Positions 1 to 64,000 of a stretch of 64,000 nt of DNA are shown here, one piece after another. Source of the DNA: Candidatus Eiseniibacteriota bacterium (GTDB taxonomy: Bacteria > Orphanbacterota > Orphanbacteria > Orphanbacterales > Orphanbacteraceae); assembly GCA_024276995.1 (NCBI GenBank), contig JAJRWB010000001.1:186001-250000 (forward strand), read 5' to 3'. The notes under the pieces are model-generated. The model was given only the letters and a program-made list of their open reading frames with translations. It was not told the DNA's origin and searched no databases. The stretch's first letter is position 1. The number at the start of each line of letters is the position of its first letter. Position numbers and translations under genes: made by a program.

Positions 1-439
1 GAACGTCGGGCAGCTTTCCCGATCTTTCTCCCGCGCGGATCATGTTGAGGTGAAGATCGGGAAAATAGCGCGGATGGCGCTGGGCCGCCTCGGAAAGGGA
101 GCGCCCGTTTTCCACCTGGATCGCCAAGTCGCGGAACACCGAGTGGACGCCGCGGTGCTCCATCTGCTCGGCGATGGTGAATAGGCTCACCGTGAGAGGA
201 AGACCGGCATCAAGGAGGGTCGCCAGGTGATCGATCGCCTGGAGTCTCGTTTCGTTCGACGCGGTGGAGGGGAAGAGGGTGTCGAGCCGGATCCGGAAAC
301 GCCGTTTCTCGCGGACATCGACCGGGAGGAGCCGGCGCGAGGAGAGATGCTCCGCCACGGCGGCGGTGCTCGTTCCCTGCTCGATACCGGTGATCATTTC
401 CCCGGTGGTCGTAACGGCGCGGTACCGGTAGAGGGGCAC
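1..439 (-). CDS. GspF/PilC-family inner-membrane platform protein (N-terminal part, runs off the left edge)
   Basis: The first 146 codons of a type II secretion / type IV pilus platform protein; the remainder lies outside the window. Family members sit in the inner membrane and couple the assembly ATPase to pilin or pseudopilin assembly. The start MPLYRYRAV is typical. Residues about 70-146 form the first cytoplasmic helix bundle, with LATLLDAGLPL, GRSLSEAAQRHPRYF and MIRAGERSGKLPDV visible. The GTG start lies 3 bases after the gspE stop and has a good GGAGGG ribosome site inside the end of gspE, so the two are translationally linked. PilC and GspF cannot be told apart from this fragment. Confidence 0.85.
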   Translation of the reverse strand, partial: MPLYRYRAVTTTGEMITGIEQGTSTAAVAEHLSSRRLLPVDVREKRRFRIRLDTLFPSTASNETRLQAIDHLATLLDAGLPLTVSLFTIAEQMEHRGVHSVFRDLAIQVENGRSLSEAAQRHPRYFPDLHLNMIRAGERSGKLPDV

Positions 440-442
440 GGC

Positions 443-2110
443 CTATCCCTCCCCTTCGCCGGCGTGAACCGGCTGGGCGGAGGCGGCGGTGTCGTCGTCG
501 CTCCCCCCCGCCGTCCGGGTGACGCGCACCACCTCTTCGAGGGTGGTGACACCCGTTTCCACCTTCTTCAAGCCGTCTTCCCGGAGCGTGGAAAGGGCGT
601 CTTCATCGATGGCGATGCGGAAGAGTTCCCCTTCGTCCGCGCCGCGCACCACGGCGCGGAGGAGCGACCGCGTGAGGCGGAGGAACTCGTACAGACCGGT
701 CCTCCCCTTGTAGCCGGTGCCGCCGCATGCGTGGCAGCCGCGCCCCATCCATGTGGTCGGAGAGGTGGTGGCGGAGAACCCGGCGAGTTGGAGGAGATCG
801 GCGTCGGCGTCGCACTTCTCGCGGCAGCGGCGGCAGATCGTCCGCACGAGGCGTTGCGCGAGGATGCCTCTCACCGACGACGCCACGAGGTATGCCGGGA
901 TCCCCATATCGACAAGCCGCGTGACGGCGCTCACCGAGTCGTTGGTGTGAAGCGTGGAGAGAACGAGGTGTCCCGTCAGCGCCGCCCGCACGGCGATCTC
1001 GGCCGTCTCGCCGTCGCGGATCTCGCCCACCATGATCACGTCGGGATCCTGCCGGAGGATCGAGCGGAGCACCTTCGCGAAATCGAGCCCCGCCTTCGGA
1101 TTCACCTGGACCTGGTTGATCACGGGGAAGTCGTATTCGACCGGGTCTTCCACGGTGACGATATTCCTCTCGATCGAGTTGATCTCGGCGAGAGAGGCGT
1201 AGAGCGTCGATGTCTTGCCGCTTCCCGTCGGGCCGGTGACGAGCACCACGCCGTCGGGCCGGCCGACCGCCTCCCGCCACTGCGCGTCGATCGTGTCGGG
1301 GAAGCCGATCTCGCCCAGATCGAGCCGGAGAGAGCCCTGGTCGAGGATGCGCAGACAGATCTTCTCTCCTTGCACCGTAGGAAGAACGCTCGCCCTCAGG
1401 TCGATCTCCCGGCCGGCGGCGCCCACGAGGATCCTCCCGTCTTGGGGGAGGCGCTTTTCGGCGATATCCATGCCCGCCATCGTCTTGATCCGGGAGACGA
1501 GGGACGGGTGAATCTCGATCCCGGAGCGATGCACCTCCCTCAGAACGCCGTCGATCCTGTAGCGCACCCGGAGAACCTTGTCGTCCGGTTCGATGTGGAT
1601 GTCGCTCGCCCCATCGCGGATCGCCTGGAGAAGGATGAGGTTCACCAGGTTCACCACGGGAACGCCGTCGTCCACCCGGTCGAGGGAGAAGCGGGCCGCC
1701 TTCGCCCCCTCGGTTTCCTCCGTGTCGGTGCGAATCTGCTCCATCACCGAGCGGACCGCGGAGTCGACGCGGTAGAAGCGGTCGAAGGCGCTGTCGAGAT
1801 CGCCGGGAAGACAGAGCGAAGGGAGGATGTTCAGGTTGCTGACGCGGCGGAGTTCATCGAGGGCGACCACGTCGGTGGGATCGGCCATGGCGACAGAGAG
1901 GGTGTTCTCCACGCGGAAAAGGGGGATCGCCCGCAGCCGCCTGGCGACCGCTTCCGGGACGATCTCGATGATCTCCCTGTCCACGGTGGTCGAATCGAGC
2001 CTGGAGAAGGGGACGCCGAGCGTCTTCGCCCGCGCCTCGGCGGCGGCGATCTCCCCGTCATGGCCCGGCGTGCCGGCCGGCTTCCTTCCCGTACATGTCC
2101 GTTCCACCAT
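443..2110 (-). CDS. GspE/PilB-family assembly ATPase
   Basis: Hexameric cytoplasmic ATPase that powers pilus or pseudopilus assembly. Residues about 20-130 form an MshEN-like N-terminal domain (LGVPFSRLD, then IPLFRVENTLSVAMADP). The ATPase core has Walker A GPTGSGKTS near residue 293, Walker B DPDVIMVGEIRD near 352 and the histidine box LSTLHTNDS. A tetracysteine zinc site follows (CRRCREKC near 424, CHACGGTGY near 457). ATG at 2110 is chosen over the in-frame TTG at 2116 because AAGG lies about 10 bases upstream. At 555 residues the length is normal. It is followed directly by a GspF/PilC gene, so this is the edge of a larger secretion or pilus cluster; pilus versus secretion is undecided. 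Confidence 0.92.
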   Translation of the reverse strand: MVERTCTGRKPAGTPGHDGEIAAAEARAKTLGVPFSRLDSTTVDREIIEIVPEAVARRLRAIPLFRVENTLSVAMADPTDVVALDELRRVSNLNILPSLCLPGDLDSAFDRFYRVDSAVRSVMEQIRTDTEETEGAKAARFSLDRVDDGVPVVNLVNLILLQAIRDGASDIHIEPDDKVLRVRYRIDGVLREVHRSGIEIHPSLVSRIKTMAGMDIAEKRLPQDGRILVGAAGREIDLRASVLPTVQGEKICLRILDQGSLRLDLGEIGFPDTIDAQWREAVGRPDGVVLVTGPTGSGKTSTLYASLAEINSIERNIVTVEDPVEYDFPVINQVQVNPKAGLDFAKVLRSILRQDPDVIMVGEIRDGETAEIAVRAALTGHLVLSTLHTNDSVSAVTRLVDMGIPAYLVASSVRGILAQRLVRTICRRCREKCDADADLLQLAGFSATTSPTTWMGRGCHACGGTGYKGRTGLYEFLRLTRSLLRAVVRGADEGELFRIAIDEDALSTLREDGLKKVETGVTTLEEVVRVTRTAGGSDDDTAASAQPVHAGEGEG

Positions 2111-2127
2111 TTCCAACCTTTTTCCAC

Positions 2128-2163
2128 GCAGAACGGAATCTCACCATGAGATCCTCGTTCTGC
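2128..2163 (-). terminator. Strong hairpin between hemB and gspE
   Basis: The two arms start GCAGAACG and end CGTTCTGC. They continue inward through GGATCTCA and TGAGATTCC, giving about 16 pairs with one bulge and a three-base loop. It lies in the 140-base gap between the hemB stop and the gspE start, 17 bases before the gspE ATG. There is no U-tract on the minus strand, so it may be a partial terminator, a processing site or a translation-affecting leader hairpin for gspE rather than a simple intrinsic terminator. Confidence 0.45.
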
Positions 2164-2250
2164 TCATCGGTTGGAAGGTCGAAGCCCTTGAGGTCGATTC
2201 TCCGACTGGGGTGGAGAAAACCGCCGTTCCGTGCGAAACTTTCGCTTTCC

Positions 2251-3225
2251 CTAGCCGAGCCAGTCACATGCTTCACGGGCGAAGTAGGTGATGATCAGGT
2301 CGGCGCCGGCGCGACGGATGGAGAGGAGGATTTCACGGGCCACCGCCTCGCCGTCGACCCATCCCCTTTCGGCGGCCGCCTTCACGAGGGAATACTCGCC
2401 GCTCACGTTGTACGCCACCACGGGGAGAAGAAAGTTGTCTCTCACCTCGCGGATCACGTCGAGATACGAAAGCGCCGGTTTGACCATCACCATGTCCGCC
2501 CCCTCGGCGATGTCGAGTTCCACCTCCCGGAGCGCCTCGAGCCGGTTCGCCGGATCCATCTGGTACGCCTTGCGATCCCCCGAACGGGGAGTCGATTCGG
2601 CGGCGTCGCGGAAGGGGCCGTAAAAGGCGGAGGAGAACTTCGCCGAGTAGGCGAGGATCGGGATCGAGTCGAAGCCGCCGCCGTCGAGGGCGTCGCGGAT
2701 CGCCCCGACCCGTCCGTCCATCATGTCGGAAGGGGCTACCATGTCGGCACCCGCCTCGGCGTGGGAAAGCGCCTCCTCGGCGAGAAGCTCGAGGGTGGCG
2801 TCGTTGTCCACCGTGCCGTCGGGGAGAAGAACGCCGCAATGACCGTGGTCGGTGTATTCGCACAGGCAGACGTCGGTGATCACCTGGAGGGTGGGGACCG
2901 TCTCCTTCAAGGCCCGCACGGCGCGCTGCACGATCCCGTCGGCCGCGCGTGAACCACTCCCGGTGGCGTCTTTCTCCGGGGGAATGCCGAAGAGGATCAC
3001 CGCGGGAACACCTGCGTGGTGCGCTTCTTCCGCCGTCTTCACCGCCTCGTCCATCGAGAGCTGGAAGACGCCGGGCATGGAAGACACCTCGCGGCGGACC
3101 CTTTCGCCCGGCACCACGAAGAGGGGAAGGATCAACTGATCGACGGAGAGCGCCGTTTCGCGCACCATCCGCCGGAGCGTGCCGTTCGAGCGGAGACGGC
3201 GCATCCGCGTTATGGGAAAGTTCAC
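2251..3225 (-). CDS. hemB: Delta-aminolevulinic acid dehydratase (porphobilinogen synthase)
   Basis: Condenses two 5-aminolevulinate molecules to porphobilinogen in cytoplasmic tetrapyrrole synthesis. 324 residues, normal length. The Schiff-base lysines are K196 ([14 protein letters not shown]) and K249 ([10 protein letters not shown]). The cysteine zinc site is C120, C122 and C130 in [13 protein letters not shown], so this is the zinc-type rather than the aspartate/magnesium-type enzyme. The GTG start at 3225 overlaps the hemD stop by four bases and has AGGAGGAA just upstream. The open frame continues upstream to 3753, but that part is antisense-like Arg/Gly-rich sequence inside hemD and is not used. 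Last gene of the hem operon. Confidence 0.96.
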
Positions 3226-4010
3226 GTCTTGTTCCTCCTCTCGGCGCCCCACTTCTCGATCTCCGTCACCAGGGAGCGGGCGTCGAATTTTTCCGGGATG
3301 ATTTCGGGATTTCCGCCCGCCGCGCGCACCGCCTCCGCCGTGACCGGGCCGATCACCGCCGCCGTCGTGCGTGGCGATCGGAGGAGGTCGTCTCCCACCT
3401 GCTCGGTGAACGAGCGCACCGCCGAGGGGCTCGCGAAGACGAGGAGATCCGCCTCCCCTTTCCGCAGCCTTTCGAGCAGGTCGTCGGGGTGGTCGGTATC
3501 GGGCAGCGTTTTGTAAAGCGCCACGCTCTCCACTTCGGCGCCGTACTGGGTGAGCATCTGGGGGAGAACGTCCCGCCCCGCGGCCGCCCTCGGGAGGAGG
3601 AATCGTGTACCGTTCAGCCTCCCGGTGGCGCTCAGCGCATCGACGAGCCCCTCGCTCACCGAGACTTCGGGAACGAGGTCGACCTTCACCCCGCCGGCGA
3701 TCAGCACGTCCGCCGTGGCGCTTCCCGTGGCGGCCACCCGGGCGTGGGCGCACGGAGGACGGCCGGGAAGTAGCTTCGCCATCTCTTCGAGGTAGATCGA
3801 AGCGCCGTTGCGGCTCGTGAAGACGATCCAGTCATAACGCTCCAGGTTCGCCGCCGCCTTATCGAGGGCGCCCGGTATCGGTTCGATCCGGATCGTCGGA
3901 AAACGGATGATTTCCGCGCCCAATCTTTCGAGGGCGCCGGCGAGATCGTCCATGTCGTTTCGCGCCCGGGTAAGCACTACCCGGACGCCGGCGAGAAGTC
4001 CGTCGGTCAT
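3222..4010 (-). CDS. hemD: Uroporphyrinogen-III synthase
   Basis: Cyclises hydroxymethylbilane with inversion of ring D to uroporphyrinogen III. 262 residues from the ATG at 4010, whose ATGA overlaps the hemC stop. The family is poorly conserved, but this sequence has the two-lobed pattern: [11 protein letters not shown] at the start, [11 protein letters not shown] near residue 60, [16 protein letters not shown] near residue 210, and a closing VTEIEKW helix. Position between hemC and hemB supports the call. Extending the frame upstream would only add an Arg-rich stretch antisense in character to hemC, so the ATGA-coupled start is preferred. Confidence 0.9.
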
Positions 4011-4975
4011 GTCGTTTCTCCTCCGATTCCGCCGGCGCCGTCCGCCGCACGGATCTTCTCGAGGATCGCCGCACCTCCCGCCTCGAGGATCTTCCTCCCC
4101 AGCGCGGCGCCGGTGCCTTTCGGGTCGGAACGCCTCCCCCGGATCCGCCGTTTCACGATTTGCCGCCCGTCGAGGGAGGCGACCACCGCGCGGATATCGA
4201 TGGCGTCGCCGTCGAGAACGGCATACGCCCCGGCCGGGACGCGGCACCCTCCCTGGAGCAGGGCGAGCAGACCCCTCTCCGCCTTTGCGGCGGCAAACGT
4301 TTCTTCATGGGTGATCGAACGGGCGAACCGCCCGGCGCGCTCGTCTCCTTCGCGCGAGGCGATGCCGACGATTCCCTGGCATACGGCGGGCAGAAGGAGG
4401 TCCGGGTCGAACGTGGTGCGCGGCGTATCGAGTTCGAGCCGGAGGAGGGCCGCTTCCGCCATCACCACCGCATCGATACCCGGCTCGAATCGCTTCTTCA
4501 GCCGCGTATCGATGTTGCCGCGCAGCTCGGTGATCTTAAGGTCGCTTCGTGCCGCGAGGATCTGCGCCCTCCTTCTGAGACTCCCGGTGGCGATGGTCGA
4601 GCCGGCGGGAAGCTCATCGAAGGTCATCCCCTCCTCGCTCGGGACGAACGCGTCGAGGGGGGAACTCCGCTCGAGCACGGCGGCGAGGACGACCCCCTCT
4701 TCCAGTTCGGAAGGACAATCCTTCAGGCTGTGCACGGCGAGATCCGCCCGGCCGTCGAGAAGGGCGTTGTTCACTTCGGTGGTGAACAAACCGACCATGC
4801 CGATGGCGGAAAGGGGATCGGTCACATTCCGGTCGCCCGTGGTGCGACAGATCGTGATCTCCACTTCGAGAGCGGGATGCTTCGCCGTGAGCGCCTCCTT
4901 CACCTTCCGCGCCTGCCAGAGCGCCAGGGGCGATCCGCGGCTCGCCAATCTGAGCGTGTCGCGCTGCATGTTCAT
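4007..4975 (-). CDS. hemC: Porphobilinogen deaminase (hydroxymethylbilane synthase)
   Basis: Joins four porphobilinogens into hydroxymethylbilane using a dipyrromethane cofactor. 322 residues. The cofactor-attachment cysteine is C244 in LLQGGCRVPAGAY. The catalytic aspartate lies in VHSLKDCP (D86), and the N-terminal signature LRLASRGSPLALWQ is present, with arginine-rich substrate-binding segments in SLRRRAQ and LRGNIDTR. The start ATG at 4975 overlaps the hemA stop (ATGA); a second ATG two codons later is possible. Member of the hemX-A-C-D-B operon. Confidence 0.96.
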   Translation of the reverse strand: MNMQRDTLRLASRGSPLALWQARKVKEALTAKHPALEVEITICRTTGDRNVTDPLSAIGMVGLFTTEVNNALLDGRADLAVHSLKDCPSELEEGVVLAAVLERSSPLDAFVPSEEGMTFDELPAGSTIATGSLRRRAQILAARSDLKITELRGNIDTRLKKRFEPGIDAVVMAEAALLRLELDTPRTTFDPDLLLPAVCQGIVGIASREGDERAGRFARSITHEETFAAAKAERGLLALLQGGCRVPAGAYAVLDGDAIDIRAVVASLDGRQIVKRRIRGRRSDPKGTGAALGRKILEAGGAAILEKIRAADGAGGIGGETT

Positions 4976-6297
4976 CTCTCTTCCTCGTCGTCGAGGTGAA
5001 AAAGGTCCCGCACGAGCCGCTGGTCGTTCGGGTCGCCCCCTCCCTCGGCGAGTTTCTTCAGCCGCACCGTCGGATGGTGCAGAATCTTGTTGAGCAGACC
5101 CCGGGTGAAGCGGCGGAGCTCTTCCCGGCGCTCCTCGGGGAGATTGCGGGTGAAGCGGAGCACCTCCGCCTCACCGATGGCGTTGAATCGTCCCCGCAGT
5201 TTCCGGATCGTGTCGGTGGTATCGAGCGATGCGAGCCACCTGTGGAAGAGGGCGGTCTCCTCGGCGATGATTTTCCGTGCTTTCTCCGCCTCCTCTTCGC
5301 GCTTCTTCCGGTTCCGGTCGACCACCACTTTCAGATCGTCCACATCGTAGAGGAACAGCCCGGCGAGTTTCCCCACGGCGGGATCGATATCCCGCGGAAC
5401 GGCGAGGTCGATCAGGAAAAGCGGCGCGTTCTTCCGCCTGCGGACCGCCGGCTTCACCACCGGCACGGTGAGAATCGGCTGGGGCGCCGACGTGCAGCTG
5501 ATCACTACGTCGGCGCCGGCGATCGACTCTTCCAGCTCTTCGAAGCGGCGCGCCGTGCCTCCCACCTCGCCGGCGAGATGCGCCGCTCGTTCGAAGGTGC
5601 GGTTCAACACCACGATCGAACGGACTCCCACCCCTTTCAAATGCTTGGCGGCAAGGACACCCGCCTCCCCGGCGCCGATCACCACGGCGGTCCTCGTATC
5701 GAGACGGTCGAAAATGCTCCGCACCACCTCGACGGCGGCGAAGGAGACCGAAACCGCCCCCGCGCCGACGGCGGTCTCGGTGCGCACCCTCTTTCCCACC
5801 TCGAAGGCATGGGCGAAGAGGCGGTTGAGGAGGATCCGCGTGGCGCCGGCGCTCGACGCCAGAGCGAACGAATCCTTTACCTGTCCGAAGATTTGCGGCT
5901 CCCCGAGAACCATCGAGTCGAGCCCCGCCGTGACGGTGAACAGTTGCCTTACCGCTTCCGCTTCCGACTTGCGGTAGAGCGACGAGGCGAGGAGAGAAGG
6001 ATCGACATCGAACATTCCCCTGTAAAGAGATTCGAGCGTTTCGAGTCCCTTCTCCTCGGCATCGGTCACGGCGTACACTTCGCTCCGGTTGCACGTGGAG
6101 ATCACCACGCACTCGTGGATCCCCTTCCCGTCGCGGAGGATGCGGATCGCTTCACGGGCGCGCTCCTCGTCGAAGGCGAGGCGCTCCCGGATTTCCACAG
6201 GAGTGGTCCTGTGGTTCTGGCCGGTCATGATCAGCACCGGGCCGGCGGTTTTCGCCGGCGCCCGGCTCTCGTCGATCGGGCGGTCAGAGGTAGTCAT
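4972..6297 (-). CDS. hemA: Glutamyl-tRNA reductase
   Basis: NADPH-dependent reduction of glutamyl-tRNA to glutamate-1-semialdehyde, the first committed step of the C5 tetrapyrrole pathway; this implies the organism does not rely on ALA synthase. The thioester cysteine is C69 in STCNRSEVYA. GLDSMVLGEPQIFGQVK, a Rossmann GAGEAG segment and a C-terminal dimerisation helix are also present. 441 residues from the ATG at 6297, which overlaps the upstream hemX gene by 14 bases. An internal ATG (MTGQNHRTT, near 6228) would also give a complete catalytic domain, so the start is less certain than the identity. Confidence 0.95.
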   Translation of the reverse strand: MTTSDRPIDESRAPAKTAGPVLIMTGQNHRTTPVEIRERLAFDEERAREAIRILRDGKGIHECVVISTCNRSEVYAVTDAEEKGLETLESLYRGMFDVDPSLLASSLYRKSEAEAVRQLFTVTAGLDSMVLGEPQIFGQVKDSFALASSAGATRILLNRLFAHAFEVGKRVRTETAVGAGAVSVSFAAVEVVRSIFDRLDTRTAVVIGAGEAGVLAAKHLKGVGVRSIVVLNRTFERAAHLAGEVGGTARRFEELEESIAGADVVISCTSAPQPILTVPVVKPAVRRRKNAPLFLIDLAVPRDIDPAVGKLAGLFLYDVDDLKVVVDRNRKKREEEAEKARKIIAEETALFHRWLASLDTTDTIRKLRGRFNAIGEAEVLRFTRNLPEERREELRRFTRGLLNKILHHPTVRLKKLAEGGGDPNDQRLVRDLFHLDDEEER

Positions 6298-7111
6298 GGA
6301 AGGAATGGAATACCAGGTTGAGGGCGACGAACACGGCGAGGATGCTCGCGAACCCGACGAGGGAAAGAATCGCCCCGTTCCTCCCCTGCCAGCGGCCCCG
6401 GCTGGAGAAAGCGAGCAGCGCGGCGTAGAGGATCCAGATGACGAACGTGCCGACCTGCTTCGGATCGAGGAGGGTGAAGCCGTCGATCACCTGGTACGCC
6501 CATGCGATCCCGGCCACCAGGCCGAGGGTGAACAGAACGAACGCGAGGAGGACGGCGCGGTAGTTCATCCTCGAGAGCGTCTCGAGGGCGGGAAGACGGG
6601 AGAAGACGAAGCTCAGCTTGCGCGAGCGGATCTCTCGGAAGAGGAGGAGGTAGAGAATGCCATAGAAGGCGGCCACCGCGAAGCCGACATAGGCGAGGAT
6701 CGACGTGACCACGTGGAACCGGAAGAGGAATCCCTCGAACTGCGGATTCTCCGCCCGGATGACGTGCTGGATCTGGGTCGAGCTGATCAGTTGGAGAAGG
6801 AACGCCGGACCGATGATGAACACGCCCACGGCGCGGATCTTCACCTGCCTTTCGAGGAGAAGGTAGAAGAGGACGACGCAAAAGGCGATGGTGGTCATCG
6901 CCTCGTACCGGGAAAGCATCGGCATGTGGCCGAGGGCGCTGGTGCGCGCCGCGAGGTACAGGCCGTGAACGACGGCCGCCGGCAGAAGAAGGCCGGTCCA
7001 GTTGCCGGTCCGCTTCTCCTCCTTCGAGAGGAACGCGGCGCCGTAGGCGAGAAACACGATGCCGTAGAGGATGGGCAGCGCCACGTTTCCGAGAATCACC
7101 AGGCGAATCAT
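6284..7111 (-). CDS. HemX/CcsA-type cytochrome c assembly family membrane protein
   Basis: Integral membrane protein of 275 residues with about eight hydrophobic segments. It resembles the CcsA/ResC-HemX family (GHMPMLSRYEAMT near residue 60; WAYQVIDGFTLLDPKQ followed by a Trp-containing helix near 215). In Bacillus the equivalent gene, hemX, sits next to hemA and modulates HemA levels; relatives elsewhere handle heme for cytochrome c. Here it is the first gene of the hem operon and its end overlaps hemA, which favours the HemX role. The full CcsA WxxWDPKE pattern is only partly kept, so cytochrome assembly is less likely. A promoter lies about 40 bases upstream. Confidence 0.82.
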   Translation of the reverse strand: MIRLVILGNVALPILYGIVFLAYGAAFLSKEEKRTGNWTGLLLPAAVVHGLYLAARTSALGHMPMLSRYEAMTTIAFCVVLFYLLLERQVKIRAVGVFIIGPAFLLQLISSTQIQHVIRAENPQFEGFLFRFHVVTSILAYVGFAVAAFYGILYLLLFREIRSRKLSFVFSRLPALETLSRMNYRAVLLAFVLFTLGLVAGIAWAYQVIDGFTLLDPKQVGTFVIWILYAALLAFSSRGRWQGRNGAILSLVGFASILAVFVALNLVFHSFHDYL

Positions 7112-7148
7112 CCGTTCTCTCCCTTTTTCCGGTTGCCGATCCGATCAC

Positions 7149-7177
7149 AGTATCGCACTTGGTTCCCCGGCGGGCAA
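7149..7177 (-). promoter_or_regulatory. Candidate sigma-70 promoter of the hem operon
   Basis: On the minus strand TTGCCC (7177-7172) and GATACT (7154-7149) are 17 bases apart, about 38 bases before the hemX start. Each box has 4 of 6 consensus bases. Position and spacing are good; box quality is moderate. Confidence 0.45.
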
Positions 7178-7202
7178 GGTCGGCGCCTGTCGGAACGGGA
7201 CG

Positions 7203-8867
7203 CTACTCGAACTGTTCCGAGAACCGCTCGTAGATCCTGAGAAACGGAAAAGCCTGGCCCGACGCCACGGCGACGCGCCAAGACCCGTTTCTCAGGTTTC
7301 GCGCCACGTCGAGTCGGAGTACGGAGGATTCCCTCGACTTCGTCATTCCCAGGCGAAGTCCACCCCCGATGGAAGAGGAGAAATCCCGCAGCCCGATCGG
7401 TTCTCCTTCGTCCCATGCCGTGCCCGCATCGGCGAAGAGGGCGCCGCCGAAGGCGACGGTGAAAAGCTGCACACCGCTGAAGAGGCGATCCTCCGCGTTG
7501 AGGAGAAGGCGTGTCTGGCCGGCGAACGCTTTCGGGCCGTAGCCGCGAAGGCCGGTGTTCTCTCCGGCGAAAAGCTCCTCGCCCGGTTGTGCGCGCCACC
7601 GCCGGTCGAAAGCGGCGCGCAGCGCCACGGTGTTCCACCTGGCGAGACGGCCGTGGAACTGCGCTTCCGCCGAAAGGGCGGTCTCCCCCCATTCCCCCTT
7701 TTTCCTGTCGGCGAGGATCGATGCGGTCAGGGTTACATACTTCCCCCGCCCCACCCGCTGCGCCGACGCGAGTTGGCCTCCCGTGAGCCAGCGGCTCCTC
7801 CCGGTGGCCGCTCTCCCGAAACGGATCGCGGCGTAACTGCCCAGCTCGAGATCCTCCACCCGGATGAAGTGTTCGATCCGTTTCTCCTCGACGAAACGAA
7901 ACCGGCCGGCGCGCAGGGCGGCGAGGACCATCGGTCCGGTCTCGTCAGGAGGGACGGCGGCGCTTCGACCGCCCTCGACATCGGAAAGATCCGTGTAGCG
8001 GTTGTCGAGATGAGAAAGTTCGACGAGGGCGAGGAGCTTCTCCTCTCTCGGTCCGTACGTCCGCCCGGCGAATACCCTGTCCCTGCGGAGTTCTTCGTAG
8101 AACACGCCGGCCACCGAGTCGCCGGCGTAGACCGAGTTCTCCTCCGATCGGAACGATGTTTCTGCGCCGAGACTCCACCGGGTGGTGAGGGAATAGAAAG
8201 GTCTCATCGAGAGGAGTTGCCATTCCTTCCCTGCGCGCTTTCCCTGGTAGTTCGCCTTGAAGATCCAGCGCGTATCGAAAAGGGAAGGATCCGCGTATTC
8301 GTAGCCGTACCACGACCGATCCCCCTCCACCCTCCCCCGCGCGCGGATTCGCTTGCCGTATCCGAGGATATTCGATTCGTTCACCGTGACTTCGAAGCCG
8401 TCCCTGCTGTTGTCGGTCTCCTCGCTCCGGTCCTTCGAGAACCGGTCGACTTCGAGTTCCACGTTCGTCGACCACTGGTCCATGGTCTCCACCACCACCG
8501 TCCGCTTACCGTCCTCCTCGTCGAGGGCGACGATCGATACGGCGCCGATGAAATCGAAGCGGCGCAGGACCCTCTCCGATTCGTCGAGAAGATAGGGATC
8601 GAACGGTTGCCCCGTCTTGAAAAGGAGCTGTTCGCGGATCACGTTTTCCCGGGTCACCATGTGGAGGCGGTTAAGAAAGTTGAAGGGGAAACGGTTGTAT
8701 CCGGGAACCGAGGGATTGAATACTTCCTTCCGAAGAACGATGATCTCGCCGAAGCGGACGGTCGGCTCGTTCTTGTCCCGTCCGGCGACGGCCGTCGACG
8801 CCGCTGCGGCGGCGGCCACGAAAAGCACACCGGCGAGGACGCCGTGGATCGGGATCGGGCGAACCAT
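7203..8867 (-). CDS. Omp85/BamA-family outer membrane barrel protein
   Basis: A 554-residue exported protein: hydrophobic signal sequence (residues about 8-28, ending AVAG), one or two POTRA-like segments (about 75-150, FKTGQPFDPYLLDESERVLR then FDFIGAVSIVALDEE), and a long C-terminal beta-barrel. The barrel has the Omp85 loop-6 signature GLRGYGP near residue 440 and the strand FADAGTAWDEG near 490. The last residues (RFSEQFE) do not end in the usual aromatic C-terminal strand signal. It is shorter than BamA (about 750-800 residues), so it is more likely a TamA-like or surface-antigen relative than the essential BamA. No partner gene identifies its substrate. Confidence 0.82.
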   Translation of the reverse strand: MVRPIPIHGVLAGVLFVAAAAAASTAVAGRDKNEPTVRFGEIIVLRKEVFNPSVPGYNRFPFNFLNRLHMVTRENVIREQLLFKTGQPFDPYLLDESERVLRRFDFIGAVSIVALDEEDGKRTVVVETMDQWSTNVELEVDRFSKDRSEETDNSRDGFEVTVNESNILGYGKRIRARGRVEGDRSWYGYEYADPSLFDTRWIFKANYQGKRAGKEWQLLSMRPFYSLTTRWSLGAETSFRSEENSVYAGDSVAGVFYEELRRDRVFAGRTYGPREEKLLALVELSHLDNRYTDLSDVEGGRSAAVPPDETGPMVLAALRAGRFRFVEEKRIEHFIRVEDLELGSYAAIRFGRAATGRSRWLTGGQLASAQRVGRGKYVTLTASILADRKKGEWGETALSAEAQFHGRLARWNTVALRAAFDRRWRAQPGEELFAGENTGLRGYGPKAFAGQTRLLLNAEDRLFSGVQLFTVAFGGALFADAGTAWDEGEPIGLRDFSSSIGGGLRLGMTKSRESSVLRLDVARNLRNGSWRVAVASGQAFPFLRIYERFSEQFE

Positions 8868-9093
8868 CTGTCGTCGGGCCTCCAGGAAGGGGATCGGCCG
8901 CCCCGGGACACGTTCGTCGCGGACGGTCTTCGCTCGAGAACAAGAGTGTATCCCAGTGAAGGGATAAAATCCCGACCCTTCTCCCCCGTAGGGGGGCAGA
9001 AAAATTGATCACTCCTCTCTCCGGCCGCGTCCTCCTGTTAGGAAGGCGTACTCGCCGACGAGAGTTCAACAAGACGAACCGGAGGGAAGAAGA

Positions 9094-9759
9094 ATGATGG
9101 AATCACCGAAGGCGGGAAAGGCGGCGGTCGGCCTCCTTGCGACGATCGTCCTCGTGGGGCTCGCCGGCGACGGGTGGGCCGGCCGGGAGAAGAGGATCAA
9201 CAGGCAGATCTCGATCATGGAGAAGATCATCGACGAGGCGATGGTGGACAGTCGCTACGCCCTCGTCCGTTCGACCCATCCCTCGCACGGCGTCTATCTC
9301 GCGGACTACGGACCCGTGTTCACTCTCGAAGTCGGTCTCGTGGATGAGGATTTCGGATCCCTCGGTTCGATCTGGTCGCGTCTCGGCGGGGATATATCCA
9401 TCGAGACGAAAGAAGGGGAGGACGGCGAGAAGGTGATCACCATCCGGTCGGGGAAGAAGAAGGATCGGGACGGCGACGATGATGAAGGGAAAAAGGGTGG
9501 GGAACCGGACGACGCGGAAAAATATGCGAAGGTGAAGGACGAGCTGATCGAGGTGATCCGGGATTACGGAGATACCATCGCCAAGGCGAAGGGCGACGAG
9601 TGGTTCACCATTCTCGCCTCCCCCCTGCGCGGCTCGTGGGGCGACAGCGAGATTTCCCGGCTGGTGGTGCGGGTTCGAATGAAGGAGATCACCGCCTACA
9701 ATCGGGAAAATCTCGATGAGGAGGGATTCCGTAAAAAGGTGCAGATCATCGAGTATTGA
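9094..9759 (+). CDS. Secreted protein of unknown function
   Basis: 221 residues with an N-terminal signal sequence (hydrophobic stretch about 11-26, likely cleavage after GDGWAG). I do not recognise a domain. The mature part begins with a helix (RQISIMEKIIDEAMVDSRYAL), followed by beta-like sequence (GVYLADYGPVFTLEVGLV) and a very acidic/lysine-rich linker at about 118-150. A second folded part ends with RVRMKEITAYNRENLDEEGF. The start is one of two adjacent ATGs (9094 or 9097) after GGAGGGAAGAAG. Divergent from the Omp85 gene and followed by a small membrane protein, so an envelope role is plausible but unproven. Confidence 0.72.
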   Translation: MMESPKAGKAAVGLLATIVLVGLAGDGWAGREKRINRQISIMEKIIDEAMVDSRYALVRSTHPSHGVYLADYGPVFTLEVGLVDEDFGSLGSIWSRLGGDISIETKEGEDGEKVITIRSGKKKDRDGDDDEGKKGGEPDDAEKYAKVKDELIEVIRDYGDTIAKAKGDEWFTILASPLRGSWGDSEISRLVVRVRMKEITAYNRENLDEEGFRKKVQIIEY

Positions 9760-9853
9760 TCTCGATCTCGCAGGAAAGCTCGATTCCCCGGTGCCTCGGG
9801 CCTTAAGCGCCGCCTCGGGTCCGCCGATACTCCGAGCGGGGAGGATTGCGGCC

Positions 9854-10207
9854 ATGAGGACTGCGTTTCGCATTCTGATCATCCTGGGGCTCGTGCATCT
9901 CGCGGGACTCGTCGCCACGCCACACATCGCGAACCGGCTTCTCAAGATGAAGGTGAGCGAGATCTGCAGGGAGTGCCGGAGGAATTCGGACAGCTACATC
10001 GAGGGGCGGATCCTCGAGTACGCCGCGGAGAAGAAGATCCCTCTCACGGGACGGAACGTGCACGTGTGGCGGCAGTCGGATAGGCTGAAGGTGGTCATCG
10101 ACTACGACAGGACGGTGGCGATTCCGTTCCGGCCTTACGACGTGCGGCTCCAGGTGGCGATCCCTCCCGATGCCGCGCCTCCCGGGTACCATCCGGGACG
10201 GCGCTGA
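9854..10207 (+). CDS. Small single-pass membrane protein, DUF4845-like
   Basis: 117 residues with one N-terminal transmembrane segment (about 5-25), then a soluble part. The soluble part contains a CRECRR motif near residue 40 and an alternating beta pattern (GRNVHVWRQSDRLKVVIDYD, then VAIPFRPYDVRLQVAIP). That layout resembles small DUF4845-type anchored proteins; the match is by eye only. ATG at 9854 is used because GGGGAGGATTG precedes it; the frame is open further upstream without a better start. It follows the 9094 gene by 94 bases and converges on the RskA-like lipoprotein gene, leaving only 9 bases between stops. Confidence 0.65.
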   Translation: MRTAFRILIILGLVHLAGLVATPHIANRLLKMKVSEICRECRRNSDSYIEGRILEYAAEKKIPLTGRNVHVWRQSDRLKVVIDYDRTVAIPFRPYDVRLQVAIPPDAAPPGYHPGRR

Positions 10208-10216
10208 GGCGACGGG

Positions 10217-11962
10217 CTACTTCCCCGCGGCCACCCTCGCCTTCGGTAGACGGTCGCCGTTCGATTCCATTTCGTAGACCGCCGTGGCGGAGAAGCGGCC
10301 CGGCCCTTCCGGGAGAGACTGCAGCATCCCTTCCATCGCCTGGCTCGTGTTGGCGCCCACGTCGACGATCATCGCGTCATGGAAGAGAGTGAGGAAGATC
10401 GTCTCCGGCGAGAAATCGTCGTCCGGTTCGAGCGAGAGGAACGCCTCGTGGTTCCCGTCGGAGATCCACCGTCCGCCGGCGTCGACGAGGAAATCCTGGC
10501 CGGGATAGGCGGGAAGCACGGCGAGGGAATCGTCTCCCGCGTTCGGTCCGGCGCCGTCGCTGTCGAGGGAGTCGATCCTCTCGAACGTTCCCAGTGAGAC
10601 GGGGTATTCGTCGGGCGAGTTCCCCCCCTTGCGGACCCACGACTCGTAATGCCAGCCGGAGGGCGCCGGCGGAAGGTCGGCCGCAGGAAGGGTGTCGCCG
10701 TTCTCATCGACATGGAAGAACCAGATGCCGAACTTGTAGTCGTCCTCATCGGCGCTGCTCGGCGTGGCGAGCGTGTAGAACGCTTCGGTGTCGTCGAAGC
10801 CGTCGCCGAGGGCGGCGGCATCGCTGGCGGCGAGCGTCGTATCGGCGCCGCCGAGAGGAGACGCGACGATCACGCTCCCGCTCGACCGGGTGTCGTCGCC
10901 GGCATCTCCCTCCACGGTGATGAACAGTTCGACGCCCCCAACGAGGGTGCACGGCGCCGGAAGCCCCGCCACCGATTCCCCCGTCTCCAGATCGATCATG
11001 CCGTTGCCGCTCCAGCGGAAGCCGCCGAGGGAGCGGAGCGAGTCGTCGTCGAAACGGACCCACGCCTCGTAGTGCGCCCCCGTCAGGAGGGGAGGAAGAT
11101 TCTCGATTTCGAGCACCAGCGTCCCGGCGGCGATATTCTTCTCGAGGAGGGTGAGGGCGAAGGGGGCATCGTCGTTGTCCGGTTCCGGTTCGAGAGTGAT
11201 CCGTGCGGCGAAAAGCCCGTTGTCGAGGTCGAGGGGCGGAATCGAATCGAAGGCAACGGTGAAATCCTGCCCCGGGAAGGGGTAGCCTTCGGCGTCACTC
11301 GAGGCGGTGGCTCCGGCGCCGTCCGAATCGGCGCCCGAGGGAGAAGCGAAACGCCCCGTCGAATAGAGGTCGCCGGTGACACGGTCGATCACCCACCCTT
11401 AGTATCTCCACGAAGAGGGAAGCGCCGGCACGGCGAGGGTCGGCTCCCCTTCCGAATCGGTCCACCAGATGCCCCGGCGGCAGTCGTGCGGATCGGCGGT
11501 GGTCGGCGCGTCGAGCAGGATCGTGCCGGAGGCGCCGGTGAGATCGACGCCGAGCGCGGCGGAGTCGCCGAGAGTGAGCGTCGCCTCCCCCCCCTCGATC
11601 GTGCCGGCGAGGAGAACCTGGTTTCCGGGTGCGCCTGCGGTGGTGTCGCTTTCGAGGGAAATCTTCAGCACCGTGCCGTCGGCGAGGGAGGAGAGCTGTT
11701 CCGTGGCGGCGAGCGAAGTGCCGTCGAGGCCGACCGGCGCGCCGTCGACCGGCCTGAACCGGAAGAGGAGTTGTGTTCCCGAGCCGTCGGACGCCCAAAG
11801 TGCGTAGTGGGACGGTGTGGGGTCGACGAAATTCTCCAATGTCAAAACAATCATGCTCGCCCCATCCGGCGGCGCCTGGACGGGGGCGGTATCGCTGCCG
11901 CATCCGGTGAAACCGATCGCCGCGGCGACCGTAACGACTCCGATCAGACCGAGAACTCTCAT
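10217..11962 (-). pseudogene. RskA-like repeat lipoprotein interrupted by one in-frame TAA
   Basis: A 581-codon frame coding throughout except for a TAA at 11401-11399 (codon 188). The start MRVLGLIGVV is followed by a lipobox (GFTGC), so the product should be an exported lipoprotein. It holds at least four repeats of a pattern like the anti-sigma-K (RskA) extracellular domain: an aromatic-Tyr-Glu-x-Trp-Val core, then SLG-F and a polar linker. The copies are SHYALW, SWRY*GWV, AHYEAWV and WHYESWV. The stop sits at the Glu column of the second copy, so GAA to TAA explains it. Pieces: 11399-11962 (187 codons plus stop) and the in-frame continuation 10217-11398, where the first GTG is at 11392. 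A nonsense mutation, a sequence error and readthrough all remain possible. Confidence 0.8.
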
Positions 11963-12038
11963 TCCTGCTCGTCCCCCATGGAGATTTCGAGAAGCGTCCG
12001 CGCACCGGACGGTAATCATCGGCGAAGAATCACGCTGT

Positions 12039-12067
12039 ACTGTAACCGGATCGGAGAGGATCGTCAA
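12039..12067 (-). promoter_or_regulatory. Candidate sigma-70 promoter of the RskA-like lipoprotein gene
   Basis: Minus-strand TTGACG (12067-12062) and TACAGT (12044-12039) are 17 bases apart, about 75 bases before the lipoprotein ATG. The -35 box is near consensus; the -10 box is 4 of 6. Confidence 0.45.
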
Positions 12068-12096
12068 TCAACTTGACGTCGCGGCCGTTGCGGTGG

Positions 12097-12930
12097 TCAC
12101 GGCTCGAAGCGTGGATCGAATGCGTCGCGCATGCCGTCGCCGACGAGGTTGAAACAGCTCACCGTGACGAGCACGGCGAGGCCGGGGAAGGTGGCGATCC
12201 ACCAGGCGTGGGTGAGCGCCTCCTTTCCGTCGTTGATCATCGATCCCCAGCTCGCCATGGGGGGCTGCACACCGAGGCCGAGGAACGAAAGAGACGCCTC
12301 GATCAGGATCGTGTTGCCGATGCTCAACGTGGCGGCGACGATCACCGGGCCGAGCACGTTCGGGAGGATGTGGCGGAAGAGGATGCGCGGGGCGCGGAAA
12401 CCGAGGGCGCGGCCGGCGAGAATGAACTCCCGTTCCCTGAGGGAGAGAACCTCCCCCCGGACGATGCGCGCCGTGCCCATCCATCCCGTCAGTCCGAGCA
12501 CCACCACGAGGAGAACGAGGGAGGGGTGGAAGAGGGCGACGAGGGCGAGGAGGAGGATCAGCCGCGGGAAGGCGAGGAGCACGTCGACGACGCGCATGAT
12601 CACCCCTTCCCCGACGCCCCGGAAATAGCCGGCCGTCGCCCCGGCGAGCGTTCCGAGGGTCACCGACATGGCGGCGGCAAAAAACCCGATCGCCAGGGAG
12701 ACCCTGCCGCCGTAGAGGATGCGGCTGAAGATGTCACGCCCGAACTTGTCGGTGCCGAGCGGGTGGTCGACCGATGGGGGGAGATAGATCCCGCCGTCGA
12801 GGTGTTGCCGGTCGGGATCGTGGGGGGTGAGAAGGGGCGCGAACAGCGAGGCGAGGACGAGGAGGAGGATGGCGATCCCCCCCGCCGCGGCGAGGCGGCT
12901 GTGGGCGAAGTTCACGGTCGCGCGGCTCAC
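12097..12930 (-). CDS. Dipeptide/oligopeptide ABC transporter permease, DppC/OppC type
   Basis: Inner-membrane permease of 277 residues with about six transmembrane helices. The N-terminal OppC-like segment has LAPLLTPHDPD and DHPLGTDKFGRDIFSRILYGGRVSL. The binding-protein-dependent transport (EAA) loop reads RALGFRAPRILFRHILPNVLGPV near residue 190. The GTG at 12930 overlaps the dppB stop (GTGA) and has GGGAGGGAA upstream; the longer frame starting at 12972 has no such site. Last gene of the dppA-dppB-dppC set. No transporter ATPase gene is in the window, so the ATPase must be encoded elsewhere. Confidence 0.93.
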   Translation of the reverse strand: MSRATVNFAHSRLAAAGGIAILLLVLASLFAPLLTPHDPDRQHLDGGIYLPPSVDHPLGTDKFGRDIFSRILYGGRVSLAIGFFAAAMSVTLGTLAGATAGYFRGVGEGVIMRVVDVLLAFPRLILLLALVALFHPSLVLLVVVLGLTGWMGTARIVRGEVLSLREREFILAGRALGFRAPRILFRHILPNVLGPVIVAATLSIGNTILIEASLSFLGLGVQPPMASWGSMINDGKEALTHAWWIATFPGLAVLVTVSCFNLVGDGMRDAFDPRFEP

Positions 12931-13913
12931 GGTTCCCTCCCTTCGCCCCGGCGGATCCTCGGGTCGATCCACGAGTACGCCACGTCGGCGATCAGATTGC
13001 CCGCCACGACGAGCGCCGCCGAGAGGAACGTCACCGCCATGATCAGCGGGTAGTCGCGCTGGAAGATGGCGTTCACGGCGACCCTCCCCATGCCGGGCCA
13101 GGCGAAGATCGTTTCCACGAGCACCGCTCCGCCGAAGAGGAAGGGGAGATAGAGTCCGAACAGGGTGATCACCGGGAGGAGCGCGTTTCGGAAAGCGTGG
13201 CGCACGATGACCTCCCTCTCGGAAAGGCCCTTCGCGCGTGCGGTCCGGATATAGTCCATACGGATCACCTCGAGCATGCTCGTCCGGGTGTAGCGACTCA
13301 CCGCCGCCATGGCGCCGAGCCCGAGGGTAAGCGCCGGAAGGGCGAGGTGGCGCGCCCTGTCCACTCCCTTTTCCCAGAACGAGAATTGATCGTAACGGAA
13401 CGGGAGGGACGTCATGTGGGAGGCGGGAAACCAGTGAAGATGGTAGGAGAAGATCAGGAGCATCATCAGGCCGAACCAGAAGCCCGGCATGGAATAGAAG
13501 AAGAAAGAGAGAAGGGTGACGGCGTGATCGATGAACGAGTGCTGGCGCACCGCCGAGACGATCCCCGCGGCGATACCGATGGTGAAGATGAGAACCATCG
13601 CCGCCGCCGAGAGGATGAGCGTGTTCGGGAGGGTTTCCCGGATCACATCCTTCACCGGTCGATGGTGGCCGAAGGAATAACCGAACTCGCCCCGGAACGA
13701 GCCGGCGAGCCAGCGGAAGTACTGCTCCGGCAAAGGCCGGTCGAACCCGAAGTTGTGCTGCATCAGCCGGAGTACTTCCGGGTCGGTGTCCTCGCTCCAG
13801 TAGAGCGACGTCGGATCGCCGGGGGCGAGATGGACGACGAAGAAGATGAGTGTGGAGATGCCCAGGAGGAGGGGGATCGTGCCGGCCACCCTTCGAATCA
13901 GGTAGGTCGTCAA
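12927..13913 (-). CDS. Dipeptide/oligopeptide ABC transporter permease, DppB/OppB type
   Basis: Permease of 328 residues starting LTTYLIRRVAGTIPLLLGISTLIFF, a characteristic DppB opening, with APGDP next. The EAA loop is ARAKGLSEREVIVRHAFRNALLPV near residue 225, and VETIFAWPGMGRV follows near 270. TTG at 13913 is chosen because it overlaps the dppA stop by four bases (TTGA), has GGAG about 11 bases upstream, and removes a charged N-terminal extension (MDVQPGEVV) atypical of the family. Forms the transmembrane pore with the DppC-type subunit. Confidence 0.92.
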   Translation of the reverse strand: MTTYLIRRVAGTIPLLLGISTLIFFVVHLAPGDPTSLYWSEDTDPEVLRLMQHNFGFDRPLPEQYFRWLAGSFRGEFGYSFGHHRPVKDVIRETLPNTLILSAAAMVLIFTIGIAAGIVSAVRQHSFIDHAVTLLSFFFYSMPGFWFGLMMLLIFSYHLHWFPASHMTSLPFRYDQFSFWEKGVDRARHLALPALTLGLGAMAAVSRYTRTSMLEVIRMDYIRTARAKGLSEREVIVRHAFRNALLPVITLFGLYLPFLFGGAVLVETIFAWPGMGRVAVNAIFQRDYPLIMAVTFLSAALVVAGNLIADVAYSWIDPRIRRGEGREP

Positions 13914-15550
13914 GAGCCGTCGTCTCCGTACCTGCGTTCGTCCGGCGGGACGTACCACTTCTCCAGGTTGTACGTCCACGCGTAGGTGATCAGCTTCACA
14001 TTCCGGAAGCGCCGGTCGATCGCGTAGAGATCATCGATGTTGAAGAGGAACGTGTAGGGAACGTCGGCGGCGATGATCTTCTGCACTTCGCTCCACTCCT
14101 TCTTCGCCCTCGTCCTATCCTTCTCGAGAACCGCCTTGTCGATCAGTCGGTCGACCGCGGGATTGGAGTAGCTCACCATGTTGTAGCGGTCCTCGATCGA
14201 GCGGCTGTGCCAGATGCTCGTGAGATCGACCTTGATCCCCTGGCGCCAGCCGTGACACATCGCCTCGAAATCCTTCGCCGTGGTCTGTTCGAGAAAGAGG
14301 GTCCACTCCACCGTTTCGGGATGGAGCTTGACCCCGACGCGGGAGAGCATCTCCTGGACGATGACGACGATATCCTTTCGCAGGTCGTTGTTCTCGTTCG
14401 TCTTCATCCGGAATTCGAACCTCTTTCCGTCCTTGTCGAGCCAGCCGTCGCCGTCCGAGTCGGTCCACCCCGCCTCGGCGAAAAGCCGCTTCGCCCCTTC
14501 GGGATCGTACGGGATATGCGGCACGTCGGGCTCGTACGCCCAGAGGAACGGGAGGATCGGCCCGTCGATCACCCGGCCGGTGCCGAAAAGGAGGCTCTTC
14601 ACCAGGCTTTCCCTGTCGATCGCCATGGTGAGAGCGCGCCGGACGCGAACGTCCGAGAAGAGAGGATTCGCCAGCTGCCAGCCGAGGTAGTAGTAAACCC
14701 GGCTCGGCACACGCTTCACTTCGATCCGGTCGTCGTCTTCGAATTCCCGATACGCGTGGGGAGGAAGTTTCGGGTAGAAATCGATCTCCCCCGTTTTCAA
14801 CTGGGAGATCAGGTTCGTCCGGCTCGGCACGATCTGGAACACCACCCTGTCGAGATGGGGCCGGCCTTCGAAATAGTCGTCGTTCGCCGCGAGGACGATC
14901 GATTGTTGAGGTATCCAGCTCTCGAAGCGGAACGGGCCGTTTCCCACGGGCGAACGGTGGAATGGGTCGTTGCGGATTTTTTCCACCGGGACGTCGCCGA
15001 GGATATGTTTCGGCAACGGACGGCCGACATTCGCGTCGGTGAGCTGGTAGGGGTAGACCGAATCGAAATCGAACCGCACGGTGAACGAATCGACGGCGGT
15101 GACCTTGGTGATCCTATCGAGCCAGCGGATCGAACCGAAGGCGATCTGTTCGTTCTTGTAGAGCGGTATGGAGAACTCCACGTCGTATGCCGTGAAAGGA
15201 ACGCCGTCGTGCCATTTCACGTCACGGCGAAGGTCGAAGGTGAGCGATTTGTGATCGGGCGAGAACTCCCAGGAACGGGCGAGCCACGGGGAGTAGGTCG
15301 CCATGTCCGGGTTCGTACGAACGAGGGATGCGAAGATCTCGCCGTAGACATCCGATCCGCTGGAGGTGGTGGTGACGAGCGGCGAGAGGGCGTCGACGTC
15401 GGCATCGAAGCCGACCACGAGGGTGCCCCCGTCGAGGGAATCGCCCCGGGCGGGGGCGCTCTTTCCCTCACGCTCCCCCCGGTCCGTGCAGCCGGCGGCC
15501 GCCAAGAGAAGAAGAAGCGTGGCGGCGTAGAGTGACAACGCGGTTCTCAT
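13910..15550 (-). CDS. Peptide/dipeptide ABC transporter substrate-binding lipoprotein (SBP_bac_5 family)
   Basis: 546-residue exported lipoprotein: signal sequence then lipobox LAAAGC near residue 20. Family motifs include YGEIFASLVRTNPDMA, LTFDLRRDVKWHDGVPFTA, SPVGNGPFRFE near residue 205, and VRRALTMAIDRESLV near 300. It should capture peptides, or possibly another solute, and deliver them to the DppB/DppC pore. The ATG at 15550 is supported by the signal peptide; the open frame upstream to 16888 is antisense to the deacetylase gene and is rejected. A weak promoter-like pair, TTGCGG and TATGCT with 17-base spacing, lies at 15647-15619. Confidence 0.92.
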   Translation of the reverse strand: MRTALSLYAATLLLLLAAAGCTDRGEREGKSAPARGDSLDGGTLVVGFDADVDALSPLVTTTSSGSDVYGEIFASLVRTNPDMATYSPWLARSWEFSPDHKSLTFDLRRDVKWHDGVPFTAYDVEFSIPLYKNEQIAFGSIRWLDRITKVTAVDSFTVRFDFDSVYPYQLTDANVGRPLPKHILGDVPVEKIRNDPFHRSPVGNGPFRFESWIPQQSIVLAANDDYFEGRPHLDRVVFQIVPSRTNLISQLKTGEIDFYPKLPPHAYREFEDDDRIEVKRVPSRVYYYLGWQLANPLFSDVRVRRALTMAIDRESLVKSLLFGTGRVIDGPILPFLWAYEPDVPHIPYDPEGAKRLFAEAGWTDSDGDGWLDKDGKRFEFRMKTNENNDLRKDIVVIVQEMLSRVGVKLHPETVEWTLFLEQTTAKDFEAMCHGWRQGIKVDLTSIWHSRSIEDRYNMVSYSNPAVDRLIDKAVLEKDRTRAKKEWSEVQKIIAADVPYTFLFNIDDLYAIDRRFRNVKLITYAWTYNLEKWYVPPDERRYGDDGS

Positions 15551-15703
15551 GAGAGGCTCACCTTCCCGTGGCGGATCCGTGGAACGGGACGCCGACCGAC
15601 CGCCGAACGATCCCGACCAGCATAAACACGAACGGCGTTCACCGCAAGGGACGACACGATTGGCGTGGCATTCGGATGGAGGGTCTATTATAAAAGAAAA
15701 GCA

Positions 15704-16585
15704 ATGAACCGAGATGGGACGAAAAGCGATCTGCTCAGCGTCGACGTCGAGGAGTATTTTCATGCCACCCTGTTCGAATCGATCATCCCGCGGAGCGAAT
15801 GGGAGGAGCGACAGGGACGAAGCGCCCCCAGAGTCGAGACGCTGCTCGAGCGATTCGACCAGTGGGATGTACGCGCCACCTTCTTCATCCTCGGGTGGTA
15901 TGCCGAGCGGAACCGGACGCAGGTCCGCCGGATCCACGAAGCGGGCCACGAGGTGGCGTGCCACGGCTACGACCACACCACGATCGGGGCGATGAGCCAA
16001 GACCGGTTCCGCGAAGATGTGCGCCGGGCGAAGGGTTTGCTCGAGGAGATCGCCGGCTGCGCCGTCACCGGATACAGGGCGTCCACCTTCTCGGTGGTCG
16101 ATTCGACGCTCTGGGCCCTCGACGTTCTCGCCGGCGAGGGTTTCGCCTACGATTCGAGCATCTTTCCGATCCATCACGACCGCTACGGCATCCCCCGATT
16201 TCCCCGCCACCCGGTCCGTGTCGCCACCGGTGCGGGCGAGTTGGTCGAGTTTCCCCTCACCACGTTTCGTGCAGGACCGTTCAACCTCCCCGTGTCGGGC
16301 GGCGGCTATCTCAGGCTTCTCCCCTTCCCTTTCGTGCGCCGTTCGCTCCGGGCGATCCGTGCCCGGGGAGAGACGGTGATCCTCTACGTTCATCCGTGGG
16401 AGATCGACGTCGATCTCCCGAGGCTGTCGATGGCGCCGTGGAAGAGAGTGCGCCACTACGCCGGGATCGGCGCGGTGGAATCGCGTCTCGGCCGCCTCGT
16501 CTCCGATGGTCGATTCGGTCCGTTTCGGGACCGTCTCGAGGGAGGATCGTTTCCCCTCTGGTCGCCGGAGATCGGTCGGGCGTGA
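15704..16585 (+). CDS. Polysaccharide deacetylase, exopolysaccharide/PEP-CTERM-locus type (DUF3473)
   Basis: NodB-fold deacetylase of 293 residues. The opening LLSVDVEEYFHA carries the catalytic/metal acidic motif, RATFFILGWYAE is the second strand, and HGYDHTT is the metal-binding HxxxH. The C-terminal part (FPLTTFRAGPFNLPVSGGGY, then ILYVHPWEID) is the DUF3473 extension seen in deacetylases of exopolysaccharide and exosortase loci. ATG at 15704 is preferred to 15665 because the conserved domain begins five residues later; a TATTATAAAA stretch just upstream may be a -10 region. The sugar-phosphate transferase at 20309 fits an envelope-polysaccharide role. Confidence 0.9.
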   Translation: MNRDGTKSDLLSVDVEEYFHATLFESIIPRSEWEERQGRSAPRVETLLERFDQWDVRATFFILGWYAERNRTQVRRIHEAGHEVACHGYDHTTIGAMSQDRFREDVRRAKGLLEEIAGCAVTGYRASTFSVVDSTLWALDVLAGEGFAYDSSIFPIHHDRYGIPRFPRHPVRVATGAGELVEFPLTTFRAGPFNLPVSGGGYLRLLPFPFVRRSLRAIRARGETVILYVHPWEIDVDLPRLSMAPWKRVRHYAGIGAVESRLGRLVSDGRFGPFRDRLEGGSFPLWSPEIGRA

Positions 16586-16601
16586 CGGGGCGATGGCGAT
16601 G

Positions 16602-16630
16602 TTGACACCCGTTTTCCCGGACCCTATACT
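16602..16630 (+). promoter_or_regulatory. Near-consensus sigma-70 promoter
   Basis: TTGACA (16602-16607) and TATACT (16625-16630) with a 17-base spacer: full -35 consensus and 5 of 6 in the -10. It lies 47 bases before the PEGA/DUF5683 gene and should also serve the FN3 lipoprotein gene 20 bases further on. Confidence 0.8.
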
Positions 16631-16676
16631 GCCTCGGGCGGCTCGGGCGATGGTCCGCCGGAAGGAGACATGGGGC

Positions 16677-17840
16677 ATGTGGAACGGCTTGGCCGGATCG
16701 ATCTGGCGGGGGACGGTGGCGCTCCTCCTTGTCGGGGTTTTCGCCCTTCCCGCCCTCGGCGGCGAGCTCACCGTCTGGACGGTGACGTCCGGCGCGTTCG
16801 TCGAGCTGGACGGTCCGACCCGGCTCCACGGAGTCAGCCCGATTCCCCTCGACAGCCGGATGAACGGCGAGTACGACGTCCGAATCACTCTCGACGGATA
16901 CGAGGAAGCGCGGGGACGATTCTCCCTCAGGTCGCGGGACGGCCGGGTCGCGGTCGCGTCGTGGACCGGAAGCCTCGCGAGAGAACGCTTTTTCCGCTCC
17001 CTCGTTCTCCCCGGCTACGGCCAGATCGGCGGCGGACGGGCGACGGCGGGCATCACGTGGGCCACCGGGTGTCTCGGCGCCGCGACTACCTCCCTGGTGC
17101 TCGACCTGCGCTACGCGGACGCGCACGACGCTTATCGCCTCGCCGTGGGCGACCTCCAAACGGTCGCCTCCGCCCCCGTGGTCGATGAGGAGGCTCTCGT
17201 CTCCCTCACGGGCGACGCATTCGATCTCGAGGTGGAATCGAACAGCCGGCTCAGGACGCGAAACGCCATGCTCGCCGTTACGGGGGCGCTCTGGGCGGGG
17301 AATCTCGTCGACGCGATCTTCTTCCACGGAGGACTCGATGTCCGGGAAGGTTCGGACGGCGTGGTGCAGATCGGCATGAACCGGAAGACCCGACTGAGGA
17401 GAACGGTCCGCTCAGCACTTCTCCCGGGCCTCGGCCAGTCGTACGGCGGCAGCCCGATGCGGGGACTGCTCTACTCCGCCGCTGCGCTCGCCACGGGGAT
17501 GTTCGCCCTCGAATCGCACCTCGACTACCGGCGCGAGGAAGATCGCGCCGAGGCCGCCGCGGAGGAGGGGAGCGAACTCGCCCGGGTCGGGTTGCTCACG
17601 GCGGAGTATTCCGAAACGCTCGACAGGGAGCAGCGCGTAGCCCTCGCGGCGAGAGACGATGAACTCGACAGGAGGAACGCATGGATCGCCGCCACGGCGG
17701 TGGTGTGGGGCGCCTCGATGCTCGACGCCCTTTTCCTCGGGCCACCGGAAGGGGCGGTGACGGAAAGACCGGTGAGCGTCTCTCTCCTCGACACCTCCCG
17801 GGGATTCTCTCCGGGCGTTTCCTTTCGACTCCGCTTCTGA
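16677..17840 (+). CDS. PEGA-domain protein with two DUF5683-like membrane modules
   Basis: 387-residue exported/membrane protein. A signal-like helix (about 10-32, ending PALGG) is followed by a PEGA-like domain at about 35-95 (SGAFVELDGPTRLHGVSPIPL, then YDVRITLDGYEEARG). Two copies of a DUF5683-like unit follow: one starting RSLVLPGYGQIGGGRATAG near 105 and one starting RSALLPGLGQSYGGSPMRG near 245, each with paired hydrophobic helices. ATG at 16677 has GGAG ten bases upstream; an upstream in-frame ATG at 16650 is less well placed. It is co-transcribed with the FN3 lipoprotein gene. Function unknown; an envelope-associated role is inferred. Confidence 0.75.
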   Translation: MWNGLAGSIWRGTVALLLVGVFALPALGGELTVWTVTSGAFVELDGPTRLHGVSPIPLDSRMNGEYDVRITLDGYEEARGRFSLRSRDGRVAVASWTGSLARERFFRSLVLPGYGQIGGGRATAGITWATGCLGAATTSLVLDLRYADAHDAYRLAVGDLQTVASAPVVDEEALVSLTGDAFDLEVESNSRLRTRNAMLAVTGALWAGNLVDAIFFHGGLDVREGSDGVVQIGMNRKTRLRRTVRSALLPGLGQSYGGSPMRGLLYSAAALATGMFALESHLDYRREEDRAEAAAEEGSELARVGLLTAEYSETLDREQRVALAARDDELDRRNAWIAATAVVWGASMLDALFLGPPEGAVTERPVSVSLLDTSRGFSPGVSFRLRF

Positions 17841-17860
17841 GAAGGAGGAGGTTTTTCGGA

Positions 17861-20086
17861 ATGATCGTGAGCAGGAAGGTAACCGGGACGATTCCCGCCG
17901 CCGCGGCGCTCTTCGTCCTTCTCGCGATTCTCGCCGGATGCGGCCGGGATGACGGTCCGACGTCGATCCCGAATCCTCTCGTCGCCCCGCCGGCTCCGAG
18001 CGATCTCACCGCCGTGGTCGGGGAGGACCGGGTTTCTCTCGCGTGGGAGATCGCGAGCATGGAAGGGATCGCGTCGTTCGTCGTCTACAGGGCGGATGAA
18101 GCGAACCCGGACGAGCGGCTCATCGACAGCACCGCCGTCGCGTCGTACGAGGACACGAATCTCGTCCCCGGGAGAGCGTATACATACACCGTGGCGGCGG
18201 TCGGCGCCAACGGGACGGAATCGGCCAGGAGCGGCGCGTTCGTCGTGACGCCGGGAACGTACGGCATGGTGATCGACGACAGGGCCGAGTACACGTCGGG
18301 CAGAACCGTGACACTTGTGTTCACCGCCCCCGGCGACGTGACGTCGATCCGCATCGGGAACGATTCCCTCCTCACCGGGGCTTTCTTCGAAGTGTTTCAG
18401 CCGTCCAGGGCGTGGACGCTGACCGACGGGGACGGTTCGAAGACGGTCTATGCCCGATTCCGGACGTCGGGGGGCGTGGTGAGCGGCCTGTACGAGGCGT
18501 CGATCATTCTCGATACCGGGGCGCGAATCGTTTCACTCAACGAAGATTCGGACGGAAAGATCCTCACGCCGGGCGACACGCTGCGCATCACGATGGACAC
18601 GGGCGAAGGGGGAGGCTCCGCGGCGGTGACGGTGGGCGACGGCGTGATCGACGTTCCCCTTTCCTACGATGAGAGTTCGTCCCTCTATCGGGCCGAGGTA
18701 CTGATCAGCCCCGCCCACGTGATGACCGGTGCCGTGCTCACCGGTACGTTCACCGATCGCGCCGGCAACGTGGCGACTCCTTTCCTCTCCCCGGGGACCG
18801 TGACGGTGGCCGACCCGGAAGGGGCTCCCACTCCCGTGGTTCTCGATGTCCCGGTGATTACCGATACCGGCTGGATCGCGTTGTCGTGGAGCCGAAACGA
18901 GGATGCCGACTTCGCCGAGTACCGTGTCTACAGGGGGCCGGTGCCGAGCGTGGAAGCGACCGACGGCGACGACCAGGTGATCGCCGTGCTCACCGACCGC
19001 GACGCCACCGCCCATGTCGATTCCCTCTCTCTCGCCGACACGACGCGCTACTTCTACCGCGTGTTCGTGAAAGACACCGAGGATCATCTTTCCGGGTCGA
19101 ACGAGGTGGCGGTGTTTACCCGCAACAGCCCCCCCCCGCCCGTCGAGTCGTTCTCGGCGGCACCCGTCGATTCACCCTCCACCGCCGTCCGTCTCACGTG
19201 GTCTTCCGTGGAGCCGTCCGCGGTGGGCGACTTCGCCTCGTACGTGATCTACCGCTCGGTCACCGAGGCGGTGAGCGACCAGTCGCAGAGAATCGCCCTG
19301 ATCAACGGGGAGATCGGCTCGCGCACCTATATCGATACCGGAACCGAGCAGGCGACGACTTACTATTACCGGCTTTACGTCGTCGATCGGGGCGGGCTCT
19401 CCGCCGGGTCGGCGGTCGCCTCGGCGAGCGCCACCGATCTTCCACCGTCGTTCCCGGCCCTTTCCGCGCCGAATGTCGACGTGGTGAACCAGAATGTTTC
19501 GCTCTCGTGGCTGGCGAGCGGCGACGCCGATTTCGCGTCGTACGTGATCTATTTCTACGGTGGTGAGAACCAGAACACCCCCTCGCCCTCGTCGTTCGCC
19601 GCCATCGATACGGTGAGGGACGCGGCGTCGTCGACATACGCGCACTATCCGAACGTGGTGCTCACCCCCTTCTACGCCGAGTACTTCGTCGACGCCGTCG
19701 ATCGCGCGGGTCACCGGACGCGGAGCAACGTGGTGCAGGCGGTGTTCGGCGAGGCGGGACTCCCGTCGATCGACGGCATCGTGGTCACCGCGAGGGATAC
19801 CGAGGCGATCATCACGTTCCAGACCGACGTGCCCGCCACCGCCGTTGTGAGCTACAGCCGGGAATCGCTCCAGCTCGATCTGAGCGAGGCGGAGGGCGCC
19901 GGGCTGCAGATCTCCCATGCCGTGACGCTCACAGGACTCGTCCAGGCGAGCGAGTATTTCTACCAGGTGGAGGTCACCGACGAGCGGGGGGTGAAAAACT
20001 ACTCCGGGATCGGTTCGTTCACCACCGATATCACCGACACCGTCGCGGCGAGATCGATCGGGTCGCCCGGTGCAGGCGGGCACTAA
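17861..20086 (+). CDS. Fibronectin type III repeat lipoprotein
   Basis: 741-residue surface or periplasmic lipoprotein: signal sequence with lipobox LAGC near residue 27, then several FN3 domains. Recognisable FN3 starts are PPAPSDLTAVVGEDRVSLAW (about 43), VITDTGWIALSWSRNEDADF (about 335), STAVRLTWSSVEPSAVGDF (about 440) and VNQNVSLSWLASGDADF (about 543). Each runs to a YxYxVxAVDxxG-type strand. A Y-P-rich extracellular unit lies between the first and second. The start at 17861 has GGAGGAGG upstream. The frame ends with tandem TAA TAA. Probably structural or adhesive; no catalytic domain seen. Confidence 0.85.
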   Translation: MIVSRKVTGTIPAAAALFVLLAILAGCGRDDGPTSIPNPLVAPPAPSDLTAVVGEDRVSLAWEIASMEGIASFVVYRADEANPDERLIDSTAVASYEDTNLVPGRAYTYTVAAVGANGTESARSGAFVVTPGTYGMVIDDRAEYTSGRTVTLVFTAPGDVTSIRIGNDSLLTGAFFEVFQPSRAWTLTDGDGSKTVYARFRTSGGVVSGLYEASIILDTGARIVSLNEDSDGKILTPGDTLRITMDTGEGGGSAAVTVGDGVIDVPLSYDESSSLYRAEVLISPAHVMTGAVLTGTFTDRAGNVATPFLSPGTVTVADPEGAPTPVVLDVPVITDTGWIALSWSRNEDADFAEYRVYRGPVPSVEATDGDDQVIAVLTDRDATAHVDSLSLADTTRYFYRVFVKDTEDHLSGSNEVAVFTRNSPPPPVESFSAAPVDSPSTAVRLTWSSVEPSAVGDFASYVIYRSVTEAVSDQSQRIALINGEIGSRTYIDTGTEQATTYYYRLYVVDRGGLSAGSAVASASATDLPPSFPALSAPNVDVVNQNVSLSWLASGDADFASYVIYFYGGENQNTPSPSSFAAIDTVRDAASSTYAHYPNVVLTPFYAEYFVDAVDRAGHRTRSNVVQAVFGEAGLPSIDGIVVTARDTEAIITFQTDVPATAVVSYSRESLQLDLSEAEGAGLQISHAVTLTGLVQASEYFYQVEVTDERGVKNYSGIGSFTTDITDTVAARSIGSPGAGGH

Positions 20087-20097
20087 TAACCGCCTGC
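20072..20097 (+). terminator. Hairpin over the stop codon of the FN3 lipoprotein gene
   Basis: GCAGGCGG (20072-20079) and CCGCCTGC (20090-20097) form a perfect 8-pair stem whose 10-base loop contains the TAA stop codon. A T-rich run (TTTTT) appears only 18 bases later, so it is a weak intrinsic-terminator candidate. Confidence 0.4.
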
Positions 20098-20125
20098 AAA
20101 CAAACGATCTGCGGCTTTTTCCCTG

Positions 20126-20155
20126 TTGACTATGCAATAATCCGTGCGATATACT
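20126..20155 (+). promoter_or_regulatory. Sigma-70 promoter of the sugar-transferase gene
   Basis: TTGACT (20126-20131) and TATACT (20150-20155), 18-base spacer, each 5 of 6. It leaves a leader of about 145 bases before the start codon at 20309. Confidence 0.7.
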
Positions 20156-20161
20156 TATGGT

Positions 20162-20308
20162 TCCGATTGGAGTCGGCCTGTCCGGGAGGCGCACAGAGTC
20201 TCCCGGGAGTACGCCGCCCGCCGTCCGGCGGCGCGAAAAGCGGGCCGAGAGACGCAACTTTCGGGCGGTTTCTGTCGAAAAGCTTAGGGAGCGGGGGATG
20301 ACCCGGCG
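20162..20308 (+). other. Structured 5' leader of the sugar-transferase gene
   Basis: About 145 bases between the promoter and the ATG with two apparent stem-loops: GGCG/CGCC enclosing a self-complementary CTCCCGGGAG, and a GC-rich hairpin GCCGCC/GGCGGC near 20208-20235. A single-stranded stretch containing GAGACGCAAC follows. I cannot match it to a known riboswitch by eye; it may simply be a stable leader. Confidence 0.35.
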
Positions 20309-21118
20309 ATGAGACGACGATTCAACGCATTCTCCTTCCGGCCTGCGGAAGGGAAGAGAGGCAGGAAAGGATTGAAGCGGAGCGACCTCCAGATAATCGA
20401 CCTGACGCGCCTTTCGGAGCGGAAGAGCGCCCTGCCCGACGAGGGACCGCTCCCCCCTTCGATCGCCCGGGATCTTTTCGACCGCCTCTTCGCTCTCGCG
20501 GCGATCCTCCTTCTCCTCCCCCTCTACGGGTTGACGGCGTTGATCGTAAGGCTCTCGTCGCGGGGTCCCGTGATCTACCGCCAAGTGAGGATTGGGATGA
20601 ACCGGAGAGAAGAGCCGGCGAAGGAGCGGAGCACCGGCAATTTCTATGATGTCTACGACCGGCGCACCCTCGACCTTCCGGGCAGACCATTCATTATCTA
20701 TAAGTTCCGCACCATGGTCGACGGCGCGGAAAACCGGCACGGTCCGATCTGGGCGCAGAAGAACGATCCGCGGATCACGCGTCTCGGAAAAATCCTCCGC
20801 CGGTTGAGAATCGACGAGACGCCGCAGTTCTTCAACGTTCTCAAGGGAGACATGAGCCTCATCGGCCCGCGGCCGGAGAGACCGACGTTCGTGCGCGACC
20901 TGATCGACGAACTCCCCGAGTACGCCCTGCGCCTCCGGGTGAAACCGGGGATCACCGGCCTCGCCCAGGTGACCCACCGCTACGACACATGCATCGACGA
21001 TGTGGCGGCGAAACTGCGCTACGACTTGGAGTACCTGCGAAGCCGCGGCTTCCGAACCGACCTATCGATCCTCTTCCGCACCGTGTGGGTGATCTTCTCC
21101 GGCAAAGGCGCCCTCTAG
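20309..21118 (+). CDS. Polyprenyl-phosphate sugar-1-phosphate transferase (bacterial sugar transferase family)
   Basis: 269-residue monotopic phosphoglycosyl transferase that loads the first sugar phosphate onto undecaprenyl phosphate for surface polysaccharide or protein glycan synthesis. Motifs: re-entrant hydrophobic helix at about 55-80, SSRGPVIYRQVRIGMN near 85, IIYKFRTM near 130, and RIDETPQFFNVLKGDMSLIGPRPERP near 167, where the DET carries the catalytic acid pair. GITGLAQVTHRYD closes the domain near 212. It lacks the large N-terminal multi-pass part of WbaP/WcaJ, so it is a short form. It may supply the same glycan pathway as the deacetylase at 15704 or the flagellar glycosyltransferases. 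Confidence 0.92.
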   Translation: MRRRFNAFSFRPAEGKRGRKGLKRSDLQIIDLTRLSERKSALPDEGPLPPSIARDLFDRLFALAAILLLLPLYGLTALIVRLSSRGPVIYRQVRIGMNRREEPAKERSTGNFYDVYDRRTLDLPGRPFIIYKFRTMVDGAENRHGPIWAQKNDPRITRLGKILRRLRIDETPQFFNVLKGDMSLIGPRPERPTFVRDLIDELPEYALRLRVKPGITGLAQVTHRYDTCIDDVAAKLRYDLEYLRSRGFRTDLSILFRTVWVIFSGKGAL

Positions 21119-21136
21119 GCTTCCCCCCCTTTTGGC

Positions 21137-21165
21137 TTGACACGATCCGGGAAGCGCCCTATTTT
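21137..21165 (+). promoter_or_regulatory. Upstream sigma-70 promoter of the tRNA-Leu/tig unit
   Basis: TTGACA (21137-21142) and TATTTT (21160-21165) with a 17-base spacer. It begins 19 bases after the sugar-transferase stop and reads toward tRNA-Leu and tig. Confidence 0.55.
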
Positions 21166-21271
21166 GACCGATCGCGGGAATCGGTTCGGGCGTAACGGAT
21201 TACGGAGATTCCACCTCCGGTGGACCGTGCGGACCGCTCCCGTTGAGCCGCGCAGTTCGCACGGCGCTTCC

Positions 21272-21300
21272 TTGACGGACCGAAGGGGCGCTGGTATAAG
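21272..21300 (+). promoter_or_regulatory. Proximal sigma-70 promoter of tRNA-Leu
   Basis: TTGACG (21272-21277) and TATAAG (21295-21300), 17-base spacer, 5 of 6 in each box. Transcription would start about 45 bases before the tRNA. Confidence 0.7.
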
Positions 21301-21352
21301 TGAAGCGATCTCATGGAGATCTCCGCCCGGTCGGCGGGACGGAGAGGGCCGC

Positions 21353-21436
21353 GCGAGAGTGGCGGAACGGCAGACGCGTCGGATTTAGGATCCGGTGAGG
21401 AAACTCGTGGGGGTTCAAATCCCCCCTCTCGCACCA
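21353..21436 (+). tRNA. tRNA-Leu (anticodon UAG), CCA encoded
   Basis: 84 bases folding as a class II tRNA. The acceptor stem is GCGAGAG with CTCTCGC, the D-arm has GGCGGAACGGCAGAC, and the anticodon loop TTTAGGA gives UAG. A long variable arm (GGTGAGGAAACTC) and a T-loop GTTCAAAT are present, with an encoded CCA at 21434-21436. It is only 22 bases before tig and on the same strand, so it is probably co-transcribed and processed. Confidence 0.97.
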
Positions 21437-21458
21437 GCAGAATGATCGGAAGGGCAAA

Positions 21459-22769
21459 GTGAGCAACGTCGATTTCAAGACCGTGTCGGAAAGCGAACCG
21501 GAAGAGGGGCGAAAGGTGCTCGCCGTCGAGGTGGGCGTCGAATCGTTCCGAGGGGCGATGGAGAAGGAGTACGCGAGGCTCGGCCGGCGGGTAAGGATTC
21601 CCGGTTTCAGGAAGGGGAAAGCACCCCGCTCCGTGCTCGAGGCGAAGTACGGCGATGCCGTGCGCGCCGAGGCGCTCGAAAAAATCGTCTCGGACGCCGC
21701 GTGGCAATCGCTCCGGGAAAAGGAGATCGTCCCCTTTTTCGACCCGGAGATCGACGACCTGACGGCGAAGGAGGGCGAGCCGATCCGGTTCACCGTTTCC
21801 GTCGATTCGTGGCCGAAGGTGGTCTTGAACAAGTGCGAAGGATTCGAATTCACCCGGAAGGTCCCCCCCGTTTCCGACGAGGATATCGACCGTGAACTCG
21901 ACGGGTTGCGGCATCAGAACGTCGATTACATCTCCGTGGAGCGCGCCGCCATTCGGGGCGACCGATTGCGAATCACCTACCAGCGGTTTCTCGAGGACGG
22001 CTCCTCCTTCGGGAAGAGGATCCGCGACGCCGAACTGATTCTCGAAGCTCCCCCGGGCAGCGATGTGGTCCCCGCGACGCTGACCGAGAAGCTCGAGGGA
22101 ATCGAGAAGGGGGAGAAGCGTTCGGTGTGGATCGATTTCCCCCCGGACCATGCCGCCCGTTCTCTCGCCGGGAAGAAGGTGGAGTTCCGCATCGAGGCGC
22201 TCGAGGTGATGGAGAAGATGCTCCTCCCTCTCGACGACGCGTTCGCGAGCCGGGTGATGGGAAGGAAGACGACCCTGGAGGAACTGAGGGAGAAGATCCG
22301 CGAAGGTCTCGCAGGACGCCTCGAGGAGGAGGCGGACCGCGCCCTCAGGAGGGAGATTTTCGAGACCCTCCTGCGGGAGAACAGCGTGGTCGTTTCGGAC
22401 CGTATACGGGAACGGGTGGCACGGGAGTCGATGCCGCGCTTCGTCCCGGACGAGGAGATTCCAGCGGAGGAACGGGAGGAGGCGCGCCGCCGAAAGGAGC
22501 AGATCCGCCGGGAACGGAGAGAAGGATCGTTCCTGGCGATTCAGAAACTCGCCTTGGTGACCGAAATTAGTAAAAGAGAGAACCTCGAGCCCTCCGAGAA
22601 GGAGGTGGCGGCGGCGACCCGTGCCGTCCTCGCGCGCCGGGGACGCTCCGTCGCCGGCGACGAGCGACGGGCCGCGGAGGAGCAGGTCCGCAAGGATGTG
22701 CGTCGCGCCCTCCGGGAGGAGAAGGTGCTCGACTGGATCAGGGAACACTCAACCGTGAATGAGGGGTGA
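21459..22769 (+). CDS. tig: Trigger factor, ribosome-associated chaperone and peptidyl-prolyl isomerase
   Basis: Binds the ribosome exit tunnel and assists folding of nascent chains. 436 residues in three parts. The N-terminal ribosome-binding domain has the docking signature [12 protein letters not shown] near residue 45. An FKBP-like isomerase domain lies at about 150-245 ([20 protein letters not shown], then [17 protein letters not shown]). The C-terminal helical arms follow. The GTG start at 21459 is preceded by GGAAGGGCAAA. First gene of the tig-clpP-clpX-lon proteostasis series, an arrangement common across bacteria. Confidence 0.96.
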
Positions 22770-22773
22770 CCAA

Positions 22774-23358
22774 ATGGGTTTGGTGCCGATGGTGGTCGAA
22801 CAGAGCGGCCGCGGGGAGCGGGCTTACGACATCTACTCCCGGCTGCTCAAGGATCGCATTATATTCATAGGGAGCGCCATTGACGACACCGTGGCGAACC
22901 TGGCGATCGCGCAGCTTCTCTTTTGCGAGGCGGACGACCCGGAGAGGGATATTTATCTCTATATCAATTCGCCGGGCGGCCTCGTCACGGCGGGGCTCGC
23001 GATCTACGACACCATGCAGTACATCAAGCCCGACGTGATGACGATCTGCATGGGACAGGCCGCTAGTATGGGCGCGGTTCTGCTCGCCGCAGGCGCGGCG
23101 GGAAAGAGATCGATCCTCCCCCACGCCAGGGTGATGATCCATCAGCCTCTCGGCGGAAGCGAGGGGCAGGCGTCCGACGTGGAGATCTACGCGAAGGAGC
23201 TGCTGAAGATTCGGGAGACGTTGAACGGAATCCTGGCGAAGCATACGGGACAGACGGTCGCCCGGCTTGCTAAGGACACGGACAGGAACAATTTCATGTC
23301 CGCCGAGGAAGCGAAGAAATACGGCCTCGTGGACGAAGTGATCGCCCACAGGGAATGA
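22774..23358 (+). CDS. clpP: ATP-dependent Clp protease proteolytic subunit, catalytic Asp replaced by Asn
   Basis: Tetradecameric serine peptidase that degrades substrates unfolded by ClpX. 194 residues from the ATG at 22774 (GAGGGGTGACC upstream); an in-frame ATG at 22759 overlaps the tig stop and is less likely. The nucleophile is S98 ([11 protein letters not shown]) and the base H123 (MIHQPLGG). The third triad residue, D171 in E. coli, aligns with N172 here: the segment reads [12 protein letters not shown] where DTxRDxFMSAxE is usual. An Asn at this position is known in ClpP1 of Listeria, so the enzyme need not be dead but may be slow or depend on partners. Confidence 0.96.
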
Positions 23359-23395
23359 TCGGGGACGGCGGGCGAAAAGCCCGGGAGGATGAAGC

Positions 23396-24664
23396 GTGAA
23401 GAAACGGATCGGGTCCCCCCACCCAATCAGGTGCTCTTTCTGCGGGCGCGGCCAGGAGGAGGTCACGAAGCTGATCTCCGGTCCGTCGGTGTACATCTGC
23501 AATGAATGTATCAAGCTGTGCAACGACATTCTGCGCGAGGAGATGGGCCGGGATCTGGTGTACACCGAAACGGAAGTACCCAAGCCCGCGGAGATCCACC
23601 GCTTCCTCGACGAGTACGTGATCAGCCAGGAGGGCGCCAAGAAGGTGCTCGCCGTGGCGGTCTACAATCATTACAAGCGGATCCATTTCGAATCGAGCAG
23701 CGACGACGTCGAGCTGGAAAAGGCGAACATTCTCCTCGTCGGGCCGACCGGCACGGGGAAGACGCTTCTCGCCCAGACCCTCGCGAAACTCCTGCGAGTC
23801 CCGTTCGCCATCGTCGACGCAACCACCCTCACCGAGGCGGGCTACGTCGGCGAGGACGTGGAGAATATACTGGTGAAGCTTCTGCAGAACGCCGACTTCG
23901 ACGTTCCGAGCGCTGAGCGCGGTATCGTCTACATCGACGAGATCGACAAGGTGGCACGCAAGTCGGACAACCCGTCGATCACCCGCGACGTGTCGGGAGA
24001 AGGGGTGCAGCAGGCGCTCCTCAAGATCCTCGAGGGGACCACGGCGAACGTCCCGCCCCAGGGGGGAAGGAAGCATCCGCAGCAGAAGTATATCGAGGTG
24101 AACACGAGGAACATCCTCTTCATCTGCGGCGGCGCCTTCGAGGGGCTCGACCAGATCATATCGAAGCGGATGGGCGAGAAGGTTCTCGGCTTCGGCGCGA
24201 AGGTCCGCACGAAGAAGGAACGCCAGGGCCGGGAGTTGCTGAAGCACGTGGAACCGGAGGATCTGCTCAAGTACGGTCTCATTCCGGAACTGATTGGGCG
24301 CCTCCCATCGCTCTGCACGCTCGGCGATCTCGACGAGGACGCTCTCGTGGAAATCCTCACCGTTCCGAAGAATGCGATCTGCAGGCAGTACCAGGTTCTT
24401 TTCGAGATGGAGAATATTTCGCTCGAGTTCACCGATGAGGCGCTCCGGGCGGTGGCGCGCAAGGCGCTCAAGAGGAAGACGGGTGCCCGCGGACTGAGGT
24501 CGATCCTGGAGGAGGCGCTTCTCGAGGTGATGTACCAGCTCCCGTCGATGACCGACGTGAACGAGTGCGTCGTTACCGACGGCGTGATCGACCGGGGCGA
24601 GGAGCCGATGCTCTCGTTCGGTGCGAAGCGGAAGAAGAAGAGCAGCGGAAGCACCGCATCGTGA
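23396..24664 (+). CDS. clpX: ATP-dependent Clp protease ATP-binding subunit ClpX
   Basis: AAA+ unfoldase that recognises tagged proteins and feeds them into ClpP. 422 residues. The N-terminal zinc-binding domain has C13, C16, C35 and C38 ([15 protein letters not shown]). Walker A is [15 protein letters not shown] near residue 120, the pore loop [10 protein letters not shown], and Walker [13 protein letters not shown] near 180. Sensor 2 and the C-terminal [18 protein letters not shown] complete the module. GTG start at 23396 with GGGAGGATG upstream. It follows clpP by 37 bases, so the two are one transcription unit. Confidence 0.97.
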
Positions 24665-24668
24665 GTGT

Positions 24669-27083
24669 ATGATGTTCGAAATCCGGCGTGACGACGAGAC
24701 GATCGAAATCCCGGGAGAGCTTCCCCTCCTCCCCTTGAGGGACGTGGTCGTCTTTCCTTACATGATCATCCCCCTCCTCGTGGGGCGTCCCCGTTCGGTG
24801 GAGGCGCTCACCGCCGCGGTCGATCAGAACCGTCTTCTCGTCGTGGCGGCGCAGAAGAGGCCGGAGATCGCCGAGCCGGCGCGCAAGGATTTGCACGACG
24901 TCGGAACGGTGACCCGCGTGCTTCAGCTCCTGCGCCTTCCCGACAACACGATCAAGGTTCTCGTAGAGGGGCTCGGGCGCGTTCGGCTGCGCGATTTCCA
25001 CTCCACCCGTCCCTACGTCACCGTGGGGATCGCGAAGCACGGCCGGTCGACACGGAGCACGTCGGAGCAGAAGGCGCTCGTCAGGACGGTGCAGTCGCAG
25101 TTCGAGGAGTATGTCAAGCTCCACCGGAAGATTCCCGACGAGATCCTCATCGCCATGTCGAACATCACCGACAGGGATCACCTGGTGGAGCATATCGGCG
25201 CTCACCTGGCGGCGCCTCTCGATGTGAAGCAGGAGATCTTGAGCACCGCCGAGACGAAGGGGCGTTTCGAGCTCCTTTCGAAGGTTCTTTCGAGCGAACT
25301 GGAGATTCTCAGGATCGAAAGGCGGATCGAGGGGGAAGTCCGCTCCCAGGTTCAGAAGAACCAGAAGGAGTTCTACCTGAACGAGCAGCTCAAGGCGATC
25401 CGCAAGGAACTCGGTTCGGCGGGGGAGATCTCGTCCGAGGTGGAAGAGCTCGCCGAGTCGGTTTCGGAGTCGAACATGCCCGAGGCGGTGTCGGAGCGGG
25501 CGCTCAAGGAGATCGAGAAGCTGAGCCGGATGTCCCCCCTCTCCCCGGAGGCGGCGGTGGCACGGAACTATGTCGACTGGCTGATCGCCATGCCGTGGGG
25601 CGTCGAAACGGACGACACCGTCCGGATCCGCGACGTCGAGAGGATTCTCGACGAAGATCACTACGGGCTGGAGAAAGTGAAAGAGCGGATCGTCGAGTAC
25701 GTGGCGGTGATCAAACTGGCGAAGCGGATCCGCGGCCCGATCCTCTGTTTCGTCGGGCCTCCCGGCGTCGGGAAGACCTCTCTCGGACGCTCGATCGCCC
25801 GCGCGCTGGGGCGCGAGTTCGTCCGCGTCTCCCTCGGGGGGGTTCGGGACGAAGCGGAGATCCGGGGTCACAGGAGGACGTACATCGGCGCGCTCCCCGG
25901 CAGGATCATCCAGTCGATGAAGAAAGCGAAAACCATGAACCCGGTCTTCCTCCTCGACGAGGTGGACAAGATGAGCAAGGATTTCCACGGCGATCCCGCG
26001 TCCGCCCTGCTCGAGGTGCTCGACCCGGAACAGAACAGCACGTTCAGCGACCACTACCTCGAAGTGGAATTCGATCTTTCACGGGTGATGTTTCTCACCA
26101 CGGCGAACACGATTCACGGCATCCCCCCCGCCCTTCTCGACAGGATGGAACTGATCCGCCTTCCCGGGTACCTCGAACCGGAGAAAACGGAAATCGCGAA
26201 GGGCTTTCTCATTCCGAACCAGCTGAAAGAACACGGGCTGAAAAGAAGCCAGCTTTCGATCAGCGACGAGGGAATCCGCACGGTGATCCGCGGTTACACC
26301 CGCGAGGCGGGCGTGCGAAATCTCGAAAGGGAGATCGCGCGGATATGCCGCAAGACGGCGCGCGAAATCGTTTCGGGAAAGAAGAAGAAAGTGCGTGTCA
26401 CCGGGAAGAACGTGAGCGGCCTTCTCGGCGTGCGCCGTTTCAGCGCGCGGCGGCTGGAGAAGAAAGACTGGATCGGCGTGGCGAACGGTCTCGCCTGGAC
26501 CTCCACGGGTGGGGAGATCCTTCATATCGAGGTGACCACCGTGCCGGGCAAGGGGAATCTCCTTCTCACCGGACAACTCGGGGAGGTGATGCGCGAATCG
26601 GGGCAGGCGGCGCTCACCTACGCGAGATCACGCGCGTCCGCCCTCGGCCTGGACGAGGATTTCTACGAATCGATCGATATCCATGTTCATATCCCCGAGG
26701 GGGCGATTCCGAAAGACGGCCCCTCGGCGGGTGTGTCGATCGCCTCGGCGCTCGTTTCGGCCCTCACCGGGATCCCGTTGCGCAAGGACGTGGCGATGAC
26801 CGGGGAACTGACCCTCCGGGGACACGTGCTCCCCGTCGGGGGGCTGAACGAGAAGCTCGTGGCGGCGCAGAGCGCGGGATTCCGGACGGTGATCCTGCCA
26901 GCGGAGAACGAAAAGGATCTCGTGGAGATCCCCGACGCGGTGAAGAAAGGCCTCCATCTCGCCCCGGTGGAAGGGATGGACCAGGTACTTCTTCATGCCA
27001 TCGCGGAAAGGGGGAAGAAGATGCTCCCCCTGCTCGCGCGGGGCGCGCGGCGATCGCCGGCCGCGGGCCGCTACGCCCACTGA
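24669..27083 (+). CDS. lon: ATP-dependent protease Lon
   Basis: Homo-oligomeric AAA+ serine/lysine protease for damaged and regulatory proteins. 804 residues. The N-terminal LON substrate domain starts [20 protein letters not shown] at about 16-215, with a coiled-coil linker after it. Walker A is [13 protein letters not shown] near 363 and Walker [12 protein letters not shown] near 428. The C-terminal protease domain carries the catalytic serine in [12 protein letters not shown] (about 687) and lysine in [11 protein letters not shown] (about 729). Two adjacent ATGs (24669, 24672) follow the clpX stop by four bases; the first is used. The frame is open upstream inside clpX, which is coincidental. 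Confidence 0.97.
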
Positions 27084-27095
27084 AACGAGAGACTG

Positions 27096-27677
27096 TTGAA
27101 ATCGCTCGCCCTCGAATTCGACCGTTCCGCGGGTTCTCTCGGTCGCCTGCCGGGCGGGAATCGCCCGGAGATCGCCCTTCTGGGACGGTCGAACGTGGGA
27201 AAATCTTCCCTTCTGAATTGTCTTGCCGGAAGGAAGCGTCTCGCCCGCACGAGCAACACGCCGGGAAGAACGCAGGCTCTCAATTTCTACACTTCCAGCA
27301 GTTTCGCCGTCGTCGATCTTCCGGGATACGGCTACGCGAAGGTGCCCGAGTCGGTGCGTAGAAGCTGGAAGAGCCTGGTGGAAGGGTATCTCGTGAAGAG
27401 GGAGGCGCTGAGCGCCGCCGTGCTGATTCTCGATGCTCGTCGCGTCCCTTCGCCGCTCGATGCACTGATGCTGCGGTGGTTGAGAGGGAGGGGAATCGAA
27501 TATGTCGTGGTGGTCACCAAGACGGACAAGATGAAGCGTGGGGAACTCTCCCGCTCGCTCATGACGATCGGGAAGGAACTCGAACTCGATGGAGACCGCA
27601 TAGTGACCTTCTCGGCGAAAACGGGACTCGGCAAGGATCGGATGATCGGCTGGTTCCTCGAACAGGGGAAAAAATGA
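27096..27677 (+). CDS. engB: Ribosome biogenesis GTP-binding protein EngB/YsxC
   Basis: Essential-type GTPase of 193 residues acting late in 50S subunit assembly. G motifs: G1 GRSNVGKSS at 30-38, G2 Thr in ARTSNTPGRTQ, G3 DLPGYGYA near 70, G4 TKTDK near 145 and G5 SAKTG near 173. The N-terminus FDRSAGSLGRLPGGNRPEIALLG fits the family. TTG start at 27096 with a weak GAGAGA site; no better start is available without losing conserved sequence. Twelve bases after lon and overlapping the aminotransferase gene (ATGA), so part of the same unit. Confidence 0.95.
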   Translation: MKSLALEFDRSAGSLGRLPGGNRPEIALLGRSNVGKSSLLNCLAGRKRLARTSNTPGRTQALNFYTSSSFAVVDLPGYGYAKVPESVRRSWKSLVEGYLVKREALSAAVLILDARRVPSPLDALMLRWLRGRGIEYVVVVTKTDKMKRGELSRSLMTIGKELELDGDRIVTFSAKTGLGKDRMIGWFLEQGKK

Positions 27678-28804
27678 AAAATCGCTTGTACACTCCCGGG
27701 CCAACGGCGGTGCCCCCCGAAGTGCTTCGGGCTCTCGGAGGGGAGGCGCTCCATCACAGGACGGACGAGTTCCGGGCGCTTTCGGAAGAGGTTCTTGACG
27801 GCCTTCGTTACGTCTTTCGCACGCAAAGGGAGGTGCTCGTCCTCACGTCATCCGGTACCGGCGCCCTCGAGGCGGCGGTGGCCGGCCTCTTCCGCCGCGG
27901 AGAGAAGGTGGCGGTGGTGGCTGCGGGGAAGTTCGGTGTTCGTTGGGGGGAGATCGCTCGGGCGTATGCCCTCGATACGGCGGTGTTCGATGTCGAGTGG
28001 GGGAACGCCGCCGACCCGGATGCTTTCGGGGCATGGCTTGAGAAACAGGGTGAGGTGAAGGGCGTACTCCTTACCCATTGCGAAACATCGACGGGCACGC
28101 TTCATGATGTGCGCCGCCTGGCCGAGGAGGCGCGGAAGATAGGCGCCCTGACGATCGTCGACGGCATCACTTCGGTGGGGGTCCATGAGCTTCTCCCCGA
28201 CCGCTGGGGTATCGACGTGGTCGTCGGCGGGTCGCAGAAGGCGTTCATGTCCCCCCCGGGACTGGCATTTCTCACTTTGTCCGGAAGCGCGTGGTCGGCG
28301 GCGGAGCGTTCCGACCTTCCGAAGTACTATTTCTCCCTCCTGAAGGCGCGCGAATCGGCGAAGAAGGGCTCGACCCCCTTCACCCCCGCCGTACCGCTCT
28401 ACGCCGGGCTCCGGGCGGCTCTGGCGCGGATCCGCAGCGAGGGTCTCGAGGCGGTCATCGCCCGCCACGGGAAACTCGCCCGCATGGTGCGGGCGGGGGT
28501 GGAAGCGATCGGCCTCGAGCTGTTCAGCCGTGTCCCCGCCGACGGCCTCACCGCCGTCCGGGCGCCGGAGGGGATCGACGTGGGACGGCTCAGGACACTC
28601 TTGGCGGAGCGACACGGGATCCGGATCGCCGGCGGCCAGGAACGCCTGAAGGGGAAGATCTTCCGCATCGGCCACATGGGCTACTACGACGAAGCGGATA
28701 TCTATGCCGTTCTCGGCGCCCTCGAGTCGATGCTTCACAGCCTCGGTCACCGCTTCACGGCCGGCGCGGCCGTCGCCGCCGCCCGAAAGAACGAGGAGGA
28801 GTGA
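27674..28804 (+). CDS. Class V aminotransferase (alanine/serine-glyoxylate or phosphoserine type)
   Basis: PLP enzyme of 376 residues, fold type I. The N-terminal LYTPGPTAVPPEVLRALGGE and HHRTDEFRAL are typical of the alanine-glyoxylate / serine-glyoxylate group, including the former 'soluble hydrogenase small subunit'. The phosphate-binding segment is LTSSGTGALEAAVAG near 57, VDGITSVGV holds the cofactor aspartate near 158, and the Schiff-base lysine is in VVGGSQKAFMSPPG near 185. In several lineages lacking SerC such an enzyme makes phosphoserine, which is a possible role here. Overlaps engB and purA by four bases and one base, indicating tight coupling. Confidence 0.88.
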   Translation: MKNRLYTPGPTAVPPEVLRALGGEALHHRTDEFRALSEEVLDGLRYVFRTQREVLVLTSSGTGALEAAVAGLFRRGEKVAVVAAGKFGVRWGEIARAYALDTAVFDVEWGNAADPDAFGAWLEKQGEVKGVLLTHCETSTGTLHDVRRLAEEARKIGALTIVDGITSVGVHELLPDRWGIDVVVGGSQKAFMSPPGLAFLTLSGSAWSAAERSDLPKYYFSLLKARESAKKGSTPFTPAVPLYAGLRAALARIRSEGLEAVIARHGKLARMVRAGVEAIGLELFSRVPADGLTAVRAPEGIDVGRLRTLLAERHGIRIAGGQERLKGKIFRIGHMGYYDEADIYAVLGALESMLHSLGHRFTAGAAVAAARKNEEE

Positions 28805-30054
28805 TGCCCGCCACGGTGGTGCTCGGCATGCAGTGGGGCGACGAGGGGAAGGGGAAGGTGATCGACCTTCTCGCCGGCGATGCGTCGTGGGCCGTCCGGT
28901 TCCAGGGGGGGGCGAACGCCGGGCATACGGTGAAGAGACGGGGCGAGAAATTCGCCCTCCACCTCCTCCCTTCCGGCGCCGTTCGCAAAAACGTCCGATG
29001 CGGTCTCGGTTGGGGGATGGTGATCGATCCCGATCAGCTGATCGGTGAAATCGAACAACTCGAGGAGATGGGGATCGAAATCCGTTCGCGGTTGCTGATC
29101 AGTCCTCGTGCCGCCTTCGTTCTCCCATGCCATGCGGCGCGCGATGCCGCCGAAGAGAGCCGGCGCTCGGGAGAGACGATCGGGACGACCGGCCGGGGGA
29201 TCGGCCCGGCGTACGAAGATCGTACCGGCCGGCGGGCGCTCCTCCTCGCGTCGCTTCTCGACGAGGACGGGAAGAAGAGGTTCGACGCGGCGCAGGCCGG
29301 AGCAGGCGACGATGCGGTGGTGAGCGACGCGGCATGGAACCGGTGGCGCGAAACGATCGGACCTCTTCTCGGCGACTGCGCGGCCGCCGTCCACGGCGCC
29401 CTCGCGAAGGGAGAACGAGTGCTTCTCGAAGGGGCACAAGGGACGCATCTCGATCTTTTCGCCGGCACCTACCCTTTCGTCACTTCCTCGAGCACCCTCG
29501 CCGGTTCGGCGTGTGTCGGGGCCGGCGTCGGACCGACGGCGATCGATACCGTTGCCGGCGTCGCGAAGGCCTACACGACGCGGGTCGGGAACGGACCGTT
29601 TCCCACGGAGGCGGCCGGGAAAGACGCCGACCGACTCCGGACGAAGGGGTTCGAGGTGGGCACCACCACGGGGCGTCCCCGGCGTTGCGGGTGGCTCGAT
29701 CTCCCCCTCCTCCGCTCGTCGGTGATGTGGAACGGCGTGACGGAGATCGCCCTCACGAAGCTCGATGTTCTTTCGGGAATGAAGGAGATCCCCGTGGCGG
29801 TGGCGTACGAGGAGAGCGGCGGGACGATCGACACGGTGCCCCCCTCGCCCGGCGCGCTCGGCCGCGTGCGACCCATCTATGAGATGTGGCCCGGCTGGGA
29901 AGAGTTCCCATCCGATGTGTCGAGGTTCGAGGATCTTCCGTCGTCGGCACGCCGCTACGTGAGAAAAACGGCCGGTTCGCTCGGTGTTCCGGTGACCCTC
30001 GTTTCCATCGGCGCCGACCGGAAGGCGTCGATCCGGTGCCGCATCGATCCGTGA
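28804..30054 (+). CDS. purA: Adenylosuccinate synthetase
   Basis: Joins IMP and aspartate with GTP to give adenylosuccinate, the first step to AMP. 416 residues, slightly short for the family. Motifs: QWGDEGKGKVIDLL at about 10-23 (catalytic Asp and P-loop), NAGHTV near 38 (catalytic His), IGTTGRGIGPAYEDR near 128, EGAQGTHLDLFAGTYPFVTSS near 212, and the C-terminal GTP-base contact in TKLDVLSG. The ATG at 28804 overlaps the preceding stop (TGATG). End of the tig-to-purA plus-strand series before tRNA-Lys. Confidence 0.96.
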   Translation: MPATVVLGMQWGDEGKGKVIDLLAGDASWAVRFQGGANAGHTVKRRGEKFALHLLPSGAVRKNVRCGLGWGMVIDPDQLIGEIEQLEEMGIEIRSRLLISPRAAFVLPCHAARDAAEESRRSGETIGTTGRGIGPAYEDRTGRRALLLASLLDEDGKKRFDAAQAGAGDDAVVSDAAWNRWRETIGPLLGDCAAAVHGALAKGERVLLEGAQGTHLDLFAGTYPFVTSSSTLAGSACVGAGVGPTAIDTVAGVAKAYTTRVGNGPFPTEAAGKDADRLRTKGFEVGTTTGRPRRCGWLDLPLLRSSVMWNGVTEIALTKLDVLSGMKEIPVAVAYEESGGTIDTVPPSPGALGRVRPIYEMWPGWEEFPSDVSRFEDLPSSARRYVRKTAGSLGVPVTLVSIGADRKASIRCRIDP

Positions 30055-30077
30055 CGGCGCCGCGGCGAAGGAGGCGG

Positions 30078-30106
30078 TTGCTTTCTTCCCGCTCCCCCCT
30101 TACAAT
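30078..30106 (+). promoter_or_regulatory. Sigma-70 promoter of tRNA-Lys
   Basis: TTGCTT (30078-30083) and TACAAT (30101-30106) with a 17-base spacer; the -10 is 5 of 6. Start of transcription would fall about ten bases before the tRNA. Confidence 0.6.
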
Positions 30107-30123
30107 ATCACTCGGTTTTCAAC

Positions 30124-30196
30124 GGGCCGTTAGCTCAGTCGGTAGAGCACCTGCCTTTTAAGCAGGCTGTCGCAGGTTCGATCCCTGCACGGCTCA
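30124..30196 (+). tRNA. tRNA-Lys (anticodon UUU), CCA not encoded
   Basis: 73 bases. Acceptor stem GGGCCGT with ACGGCTC, D-arm TAGCTCAGTCGGTAGAGCA, anticodon loop CTTTTAA giving UUU, T-arm CAGGTTCGATCCCTG, discriminator A. The following bases are CTTCC, so CCA must be added enzymatically, unlike the tRNA-Leu at 21353. Confidence 0.97.
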
Positions 30197-30242
30197 CTTC
30201 CCCGGAAGGATGATAGGCGGCCCGTCCGGCGGCGGCCGGGAT

Positions 30243-31139
30243 TCAGCGAAGTTGGCTCATGAACCGGTCCGCCTCGTTGCGAAGGTCCTGCACTTCCCCG
30301 ACGAGCGCGAGGAACTCCCCCTCTTCGAGATCGAAGGCGCTCATCGTCGCGGTGATGATCGACTCCTTCGTTTCCGGCCGCAGCTCGCTGCCGGCGAGAA
30401 GGGTGAGATTGTTCCCCATGACGATCGTCTTCCTGAAGTCGTCCCGCTCTCCTTCCCACTCACTGTTCGGTTCACCTCCGTCGTCCGCCGGGCCGAGCGC
30501 GTCGAGGGTGTGGTGTTCGCACGCCTCGCGGATCTTCTCGGGGAGTCCCCAGTGGTCGCACAGCAGCGATCCGATCCAGCTGCTCGAGGGTTGATCGAGT
30601 TCTCTTTCCGACTCGCTGAACAGGCAGAGATTCTCTTCGCGATGTTTCCGGATCACGCCGTAGTGATCGGGAAAGTACTTCACGTAGATCAGCTTGCCGA
30701 TGTCGTGGAGCATCGCCGCCGACCAGAGATCCTCTCTCGAAAGATGGGGAAGATAACGGTTCGCCAGGTGGCGCGCCGTGATCGCCGTGTAGAAGGAATG
30801 ATGCCAGAACGCCGTGAGTTCGTCCTTCTCCCGGATCGACAGCGTGTTGATCACCGAGAGAGAAAGGACCATGCGATAGACTTCGTTGTATCCGAGAAAG
30901 GCGATGGCGAACCGCGCCTTGGTGATTTCCTTCGGCAATCCGTAGTACGCGGAGTTCACCACCTTGAGAACCTGCGCCAGAAGGGCCGGATCGCTGCTGA
31001 TCAGGTCGGCCACCTCGCCGATGTCGGCGCTGTCGTCGCTCATGAGCGTCTGCACCTGGCCCACCACCTCGGGGAGCGCCGGCAGCGTGCAGTGCTGGCG
31101 GAGGAAATTCTTCGGATCAATTTCGAGCTGTGCGAGCAT
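30243..31139 (-). CDS. HDOD-domain signalling protein (downstream copy)
   Basis: 298 residues. A helical HDOD domain covers about 10-220 (LPALPEVVGQVQTLM, SDPALLAQVLKVVNSAYYGLP, AAMLHDIGKLIYVKYFP), followed by a helical tail. HDOD proteins are HD-GYP relatives, usually without catalysis, that act as regulators near chemotaxis, motility and stress genes. The motif HDIGK is kept, but the other metal ligands of true HD enzymes are not evident. ATG at 31139 forms TGATG with the kinase stop; a GTG at 31142 with AGGAG upstream is equally possible. Third gene of an HDOD-kinase-HDOD run downstream of the flagellar stator genes. Confidence 0.88.
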   Translation of the reverse strand: MLAQLEIDPKNFLRQHCTLPALPEVVGQVQTLMSDDSADIGEVADLISSDPALLAQVLKVVNSAYYGLPKEITKARFAIAFLGYNEVYRMVLSLSVINTLSIREKDELTAFWHHSFYTAITARHLANRYLPHLSREDLWSAAMLHDIGKLIYVKYFPDHYGVIRKHREENLCLFSESERELDQPSSSWIGSLLCDHWGLPEKIREACEHHTLDALGPADDGGEPNSEWEGERDDFRKTIVMGNNLTLLAGSELRPETKESIITATMSAFDLEEGEFLALVGEVQDLRNEADRFMSQLR

Positions 31140-32767
31140 CACTTCTCACTCCTGTTGGATAGCGGGCCGTCCCGGTCCGGTTCGTCGCCGGCTCTTTCGA
31201 TTGGAGGGCCGATCTCCCCGGGAAGGCGGATGACGAATTCCGTTCCCCCCTGCGCGGGGCGGTGGACGAGAATCTCACCGCCGTGCTCCTCGACGATCTT
31301 GCGGGTCACCGCCAGACCGAGACCGGTTCCCTTCGATCCTTTCGTCGTGAAGAGAGCGTCGAAGAGATGGGGCATATCGTTGTCGGCGATGCCGGGTCCG
31401 TCGTCTCTCACCGAAACGGTCACGGCCCCGCGGGCATCGGTCCCGCCGGTCGAAATCGTCACCGTTCCCCCTCCTTCCATCGCTTCGACGGCGTTGGTCA
31501 GGAGATTGGCGACGCAGCGGAAGATTCCGGCGGAGTCGATCGGAACGGTTCCGATCCGGTCGTCGAGATCGAGGACGAACCGGACATCCTTCTCCTTCGC
31601 AAGGCGCTCGTTCGCTTCGACAGCCTCGCCGATCAGCGAGTTGACGTCGACCGGTTCACGCCGGGGGGTCCGTGTCATGGAGAATTCGAGCATATCGAGC
31701 ACCAGCGTGGAGACCCTCTCCATCGCCTGCTCGAGCACGGGATACGATTCGACGACGCGACCGAGGTCCTTCTTTTCCACTCCCGATCGGAGAAGGTACA
31801 TGCCCGCCTGCATGGCGTGAAGCATGTTCCGAATATCGTGGGAGAGGCCGGCCATCACCTGGCCCGTGACCGCCTGTCTCTCCTTCCGGACCGCTTCGGC
31901 GTGGAGGGCCGCGTTGTCGACGCTGATGGCGGCGAGATGGCAGAGTCTTTCGGCGATCTCGAGGTAGGGCGAATCGTACGACGTCACCTTGGGGTTCGCC
32001 GTGGCCACCACGCCGAGAACGCGGTCTCCGTTTCGCAGTGGAAGAACGAGCAGCGATCGAAGCTCCACGTCGCGCCATGGGTCGGGCAGACCGCCGAGAT
32101 CGGGGTCGTGCAGGATGAGCGGTTCCCCGGCCTCCGCCACCGTTTCGCACACCGGTGTCCCGTCGAGACGAATGCAATCGGCCACCTCCCGCGGAAGGCC
32201 GAGGATCACCGGGTTGGTGAAGTCCGATTCGTCACGGAGCATCACGAGACCGACATCGCTTCCCACCACGCGAAGCACCTGTTCGAGGAGGCGGGCGAGA
32301 ACGAAATCTCTGTCGAAACTTCCGGCGATGGCGCTGATGTCCCCGAGCATCTCCGACCCGAGCCGGCGCTCCGCGCACTCGATCTCTTCTTGCTTCCACA
32401 GCTGCAGCTTGGTCATCGCCGCGCCGATGTGGACGGAGAGGATCCCGGCTTCGTCCTCTTCCACCCGCGAACCGGGCGCGACGAGAAGGTGACCGATGAC
32501 CTCCTTGCGGAACGAAAGGTCGATCGTCTTCCACGATACGCCGACGGCGTCGTTTTCCCCCGACACGGTCCGAACGTGGCGTCCGGCGCCCGCGAGGTAG
32601 GGGCGCCCTCCGGACGGCCCGCGAACCGATTCACGGATCTGCCACTCCACCGGGCCGAAGAGCTGTTCGATCAGTTCCCCGCACGCCTCGCCCAGTTCCC
32701 TTGTGTCGAGAGCTCCATGGAGGCGCTCCAGCGGCCGGGAGAGGTCGAGAATCGTCTGGTTCGTCAT
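31139..32767 (-). CDS. Soluble GAF-domain sensor histidine kinase
   Basis: 542 residues without transmembrane helices. A poorly conserved N-terminal region covers about 1-135. A GAF sensor domain lies at about 140-300 (LLEQVLRVVGSDVGLVMLRD, LRSLLVLPLRNGDRVLGVV). The HisKA helix has the phospho-acceptor in GLSHDIRNMLHAMQ near 318. The HATPase domain has N box NLLTNAVEAMEGGG near 435, G1 DDGPGIADND and G2 SKGTGLGLAV. The ATG at 32767 overlaps the HDOD stop (ATGA). No response-regulator gene is adjacent, so the partner is elsewhere or the output is through the flanking HDOD proteins. Ligand unknown. Confidence 0.93.
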   Translation of the reverse strand: MTNQTILDLSRPLERLHGALDTRELGEACGELIEQLFGPVEWQIRESVRGPSGGRPYLAGAGRHVRTVSGENDAVGVSWKTIDLSFRKEVIGHLLVAPGSRVEEDEAGILSVHIGAAMTKLQLWKQEEIECAERRLGSEMLGDISAIAGSFDRDFVLARLLEQVLRVVGSDVGLVMLRDESDFTNPVILGLPREVADCIRLDGTPVCETVAEAGEPLILHDPDLGGLPDPWRDVELRSLLVLPLRNGDRVLGVVATANPKVTSYDSPYLEIAERLCHLAAISVDNAALHAEAVRKERQAVTGQVMAGLSHDIRNMLHAMQAGMYLLRSGVEKKDLGRVVESYPVLEQAMERVSTLVLDMLEFSMTRTPRREPVDVNSLIGEAVEANERLAKEKDVRFVLDLDDRIGTVPIDSAGIFRCVANLLTNAVEAMEGGGTVTISTGGTDARGAVTVSVRDDGPGIADNDMPHLFDALFTTKGSKGTGLGLAVTRKIVEEHGGEILVHRPAQGGTEFVIRLPGEIGPPIERAGDEPDRDGPLSNRSEK

Positions 32768-33741
32768 CGTCCTCCTCCCAGGCTGGTGTAAAGCTCCTCG
32801 GCGCGGCACGCTTTTTCGGAGAAGCCGTCGAGAAGATCGTGGAACTCGGCGGAGGTGAGGCCGAACGTTTCGAGGATCGCCGCTTCCCTCCCGGTTCTCT
32901 CATCCGGCGCCGTCAAGCCGGTGCCGAGCCGCTCGGCGCCGACATTCGCCAGCGCCACCATGTTCACTTCGCGGGAGAACTCGTCGGGTGCCCCCGCCCA
33001 TCGGTGGTGCCGCGCGATGCACTGCGTGGTAACCTCGGCGAGGCGCCACGCGCGCGCGATGCGCTCGCCCACGGAGGCATGATTGTGGCCGCAGAGACTC
33101 TCCTCCCACTCCTCGATGTCGGGGCCGTCGTCGGAGCGGAAGGCCGTTTCCGTTCGCGAGGCGCCCTCCCGGTCGAGAAGCCGCGCAAGAACGATCTTCC
33201 CGATATCGTGGAGGAGTCCGCCGGCGAAGACGACGTCCTGCTCGTGGTTCATCCACCCCGCCTCCTGGGCGAGACGGCGGGCGAGTTCGGCGGTGACGTA
33301 GGAATGCATCCACAATCCGCCTTTCACCATTCCGTAGACCCCCACTTCCTGGCCGAGAAACTTGAGCGTCGCCGCCGCCATGGCGAGACTCTTCACCGTC
33401 TGCTGGCCGAGCATCACCACCGCCTGCTGCACCGACGTGACCGGAAGCCGGGGGCTGTAGAAAGCGGAGTTCGCGAGCCGGAGGAGCCTGGCGGTGAGTA
33501 CCGGGTCTTTCTCGACGCACTCCTTGAGATCCTTCGCGGCCGAAGTATCGCTGCTCGTCAGGCCGATCAACTCGGAGAGGATCGTTGGGAAGGCGGGTAG
33601 GTGGCGGATCCGCCGTTCGATCTCCGAGTCGATCTTCCGGCGTCGAACCTCGGGGACGCCGCGGGGCGCCACGTCGATGCCGCCGCCCTCCTCCTCGAAG
33701 GGCCCCCCTCTCCCGCGAATCCAGATCGGTTTCTGCGGCAT
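32764..33741 (-). CDS. HDOD-domain signalling protein (upstream copy)
   Basis: 325 residues with an N-terminal Arg/Gly-rich extension of about 45, then an HDOD domain (LPAFPTILSELIGLT, EKDPVLTARLLRLANSAFYSP, AGGLLHDIGKIVLARLLDRE). HNHASVGERIARAWRL and ARHHRWAG are also visible, so this copy keeps more of the HD-type histidines than the downstream one. ATG at 33741 has GGGAGAGG upstream. It lies 38 bases after the second motB-like gene and overlaps the kinase gene by four bases, placing all three signalling genes with the stator genes in one apparent transcription unit. Confidence 0.9.
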   Translation of the reverse strand: MPQKPIWIRGRGGPFEEEGGGIDVAPRGVPEVRRRKIDSEIERRIRHLPAFPTILSELIGLTSSDTSAAKDLKECVEKDPVLTARLLRLANSAFYSPRLPVTSVQQAVVMLGQQTVKSLAMAAATLKFLGQEVGVYGMVKGGLWMHSYVTAELARRLAQEAGWMNHEQDVVFAGGLLHDIGKIVLARLLDREGASRTETAFRSDDGPDIEEWEESLCGHNHASVGERIARAWRLAEVTTQCIARHHRWAGAPDEFSREVNMVALANVGAERLGTGLTAPDERTGREAAILETFGLTSAEFHDLLDGFSEKACRAEELYTSLGGGR

Positions 33742-33779
33742 CGATCCTCTCCCGGCGCTTCGAGCGCTCTTCGTTCTAT

Positions 33780-34487
33780 CTATTCATCGACCAGATCAAG
33801 GCGGATCTCCACCCGTCTGTTCAGAATCCGGTGCGCTTCGTCGTCGTTCGGGTAGATCGGGCGGGAGGAACCGTAACCGACCGCTTTCAGACGTTCCCCC
33901 GGGACGCCGCGCGATTCGAGGTAGCGAACCACCTCCACCGCGCGCGCCACCGACAGATCCCAGTTCGACGGGAAGCGGGACGTGTGGATCGGAAGGTCAT
34001 CGGTGTGGCCCGCCACCTCCGCCTTCGCCGACCAATCGTTGATCAGTGAGGCGATTTCGTCGAGCACGGGGGAAGCTTCGCGGGTGAAGTCGGTTTCCCC
34101 CGGCGCGAAGAGGATCAAGCTGCCGAGGATCAGCTCGAGTCCCCCGTCGACGACGGCGACCTCCACCATGCCCGGCAGCTTCTCTCCCACGATTTCATCG
34201 ATCGTCTTCTCCACGGCGGCCGCTTCTTCCCTCGCCTTCGCCGGGTCGCCCCGGAAGGGGAGCACGCCCGAGCCTTCCTCGCCCACCATGCTCGACTGCC
34301 TGGCATACTTGAGAAGCGAGAAGGCGCCCTTCACCGAGCCGATCGCCTCCCGGAAACGGGGATCGTCGATCTGCGCGAGGGAGACCATGATCACCATGAA
34401 GCAAAGGAGAAGGAGCATCAGCGCGATGAAGGTCATCTCGAACGACTCGTCCGCTCCGAGAAAGATCTTTTTCGTCTTCTCCGCCAA
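33780..34487 (-). CDS. MotB-like stator protein lacking the ion-binding aspartate
   Basis: 235-residue MotB/OmpA-type protein: one transmembrane helix at about 18-38, a linker, and a C-terminal peptidoglycan-binding OmpA domain (VAGHTDDLPIHTSRFPSNWD, then LNRRVEIRLDL). Gapless alignment of its helix start SFEMTFIALM with the SWLATFADLA of the neighbouring MotB puts Ala22 where the essential proton/sodium-binding Asp should be. TTG at 34487 is the likely start, five bases after the motB stop; no ATG or GTG fits as well. It may form mixed stators with the neighbouring MotB, serve as a peptidoglycan anchor, or be a non-conducting regulator. Identity is firm; role is inference. Confidence 0.85.
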   Translation of the reverse strand: MAEKTKKIFLGADESFEMTFIALMLLLLCFMVIMVSLAQIDDPRFREAIGSVKGAFSLLKYARQSSMVGEEGSGVLPFRGDPAKAREEAAAVEKTIDEIVGEKLPGMVEVAVVDGGLELILGSLILFAPGETDFTREASPVLDEIASLINDWSAKAEVAGHTDDLPIHTSRFPSNWDLSVARAVEVVRYLESRGVPGERLKAVGYGSSRPIYPNDDEAHRILNRRVEIRLDLVDE

Positions 34488-34491
34488 TTCT

Positions 34492-35262
34492 TTACCCCGG
34501 AAGTCCCGTGTCGTGATCCCTGAAATTGAGCAGAATATCGACACGGCGGTTCAGCCGCCGCTCCCGCTCGGTGCGGTTCGGCGCGCGGGGGGCGTACTCG
34601 CCGCACGCCACCGCGCGAATCGACGAAGAGCCGATGCCTTGGCTTTCGAGAAACCGCACGATTGCCGCGGCGCGCGCGCCGGAAAGCTCCCAGTTCGACG
34701 GCCACCGCCCTCCCGCGACCGGGATATTATCGGTATGCCCCTCGACGCGGATGTCGCACGGTCGCGCGCGGCCCACCGCGGCGATCGCCCTGAGGAAGGG
34801 GTAGCTCGCCGGTGTCGGCTCGGCCATGCCCAATCCGAACATGATCGGATCGGAGAAGCGGAAGAGGACGCCCTCCTCGGTCGCCTCGACGGAGAGCTGG
34901 TCGATGTCGTGCCGCTCCTGTGCGAGGTCGATCACGTCGTTGATCCGGCTCTCCACCTCGGCGCGCTGCTCCGGCGTCATGGAAAAGGGGTTGGTGAAGA
35001 GGGGAACGACTGCGTTGTACGCGGGGAGCGACCCGTCGCCCGCGCTCCGGTAAAGGCTCATCTTGGTCCCTCCGGCGAGGACGGAAAGCATCTTCTTTAG
35101 GGCCGGGTTCTTCGTCGGCTCCCACTTGCCCGGCTGGTAGGTGCACGAACCGTAGATCAGGCAGTAGAAAGTGAAAAGGAGCGTGGCGAGATCGGCGAAC
35201 GTGGCGAGCCACGAGGCGCTCTCTTCCTGGATGATCTCGACCTTCTTCTTCTCCGAGGCCAT
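34492..35262 (-). CDS. motB: Flagellar stator protein MotB
   Basis: Couples ion flow to torque and anchors the stator to peptidoglycan. 256 residues: transmembrane helix at about 18-40 with the ion-binding aspartate D24 in WLATFADLATLL, a plug/linker region, and an OmpA-like domain near 165-245 (VEGHTDNIPVAGGRWPSNWELS, RRLNRRVDILL). The ATG at 35262 overlaps the motA stop; an in-frame GTG at 35265 precedes it. Ends in TAA five bases before the second MotB-like gene, suggesting a motA-motB-motB* operon. Confidence 0.94.
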   Translation of the reverse strand: MASEKKKVEIIQEESASWLATFADLATLLFTFYCLIYGSCTYQPGKWEPTKNPALKKMLSVLAGGTKMSLYRSAGDGSLPAYNAVVPLFTNPFSMTPEQRAEVESRINDVIDLAQERHDIDQLSVEATEEGVLFRFSDPIMFGLGMAEPTPASYPFLRAIAAVGRARPCDIRVEGHTDNIPVAGGRWPSNWELSGARAAAIVRFLESQGIGSSSIRAVACGEYAPRAPNRTERERRLNRRVDILLNFRDHDTGLPG

Positions 35263-36038
35263 CACTTCGCCTCGACGGGCTGCATTTTCTCCCGAACCGC
35301 CGGGGGCAGGAAGGTCTTCAGTTTCTTCTCCACCAGGCGCGGGTTGTCGCCCGACTGAATCGACTTGATCCCCTCGAGGACGAGATTCTTCACGAGCACT
35401 TCGTTCTCGGAGATCGTCTCGAGCTTGCCCGCCAGGGGGAGGCAGATGAGGTTCGCCACGAGAGTGCCGTAGAACGTCGTCAAGAGGGCGACCGCCATGC
35501 CGGGGCCGATGCTCGACGGATCGTTCACGTTTTTCAGCATCTGAATCAGGCCGATCAACGTGCCCATCATGCCGAAGGCGGGTGCGTACTTCGCCATCTG
35601 TTTGAACATCGCCTGGCCGCGCTTATGCCGCTCGGTGAGCAGTTCCACCTCCATCGACATGAGCGCATCGATCCGTTCGAGATCCATCCCGTCGATGGCG
35701 AGTTCCATTCCCGCCTTCAGGAAAGCATCCTTCGTCTCCTTCAGCTCCCCTTCGAGGGCGAGGAGCCCTTCCCGCCGGGCGGTCTCGGCGAAGCCGATGA
35801 GAGTCTTAATCGTGTTTTCCGGGCTCGCCGCCTTGTTCATGAAGGCGTTCTGCACCACCTTCATGACGCCGACGAAATCGGGAACCGGGTAGTTGATCAG
35901 CGTGGCGGCGGCGGTGCCCCCGATCACGATGAGCAGGGAGGGGACATTGATGAACGAACCGAGATCGCCGCCCATGAGGATCGACCCGATGAGCAGGCCG
36001 AATCCGACGACGATGCCGACTACCGTTCCGAGATCCAT
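35262..36038 (-). CDS. motA: Flagellar stator protein MotA
   Basis: Inner-membrane stator subunit of 258 residues with four transmembrane helices. The rotor-interacting cytoplasmic loop has the charged segment AETARREGLLALEGEL near residue 86. The channel-lining prolines are in KYAPAFGMMGTLIGLI near 150 and NLICLPLAGKLE near 200. The start MDLGTVVGIVVGFGLLIGSI is typical. It lies downstream of flbD by 36 bases and overlaps motB. The TolQ/ExbB fold is shared, but the flagellar context settles the call. Confidence 0.95.
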   Translation of the reverse strand: MDLGTVVGIVVGFGLLIGSILMGGDLGSFINVPSLLIVIGGTAAATLINYPVPDFVGVMKVVQNAFMNKAASPENTIKTLIGFAETARREGLLALEGELKETKDAFLKAGMELAIDGMDLERIDALMSMEVELLTERHKRGQAMFKQMAKYAPAFGMMGTLIGLIQMLKNVNDPSSIGPGMAVALLTTFYGTLVANLICLPLAGKLETISENEVLVKNLVLEGIKSIQSGDNPRLVEKKLKTFLPPAVREKMQPVEAK

Positions 36039-36074
36039 GCTTTCGTTTTCCTTGTCGCGGCTCTATCGAAAAAG

Positions 36075-36272
36075 TCAGGTCCGCACCGGTTGCCCGTGCG
36101 TCCTTTGCAGATACGATTCGACCCTCTCGGTCACCTCGGCCACGGTCTCCCTGACGATGAGCTTCCGCCCCGTGGTCAGGCTGATCACCGTGTCCGGCGT
36201 CGACACCAGGGTCTCGATCATGTCGGCGTTCAGCACGAGCCGGACGCCGTTCAGCTGTGTGAGCACAATCAC
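36075..36272 (-). CDS. flbD: Small flagellar protein FlbD (swarming motility type)
   Basis: 65 residues, matching the small FlbD family found next to motA in many Gram-positives and other phyla. The start MIVLTQLNGVRLVLNADMIETL and the central TPDTVISLTTGRKLIVRETV are characteristic. It is unrelated to the Caulobacter NtrC-like regulator of the same name. Function in motility is not well defined. It sits between the FlgM-like gene and motA in the same orientation. Confidence 0.9.
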   Translation of the reverse strand: MIVLTQLNGVRLVLNADMIETLVSTPDTVISLTTGRKLIVRETVAEVTERVESYLQRTHGQPVRT

Positions 36273-36335
36273 CGGCCGGCGGCTCCTCCCCCTGCCTGGA
36301 CGACCATCACGCCGTGCACCGGCGTCGTCGCTTCC

Positions 36336-36632
36336 TCAGAGTCCGAAAAGGTCGAGGACGCGCTCGGCGACGGTGCGCAGCGCTTCCTCCGAGTCATAGA
36401 ACTCCGAGTCGATCCGTTCGTGAATCTCGTTCAGTTTCGAAGGAGTCTGATCGAAATCGACCGGCCGTTCCTCGCCCCGCCCCGCATGGAGCTTTCTTCC
36501 TTCTTCCGAGATGTTCACACTGTCGCGGACGGCGCCGGAAGAGCCGCGCTTTCCCGTCTTCTTCCGCGAACCGCCCTCGATGGTGCTCCCCTTCTCCGGA
36601 TTCAGGGGAATGCCTCCATTTTCAATTCTCAT
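36336..36632 (-). CDS. Small flagellar-locus protein, FlgM-like
   Basis: 98 residues. The N-terminal half is basic and probably disordered (about 12-37). Next comes RDSVNISEEGRKLHAG, resembling the DxVxIS(E/K)xAxxL segment of FlgM proteins. A C-terminal helical part follows: KLNEIHERIDSEFYDSEEAL, then a final helix of about twelve residues. FlgM, the anti-sigma-28 factor, has this layout and length, and the gene lies next to fliD in a genome with fliA. The similarity is by eye and modest, so the assignment is tentative. ATG at 36632, with an in-frame GTG at 36635. Confidence 0.55.
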   Translation of the reverse strand: MRIENGGIPLNPEKGSTIEGGSRKKTGKRGSSGAVRDSVNISEEGRKLHAGRGEERPVDFDQTPSKLNEIHERIDSEFYDSEEALRTVAERVLDLFGL

Positions 36633-36670
36633 CACTGCCGCGTCCTTTCACACGAAGGTGAATCCGCGTC

Positions 36671-38092
36671 CTACTGATAGTAGGAACTCAGGCTGCTCAG
36701 CGTCGCGAGCATCGCCTGATTCATGTACGTCGCCTGCTGAAGGGCGCCGAACTGCTCGATCAGCCGATCCTCCTCCAGCTTCTGCATTCGGTCGAGCCTG
36801 TCGAGCCGGTTGTCGAGCAGTTCCGCCTTGTCGTTCACGGCGTCCTTGCTCGTGTCGATGATTCCCGACACGTCGACGTAGTTGTCGAGGAGCGCCTCGA
36901 GACGCCCCGCGATCCCGTCGGACGCCGTGAACAGGTCCTGTACGTCCGACAGATTATCATTCAGCGCATCGTCAAATGCGGACGTATCCGTGATCGAATA
37001 ATTTCCCGTCTCCCCCGAGGTGATCCCGATCTGGGAGAGCGCCGTGAAGACACCGTTCGTCGTGCCGGAAACGGAACCGGCGATGTCGGTGCGCATGTTC
37101 TTCCATAGGTTCAGGTATGGGTAGTCGCCGGCGAGGTCGCCGCGGACGTACGAAACGGGGTCGACGTCGACCTTGGCCGCGAGATACGAATAGGCGCTGT
37201 TGAAGGCGTCAAGGAACTCGTTCATCTTCGTGGTGATCGCCTCGGTGTCCACCGATACGGTGGCCGACACATCGGCGTCGGCGGTGTCCTGGGAGGCGAG
37301 GAGTTCGATCGTCACGCCGGAGATCACATCGGAGAGGGTGTTCGAGGAGCGCACGATGCTGATGCCGTCGACGGTGAGCATCGAATCGAGTTCATTTCCC
37401 CCGAGGTCGGCGTAGACGTAACCGCCGGTCGACGTGGTGGCCGCCGCGGAATTCGTCACGCCGAGGGAAGCGAGGAGACCGTCGGTGTCGGTGAAGGTCA
37501 TCTTGTAGGTGGAACCGGTCTTCTCGCTCGTGATGGAGAGCTTCGCCGTCGTGTCGGTGTCTTTCACCGGCGAGGCGATCGCCTCGATATCGGTCACGGC
37601 GTTGATCGCGTCGGCGACGGCGGTGAGCACCGTATCGTTCGTGTCGCCCGAGTTGATGTTCACGCTCACATCGTACTGGGTGCCGTCGACGGTGATGGAA
37701 AATGTCTTCGTGCCGGTGTTCGCCGCGCTGATGTCGGTGCCGGTACGGGTGTATTGGTTCGACAGGACCGAGTGGGCGTGGGCGAGTTGGTCGACGTGGA
37801 TCGAGTGCGAGAGCGATGCGGCGGCCGATCCGGCGGTGACCTTCAGAACGCTTTCATCGCTCACCGACACCGTCTTCGCGGCGAACGGGGAAAGACTTCC
37901 CGTTTCGCCGAATTCCTTCGCCAGGTCGCGCAGCGTCTTCAGCTTCGTCTTGAGATCGTTGTAGATCGACGTTCTCACGTCGAGTTCGTCCCGGCGCGCC
38001 TGGACGGCGTTCCGGTCCCGGGTCGACTGGGCCATGAAGATCTCGAGGAACTGGTTCAGCTCCGCCGATCTGATGCTGCCGGTGTCGAGCAT
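36671..38092 (-). CDS. fliD: Flagellar filament cap protein FliD
   Basis: Forms the pentameric cap under which flagellin polymerises. 473 residues. The N-terminal FliD_N domain (LNQFLEIFMAQSTRDRNAVQ, IYNDLKTKLKTLRDLAKEF) lacks the usual MA-S-I-S-GL opening but keeps the helix. A Thr/Ser-rich central region covers about 80-270. The C-terminal FliD_C has a long helix (LLDNRLDRLDRMQKLEEDRL) and ends MLATLSSLSSYYQ, as usual for hook-associated D0 helices. The ATG at 38092 lies just after the fliS stop. The frame runs upstream inside fliS but is not used. Confidence 0.93.
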   Translation of the reverse strand: MLDTGSIRSAELNQFLEIFMAQSTRDRNAVQARRDELDVRTSIYNDLKTKLKTLRDLAKEFGETGSLSPFAAKTVSVSDESVLKVTAGSAAASLSHSIHVDQLAHAHSVLSNQYTRTGTDISAANTGTKTFSITVDGTQYDVSVNINSGDTNDTVLTAVADAINAVTDIEAIASPVKDTDTTAKLSITSEKTGSTYKMTFTDTDGLLASLGVTNSAAATTSTGGYVYADLGGNELDSMLTVDGISIVRSSNTLSDVISGVTIELLASQDTADADVSATVSVDTEAITTKMNEFLDAFNSAYSYLAAKVDVDPVSYVRGDLAGDYPYLNLWKNMRTDIAGSVSGTTNGVFTALSQIGITSGETGNYSITDTSAFDDALNDNLSDVQDLFTASDGIAGRLEALLDNYVDVSGIIDTSKDAVNDKAELLDNRLDRLDRMQKLEEDRLIEQFGALQQATYMNQAMLATLSSLSSYYQ

Positions 38093-38093
38093 A

Positions 38094-38459
38094 TCACTCT
38101 CCGCTTCCGACCATTGCTGGCCCGCCCGCCTCGGCGAGGTCGACGATCCGCCGCCATGCCGTCCGCAGTTCGCCGACGATCCGCTCCGCTTCGTCGTACT
38201 TCTCTTCCCGAAGAATGTCGCACGTGTACTCGTAGATCCGGAAGAGCGGCCCCGCGACGTCCAAGTGGTCGAGATCGAGAGCCCCCTGGAGTTCGACGAT
38301 TCCCCTCTTGGCACCGAAGAGATCCTTCCTCCGGCAGCAGGCGATCACGTAGTCGTAAACATGAAGAACCAGCTCCCCCGGAGTGGCCCCTTCGATCTTG
38401 TTCGTCTTGTAAGTACGGACCGCCTCGTCGGTGGTCCGGGTAGTGGTCGCTTGTGTCAT
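38094..38459 (-). CDS. fliS: Flagellin export chaperone FliS
   Basis: 121-residue helical cytosolic chaperone that binds the C-terminus of flagellin before export. The opening YKTNKIEGATPGELVLHVYDYVIACC resembles the conserved Y-x-x-x-P-x-x-L-(I/V)-x-(M/L)-(L/Y)-(Y/D)-G helix. The rest is a four-helix pattern with acidic/basic amphipathic repeats. It lies between flagellin and fliD, the usual place, and its stop is two bases from the fliD start. Confidence 0.92.
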   Translation of the reverse strand: MTQATTTRTTDEAVRTYKTNKIEGATPGELVLHVYDYVIACCRRKDLFGAKRGIVELQGALDLDHLDVAGPLFRIYEYTCDILREEKYDEAERIVGELRTAWRRIVDLAEAGGPAMVGSGE

Positions 38460-38512
38460 CTTTCCTCCGCTTCCCGGTGCCTCTTCAACAGAGTTTCTTC
38501 CTTGAATCGGGT

Positions 38513-38542
38513 GGGCCGGGGGGTTTTTCGACCCCCCGACCC
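38513..38542 (-). terminator. Terminator-like hairpin after flagellin
   Basis: The minus strand forms an 11-pair stem (GGGTCGGGGGG with CCCCCCGGCCC, one G-U) with an A-rich 8-base loop, starting 16 bases after the flagellin stop. No U-run follows, so it may partly terminate or protect the 3' end of an abundant flagellin mRNA while allowing read-through into fliS-fliD. Confidence 0.55.
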
Positions 38543-38558
38543 GCCGTCACGATCGAAC

Positions 38559-39401
38559 CTAGCCGAGAATCAGCTGGAGTACCGATTTCGGGGCGAGGTT
38601 CGCCTGCGAAAGCATCGCCGTCGCCGATTGCTGGAGCAGCGAGTTCTTGAGAAGCTCGACCTGCTCGGCCGCCATATCGGCGTTGAAGATCCGGTTGTGC
38701 GCCGCAAGCTGGTTGTTGATCGACACGGAGATGTTCGATCCCTTGATCCCGATCCGAAGCTGGGTCGAACCGAGGGTCTGGATGCTCGTGTTCACCGTGT
38801 TGATCGCCGTGTTCACGTTCGCGAGAGATGTGGAAGCCGCCGAGGCGCTGCTCACATCGAGATCGCTGTCCGCCACGCTCAGCGACGACGCGTTGTGGTT
38901 CTGCGAGATCCCGAAGGCGAGGGTATCGGTCGACCTTTCGCCCACCTGGAACTGCTTGCCCGTGAACGTGCCGTCGAGAAGCTTGTTGCCGCCCCAGAGG
39001 GTGGAGGAGACGATGTCATCGACTTCCGCCGCGAGGTCGTCGAGCTGCGACTCGATGGCGGTACGCTCCTCGCTGCCGAGGGTGTCGTTCGCCGCCTGGA
39101 GGACCTTCTCCTTCATGGTGAGAAGGATCTCGCTGATGCTCTGCGCGCCGCCCTCGGCGGTGGAGATCAGGTTCTGCACGTCGCCGATGTTGTCGCGGGC
39201 GACGGTGAGACCGCGGGCCCTAGACTCGAGCAGCTTGGCGAACACGAGACCCGCCGGATCCTCGCCGGCGCTGTTGATCCGCTTGCCGGTCGCCAGCCTG
39301 AGCTGGTGAACGGAGAGCTTCGTGTTCGTGTCCCTGAGAGCCTTGAGGGCGTTCAGAGCGGCGATGTTTGTGTTGATTCTCGAAAGATCTGCGCCCGCCA
39401 T
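38559..39401 (-). CDS. fliC: Flagellin
   Basis: Filament subunit of 280 residues. Conserved N-terminal D0/D1 helices (ADLSRINTNIAALNALKALR, LRLATGKRINSAGEDPAGL, DNIGDVQNLISTAEGGAQSI) and C-terminal helices (NRIFNADMAAEQVELLKNSL, ATAMLSQANLAPKSVLQLI) are joined by only about 60 central residues. It is therefore a short D0-D1 flagellin without a large outer domain. Likely O-glycosylation sites are the Ser/Thr-rich middle (SSLSVADSDLDVSSASAAST). ATG at 39401 with AAAGGGG upstream. Transferase genes lie upstream, fliS and fliD downstream, and csrA/fliW are in the same run. Confidence 0.96.
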   Translation of the reverse strand: MAGADLSRINTNIAALNALKALRDTNTKLSVHQLRLATGKRINSAGEDPAGLVFAKLLESRARGLTVARDNIGDVQNLISTAEGGAQSISEILLTMKEKVLQAANDTLGSEERTAIESQLDDLAAEVDDIVSSTLWGGNKLLDGTFTGKQFQVGERSTDTLAFGISQNHNASSLSVADSDLDVSSASAASTSLANVNTAINTVNTSIQTLGSTQLRIGIKGSNISVSINNQLAAHNRIFNADMAAEQVELLKNSLLQQSATAMLSQANLAPKSVLQLILG

Positions 39402-39603
39402 ATTTCGTAACCCCTTTCCTGCTGCGCTTGCTTGAGCAGAGGCGTCCCTGCCGCACCATTTCGGACCGCCCTTCCCTGACCGGCCTCGTTCTTCTCCTTC
39501 ACGCCGGGGCCGCTGTCGCGCCCCGCCGCTCTCTTGGCTCTTCACCTCCTTGCTGCAGGCTTTCGCCTCTTCTCTTCAGGTGGATGTCCTGCCTCTGCTA
39601 AGC

Positions 39604-39630
39604 GAATCGCAATCAGGTCGTCATACTTTA
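39604..39630 (-). promoter_or_regulatory. Candidate sigma-28 (FliA) promoter of flagellin
   Basis: Minus-strand TAAAGTAT (39630-39623), 11-base spacer, TGCGATTC (39611-39604). The sigma-28 consensus is TAAAGTTT-N11-GCCGATAA: the -35 is 7 of 8 and the -10 keeps the CGAT core. It overlaps the stop codon of the upstream glycosyltransferase gene and gives a leader of about 195 bases containing six GGA triplets, possible CsrA contacts. Confidence 0.55.
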
Positions 39631-41211
39631 ACTCGGGACATCACTTTCTCTTTCGCGCCTCGCGGAATGGGAGGAATGGTCGGACTCCTCTTCGATGAGC
39701 CTGTTTTTCGAAAGGCCTTCCCCTTCTTTCCCGTTCTTCCCCGTTTCGCGGCAAAGGTGTTCGACGACGCTCGAGTACTCCTGCCGCGTCGGGTCGAGGC
39801 GTCTCGCCTCGGTGTAGGCATCGAGGGCGCCCGGTCGGTCGCCCAGGCGGATACGGAGCGCGCCGATGAGACCATGCACCTCTGCCGAGCGGCGCGGTGC
39901 GCCGAAGCGAAGTGCCTCGTCGAGCACGGCAAGCGCCGCCGACGGCCCATCGAGGGCGAAGACGACCCGGGCGAGCTCGATCCACGCCGCCGGTTCGTCC
40001 GGCGTGAGAGCGCAGAGCTTCCCGAGGGCGTCGCGCGCCGCCGGGCGGTCCCCGGCGGCCAGGGCGGCCCGTGCGGCGAGACGGAAAGGGGCGATCCACG
40101 CATCGCGCACCGCCGATGCGGCGAGGGCGTCGCGAAGCGCCTCCGCGGGGCGTCCCGCGCGAAGAAGGCACTCCCCGCGAAGGAGGCGCGCCTTCCCTTC
40201 GTCGATGCCGAGATGGAGCCCCCCGGGGCGAAGGGAGGATCGCTTTCCGTTGCGGAGATAAGTATCGATGTCGGCGAGGGCGTCGTCCGGCCGGTTCAAT
40301 CTCAGGAGGGCGGACGCCCGGATGAGACGAGCCGTGAGAGCGCGGTCGTCGATGCGAAGCGCCGCGGTCGTCTCGGCCACGGCCTCGGAGAAACGCCCCC
40401 TCCGAACGAGTGCCGCGCCGAGATTCTGGTGCGCGAAGGCGGCGTGCTCCGGTGGAAGGTTTCTTCCGTCGACGGCGCGGCGGTAGGCGGCGCACGCCGC
40501 CTCGTCCTCCCCGAGAAGGGCGTGGGTCTCACCGAGGTGATACCAGGCGAGGCGATCGCTCGGCCGGTCGTCGAGATCGAACAAGAGGAGGCGCCTGTTC
40601 CGAAGGAGCTTCCCGCGTCGTTCCTCCGCCGAAAGGGCGTATCCGGCGTGGTCGATGATGATCGACGAGTCGCGAAGGGCGCCCCCCACCTCGAGGATGC
40701 TGTCGACGATTTGTTCATGGACCCTTCCTCGAAAGCGAAACCGGGGATCGTTCCGAAAGAGCCGTGGGAAGGCGTGCTCGTAGAGCTGCCCGCCCGTCTC
40801 TTCGCCGAGCACGCTCCGGATACGGACGGTCCAACCATCGACATTCGCGCTTAGATGTTTACGGAGACGATTCTCCTGGCCCGGCGAGAGCCGCTCGTCG
40901 GCGTCAAGCATCAGGATCCAGCGGGCGTTAGCCTGATCGATCGCCGCGTTCCGGGGACCGGAGAAATCGTCGTCCCACTTTCGGTGTAGGACTTTCGCCC
41001 CTCTCGCCGAGGCCAGCGCGGCGGTGCGGTCGGTCGAGCCCGTGTCGACGAGAATGATCTCATCGGCAACCGGTTCGACCGAATCGAAAGCCGCGCCGAT
41101 CCGCTCCGCCTCGTTCTTCGCGATCATGCAGACGGCGAGGAGAGGTATGCGCCCGTCACGTGGCCGGTCAGAGCGCGGCCGAGGGTGTTTCTTCTTCCGC
41201 CTTCGTGCCAT
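39628..41211 (-). CDS. Family 2 glycosyltransferase with TPR repeats
   Basis: 527 residues: basic N-terminus (RRRKKKHPRPR), then a GT2 domain at about 20-250 with VCMIAKNEAERIGAAFDSV, DEIILVDTGSTDRT and the metal/sugar motif LDADERL. Tetratricopeptide-like helical repeats follow at about 210-490 (AWYHLGETHALLGEDEAACA, AHQNLGAALVRRGRFSEAV). This SunS-like GT2-TPR layout is typical of enzymes that glycosylate proteins. The ATG at 41211 (GAGGGGAAAG upstream) lies inside the end of the preceding transferase gene, a 44-base overlap. Placed immediately upstream of flagellin, so flagellin glycosylation is the best inference. Confidence 0.9.
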   Translation of the reverse strand: MARRRKKKHPRPRSDRPRDGRIPLLAVCMIAKNEAERIGAAFDSVEPVADEIILVDTGSTDRTAALASARGAKVLHRKWDDDFSGPRNAAIDQANARWILMLDADERLSPGQENRLRKHLSANVDGWTVRIRSVLGEETGGQLYEHAFPRLFRNDPRFRFRGRVHEQIVDSILEVGGALRDSSIIIDHAGYALSAEERRGKLLRNRRLLLFDLDDRPSDRLAWYHLGETHALLGEDEAACAAYRRAVDGRNLPPEHAAFAHQNLGAALVRRGRFSEAVAETTAALRIDDRALTARLIRASALLRLNRPDDALADIDTYLRNGKRSSLRPGGLHLGIDEGKARLLRGECLLRAGRPAEALRDALAASAVRDAWIAPFRLAARAALAAGDRPAARDALGKLCALTPDEPAAWIELARVVFALDGPSAALAVLDEALRFGAPRRSAEVHGLIGALRIRLGDRPGALDAYTEARRLDPTRQEYSSVVEHLCRETGKNGKEGEGLSKNRLIEEESDHSSHSARRERESDVPS

Positions 41212-44200
41212 CTTTCCCCTCGAGCGCCGTGAGCCGTACGCGGGCATCTTGTCCCGCGACGGTTTCGGGCGCCACCCGGATCACCTGCCTGTACCAGTCC
41301 GCCGCGCCCTCCACTTCACCGAGCCGTTCGAACCAGCCGCCCAGTTCGAGGTACGCCTCGGGATCGCCGGGGTCGAGGGCGATCCTCTCCGAGTAGAGCT
41401 TCATCCCCTTGACCGGATCATGGGAGGCGAAGTAGAAGTCCCCGAGGTTCTTCAGGATCTCCGCGTCGCGCGGTGCAAGGGCGCGCGCTTCGAGGAAATA
41501 CTTCTCCGCCTCGGTGTCGCGCCCTTCCTCGAAGGCGATGCAGCCGAGGTCGTTCGCCGCCTTCGCGAAACGAGGATTCACTCTTCGCAGGGCGAGGAGA
41601 TCCCGCTTCGCGTCGTCGAGCCTCCCCGACGAGGAGCGGAACATGGCCCGGTAGTAGAGCGCCCGAACGTAGTCGCTCTTCCTCGAGAGAGCCTCTTCGA
41701 CCGAGCTGCGGGCGCTCGCGAAATCGCCCCTCGCGAAGAAACGTTCCGCGTCGATGAGGTGTGTTACGGCTCGCTGTTCTCCTTCGTCGATCCGTCCGGG
41801 CGACGCCGCCGGTCCGTCGTAGTGGACGAAGCTGCCGAGGGCGCACCCGGTGGTCCAGCGAAGATCGAGCATCCTCGCCGCGAGGTCGGACCAGGCGGCG
41901 GCGGACGTGAACTCGGTCGGGAGGCCGCCGGCATCGACGTACGCTTCCTTCCGGATGAAGACGCACCAGCCGCCTATTTCTCGCGACTGTTTCCAGACGC
42001 CGTGATTCTTCTCGAGGAGCCTTTCGGCGAACGATTCGAAACGCGCGCCGTCGTTCCCGTATTCGGTCTTCTTGCGCTGCCCCTGCGGGCCGGCGTTGCT
42101 CAGCGGCGCGATCAGGCCGAACCGCTCCCGCTCGATCGCCACGTCGGCGATCTCGTCGAACCACGCCCCCCCCCCCTTGCAGGCGCCCGAAAGGACGAGA
42201 ACGAAAGGCGAGCGGGCGGCGCGGATCTCGCCGTCGAGAACGGCGTAGAACCTGCCCGGGTCGCACGGCACGATCCCGACATCGCTGTCGCGGAAAAGCC
42301 CGGCACGGGCGGGGTCGGTGCAGACGAAGCGGACGTCGCTTCCGGCCGGAAGCTGGCCGAGACCGGCCGCGACATCGTCGATCCGGAGGTCTTCCCCGTC
42401 CTGGAAGAGGATCACCGTGAGAACCGGGGGTTCGGCCCCGGCACGGTTTCCCGTCACCGAATCGTCGGCGACACGCGGAGCGTCCTCGTCGCGGCGGCGC
42501 CCGGCCACGCTTCCCCACTTGGCGAGGAAGAGTTCGGAGTTGACGCGCAGGAGTCTTTCGTAATCGACGTTCATCGCGGCGAACGTCTTCCCCCCCTCGT
42601 GATGGATGAACGTGTCGAGAGCGCACGCCAGCGAGTAGCCGGCCATCCGAACGCGGATGCAGTAATCGTCGTCCTCGAAGTTTCCGATGCCGAAGCGCGT
42701 GTCGAAAAGGCCGACCTCCTCGATCACCCTCCGGCGGATCGCCATGCACATGCCGACCACCTTCCGGACGTCCCTTCGTTTCTTGCGGTTTTCCCGTGCG
42801 AGTTTCCGGCTGAAACGGACGAGCGTCGCCTCGTCGCTGTAATCGACGGTGATCCGCTGTTCGTTGTTCGCATAATTCGTCATCGGTGCGATCACGCCGA
42901 TCTTCGGATCGTCCTCGAGATGGGCGATCAACCGTTCAAGCCAGCCGGGGGTCACGATCGTGTCGTTGTTGAGAATCACCACGTATTCGCCGTACGTGGA
43001 GCGGATCCCCTGATTGACGGCGGCGGCGAAGCCGAGATTCGTCTCATTCCGGATCACACGGATATGGTTCTGCTCCGCGTCGAAGGCGACCGGCTCTTCC
43101 GATCCGTTGTCGACGATCACGATCTCGTGGGGCATCTTCGTGTATTTCCGTATACTCTCGCGGCAGTTCGCCGTGAGGGCGAGATTGTTGTACACCGGGA
43201 TGACGATGCTCACCTTCGGGACGATCGCCGGCACGGGGGCGGGTCGCGTGTAGAGCGTTTCGCGACAAGTTGTCGGGCGATCCCCTTCGGACCGGCTCGT
43301 CTTTCGGGGGCCTTGGATGAACTCGAATACCTCTTCCCAGTAACGCTTCGCCTCTTCGACGCTGTACTGGCGCGCCACGCGTTCCCTGGCGTTCAGGGCG
43401 ATCTGCTTCCGCAGGTTGTCGTCGCGGTAAAGGCGAATCACTTCACGGGCGAACCGGCCCGGTGTATCGGCAATCAGCACGTCGTGTCCGTGAACGAGAC
43501 CCATCCCCTCGACGCCGATCGACGTGCTCACCTGCGGTGCGCCGGCGGCCATCGCCTGTCCGACCTTTCCCTTGAGGCCGGCCCCGTACCGGAGGGGAAC
43601 GACGCAGACGCGGCTCTCCCGGAGGTAGGGGACGATATCGGGCACATAGCCGGTGACCTCGACCTTCTTCCCGGCAAGCGCCCGGACGGCGGCGGTCGGT
43701 CCGTTGCCGACGATCCGGAACTTCACATCGGGCAGTTCCTCGTGGACGAGGGGAAGGATTTCACGGGTGAAATAGACGACGGCATCCTCGTTCGGGTTGT
43801 GCTGGAAGTTGCCGATGTAGACGAGATCGCGGGCGTCCTCCTTCCATTCGAACGGCGGCAGGGGATGGATGTCGGTGGAGATGCCGACCCGAAGCGCAGG
43901 ATCTTCCCCCAGCAGTACGTCGCGATCCCGTTCGGTGACGGTAAGGACCATGTCGGCCTTCCGGTACCAAAGAAGCTCCACCCGTTTCAGTTCCTGCGCC
44001 TTCCACAGTTTCGAGTCTTCTCCCGAAAGCTCGGCCCGGCGCTGCTCCCTGAGGAACGACACGTCGAACGAATCGATGATCAGTTTCGCCTGGGGCGCCC
44101 ATCTTCGGATATCCGCGTAGTATTGCGCCGCCATGTGCCAGAAGCCGACGATAACGGCGCGGAAGTCGTTCGACCGGAGGAGGGTGGGGAAATCGATCCA

Positions 44201-45253
44201 GAGCGGTCCGCGCATTTCACAGCCGAGCATGCGCAGCCGGTCCTGATCGGTATGGAACACGGTGATCCCCATCTCTTCGAGGGGATTGATGTAGCGGATA
44301 CCGTCCCGGCCGTTGCGGGCGAGAAAGACGACCTGGTATTTCTCGGCGAGAATCCTGAGGGTGTGAAACCAGCGCATCTCGCCGGCGGCGCGGTCGAAGA
44401 GGGGAAGGAACGGCAGGATCACTAGAACCTTCTCCTTCTTGCGGTCCGGCGGGATCTCGAAGACGTTCGACCGGTGCCGCACGAGTTCGTCTTTCCATTT
44501 CTCCACGAATTTCGGCTTGTGGGCGGCCTGGAGGCGAGCCGATTTCGACTTCGCGGCGGCGTTCTTCCCGTAACTTCCCCCCTCGTGGTGGATCACCACG
44601 GCGGACGGTTCGTAGACGACCCGGAAGCCATGTTTTCGCGCGGAGAAGCAAAGGTCGGTATCCTCCCAGTAGGCGGGGGCGAAGCGGGTGTCGAAGAAGC
44701 CGGCCGTATCGAGGAGGGTCCGCTTCAGATAGAGGCAGGCGCCGGAGCCGTAGTCGACGTCGGCGGCGACGGTGTAGATATGGCGCTGCGGATCGTCCCA
44801 CTTGCCGATCTCCCTGCCCGACGCATCGGAGAAGATCTCGCACCCGGCCGCCTGCAACCGGCCGTCGGGGTAGACGAGCTTTCCCGTCACCACGCCGATC
44901 TTCTCGTCGGACGAGGCCCTGTCGATGAGGGCGTCGAGCCAGCCGGCGGTCACTTCGGTATCGTTGTTCAGCAAAACGATGTCCCGGCCGGCGTAGTGCT
45001 CCATGGCGAGGTTGTTTCCCTCGACGAATCCGAGGTTCTTTCCGGGCGAGAGAACCTCGACGCGGTCGCCGAGGTTCGTCAGGAAACGGCGCGTGCCGTC
45101 GGTGGAAGCCTGGTCGACCACGCAGAGGGTGTACGCTCCGCCGGTGTGGCGGAAGATGCTCTCCACGCACCGGCGGAGAAGCTTCACCCTGTTGTAGCTC
45201 AGGATAACGATTACCGGGCCGTTGCCGGGTGGTGTGCTGTTTCGCTGTTTCAT
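41168..45253 (-). CDS. Giant multidomain glycosyltransferase (GT2-GT4-GT2-TPR)
   Basis: 1361 residues. A GT2 domain covers about 12-255 (VIVILSYNRVKLL, LLNNDTEV, YWEDTDLCF). A GT4-like Rossmann pair covers about 278-640 (VLVILPFLPLFDRAAGEMRW, DLVYIGNFQHNPNEDAV, VVPLRYGAGLKGKVGQAMAA). A second GT2 covers about 675-935 (VSIVIPVYNN, ILNNDTIV, FEDDDYCIRV). A degenerate third GT2-like segment lies at about 940-1150, and TPR helices at about 1160-1345. ATG at 45253 overlaps the methyltransferase stop (ATGA) with CGGGAGGAAACG upstream; the frame upstream to 45691 is Arg-rich antisense-type sequence. Such a chain could build a glycan processively. Probable substrate is flagellin or a flagellar glycan. 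Confidence 0.93.
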   Translation of the reverse strand: MKQRNSTPPGNGPVIVILSYNRVKLLRRCVESIFRHTGGAYTLCVVDQASTDGTRRFLTNLGDRVEVLSPGKNLGFVEGNNLAMEHYAGRDIVLLNNDTEVTAGWLDALIDRASSDEKIGVVTGKLVYPDGRLQAAGCEIFSDASGREIGKWDDPQRHIYTVAADVDYGSGACLYLKRTLLDTAGFFDTRFAPAYWEDTDLCFSARKHGFRVVYEPSAVVIHHEGGSYGKNAAAKSKSARLQAAHKPKFVEKWKDELVRHRSNVFEIPPDRKKEKVLVILPFLPLFDRAAGEMRWFHTLRILAEKYQVVFLARNGRDGIRYINPLEEMGITVFHTDQDRLRMLGCEMRGPLWIDFPTLLRSNDFRAVIVGFWHMAAQYYADIRRWAPQAKLIIDSFDVSFLREQRRAELSGEDSKLWKAQELKRVELLWYRKADMVLTVTERDRDVLLGEDPALRVGISTDIHPLPPFEWKEDARDLVYIGNFQHNPNEDAVVYFTREILPLVHEELPDVKFRIVGNGPTAAVRALAGKKVEVTGYVPDIVPYLRESRVCVVPLRYGAGLKGKVGQAMAAGAPQVSTSIGVEGMGLVHGHDVLIADTPGRFAREVIRLYRDDNLRKQIALNARERVARQYSVEEAKRYWEEVFEFIQGPRKTSRSEGDRPTTCRETLYTRPAPVPAIVPKVSIVIPVYNNLALTANCRESIRKYTKMPHEIVIVDNGSEEPVAFDAEQNHIRVIRNETNLGFAAAVNQGIRSTYGEYVVILNNDTIVTPGWLERLIAHLEDDPKIGVIAPMTNYANNEQRITVDYSDEATLVRFSRKLARENRKKRRDVRKVVGMCMAIRRRVIEEVGLFDTRFGIGNFEDDDYCIRVRMAGYSLACALDTFIHHEGGKTFAAMNVDYERLLRVNSELFLAKWGSVAGRRRDEDAPRVADDSVTGNRAGAEPPVLTVILFQDGEDLRIDDVAAGLGQLPAGSDVRFVCTDPARAGLFRDSDVGIVPCDPGRFYAVLDGEIRAARSPFVLVLSGACKGGGAWFDEIADVAIERERFGLIAPLSNAGPQGQRKKTEYGNDGARFESFAERLLEKNHGVWKQSREIGGWCVFIRKEAYVDAGGLPTEFTSAAAWSDLAARMLDLRWTTGCALGSFVHYDGPAASPGRIDEGEQRAVTHLIDAERFFARGDFASARSSVEEALSRKSDYVRALYYRAMFRSSSGRLDDAKRDLLALRRVNPRFAKAANDLGCIAFEEGRDTEAEKYFLEARALAPRDAEILKNLGDFYFASHDPVKGMKLYSERIALDPGDPEAYLELGGWFERLGEVEGAADWYRQVIRVAPETVAGQDARVRLTALEGKDGTKAEEETPSAAL

Positions 45254-46326
45254 CGTTTCCTCCCGGCGCGACCATGTTCGGCGAACTTCCGGTCGTTCCC
45301 CATGAGTCCCGTTTCCTTTTGAAGCGCATCGACCCCCCCCGTGGTCGCGCCTAGCGGTCCCACCAGCGCGTCCGCTTCGTGCTGAAGCCGTCGGATCGTT
45401 GCATCCCTCGCGTCGACCTCCTTCTGGAGATCGAAGGCCCACGTGGTGCGCGATTCGAGCTCTTCCTGGAGGTGGACGATCATCGCGTCGCGCTCTTCGA
45501 CGTCGCGCGCGAGATCGTTCCGGTTCCGAACGAGGCGGTCGATCGCGTTCGTTCCCCCGGAGAGGTCGTCGCCGAGGGTGAAGAGGGCGCCGGGCGGAAC
45601 GACGGCCGGGTCGAGCGGGCGATCGGAGCAAAGGGCGATCATGTACGACGAGCGTTTCCGGCTCGAGCGAAGCGGGATGGGGGGGGCCCACGTCGACTCC
45701 GACGGTGGTGCTACCAAGCGTGCTTCGACACCGATCGAATCGGGCGCGTCATCGGCGAGTCGGGGAAAGATCCCCACCCCCCCCGCCGGCCCCTGGCAGT
45801 ACCAGCGCACTTCCGGGAAGTGATTCGCCATGAACGACTCGAACTCCCCGGGGGTGTATTCTTTCACGTGAAATCTGTTTTGCCCGTTCTCCCCGTCGGC
45901 GACGTAGGTGAGGGCGTTCGGCGTCGAGAGGGCGAGGATCCCCCCCGGTTTCAAAACGCGCTTCATTTCGGCGAGGAAACGGCCGGCGTCGGCGATATGC
46001 TCGAACACTTCGAAGGAGACGACCACGTCGAACGATCGGTCGGGGAAGGCGGTGTCGAGAATATCGGCGACTTCGTATGTGAGCCCCTCGCGGCGGTAGT
46101 GCTCCCGGCAATAAGAGATCGCCTCCGCGGAGACGTCGATACCGAGAACCGACGCGGCCCCCGCGCCGGCGAGCCGGCGGGCGCCGTAGCCGGCCCCGCA
46201 GCCGGCGTCGAGCACGTCCTTGCCGGCGACGAGTCGCGACACGAAAATGTAGCGGCTCACATGTTCGAGGAAGAGGTCGTCGAATCCTTCGACAGTGGGC
46301 ACCATCCGCTCACCGGTAAACTCCAT
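45250..46326 (-). CDS. SAM-dependent methyltransferase with C-terminal coiled coil
   Basis: 358 residues. The class I methyltransferase fold has motif I in DVLDAGCGAGYGARRLAG near residue 38, LGIDVSAEAISYCREH near 60, and FDVVVSFEVFEHIADAGRFL near 100. KRVLKPGGILALSTPN follows near 122. An unusual C-terminal half includes a predicted coiled coil at about 265-325 (LVRNRNDLARDVEERDAMIV, RDATIRRLQHEADALVG). Proteins of this layout methylate sugars in O-antigen and flagellar glycan clusters. It overlaps the GT9 gene (17 bases) and the giant transferase gene (4 bases). Confidence 0.88.
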   Translation of the reverse strand: MEFTGERMVPTVEGFDDLFLEHVSRYIFVSRLVAGKDVLDAGCGAGYGARRLAGAGAASVLGIDVSAEAISYCREHYRREGLTYEVADILDTAFPDRSFDVVVSFEVFEHIADAGRFLAEMKRVLKPGGILALSTPNALTYVADGENGQNRFHVKEYTPGEFESFMANHFPEVRWYCQGPAGGVGIFPRLADDAPDSIGVEARLVAPPSESTWAPPIPLRSSRKRSSYMIALCSDRPLDPAVVPPGALFTLGDDLSGGTNAIDRLVRNRNDLARDVEERDAMIVHLQEELESRTTWAFDLQKEVDARDATIRRLQHEADALVGPLGATTGGVDALQKETGLMGNDRKFAEHGRAGRKR

Positions 46327-47491
46327 TTTCCACTCCTTCGGTTTCTTCGGAGAAATCTCTCGCCGAACCGGGCCGCCCGGCGGCGTCGAGCTGTTTTCTC
46401 ACGGCGTGAAACACCGTTTCCGGTTCGATGAGATCCATGCAGTTCGGGGGAAGTTCGCAGTCGGACCTGTAGCAGCAGACGCATTCGAGGTCGGGAACGA
46501 TCGCCGTCCCCCGCCCGTAGAAGTCGATCTCCCGCGAAGCGGTCGGACCGAATAGGGCGACCACCCTCTTCTTCAGCGCCACGGCGGCATGGAGGGCGAG
46601 GGTGTCGCCGGTGACGAGGACGTCACAAAGATCGATGAGGGCGAAGAAGTCATCGAGCGAATGATCGCCGCCCGTGTCGATCATCCGGCCGCCGCTCGCA
46701 TCGACGAGGCGGCGGTTTCGCTCCTTTTCCCTTTCGCCGCCGAGAAGGAGGACGTGGCAGGATTACTCGTGTAGGCGCACGGCGAGATCGAGATAACCGC
46801 TCGTGGTCCATCGCTTCAGCGGCCACCGCGCGCTCGATCCGGTGTTAAAGCCGACCACCGGCGCGCCGTCGTCGATGCCGTGCCGCCGGGCGAATCGCTT
46901 CGCCCTCGCCCCGGAGAGATCGGACAGGCCGAGGATGATCTCCTGGCCCGCGGGCTCGACGCCGCACAAGGTATGGAGGTGATCCTGGTACGTCCGGTGG
47001 TTCGCGCGCTTGAGGTCGTCTCGACCTCCCATTTCGAGCCATTCGATCGCCTCGATGTTCGCCGGGCGCACCACCCCCCTCTCATCGAGACAGTAGCCCC
47101 TCAGTTCACGGCACCTTGCCAGCGAGGCGAGGGCGGCGGAGCGGGGGGAGGCATCGGGATTGAGCACCAGCTCGAACGACTCGACCTGGAGATGTGCGAC
47201 GGCGGTGGAGCCTTCCGGGAGGACGACGTCGACGAGGGGGTTGTTCTCGAGGAGGGGCACCGCCTCGGCGGCGGTGAGCCATGTGATATGGCAATCTCCA
47301 TACCGGGCTCGGAGCGAGGGGAGAATCGATGTCGTGCGGAGCACGTCGCCGAGGGCGTCGAGCTTGAGGATCAGGATTCTGTGGACCGGCGGAGAGTACT
47401 CGGAGCACTCGTCGCACACGACGCCTGTTTCCTTGTGGAACCGGCACGGCCGATCGCCGGGGAAGTGCCGGCAGTTAAGCTTGATTTTCAT
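46310..47491 (-). pseudogene. GT9 (heptosyltransferase-like) gene interrupted by one in-frame TAA
   Basis: A 394-codon frame with both halves of a GT9 fold and one TAA at 46765-46763 (codon 243). N-terminal half: a cysteine cluster C7, C16, C26, C29, then RILILKLDALGDVLRTTSIL and WLTAAEAVPLLENNPLVDVV. The last residues before the stop are YLDLAVRLHE; the same frame continues SCHVLLLGGEREKERNRRLV, exactly the next strand and helix of GT9. It then carries DVLVTGDTLALHAAVALKK and VALFGPTASREIDFYG to a TGA at 46310. A GAA-to-TAA change fits. The N-terminal cysteine cluster looks zinc-binding and is odd for classical WaaC/WaaF. Start ATG at 47491 with GGGGAG upstream overlaps csrA by 17 bases. Confidence 0.85.
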
Positions 47492-47687
47492 CGAGACTCC
47501 CCGTCCGGTCGACCGGAGCGCCCGGTCGATGCGCGGCGCACGGTTCGAGTTCACCCCGCGCGACGGCCACCGACGACGGCGCCGAAATAGCGACGCGAAC
47601 CTGTTTCCCCTGGATGCCCGAAACGACGATCACAATGTCCGGCCCGATTCGGATCGCCTCGCCGATTTTTCTCGAGATTACGAGCAT
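47475..47687 (-). CDS. csrA: Carbon storage regulator CsrA (RNA-binding translational regulator)
   Basis: 70 residues. MLVISRKIGEAIRIGPDIVI and SGIQGKQVRVAISAPSSVAV are clear CsrA strands. The RNA-contact segment after SAP is VAVARGEL where most CsrA have V-x-VHREE: the equivalent of R44 is kept, but His43 becomes Ala and Glu45 becomes Gly. A 22-residue C-terminal tail replaces the usual short helix. Located directly after fliW, so it should be the flagellin-translation repressor antagonised by FliW, as described in Bacillus. Ends in TAA inside the start of the GT9 gene. Confidence 0.92.
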   Translation of the reverse strand: MLVISRKIGEAIRIGPDIVIVVSGIQGKQVRVAISAPSSVAVARGELEPCAAHRPGAPVDRTGSLDENQA

Positions 47688-47698
47688 CGGACCGCCCC

Positions 47699-48154
47699 CT
47701 ACCGGTTTCCGGTTCGATGGAGGTCATGAATCGCATCCAGGATCCGAACCCGCGCCGACCACTGGTCGCCCGGCTGGATCATCTGCATTCCCATCCGGCT
47801 CGCCGTGTTGATCACGAGCGGCCCTTTCAGGTTCGCGGTCATCTCCTCCGGGTTCTCCGGGATACCGACAATAGCGAGGAGGACGAGGTCGCCCTCGCCG
47901 TCCCAGTCGATCGAGCGTCTCTCGTCATAGGTCAAGTCGACCCGGTAATCGGGTCGAAAGAGGAACGGGTCGATCACGACGAACGCGAGTTCGGGCGATC
48001 CGACCGCCTGGAGCCACCGGAGGGGAGAATCGTCCCTGTGGTTGAGAAGAACGAAGCGGGTCACCTCCTCGTACCCGAACAGGCCTCTCCTGAATTCGAT
48101 CAGTTCGCCCTCGTTCACATCGAGTGTTCCGAACCGGGTGGTTTCCACATTCAT
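47699..48154 (-). CDS. fliW: Flagellar assembly factor FliW
   Basis: 151-residue beta-rich protein that binds flagellin or, when flagellin is scarce, CsrA, relieving repression of flagellin mRNA. Family pattern: TTRFGTLDVNEGELIEFRRG at the start, then PLRWLQAVGSPELAFVVIDP near 47 and LLAIVGIPENPEEMTANLKG near 91. PLVINTASRMGMQMI follows near 112. Eleven bases upstream of csrA and 30 bases after flgL, the classical flgL-fliW-csrA order. Confidence 0.95.
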   Translation of the reverse strand: MNVETTRFGTLDVNEGELIEFRRGLFGYEEVTRFVLLNHRDDSPLRWLQAVGSPELAFVVIDPFLFRPDYRVDLTYDERRSIDWDGEGDLVLLAIVGIPENPEEMTANLKGPLVINTASRMGMQMIQPGDQWSARVRILDAIHDLHRTGNR

Positions 48155-48184
48155 AGGGGAACCGTCCTTTACGCGATATTCACG

Positions 48185-49294
48185 CTAGATGTAATTGACC
48201 ATGCTCAGCTGCAGCAGTCGCGCCGTAGACGCAAGCGCCGCTTCGTATGCGGCCTGGTCGGTCTGGAGCTGGAGAACCGCCTCGGTCAGGTCGCTGTCCT
48301 CCACTTCAGAAAGAAACTGTTTCAGGCTGATCTGGTTGTTGTCGAGAAGAGCCTGGTTTCGATCAAGCGTCTCCGCACGGGTGCCGATGAGGCCGAGTTG
48401 CTCCGACATGTGATCGATGGCCGTGTCGATGTTGTCCATCACGGTGCGCACTGCATCGGGATCGTCCTTCCACAGGGCGTTCTTCAGGTCGATGGCGAGT
48501 TGAAACACGTCGGTACCCGATTGAAAGACCTCGGGCGCCTTCAGGTTGACCGTGAGGGTCCGATCGCTGTCGATCTGGCGCACAATGTCGCCTTCGATGC
48601 CGGAGATCGCCGTGACGGACGAGACGGTCTCGGTGGTATAGCTCGCGTAGTACGACGTGCCTTCGACGAGGGCGCCTCCGGAAAGCGCCGTGATCCTTCC
48701 CGTCTGGTAGTCCACCGAATAGTCGACGCCTTCTGTGTAGATCACCGTGCCGGCGAGATCGGTAACCGACATCGAGCCCGAGGCGATGCGAGCGTGGGTC
48801 ACGTCCGATGCCGTTCCCGCCGCGGCGGCGGTAAACAGATCGTCGGTCACCGTGTTCGACGTGGTGTACGGCGCCGTATCGGTTCGGAAGCCGGAGAAGA
48901 CATACTTGCCGTTCACCTTCGCGCGGCTCTGGTTCACGAGACCCGAGAGGACATCGTCCACGATGGCGCCCATGAACGTGCGGTCCTCGGTGGCGTCATC
49001 GGCCGCCGAGACGGCGGTTTCCTTCAACTTGTTCAGCAGTTCCATGACCGAGTTGATCGGTTCCTCGGTGGCGGAGACCCAGTAGAGACCGTCCTGCACA
49101 TTGCTGCTGTATCGTGCGTTATCGGCCAGCAGGGAGCGGAGCGACATGGCGCGCACCGTTCCCGCCGGGTCGTCGGACGGTTTCTGGATCCGCTTTCCCG
49201 TGGCGATCTCGATCTGCCGCCGCTGAATCCTCGCCAACGAGTGATTCAGCGTGTACGCCATGTTTCTCTGCAGTCGATTCGTCGGAACTCTCAT
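48185..49294 (-). CDS. flgL: Hook-filament junction protein FlgL (HAP3)
   Basis: 369 residues. N-terminal D0/D1 flagellin-like helices (TNRLQRNMAYTLNHSLARIQ, IATGKRIQKPSDDPAGTVRA) and a C-terminal partner helix (SDLTEAVLQLQTDQAAYEAA, then ARLLQLSMVNYI). The middle (about 130-270) holds FlgL-type VNGKYVFSGFRTDTAPY and a variable Thr-rich domain. Assembles on FlgK and below the flagellin filament. Fifteen bases after the flgK stop. Confidence 0.94.
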   Translation of the reverse strand: MRVPTNRLQRNMAYTLNHSLARIQRRQIEIATGKRIQKPSDDPAGTVRAMSLRSLLADNARYSSNVQDGLYWVSATEEPINSVMELLNKLKETAVSAADDATEDRTFMGAIVDDVLSGLVNQSRAKVNGKYVFSGFRTDTAPYTTSNTVTDDLFTAAAAGTASDVTHARIASGSMSVTDLAGTVIYTEGVDYSVDYQTGRITALSGGALVEGTSYYASYTTETVSSVTAISGIEGDIVRQIDSDRTLTVNLKAPEVFQSGTDVFQLAIDLKNALWKDDPDAVRTVMDNIDTAIDHMSEQLGLIGTRAETLDRNQALLDNNQISLKQFLSEVEDSDLTEAVLQLQTDQAAYEAALASTARLLQLSMVNYI

Positions 49295-49308
49295 GACCGC
49301 CTCCTCCG

Positions 49309-50688
49309 CTAGATCGCGGAGATCAACGTCCCCATCATCTCGTCGATGGTGGAAGTGACCTTGATCATCGCCTCGTACGCGTGCTGGGATGAAAGGAGAT
49401 TCGCCATCTCCTCGTCAAGAGAGACGCCCGAGGCCTCCATCCTCTTGTTTTCGATGTCGAGGATCAGCACTTCCTCGGTGGCAAGGAACGAACCGGCCTC
49501 CTGCGACCGGAGACCGATATCCCCGGTGAGGGAGCCGAAGAATCCGCTGAACGTCGCCGATCCTCCCGCCATCGTTTTCGCCTGGGCGAGGGCGGCGATG
49601 GCGAGTGCCTGGCCCCCGTCGCCCACCGGTCCGGTGGCGGACGCCGCCAGAAGATTCAAGTTCGTGGAGAGGGCACCGTCGACCGCGATGCTCGACGCCG
49701 TGACGCCGGTGGCTTCGAAGAAATCGTTTCCCGTCGATCCGTCGAGGCCGAATCCGGCCGAGTGGAGCTTGTTCACTTCCGAGACGAACGACGACGCCAA
49801 CTCGTCGAGATCGGAGAGGAAACCGGCGATGTGGGTGTCCCTCGCGTCGATGTAGCCCCTCAGCTTGCCGCCTCCCATGATCACGTCCCGGCCCGAACCC
49901 TGCCATGTCAGTGTCGAGGAGAACGACTCGGGCCCGGTGCCGGTGCGAAGTTCGAGCTTCCGGCCGGTGCCCGCCTGGACGAGCACTTCCGATCCGATCA
50001 TCACCGTTGCGGAGCCGTCGGCCTCGTCCCTCACCTTCACATCGACGATCTCGGAGAGTTCGTCGACGAGAAGATCCCGTTCGTCCCTCAGGGCGCTCGC
50101 CTCGCGACCGTCGACTTCGCTCTCGACGATCGTCCGGTTCAGGAGGGAAACGCGGTCGGAGATCGCGTTGATCCGGTTCACCTGGCCGGAGATTTCATCG
50201 GTGAGATTCGACTGGAGCGACTTGAGGTCGGAATGGATCCGGCGGAACGACTCGGTGAGCGCCTGGCCCCGGGCGACCACTTGCGCGCGGACCGCCGTGC
50301 TGTCCGGCTCGGTCGCCAGGTCGTTCCACTAAGCCCAGAAATTCTCGATCGCGTCGCTCAGGCCGCCGTCGCCCGGCTCGTTGAGCACCGTCTCCACGCG
50401 GGAGAGGTAATCGTCGAGGGCGGACCATTTCCCGGAATTTCCGTTGTGCCTCCGGAAGAGACTGTCGAGCACGGTGTCCCTTCCTCGCCGCACGTTGACC
50501 GCCTCGACGCCCGAGCCGATGGCGCCGGAGCGGGTGTCGAAATCGGTGGTCTGCCGGATCACGGCCGTCCTGCGGGAGTAACCGGGGGTGTTCACGTTGG
50601 CGATGTTCGACCCGATCACATTCAGGGCGAGTTGGTGGGTCTGCAGCGCCCTGCGTGCGATCTCGAGATTCATGTTGATGCCGTACAT
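49309..50688 (-). pseudogene. flgK: Hook-filament junction protein FlgK gene interrupted by one in-frame TAG
   Basis: A 460-codon frame encoding a complete FlgK (HAP1) except for a TAG at 50331-50329 (codon 120). N-terminal part: NLEIARRALQTHQLALNVIG, NTPGYSRRTAVIRQ, then LSDAIENFWA. The same frame continues WNDLATEPDSTAVRAQVVAR, the normal next segment of FlgK. It ends with the conserved ANLLSSQHAYEAMIKVTSTI and a TAG at 49309. GAG to TAG (Glu to amber) is the simplest change; CAG, TGG or others are also one step away. All neighbouring flagellar genes look intact, so complete loss of FlgK would be surprising. No ribosome site is seen before the first downstream start (GTG at 50280). Confidence 0.85.
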
Positions 50689-50701
50689 GGTTCGTGCCCC
50701 C

Positions 50702-51205
50702 TCAAGTATTCCGGTCGACGAGCATCCGTTCCTGGCGTTGCGGTGTCAGCGTCCCCGCGCTCCCGTAGGTCGGGATGTCGGTGGCCGTTCCGGTGGCCGC
50801 GCCGAGCATCTCCCGGACGAGGCGGAGCGACTGCTCGATGAGTATTCTGTTTTCCCGGTTCACCCGGCCGATGTTGCCGAGCGTCTCGCGCATCGCTTCG
50901 GCGGTGGCGCGCAGCTCTCTCGCCGTGCCGGGGTCGACATCGTCGGCGAGCAAGGTGATCGTCAGGTCCTCCTCCCCGTCGCGACCGAGCCGGCGGGAGA
51001 TCTCACCCATCAGGCGCTTCCGCTCGCCGTCCATCCGGTGCACCCGTTCGAGGCACTGGCCCTGCTCGGTGATCGTATCGATAATCCCCTGCACGTCGCG
51101 TCGCGTGAGGTACTCCTTCTGCTCGTGAATCGTCCGCTCCAGGGTGCGCAGGCTTTCGACCTGTTCCCCCAGAAGGCGTCGGAGATCGTTCATCAACTCT
51201 TCCAC
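50702..51205 (-). CDS. flgN: Flagellar export chaperone FlgN
   Basis: 167-residue, almost wholly helical protein at the usual place just upstream of flgK. FlgN delivers FlgK and FlgL to the export gate. Sequence conservation is low: the opening LMNDLRRLLGEQVESLRTLE and the central KEYLTRRDVQGIIDTITEQG fit the FlgN pattern, and the Gly/Thr-rich tail is the expected disordered export-targeting end. Identified mainly by length, helix content and position. Confidence 0.85.
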   Translation of the reverse strand: MEELMNDLRRLLGEQVESLRTLERTIHEQKEYLTRRDVQGIIDTITEQGQCLERVHRMDGERKRLMGEISRRLGRDGEEDLTITLLADDVDPGTARELRATAEAMRETLGNIGRVNRENRILIEQSLRLVREMLGAATGTATDIPTYGSAGTLTPQRQERMLVDRNT

Positions 51206-51227
51206 TGGCTCGCCTCCCGTCGTTTCC

Positions 51228-52034
51228 TCACGGCTGATGCCCGCTCGCCCCGCGCACTCTCGCCGTGATGCGGCGCACGTAGTCGATCGTTTCCGCGAAC
51301 GGCGGGACTCCGTCGTAGCGACTCACCGCCGCCGGTCCCGCGTTGTACGATGCGAGCGCCTTTTCGAGATCTCCCCGCCATCGATCGAGTTGCTTCTTCA
51401 GATACCGGGCGCCGCCGAAGATGTTCTCTTCCGGATCGAAAGGCCGGCTCACTCCCATCTCCCGCGCCGTTTCATCCATGAGCTGCATCAGCCCCTTCGC
51501 ACCACGCGGTGAGACGGCGGTGGTGTCGCCGCCCGATTCCTGATCGATCACCGCGCGGATCAGTTCGGGGTCGAGACCATATCTCCGGGCGGCGCGGCGG
51601 ATGATCGGTTTGAACGAGCCGCCGTTCCCGGCGGCGGGCGGACGGCGATGGCGGAACGATCGGTCGACCGTCCCGGGAAGGCGTCTCGCCGGTTGGGGAA
51701 TGCGGTTGGGAATCGTGTCGCCGCCGTCCCCCGCGACCCGGCCGAGCTGCGAGGCGATCATCCGTCCGAGGCCGATCCCCCCGCCCCGGGCTAAGACCTG
51801 GACGAGATGTTCATCCATGAACTCTCCCATCATGTCCGATCCGGCGGGCGAGTCGGAGTCGTCGGAGAAGACGTTCGCACTTTCCCTCATCGTCTTGAGC
51901 AGCTGCCCGAGGAGGATCGCTTCGAACTTCTGCGCCACGTCGGCGATCTTCTCCCTGCGGGTGGGGCCGCTCGGTCCGATCCGGTCGGGCGCGGGGTGAA
52001 AGGGAATCGACTCGACGGAGTTCATAGGGGACAT
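51228..52034 (-). CDS. flgJ: FlgJ rod-binding domain fused to a lytic transglycosylase
   Basis: 268 residues. The N-terminal rod-binding domain (about 20-95: KIADVAQKFEAILLGQLLKT, MMGEFMDEHLVQVLARGGGI) matches FlgJ/rod-cap proteins. After an Arg/Pro linker, an SLT-type lytic transglycosylase follows (about 142-260) with the catalytic glutamate in VIDQESGGD, then SPRGAKGLMQLMDETA, ENIFGGARYLKKQL and ALASYNAGPAAV. Classical FlgJ carries a glucosaminidase domain instead, so the peptidoglycan-opening activity is of a different class. Lies between flgI and flgN. Confidence 0.93.
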   Translation of the reverse strand: MSPMNSVESIPFHPAPDRIGPSGPTRREKIADVAQKFEAILLGQLLKTMRESANVFSDDSDSPAGSDMMGEFMDEHLVQVLARGGGIGLGRMIASQLGRVAGDGGDTIPNRIPQPARRLPGTVDRSFRHRRPPAAGNGGSFKPIIRRAARRYGLDPELIRAVIDQESGGDTTAVSPRGAKGLMQLMDETAREMGVSRPFDPEENIFGGARYLKKQLDRWRGDLEKALASYNAGPAAVSRYDGVPPFAETIDYVRRITARVRGASGHQP

Positions 52035-52036
52035 GG

Positions 52037-53161
52037 TCAGATGATCCTCAGCTCGGCGCGGAGGGCGCCCGCTTGCCGGAGCGCCTGGAAGATGGCGATC
52101 ATGTCGCGGGGGGTGACACCGAGGGCGTTCAGCGCGCGGGCGAGGTCGCCGACGCTCGCCGACTCGCCGATCGGCACGAGGCCGGTGTTCTCGGTCGATA
52201 CCGATACGTCGCTGTTTTGATACTGCACCGTCTCCCCCGTGGAAAGCGGCGCCGGCTGCGACACGGACTGCTCGGTCCGGATCTGGACCGACAGGTTGCC
52301 GTGGGCGATCGCCACACTGGAGATGGTCACGTTTTCCCCGGCCACGATGGTTCCGGTTCTCTCGTTGACCACGATCCGCGCCGCCGCATCCGGCTCGACT
52401 TCGATCGACTCGAGGCGCGCCAGGAGCGAAACACGGTCTACTGTTGAATCGCTATCGAGCGGAGAAACTTGAATCGTTCCGGCGTCGCGGGCGAGGGCGG
52501 TTCCCTCGCCGAGTTCGCGGTTGATGGCGCTTTGTATCCGTTTCGCCGTGGTGTAGTCGGGATCGTGAAGAAGAAGGGCGATCGTCGTTCTTTTCTTCCG
52601 GGCCGCCCATTCGCGCTCGACGATGCCCCCACCGGGGATACGACCGACGAGAACGTAGTTCTGTGTAATCTGGTCGCCCCCGCCTCCTCCGGCGGTGAAG
52701 CCGCCCACCGACACGGGACCCTGGGCGGTGGCGTACACCGCTCCTTCCGGCGTGGCGAGCGGGGTGATGAGAAGCGTGCCTCCCTCGAGGCTCGAGGCGT
52801 CGCCGATGGAGGAAACCGTCACGTCGAGATTCGAGCCTTTCCTGTGGAAACGGGTCAGCTGCGCCACCACCATGACGGCGGCGGTATTCTTCGACTTCAT
52901 CTTCGACTGTGGAATGGTGATGCCGAGCCGGCTGAGCATGTTCGTCATCGACTGCATGGTGAAAAGGGACGATTTCGTGTCGCCCGTTCCGTCGAGGCCG
53001 ACGACGAGTCCATAGCCGACGAGCTGCAGCTCCCCGCCGACGTCGATGCGCGCGATATCCTTCAGCCGCACACCGCCGGCGGCCGGGAGGGCCAAAAGCG
53101 CGGTGACCAGCAGCACCACCAAGGCGACTCTTCTCCCGCTCCTCTCCATCAGAAGATCCAT
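52037..53161 (-). CDS. flgI: Flagellar P-ring protein FlgI
   Basis: 374-residue periplasmic protein with a signal sequence (about 11-29, ending LPAAGG). Mature motifs: VRLKDIARIDVGGELQLVGY, GLVVGLDGTGDTKSS, FTMQSMTNMLSRLGITIP and KNTAAVMVVAQLTRF. It builds the bushing in the peptidoglycan layer. The ATG at 53161 overlaps the end of flgH by 13 bases with CGAGGG upstream; an internal ATG at 53149 forms TGATG with the flgH stop and cannot be excluded, though it would shorten the signal peptide. Confidence 0.96.
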   Translation of the reverse strand: MDLLMERSGRRVALVVLLVTALLALPAAGGVRLKDIARIDVGGELQLVGYGLVVGLDGTGDTKSSLFTMQSMTNMLSRLGITIPQSKMKSKNTAAVMVVAQLTRFHRKGSNLDVTVSSIGDASSLEGGTLLITPLATPEGAVYATAQGPVSVGGFTAGGGGGDQITQNYVLVGRIPGGGIVEREWAARKKRTTIALLLHDPDYTTAKRIQSAINRELGEGTALARDAGTIQVSPLDSDSTVDRVSLLARLESIEVEPDAAARIVVNERTGTIVAGENVTISSVAIAHGNLSVQIRTEQSVSQPAPLSTGETVQYQNSDVSVSTENTGLVPIGESASVGDLARALNALGVTPRDMIAIFQALRQAGALRAELRII

Positions 53162-53748
53162 GAGAGAACCCTCGCGAAGAGACTCGGCTTCGTCCCGGCG
53201 GAGACGACACCCTTCCCCTTGTAGGCGATTTTCGCCTCGGCGATATTCGTGGAGAACACCACGTTTCCCGGACCGATGTCGACCGGACGAACCACTCCGC
53301 TCAGGACGAGCGTCTCGGTCTCGCCGTTCACTTCGATTTCACGCTCCCCGGCGATTTCGAGGTCGCCGTTCGGCCTTACCTGCGTCACCGTGGCCGCCAT
53401 GCGCGCGGTGAGCCTCCCCTCGCGGATATGCCGGCCGCTTCCCTCGATATCCTTGCTGAAATCGGCGGACAGGCCGAAATCGGGAACGAAGTCGAACGCA
53501 CCCGTCCCCTTCGTCCCCAGATGCTCGAACTCGTCGGTTCGTGTGGTGGTCAGCTTCGATGTATTGCTCCCCTTCGTTCTTTCGAGAATGCTCACGGTAA
53601 CGATGTCTCCCACCGACCGGGCGGTCACGTCGGCGAAGAGGGAAACCTGCCGCACCGTGCGGACCGGTTCCTCCTTCACCCGGGACGAGGCGACGGAGAG
53701 AACAGGTGCGAACAGCGCGAAGGCGAGGAAGACGGAAATCGTTCTCAT
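53149..53748 (-). CDS. flgH: Flagellar L-ring protein FlgH, without lipobox
   Basis: Outer-membrane ring subunit of 199 residues. Core motifs: VSLFADVTARSVGDIVTVSI near 37, TGAFDFVPDFGLSADFSKDI near 85, AATVTQVRPNGDLEIAGERE near 121, VRPVDIGPGNVVFSTNIAEA near 157. It has a signal peptide (about 3-20), but there is no cysteine at the cleavage site or anywhere in the protein, whereas FlgH is normally a lipoprotein anchored by an N-terminal Cys. The ring would have to sit in the outer membrane without the acyl anchor. ATG at 53748 with GGAGGTTGATT upstream. Confidence 0.94.
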   Translation of the reverse strand: MRTISVFLAFALFAPVLSVASSRVKEEPVRTVRQVSLFADVTARSVGDIVTVSILERTKGSNTSKLTTTRTDEFEHLGTKGTGAFDFVPDFGLSADFSKDIEGSGRHIREGRLTARMAATVTQVRPNGDLEIAGEREIEVNGETETLVLSGVVRPVDIGPGNVVFSTNIAEAKIAYKGKGVVSAGTKPSLFARVLSWIF

Positions 53749-53753
53749 GACAA

Positions 53754-54503
53754 TCAACCTCCGTTCACCGCGGCGCCGGCGAGACGCACCCTCACCACCC
53801 CGGCGGACACGACGTTGCATCTCAATCTCTTCCCGCTCCTGTCGTTCTTGACGGTGATCGCTTCGCCGGGGGCCCCGTCCTCCATGGCGGTGCCGGTGGC
53901 GCTGATCCGAACGCCCCCCACCGATACCAGGAGGAGGACCTTCTCGCCCCGGGAGATCACCGGGATCTTCTCCACCGCGCCCGCGAGGATCGGATCCCCC
54001 TCGCGGATCATCCGCTTCGTCCGTGTCCCCTCGATGGCGTCGACGTCGGAGATCGTCCCTCCTGCAAGGGAACGCACATCGCGCCGCTCGAAGAGAACCG
54101 ACTCGTCGGTCAATTCGCTGTGGCGTTTCAACGGTTCCGCGGCGACGAGAATGTCGCGATAGACACGAACTTCGAAAGTGACCACGCGGCGGGAAACCCT
54201 TTTGCCGTCGCGAAAGAGGTCGAGCGTCACGTGAACGGGACCGCGGTTCTCGGAAGAGACCCGCACGGGTCGGATTTCGAGATCCTCCCCGTCGATTTCA
54301 TCCGGAACGGTGACGGTGCCTCCGGCGATCTCGAGTTCCCCCGCGCCGGCAAACTCCGACTTCACAGCGTCGATCGCCGCCTCGGTAAGCGACGACGCCG
54401 TGATCGACGTCCCCCACCCTCCCCCGGCGGCGACGAGGAGCGCGGCCGCGACGACGGCCGGCATGCACGAAAACGTCCCTCCGATTCTTCCTTCATGGTT
54501 CAT
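53754..54503 (-). CDS. flgA: Flagellar P-ring assembly chaperone FlgA
   Basis: 249 residues: signal-like segment (about 14-30), variable N-terminal part, and C-terminal SAF/FlgA domain (VYRDILVAAEPLKRHSELTD, RSLAGGTISDVDAIEGTRTK, PVISRGEKVLLLVSVGGVRI). It assists FlgI polymerisation in the periplasm. Start ATG 54503 with AGGAATGATCG upstream; a second ATG at 54464 would trim the leader. Order flgG-flgA-flgH-flgI supports the identification. Confidence 0.93.
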   Translation of the reverse strand: MNHEGRIGGTFSCMPAVVAAALLVAAGGGWGTSITASSLTEAAIDAVKSEFAGAGELEIAGGTVTVPDEIDGEDLEIRPVRVSSENRGPVHVTLDLFRDGKRVSRRVVTFEVRVYRDILVAAEPLKRHSELTDESVLFERRDVRSLAGGTISDVDAIEGTRTKRMIREGDPILAGAVEKIPVISRGEKVLLLVSVGGVRISATGTAMEDGAPGEAITVKNDRSGKRLRCNVVSAGVVRVRLAGAAVNGG

Positions 54504-54534
54504 CGATCATTCCTGCCTTCCCTGGCTGGAGCCG

Positions 54535-55323
54535 TTACCTCGTCAGATTGTTCGCCATGGTCATCATGTCTTCCGACGCCTGGATCGCCTTCGAGTTGAT
54601 CTCGTACGCCCTCTGGGCGGCGATGAGTGAGATCATCTCCTCGACGATGTCGACGTTCGACACCTCGAGGTAGCCCTGGGTGAGTTGGCCGAGGCCGTCG
54701 GTTCCGGGCGTCGCCGGTATGGGGTCGCCCGAAGCGGGGGTCAGCGCGTAGAGGTTTTGGCCGAGCGCCTGGAGTCCCGCCGGGTTGACGAACCGCACGA
54801 GCTCGATCTGGCCCACCTCCTGGGGCGTGTTGTCCGCTCCCACGGTGATCGATACGAGCCCGTCGGGCGCGACCGAGATCGACGACGTGTCCTGCGGGAT
54901 GGTGATCTCCGGGTCGAGGATGTAGCCGTCGGACGTGACCATCCTCCCGTCGCTCGACACCTTGAAGCTGCCGTCCCGCGTGTACGCCTCTCCCCCATCG
55001 GGGAGGATGACGCGGAAAAGGCCTTCCCCCTTGATCGCCATGTCGGTCGGGTTTCCCGTGGAGATCAGTTCCCCCTGGGAGAACATCCGCTGCGTCGAAA
55101 CCGGTGTCGAACCGTAGCCGAGTTCGAGAGCCGCCGGCGTGATCGTGCCCGCGGCGGTGGGGTTCCCCGCGACTTTCGCCCGCTGATAGAACAGGTCCTG
55201 AAACTCGACGCGAGTCTTCTTGAAACCGGTGGTATTCACGTTCGCCAGGTTATTGGCGATGTTGTCGACATTCATCTGCTGGGCCTTCATCCCGGTGGCG
55301 GCGGTTCTCATTGCACGAATCAT
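54535..55323 (-). CDS. flgG: Distal rod protein FlgG
   Basis: 262 residues, family-typical length. N-terminal QQMNVDNIANNLANVNTTGF with KKTRVEFQDLFYQ, central SQGELISTGNPTDMAIKGEG and FRVILPDGGEAYTRDGSFKV, and C-terminal VSNVDIVEEMISLIAAQRAY leading to KAIQASEDMMTMANNLTR. Forms the long distal rod through the P and L rings. Follows flgF by 17 bases. Confidence 0.97.
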   Translation of the reverse strand: MIRAMRTAATGMKAQQMNVDNIANNLANVNTTGFKKTRVEFQDLFYQRAKVAGNPTAAGTITPAALELGYGSTPVSTQRMFSQGELISTGNPTDMAIKGEGLFRVILPDGGEAYTRDGSFKVSSDGRMVTSDGYILDPEITIPQDTSSISVAPDGLVSITVGADNTPQEVGQIELVRFVNPAGLQALGQNLYALTPASGDPIPATPGTDGLGQLTQGYLEVSNVDIVEEMISLIAAQRAYEINSKAIQASEDMMTMANNLTR

Positions 55324-55340
55324 TCCGGTCCTCCTCGGGG

Positions 55341-56051
55341 CTAGCCCGTGATCAGCTCGTTCGCGACCCGGCGAAGAGTGCTGCTCTGCAGCTTCAGTGT
55401 GTGGCCCGCCGCCTCGAACTGCTTGATAAGCGCCATCATGCGCATCATTTCACTTCCCTCTTCCACGTTGGAATCCTCGAGGGAACGCTGAGCGACCTTC
55501 GCGTCCGGTTCGATTTCGTGAAGCGGTGCGTCCGGACGGGGTCCGAACAGGCCGCTCCCTTCACGGCGAAGCGCTGCCGGATCGGCGAAGTTCCGGATCA
55601 GCAGCTTTCCCACCGAAAGACCGTTCACGAGAAACTCGCCGTCCTCGGTCACTTCGACGGGGCCATTTTGCAGCGTGATCGGTCCCCCATCGGCGGCGAC
55701 GGGAAAGCCGTCCTGGGTGACGAGGGTTCCCCCGCCGTCGAGGGTGAAGTTGCCGTCCCTCGTGAACCGTTCCCCGTCGGGGGTCTGGACGACGAAGAAT
55801 CCCTCCCCCTGCAAGGCGAGATCGAGATCCCGGCCGGTCGGTTTCAGACTTCCCTGACTGAAATCGATATACTGGCGCTCGTTGCGTCCCGCGGCGCGGA
55901 TGTCGCCCGACACTTCGCGGAGCACATCGACGAACACATGGGCCGCCTTGTACCCAGGCGTGGAGCTGTTCGCGATATTGTTGACCAGCGCTTCTTGTCT
56001 CGCCTGCTGAGAGACCATCGCCGCGCCGGAAAGATAGATGCCGTCAGCCAT
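55341..56051 (-). CDS. flgF: Proximal rod protein FlgF
   Basis: 236 residues of the same FlgG/FlgF rod family, shorter and more divergent than its neighbour. ARQEALVNNIANSSTPGYKA near residue 17, SQGSLKPTGRDLDLALQGEG near 65, FFVVQTPDGERFTRDGNFTL near 86, and C-terminal DSNVEEGSEMMRMMALIKQF. First gene after the sigma-54 promoter, so it heads the rod-ring-junction operon. Confidence 0.93.
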   Translation of the reverse strand: MADGIYLSGAAMVSQQARQEALVNNIANSSTPGYKAAHVFVDVLREVSGDIRAAGRNERQYIDFSQGSLKPTGRDLDLALQGEGFFVVQTPDGERFTRDGNFTLDGGGTLVTQDGFPVAADGGPITLQNGPVEVTEDGEFLVNGLSVGKLLIRNFADPAALRREGSGLFGPRPDAPLHEIEPDAKVAQRSLEDSNVEEGSEMMRMMALIKQFEAAGHTLKLQSSTLRRVANELITG

Positions 56052-56090
56052 CCACTCCTCTCCTTCCGATTGCCGTCCGTTGCGCGAGAT

Positions 56091-56106
56091 TGCAAAGGTC
56101 GTGCCA
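56091..56106 (-). promoter_or_regulatory. Sigma-54 (RpoN) promoter of the flgF operon
   Basis: The minus strand reads TGGCACGACCTTTGCA, matching the consensus TGGCACG-N4-TTGC(A/T) at every defined position, with GG and GC 10 bases apart. Transcription would start about 12 bases downstream, leaving a short leader with GGAAGGAGAGG before the flgF ATG at 56051. It implies RpoN plus an enhancer-binding activator encoded elsewhere. Confidence 0.85.
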
Positions 56107-56221
56107 TTGCCGGACCGACAGGTTCTGAAGCGACAACTCAGTTCGTATCAATAGGATAGGCGCACAACCCGAAATCGATCGTTCTTCCGGCGCACCTGGG
56201 GGGGAAAGGGGAGGACGTGGC

Positions 56222-56263
56222 GGCGGGAAATCGTTTCCCACCGGGGGGAAGCGATTTCCCGCC
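56222..56263 (-). terminator. 18-pair hairpin after the FliK-like gene
   Basis: GGCGGGAAATCG (56222-56233) and CGATTTCCCGCC (56252-56263) are perfect inverted repeats. The stem extends inward by TTTCCC with GGGAAG to about 18 pairs and a 6-base loop. It begins 8 bases after the FliK-like stop and separates the export-apparatus operon from the sigma-54 promoter. There is no U-tract, so termination may be factor-assisted. Confidence 0.65.
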
Positions 56264-56271
56264 TTCGGAGG

Positions 56272-57483
56272 TCACGAGTCGCCGCCGGGCGTCTCCTGCG
56301 CACCGACCGGACGGGAGAGGGTGATCGACGCCGTCTCTCCTTCCGGCTCGACGGCAACCGGGATACCGGTGCGGCGAAGGAGCGCTTCCACTTCCGCCGC
56401 GAGAGGACTCCTCTTTCCGAGGGGGGGATGAAGGGTGATCTCGAGGCGCTCCTTCCCGGGTGCGATCTCGCCGGAAAGGGGAGCGGCACGGCGCATGTCG
56501 ATCCAGAACCGGGTCACTCCGGCGGTGGAGATGGCCGAGAGGGTTCCCGCCCGTCCGTCGAGGAGGAGGGGGATCTGCGCGAACCGCCGCGAAGGAACGT
56601 CGCTTCCGGGGGAAAGATTGCCAATACGCTCCGACTCGATCGTCTCGAGCGACCGGGTGCACCAGGCGGCGGCACGACACAGGGCGCTCCTCGCTCGGCG
56701 GGGGATCTCCCCGGTGTCGCTGCGGCGGCAACGATCCTCGAGATCTTCCTTCAACCGGCGCAGGAGCCGTTCGACCGCTTCTCGAGCCGGGGCGGAGCTT
56801 TTCATTTTCGAACCGGCGCCGGTCGGCGCGACGCCCCATTCCCGGAGGATCGATTCGAGACGATCACCGATGCCCGGATCGGCGAGGGGGAGGAACCGAT
56901 CGTGGATCGACAGCGCATAGCGGTCGAGGAGGGAACCTTCGGGAAGTTCTTCCGCCGCTTCGAGAAGCGCCTCGATCAGGTGGGCGAGGGCGGCCCCGAT
57001 CGGCGCGCCTCCCTCGCGGTCGATCATCGCGGCGGGGGGCGTCCCCGGCTCAAGGCCGCGTGCTGCGGCGGCCACCGCCGCATTCACCTCCCGGATCCAC
57101 AAGTCGAGTGGGATCACACCGTCCGGATAGTGCCGGCGCCGTTCGAGGAGGCGCCGTCTCGCTTCCCGGCGAAGGCCGTCCCTCCCCGCCAGGCGCGCCC
57201 GGCGGATCGCCTCGTCGATCATCGTGTCGAGGTCATCGCATTCGGCGCGGGCACGCGGCCCCTTCGGCCCGGCGCCCTCTCCCCTTCCGGCGATCTTCAG
57301 GACGATCTTCCCGGCCTGCGACCGTGCGGTCGCCGTGATCCGTTCCCCCCGGACGAGAGGAAGATCGCTACAGGCGACGTACGTCTTTCCGTTCACGTCG
57401 AGCACGACTCTTCGGTAGGGAAGGAAGCCGAGCACTTCGGCGGAGACGGTAGTCCCCTCTTTCCATGGGCGAACGCCGCTCAT
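56272..57483 (-). CDS. Flagellar-locus protein, possible FliK-like hook-length control protein
   Basis: 403 residues of low-conservation sequence. N-terminal beta-like part (VSAEVLGFLPYRRVVLDVNG, YVACSDLPLVRGERITATAR), a long Arg/Ala-rich helical middle (about 80-290), and a C-terminal domain (IPLLLDGRAGTLSAISTAG, RFWIDMRRAAPLSGEIAPGK, RLEITLHPPLGKRSPLAAEV). The last resembles the FliK C-terminal pattern L-x-L-x-P-x-x-L-G-x-(V/L). Position between fliA and flgF fits a hook-length or hook-related factor. Assignment is tentative; an unknown flagellar protein is the alternative. Confidence 0.55.
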   Translation of the reverse strand: MSGVRPWKEGTTVSAEVLGFLPYRRVVLDVNGKTYVACSDLPLVRGERITATARSQAGKIVLKIAGRGEGAGPKGPRARAECDDLDTMIDEAIRRARLAGRDGLRREARRRLLERRRHYPDGVIPLDLWIREVNAAVAAAARGLEPGTPPAAMIDREGGAPIGAALAHLIEALLEAAEELPEGSLLDRYALSIHDRFLPLADPGIGDRLESILREWGVAPTGAGSKMKSSAPAREAVERLLRRLKEDLEDRCRRSDTGEIPRRARSALCRAAAWCTRSLETIESERIGNLSPGSDVPSRRFAQIPLLLDGRAGTLSAISTAGVTRFWIDMRRAAPLSGEIAPGKERLEITLHPPLGKRSPLAAEVEALLRRTGIPVAVEPEGETASITLSRPVGAQETPGGDS

Positions 57484-57573
57484 CGATGTCCGTCCGTCGG
57501 GATTCCATCGCGGTGCGGGGGAAGGTTCGATCGCCGGGCGGCGACCGGCACGGCTCGACGGTGAACAGGCACG

Positions 57574-58317
57574 CTACACCTGGTTTTCCAGCGTCTCCCT
57601 CACCTGCGCCCGGAGGATGGTTATCGCCTTGGCGTGAATCTGGGAGACCCTCGATTCGGTAAGGTCGAGGAGGTTTCCGATCTCTCGCATTTTCAGTCTC
57701 TCGAAGTAGTAGAGAGAGAGCACCAGCCGTTCCGTCCGGGGGAGAGTCTGGATGCTGGCGACGAGCAGCTCCGCCATCTGCTTTCGTTCGAGTTCACAGA
57801 GGGCGTCCGATCCCTCCTCGCCGGCGGTTGAGCGTCCTTCCATGTCCACCTCGTTCATTTCGTTCAGCGAAAAGAGCGTCGCCCCCCGCGCCTGTGCCAT
57901 GATCCGTCCGATTTCATCGGGAGGGATGCCGATCTCCACGGAGAGTTCGTCGTCCGTGGGGGGGCGGCCGTGAACTCTCTGGAGGTCGAGAAGGCCTTTT
58001 TCGATGCGGCGAACTTTCACCCTTGTCGAGTAGGGAAGGGGATCCTGGGCCCGGAGGTGATCGAGAATCGCGCCGCGAACATGTTTCGACGCGAACGCTT
58101 CAAACACGACGCCCCGGGTCGGATCGAAGGCGTCGACCGCCCGGATCAACCCGATGGTTCCGGCGCTCTCGAGATCGGCGGGATCGACGCTGCCCGGCAC
58201 GCGGACGGCGATCGAGCGGGCGATCCGCTTCACCATCGAGAGGTGTTCGATGATCTGCTGCTCCCGTGCGGCCACCGCGGTCGCTCCGTAGCCGCTCTCT
58301 TGCAACGGTTTCGACAT
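57574..58317 (-). CDS. fliA: RNA polymerase sigma-28 factor FliA (WhiG/SigD group)
   Basis: 247 residues. Region 2 has VKRIARSIAVRVPGSVDPAD, LESAGTIGLIRAVDAFDPTR and FEAFASKHVRGAILDHLRAQ. Region 3 follows with YSTRVKVRRIEKGLLDLQRV, and region 4 is LPRTERLVLSLYYFERLKMR with LLDLTESRVSQIHAKAI. Directs late flagellar genes; the promoter-like element before flagellin at 39604-39630 is a probable target. Follows flhA by 34 bases in the export-apparatus operon. Confidence 0.95.
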   Translation of the reverse strand: MSKPLQESGYGATAVAAREQQIIEHLSMVKRIARSIAVRVPGSVDPADLESAGTIGLIRAVDAFDPTRGVVFEAFASKHVRGAILDHLRAQDPLPYSTRVKVRRIEKGLLDLQRVHGRPPTDDELSVEIGIPPDEIGRIMAQARGATLFSLNEMNEVDMEGRSTAGEEGSDALCELERKQMAELLVASIQTLPRTERLVLSLYYFERLKMREIGNLLDLTESRVSQIHAKAITILRAQVRETLENQV

Positions 58318-58351
58318 GGCCTCCCATCCCCGTAGTGGAACAAGCCGTTCG

Positions 58352-60448
58352 TTACGCCGGGGCGGTCTCAGTGACCGGTTCCTCTAGAGAAAGGACCCCT
58401 ACTGAGTAAAGATCGACATCGGGCGCGATTTCATGATAGGAAAGGACCGGCTGCGCGGGAAAAGCGGCCTCCGTGAGCCTTCTGAGGGCCAACCGGACCT
58501 GTGGAGCACAAAGTATGGCGGGTCTTTCCTGGCGGTCGAGCACCGACCGGATCATTTCGCGGAGGCGGTCGAGAAGTTTCCGCGTCTGCGACGGGGGAAG
58601 CGATGTGGCGAGGGAGCTTCCCCCCTCCTTCATCGCCTGGGTAAGCATCTGTTCGAGTCCCGGATCGAGGGAGATGACGTGGAGTTTCCTGTCCGGTCCC
58701 GTGCAGCTCCCGCAGATGGCACGGCTCAGTCCCGACCGGACGTACTCGGTGAGAAGATCGATGTCCTTCACCTGCCCGGCGTAGTCGACGAGGGTCTCGA
58801 GAATCGTGCCGAGATCCCGCACGGGAACGAGTTCCTTCAGCAGGTTCTGCAACACCCTGTGCACCGTGCCGAGGGAGACCTGCTCCGGGATGACATCCTT
58901 CACGAGCGCCGGGCATTCCTTCTCGAATTCGTCGAGGAGCGTCTTCACATCTTGGCGGGAAAGGATTTCCCACGCGTGGTTGCGGATCACCTCAGTGAGA
59001 TGCGTGGCGAGAACGACGCTGGCGCTCACCACGGTGAGGCCGAGATCCTCCGCGCGGGATCGCCCGGCGTTGTTCACCCACTTCGCCGCGAGGCCGAAGG
59101 CGGGTTCCTTCGTGTCGACGCCCTCGATCCGGGCGAGATCCTCCTCGCTTCCCATGGCGAGATGGTGGCCGACCATCAGTTTTCCGCCCGCCACCCGGTG
59201 CGTCCGGAGGCGGATCTCGTATTCATCCGGTTTCAAACGGATGTCGTCGCGCACCCGTATCCGTGGAACGATGATGCCGACGTCGCCGGCGATCTGCCGC
59301 CGGAGCGCGACCACCCTGTCGAGGAAGTCGCTTCCCCTGTCGGCGTCCATCATCGGGATCAGCCCGTACCCGATCGCCACCTCGAGACGGTCGATGCGGA
59401 GATATTCTTCGGGCGCCTCCTCCTCCTTCGCCGTCTCGACCGTGCTTTCCTCCTCCACCTGCACGGCACTCTCCTCGGGCGTGCGCATCTGTGAGAGGGC
59501 GAACACCGCCCCGCCGAGAAGGAGGAGTGGAATGGTCGGAAGACCGGGGATGAGCGCGAGGCATGCAAGGGCGCCCGACACGACACCCAGCGGCTGTCTC
59601 TGGCCGAAGAGCTGTTCTTTGATCTCCGGACCGAGGCGGGTCGCCGACGAAGCACGGCTCACCACGATGCCGGCCGAGGTGGAGATGATCAGCGCCGGGA
59701 TCTGGCTCACCAACCCGTCGCCGATGGTGAGACGCGTGTACGTTCTCATCGAGTCGGCGGGTGAAAGGCCGAGCTGCAGCACGCCGACCACGAACCCGGC
59801 GAGAATGTTCACGAGGGTGATCACGATACCGGCGATGGCATCTCCCCTCACGAACTTCGCGGCCCCGTCCATCGCCCCGTAGAAGTTCGCCTCCCTGGAG
59901 ATTTCGTCCCGGCGGCGGAGCGCTTCTTCCTCGTTGATGATGCCGGCGTTCAGATCGGCGTCGATGCTCATCTGCTTCCCCGGCATGGCGTCGAGGGTGA
60001 ACCGGGCGCCGACCTCGGCATTTCGCTCGGTGCCCCGTACGACGACGAGGTACTGGATCGCCACGAGGATGATGAAGATCACGAAACCGACGACGTAGTT
60101 GTCCTTGATCACGAAGCTGCCGAACGCGGAGATCACGCTTCCGGCATACGCCTGCCCGAGGATCAGCCTCGTGGAAGCGACATTGAGGGAGAGGCGGAAG
60201 AGGGTGACCACGAGCATGAGGCTCGGGAAGACGGAAAGCTGAAGCGGCTTCGTCACATAGAGCGCGTTCGCCAGCACCACGAGGGAGAGGCTCAGGTTGA
60301 ACGTGAGGAGCACGTCGAGCAACCACGTCGGCAGGGGGACCACCATGACCGCCAGGATCGAGATCACCCCGCCGGCGAGGAGGAGATTCGGACTCATCAG
60401 CGCCGCGCCCATTCCGCCGGTTTTTTCCATCGCTACCGCTTCCATCAT
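58352..60448 (-). CDS. flhA: Flagellar export gate protein FlhA
   Basis: 698 residues. Eight transmembrane helices lie within about 15-325 and include the FHIPEP signature region (REANFYGAMDGAAKFVRGDA). A large cytoplasmic domain from about 350 carries YGLIPMMDADRGSDFLDRVV, VVSASVVLATHLTEVIRNHA and RDLGTILETLVDYAGQVKDI. It forms the nonameric ring that receives chaperone-substrate complexes. Two adjacent ATGs (60448, 60445) with AGGGGTTGA upstream; ends in TAA. Eight bases after flhB. Confidence 0.97.
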   Translation of the reverse strand: MMEAVAMEKTGGMGAALMSPNLLLAGGVISILAVMVVPLPTWLLDVLLTFNLSLSLVVLANALYVTKPLQLSVFPSLMLVVTLFRLSLNVASTRLILGQAYAGSVISAFGSFVIKDNYVVGFVIFIILVAIQYLVVVRGTERNAEVGARFTLDAMPGKQMSIDADLNAGIINEEEALRRRDEISREANFYGAMDGAAKFVRGDAIAGIVITLVNILAGFVVGVLQLGLSPADSMRTYTRLTIGDGLVSQIPALIISTSAGIVVSRASSATRLGPEIKEQLFGQRQPLGVVSGALACLALIPGLPTIPLLLLGGAVFALSQMRTPEESAVQVEEESTVETAKEEEAPEEYLRIDRLEVAIGYGLIPMMDADRGSDFLDRVVALRRQIAGDVGIIVPRIRVRDDIRLKPDEYEIRLRTHRVAGGKLMVGHHLAMGSEEDLARIEGVDTKEPAFGLAAKWVNNAGRSRAEDLGLTVVSASVVLATHLTEVIRNHAWEILSRQDVKTLLDEFEKECPALVKDVIPEQVSLGTVHRVLQNLLKELVPVRDLGTILETLVDYAGQVKDIDLLTEYVRSGLSRAICGSCTGPDRKLHVISLDPGLEQMLTQAMKEGGSSLATSLPPSQTRKLLDRLREMIRSVLDRQERPAILCAPQVRLALRRLTEAAFPAQPVLSYHEIAPDVDLYSVGVLSLEEPVTETAPA

Positions 60449-60455
60449 TCAACCC

Positions 60456-61550
60456 CTATCCGCTTTTCGCCGCGCGGCGGATCGGGGGAATCTTCCCTTT
60501 CCGCCGGAAGACGAAGCTCATGACTTCCGCCACCGCCCGGTACAGCTCCATCGGGACCTCCCCGCCGATTTCGGCGAGGCGGTAGAGCGTTCGGGCGAGG
60601 TACCTGTTTTCGATGACGGGAACGCCCGCTTCGAGGGCGATCTCCTTGATTCTCTTTGCGATCAGACGGCGCCCCTTGGCGACCACCACCGGCGCGGCCA
60701 TCGATTCGGGGTCGTACTTGAGCGCCACGGCGAATTCCGTCGGGTTGGTGAGCACCACGTCGGCGTCGGGCACGGCGGCCATCATCCGTTTCCGGGCGAG
60801 AGACTTCGCCTCCGCCCGTTGGCGTCCCTTCACGAGGGGGTCGCCGTCCGATTCCTTCGCCTCGTCCTTGATCTCTCTTCGGGACATCTTCAGGTCGTTG
60901 ATGTATTTCCTTTTCTGGTACGCCAGGTCGATGAAGCCGAGGACGAGGAGGACGAGCCCCGCGCGCATCAAAAGAGAGATCACGAGGCCGCCCGCTCCGC
61001 TCAGAAGCTCGGAGATGGCGATGTCGGCATGGGAAAGGAACAGGGCGATCGTATCGCGTATCACGCCGTAGCAGACGAAGCTGATGACCGCGATCTTGAG
61101 CATGTCCCGGAAAAGGTTGAACGCCATCTTCCCCGAGAAGATATTCTTCGCGCCGCTCACCGGGTTGAGACGGCCCGGGTTGAAGGCGAGTGCCTGTGTG
61201 GAGAGGATGAAGCCTCCCTGGGTCAGGCCGCTCGAGGCGATCGCCATCAGCGAAAGAACGATGAACATCGGGCTGAGAAACGCACCGCACCATTCGATCC
61301 ATCCGCGGGCGAGCGGCGGAACGGTGGAGACGGTAACGTCGCTGCCGGCGATGCGGCTGAACGAATCGATGAACATCGAAATGAGGCGCTCGTTCAGGTA
61401 CGGTCCCATCCACTTCAGCGTGAGCGCGCCCCCGAGGATCATGATGGCCGATCGCAGCTCCTGGCTCTTCGGGACGTTCCCTTTCTGACGGGCCTTCGCC
61501 TTCTTCCGATGAGTCGGTTGCTCTGTTCTTTCCTGGTCGTTCTCCGCCAC
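60456..61550 (-). CDS. flhB: Flagellar export switch protein FlhB with NPTE cleavage motif
   Basis: 364 residues. N-terminal AENDQERTEQPTHRKKAKAR, four transmembrane helices within about 35-205, and a cytoplasmic domain. The autocleavage site, normally N269-P270-T271-H272, reads N269-P270-T271-E272 here (TNPTEFAVALKY). Cleavage between Asn and Pro switches export from hook to filament substrates; the Asn and Pro are present and only the His differs. Lies between fliR and flhA, the standard order. Confidence 0.96.
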   Translation of the reverse strand: MAENDQERTEQPTHRKKAKARQKGNVPKSQELRSAIMILGGALTLKWMGPYLNERLISMFIDSFSRIAGSDVTVSTVPPLARGWIEWCGAFLSPMFIVLSLMAIASSGLTQGGFILSTQALAFNPGRLNPVSGAKNIFSGKMAFNLFRDMLKIAVISFVCYGVIRDTIALFLSHADIAISELLSGAGGLVISLLMRAGLVLLVLGFIDLAYQKRKYINDLKMSRREIKDEAKESDGDPLVKGRQRAEAKSLARKRMMAAVPDADVVLTNPTEFAVALKYDPESMAAPVVVAKGRRLIAKRIKEIALEAGVPVIENRYLARTLYRLAEIGGEVPMELYRAVAEVMSFVFRRKGKIPPIRRAAKSG

Positions 61551-61554
61551 TTCT

Positions 61555-62343
61555 CTACGCTCCGCGCGGGGCGAGCAGGCCGATCAGGTTGTGCAGCTCG
61601 CCGGGCAGTGTGAAAATGAATCCCTTCATGAGGATCACCATGAGGGGGATCGTCGCCACGAGGACGAGGGCGCCCACGAGGATCCTGAGGGCGAGGCCCA
61701 CGGTGAAGACGTTGAACTGGGGCGCTCCCTTCGAAAGGATGCCGACGGCGGCCTCGACGACGAAGACGCTGGCGATCACCGGGATGGCGATCTGGATGCC
61801 GAGAAGGATGACATGCAGGAAGAGACGGACGACGCCGTCGGTGACGGCGGTGGGAAGCTGCGCCGCGCCGAGGGGAATCACCTTGAAGCTGGAACTGAGC
61901 GCCAGGAGGAGCATCCGGTGACCGCCGAGGGTGAAGAATAGGATGAGAACGATCAACCCCTGGAGCTGGTCGATGAGCGTGCCTTGTTCACTCGTTACCG
62001 GGTCCATGATGGTGGCGAGGCCGAAGCCCATGTGCACGCCGACGATCTTCCCCGCGTAGTTCCCCGACAGGAGCGCGAGCATCACGACGAAGCCGAGGAG
62101 AAGCCCGACGACGAGTTCGCGAAGGACGAGCGGGAAGTAACCGACGCCGGCGACGCCGGCGAGGGCGCTTCCGTCGACCACGGGAAGGAGGAGAAGAGAG
62201 AGGAACATGCTGATCCAGAAGCGGAACGCCACCGGCACCATCCTCGCGCTGAACGCCGGTGCGAGGGTGAGGAAGCCGCCGATTCTCACGAGGGTGAGGG
62301 CGAAGGCGGGCATGCGCGCCACCATGATGTCGACGAAATCCAT
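61555..62343 (-). CDS. fliR: Flagellar export gate protein FliR
   Basis: 262 residues from the ATG at 62343, with six hydrophobic helices. RMPAFALTLVRIGGFLTLAP at the start, GVGYFPLVLRELVVGLLLGF near 80, VHMGFGLATIMDPVTSEQGT near 114, and QFNVFTVGLALRILVGALVL near 210 are characteristic. Part of the FliPQR export pore. The open frame extends 12 codons upstream into fliQ, but the internal ATG (GGAAGGGGCC upstream) starts at the conserved helix. Confidence 0.95.
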   Translation of the reverse strand: MDFVDIMVARMPAFALTLVRIGGFLTLAPAFSARMVPVAFRFWISMFLSLLLLPVVDGSALAGVAGVGYFPLVLRELVVGLLLGFVVMLALLSGNYAGKIVGVHMGFGLATIMDPVTSEQGTLIDQLQGLIVLILFFTLGGHRMLLLALSSSFKVIPLGAAQLPTAVTDGVVRLFLHVILLGIQIAIPVIASVFVVEAAVGILSKGAPQFNVFTVGLALRILVGALVLVATIPLMVILMKGFIFTLPGELHNLIGLLAPRGA

Positions 62344-62353
62344 GGCCCCTTCC

Positions 62354-62623
62354 CTATTGTATGAACGCGTGGAAATCACCGAATAGGAAGGTGGTGAAGG
62401 ACACCAGCTTCTGGATCATCCACGGCAGGAAAACGATGAACGCCAGCGACACGCCGATGATTTTCGGGATGAAGCTGAGCGTCGCCTCCTGGACCTGGGT
62501 CACCGCCTGGAGAATGCTCACGGCGAGGCCCGCTATGAGACCGCACAGAAGGAGCGGTCCGGCCACCTCGATCATGAGGAGCACCGCTTCCCTCCCCAGG
62601 TTGATCAATACTTCTTCCGTCAC
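62354..62623 (-). CDS. fliQ: Flagellar export gate protein FliQ
   Basis: 89 residues, two transmembrane helices, family-typical size. VLINLGREAVLLMIEVAGPL and AVSILQAVTQVQEATLSFIP with KIIGVSLAFIVFLPWMIQKL are diagnostic. GTG start at 62623 with AAAGGAAAG upstream; the much longer open frame upstream is antisense-type sequence within fliP and is not used. Confidence 0.96.
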   Translation of the reverse strand: MTEEVLINLGREAVLLMIEVAGPLLLCGLIAGLAVSILQAVTQVQEATLSFIPKIIGVSLAFIVFLPWMIQKLVSFTTFLFGDFHAFIQ

Positions 62624-62640
62624 GGTTCTTTCCTTTCCGC

Positions 62641-63426
62641 CTACCCGAAGCTGGTGACGAGCGACTGGATGATTAGGTACCAGCCGTCCACCAGGACGAA
62701 GAGAAGGATCTTGAAGGGCATCGAGATCATCACCGGGGGGAGCATCATCATTCCCATCGACATGAGGACGCTCGCCACGACCATGTCGATCACCAGGAAC
62801 GGGATGAACAGGAGAAAACCGATCTGGAACGCCGTGGTCAGTTCGCTGATCACGAACGCCGGGATCACGAGATACGTCGGTATGTCGTCCCGCGTGGTGA
62901 CATCGGCCTGGTTCGCGATCTTGAGAAACAAGGCGAGATCCTTCTCCCGGGTATGATCGAACATGAATCCCCGTACCGGCCCGATCGCCCGGTTCCACGC
63001 CTCTCCCTCGTCGATCTCCTCCGCCATGAGGGGATTGAGGGCGTCGCTCTGGACCTGCTTCCACACGGGGGCCATGATAAACACCGTCAGGAAGATGGCC
63101 AGGCCGATGAGGATCTGGTTCGGCGGGAGCTGCTGCTGTCCGAGGGCGTGCTTGAGGAAGGAGAAGACGATCACGATCCGCGTGAACGACGTGACGAGCA
63201 CGGCGAATGCGGGCGCCAGGGAGAGAACGGTCATCAGGGCGACGATCTTCAGCGTCATCGGAAGACCGCTCTCGTCGCCGCCGTCCCCGACCTGGAGGCT
63301 GATCTGCGGGATGGCATGGGCGGCGGGGGCGACGGCGAAAACGAGGGCGAACGCCGCCAGGAGGAGCGCGACGCGTCGCCGGCGATCCGAACGGTCTTGT
63401 GCGGGTGCGGGATTCCGTTTCATCAT
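62641..63426 (-). CDS. fliP: Flagellar export gate protein FliP
   Basis: 261 residues: signal sequence (about 18-38, ending AAHA), then the FliP core TLKIVALMTVLSLAPAFAVL, TSFTRIVIVFSFLKHALGQQ and LPPNQILIGLAIFLTVFIMA. A periplasmic loop is followed by TAFQIGFLLFIPFLVIDMVV and SMGMMMLPPVMISMPFKILL. Forms the pore core with FliQ and FliR. Two adjacent ATGs (63426, 63423), four bases after the fliO stop. Confidence 0.97.
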   Translation of the reverse strand: MMKRNPAPAQDRSDRRRRVALLLAAFALVFAVAPAAHAIPQISLQVGDGGDESGLPMTLKIVALMTVLSLAPAFAVLVTSFTRIVIVFSFLKHALGQQQLPPNQILIGLAIFLTVFIMAPVWKQVQSDALNPLMAEEIDEGEAWNRAIGPVRGFMFDHTREKDLALFLKIANQADVTTRDDIPTYLVIPAFVISELTTAFQIGFLLFIPFLVIDMVVASVLMSMGMMMLPPVMISMPFKILLFVLVDGWYLIIQSLVTSFG

Positions 63427-63430
63427 CCCG

Positions 63431-63937
63431 TCATACCCCCGCCCGGGAAAGGCGCGTCGTCACGTTGCGAAGCACCGCCGGGAAAGAGAGATCGGCGCGC
63501 CGCCGATCGGCGCCGGCGGGGTAGAGTTCCTCTCCCTCGTCGGGGGAGAGCTCGGTGACCGGCGTGATCATCGTCTCGGTGACGCCCACCACGACGACCC
63601 GCCCGCCGAGGCGCACCGAGTAGAGCGCCCTTTTGGGCGCGAGGAAGCAGCGATCGAGCACTTCGATCCGCGACGTACCTGCGAATCCGGCGCGCCCGGC
63701 GACCCACCGCGCTACGAAGATTCCACCTACGATCAACACCACGATAGCGCCGAGGGTGATGCCGATGCGCACGGCGAGGGCCGCCGTGTCGAGCGACGCT
63801 TCACCGGCAAGACCGTTCGCCGGAAGGGCCACCGGCGCCGATCCGTTCTTCCCTCCGAGGGGCGTGCCCGCTGTGAGGAGAATCACCGCCGTGAGAAGAA
63901 GGGGCGCGAGAAAAAGAAGGGTCCGTTTCGCGTTCAC
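63431..63937 (-). CDS. fliO: Flagellar biosynthesis protein FliO
   Basis: 168 residues. An N-terminal signal-like helix (about 5-24), a second transmembrane helix (about 57-78), then the FliO cytoplasmic domain (RIEVLDRCFLAPKRALYSVR, LGGRVVVVGVTETMITPVTE). It assists FliP pore assembly. The GTG start at 63937 lies one base after the fliN stop codon; an overlapping ATG at 63939 is out of frame. Confidence 0.92.
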   Translation of the reverse strand: MNAKRTLLFLAPLLLTAVILLTAGTPLGGKNGSAPVALPANGLAGEASLDTAALAVRIGITLGAIVVLIVGGIFVARWVAGRAGFAGTSRIEVLDRCFLAPKRALYSVRLGGRVVVVGVTETMITPVTELSPDEGEELYPAGADRRRADLSFPAVLRNVTTRLSRAGV

Positions 63938-63938
63938 A

Positions 63939-64000
63939 TCACTTCTCCCGGACTTTCGCCGCCGACGACGGGGTGCACAGCTCCGTCACCTGGACGCCGA
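63939..64000 (-). CDS. Flagellar motor switch protein FliN family (last 20 codons only)
   Basis: The final 19 residues and TGA of a gene running off the right edge: GVQVTELCTPSSAAKVREK. GV-x-VTE is the closing strand of the FliN/FliY surface-presentation fold (usually FGV-x-(V/I)TE(I/L)), and fliN is the normal neighbour of fliO. Only the tail is visible, so FliN versus FliY cannot be decided. Confidence 0.7.
   Translation of the reverse strand, partial: GVQVTELCTPSSAAKVREK

Follow-up and report, generated by a model that had tools for sequence, protein, structure and literature searches.

The window, the 64,000-nucleotide stretch of DNA analysed here, contains a flagellar stator locus in which a single motA gene is followed by two motB genes, the second of which (motB*) encodes a protein with alanine in place of the ion-binding aspartate. 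Based on sequence comparisons across several phyla, we lean, on somewhat better than even grounds, towards the view that this triplet encodes a MotA5 stator assembled around an unlike MotB/MotB* pair, in which we infer that the only ion site sits on one chain and the only good plug on the other. The three genes lie head to tail on the minus strand, with the following features:

35262..36038, minus strand: motA, 258 aa, the sole MotA detected in the genome
34492..35262, minus strand: motB, the Asp-bearing B subunit, with an ATG start, a degenerate plug region and an OmpA-like domain
35191..35193, minus strand: GAT codon of Asp24 of MotB, the ion-binding position, invariant in the phylum alignment
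35089..35133, minus strand: residues 44-58 of MotB at the plug position, degenerate (ungapped plug score -27; single MotBs average ~+17)
33780..34487, minus strand: motB*, the Asp-less B subunit, with a likely TTG start, a transmembrane (TM) helix, a canonical plug and an OmpA-like domain
34422..34424, minus strand: GCG codon of Ala22 of MotB*, replacing the ion-binding Asp; Ala in 4/4 triplets of the phylum
34320..34364, minus strand: plug helix of MotB*, residues 42-56, canonical (ungapped plug score +25; MotB_plug profile matched to 58/58)

The ATG of motB overlaps the stop codon of motA (TGATG), and the likely start of motB* lies ~4 nt past the stop codon of motB. Judging from the family alignment, this TTG is the most likely start; the GTG given at 34544 in the list of reading frames probably lies 57 bases upstream of the true one. 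On the minus strand, nothing resembling a terminator was detected between the three genes. Genes for FlbD, FliD, FliS and flagellin are located upstream of the triplet and FliG is encoded elsewhere on the same contig, marking this as a flagellar locus. Between flbD and fliD there is also a reading frame of 99 aa (36336-36635, minus strand) without a Pfam match. Immediately downstream of motB*, two HDOD-domain proteins and a GAF histidine kinase are encoded (30243-31142, 31139-32809 and 32764-33741, all on the minus strand), and the relatives L009, L010 and L011 likewise encode an HDOD protein after motB*.

The MotA protein matched Pfam MotA_ExbB (2e-29) and aligned with Vibrio PomA (8bri; E 1.9e-61) along almost its entire sequence. 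In this alignment it keeps the three threonines equivalent to PomA T158, T185 and T186, from which Na+ is likely to be the ion used; a search for the threonine pattern among the MotAs of the triplets gave no call for three of them. In the window's genome (assembly 96% complete) MotA was the only match at E <= 1e-20, and the four other MotA_ExbB matches look like ExbB/TolQ rather than MotA. Only two proteins with a MotB_plug domain were present, both at the triplet locus. MotB* is thus left without a distant partner, and the pairing with a second, distant MotA that the original prediction had named as a way to refute it was not borne out; for this genome we rule it out.

MotB and MotB* are 29% identical (BLASTP, E 4e-29). 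The segments SWLATFADLA of MotB and SFEMTFIALM of MotB* align without gaps, exactly where the original prediction had placed them, with Asp24 opposite Ala22, so that the TM aspartate typical of the MotB family is present in MotB and absent from MotB*. Both proteins matched Pfam MotB_plug (6e-7, 1.4e-6) and Pfam OmpA (9.5e-13, 2.8e-18), and their OmpA-like domains have the motif GHTD..LS..RA in common. An AF2 model of MotB* (from a six-row alignment, pLDDT 67) comprised helices at residues 14-39 (TM) and 43-60 (at the plug position) and an OmpA-like C-terminal domain. With Foldseek, this model matched the periplasmic domain of MotS (E 2.6e-14) as well as periplasmic structures of PomB and MotB. 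The Pfam match, the motif and the fold together agree with the earlier claim that the peptidoglycan-binding domain of MotB* is intact. As a separate observation within the window's clade, some MotB or MotB* proteins (L072, L071, L074, L100 and L101) have Cys in place of the Asp of GHTD, giving GHTC, without a clear pattern.

Within the window's phylum, for which our sample comprised seven genomes of one family, the triplet was present in all four MotA-bearing genomes, among them the MAGs JAJCZU01 (Candidatus Eisenbacteria bacterium OFTM309) and JALGYY01. The Ala was fixed in MotB* and embedded in a segment (IALMLLLLCFMVIMVSxAQ) that was invariant in these genomes; the Asp of MotB was equally invariant across the four triplets. 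The TM helix of MotB* was also more conserved than the remainder of the protein. The other family members, G003, G005 (only 82% complete) and G006, gave no match to MotA and probably lack flagella. A sequencing or assembly error, or chance, behind Ala22 is ruled out by this phylum-wide invariance and by the 28 genomes in which an Asp-less MotB was found.

These 28 genomes emerged from a MotA search over 386 genomes, after which 100 loci beyond the family were read for B genes, and from a further search in the phyla of the positives, which added 11 genomes. In the first sample, with the family included, 17 of the 23 loci with two motB genes combined one Asp-bearing and one Asp-less MotB, and the remaining six had the Asp in both, whereas the Asp was kept at all 78 single-MotB loci that could be scored (17/23 versus 0/78; Fisher p 1.3e-14, a value to be read with the caveat that related genomes are not independent). 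At the Asp position, the 28 Asp-less proteins carry Ala (10), Ser (11) or Thr (7). In each of the 28 genomes the Asp-less MotB is encoded directly beside an Asp-bearing MotB, and in none of them was it found alone; in G410, MotA lay outside the stretch that was read. The pair was detected in phylum A (that of the window), B (G140/G277), C (G320/G186), D (G054), E (G210/G340), F (G220) and G (G040). Since the lists for these seven phyla are disjoint and two further genomes, G236 and G162, fall outside all of them and hence add at least one more phylum, the pair occurs in at least eight phyla. The Asp-bearing gene precedes motB* in phylum B (G140/G277) and the window's phylum, and follows it elsewhere. 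Five of the Asp-less genomes (G054, G220, G210, G340 and G236) encode further MotAs, which are conceivable partners for their MotB*. Adjacent motB genes that both retain the Asp were also seen (L107, L118, L114, L115, L116 and L198; L246, L251 and L254), possibly as earlier stages or as duplicates with another role. At L111, L136, L147, L151 and L171 and at most Asp-less loci in phylum E, many of the MotB* proteins have an Asn 13 residues past the lost Asp, inside the TM helix (FFILLNS); in other MotBs this position is mostly taken by Phe, Leu, Val or Tyr.

The two chains also differ in the plug. In Vibrio PomB, the plug helix spans residues 44-58, that is, 20 to 34 residues past D24, and I50, M54 and F58 insert into PomA (PMC10374538). 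We scored the corresponding segment against single MotBs. Without gaps, mean scores were 18.9 for MotB*, 16.6 for single MotBs and -2.7 for the Asp-bearing partners, and MotB* scored above its partner in 26/26 pairs. When gaps were allowed, the means were 16.0 (MotB*) and 5.1 (partner), with MotB* higher in 14/16 pairs, a slight reversal in the pairs of G054 and G162, and the largest difference in the window's phylum. The decay is partial in some partners; the MotBs of phylum B, for instance, retain part of the plug. Consistent with these scores, the window's MotB covers only positions 8-39 of the 58 positions of the MotB_plug profile, while MotB* reaches position 58. A plug helix on each B subunit, as expected of a MotA/MotB stator, is therefore not what the triplet encodes: MotB* has the plug, and that of MotB is degenerate. 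Beyond the Asp, MotB* proteins mostly lack the aromatic Trp six residues before it (D-6). The Thr at D-3, which in PomB binds Na+ (PMC10374538), has also been lost from MotB* in most lineages other than those of the window's clade. Both paralogues keep the OmpA-like domain. A homodimer would need plug and Asp on both of its chains, and their reciprocal loss, of the plug in MotB and of the Asp in MotB*, leads us to expect the two chains in one complex.

In a tree of 125 B proteins, built with the Asp and Trp columns masked, the Asp-less proteins fell in three places. A more careful tree of 66 B proteins indicated at least two origins of the Asp-less state, with a single origin in 0/200 bootstrap trees. 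The AU test against a single Asp-less clade was borderline (p 0.051), which makes the number of independent losses uncertain; overall, the tree favours at least two. Whichever the number of origins, the Asp-less state is old and has been retained. In two close genome pairs, the dN/dS of MotB* was 0.28 and 0.08 (the second pair with dS near saturation), near the values of the partner MotB.

In the arrangement that we favour, five MotA subunits would surround one MotB and one MotB*. MotB would provide the sole ion-binding aspartate, giving one ion site instead of two, and MotB* would contribute a second peptidoglycan anchor and the good plug helix, which holds the stator closed before assembly. 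In the published cycle, one proton passes per 36-degree step and ten per MotA turn (PMC9389320); with one ion site, the same scheme predicts that the unit would move ~5 ions per turn. Against this reading, homodimeric stators are described as requiring the Asp (PMC9093738), plug decay is partial in some partners, and in the five genomes with further MotAs MotB* might pair elsewhere. The original prediction had left the choice between such a heterodimer with one ion path and a non-conducting anchor or brake. Recurrence in at least eight phyla and the reciprocal loss of plug and Asp favour the former, and the latter is the less favoured of the two.

A non-conducting role could arise if two homodimeric stators shared MotA, with MotA5(MotB)2 driving rotation and MotA5(MotB*)2 taking up stator slots to brake the motor, regulate its torque or serve as a spare anchor. 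Each paralogue has a TM helix and an OmpA-like domain and could dimerise, one MotA could serve both, and stator numbers in motors are dynamic (PMC9039648). However, both plugs of the driver would in that case be degenerate and both of the non-conductor good, the opposite of what selection should produce: a MotB dimer would lack a good plug and a MotB* dimer would have nothing to plug. Plug deletion is indeed harmful when the deleted form is overexpressed, causing ion influx and growth inhibition (PMC10374538). We therefore regard shared-MotA homodimers as unlikely, if still a serious contender. More doubtful is that MotB* sits outside the MotA ring as a membrane-anchored peptidoglycan scaffold beside the stator, like FliL or the MotX/MotY ring. 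The missing ion site and, in most lineages, the missing D-6 aromatic and D-3 Thr would fit such a role, as would the retained OmpA-like domain, but MotB* keeps the plug helix, which binds MotA in known structures, and in the window's phylum its TM helix is conserved above the rest of the protein, which is unexpected for a plain anchor.

If MotB* conducted ions by way of a different residue, for example Glu17 at D-5, two ion sites would be left in place, and a substitute acid of this kind was a further outcome that the original prediction had said would overturn it. Glu or Asp does occupy this position in G277 and the window's phylum, but it is missing from G140 and all other Asp-less lineages checked and lies on a different helical face from the Asp. 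As the TM helix offers no consistent acidic substitute, a compensating residue is rejected as a general explanation, and we consider this reading very improbable. Least credible of all is a functionless, decaying duplicate. In its favour, MotB* has lost a residue that homodimeric stators are described as requiring (PMC9093738), yet dN/dS is well below 1, the TM segment is invariant in the window's phylum and MotB* persists in at least eight phyla.

In the alignment of MotA and in B subunits that combine a TM helix with an OmpA-like domain, the triplet resembles PomAB of Vibrio (8bri), MotAB of Campylobacter (6ykm) and the Clostridium-type 6ysf. It differs from the known MotA5B2 and PomA5B2 complexes, whose two B chains are identical and each carry Asp and plug, in that Asp and good plug reside on different proteins. 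Among the closest known systems is the motA/motB1/motB2 operon of Aquifex aeolicus, with one motA followed by two motB genes; there, the N-terminal and TM regions of motB1 and motB2 are 97% identical and both chimeras work with MotA (PMC4525482), whereas MotB* of the window lacks the Asp. In our own sample, G016 keeps the Asp in both of its MotBs. The AglR-AglQ-AglS system of Myxococcus xanthus also joins one A-type subunit with two B-type homologues, but AglQ and AglS are both described as carrying the conserved Asp and form part of a gliding motor (PMC9389320), in contrast to the Asp-less MotB* and its flagellar neighbours. Whether AglQ and AglS pair as heterodimers is stated to be an open question (PMC9389320). 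The open-access literature that we searched contained no description of an Asp-less MotB.

More broadly, MotA5-MotB-MotB* may be a widespread, repeatedly evolved asymmetric stator that uses the ion site of one chain and the plug of the other, passes ~5 rather than ten ions per turn and does not need two-site alternation; we put this forward tentatively, as falling just short of an even prospect. Models of 5:2 rotary motors assume two identical ion-binding aspartates that take turns. If the proposal is true, natural stators in which only one of the two B chains bears the Asp would demonstrate that a single ion site can suffice, and the expected ion cost per turn would change. The unlike B chains would also offer a built-in means of labelling each chain separately, and the triplet makes the question raised by AglQ and AglS (PMC9389320), whether unlike B chains can form a motor axle, a testable one.
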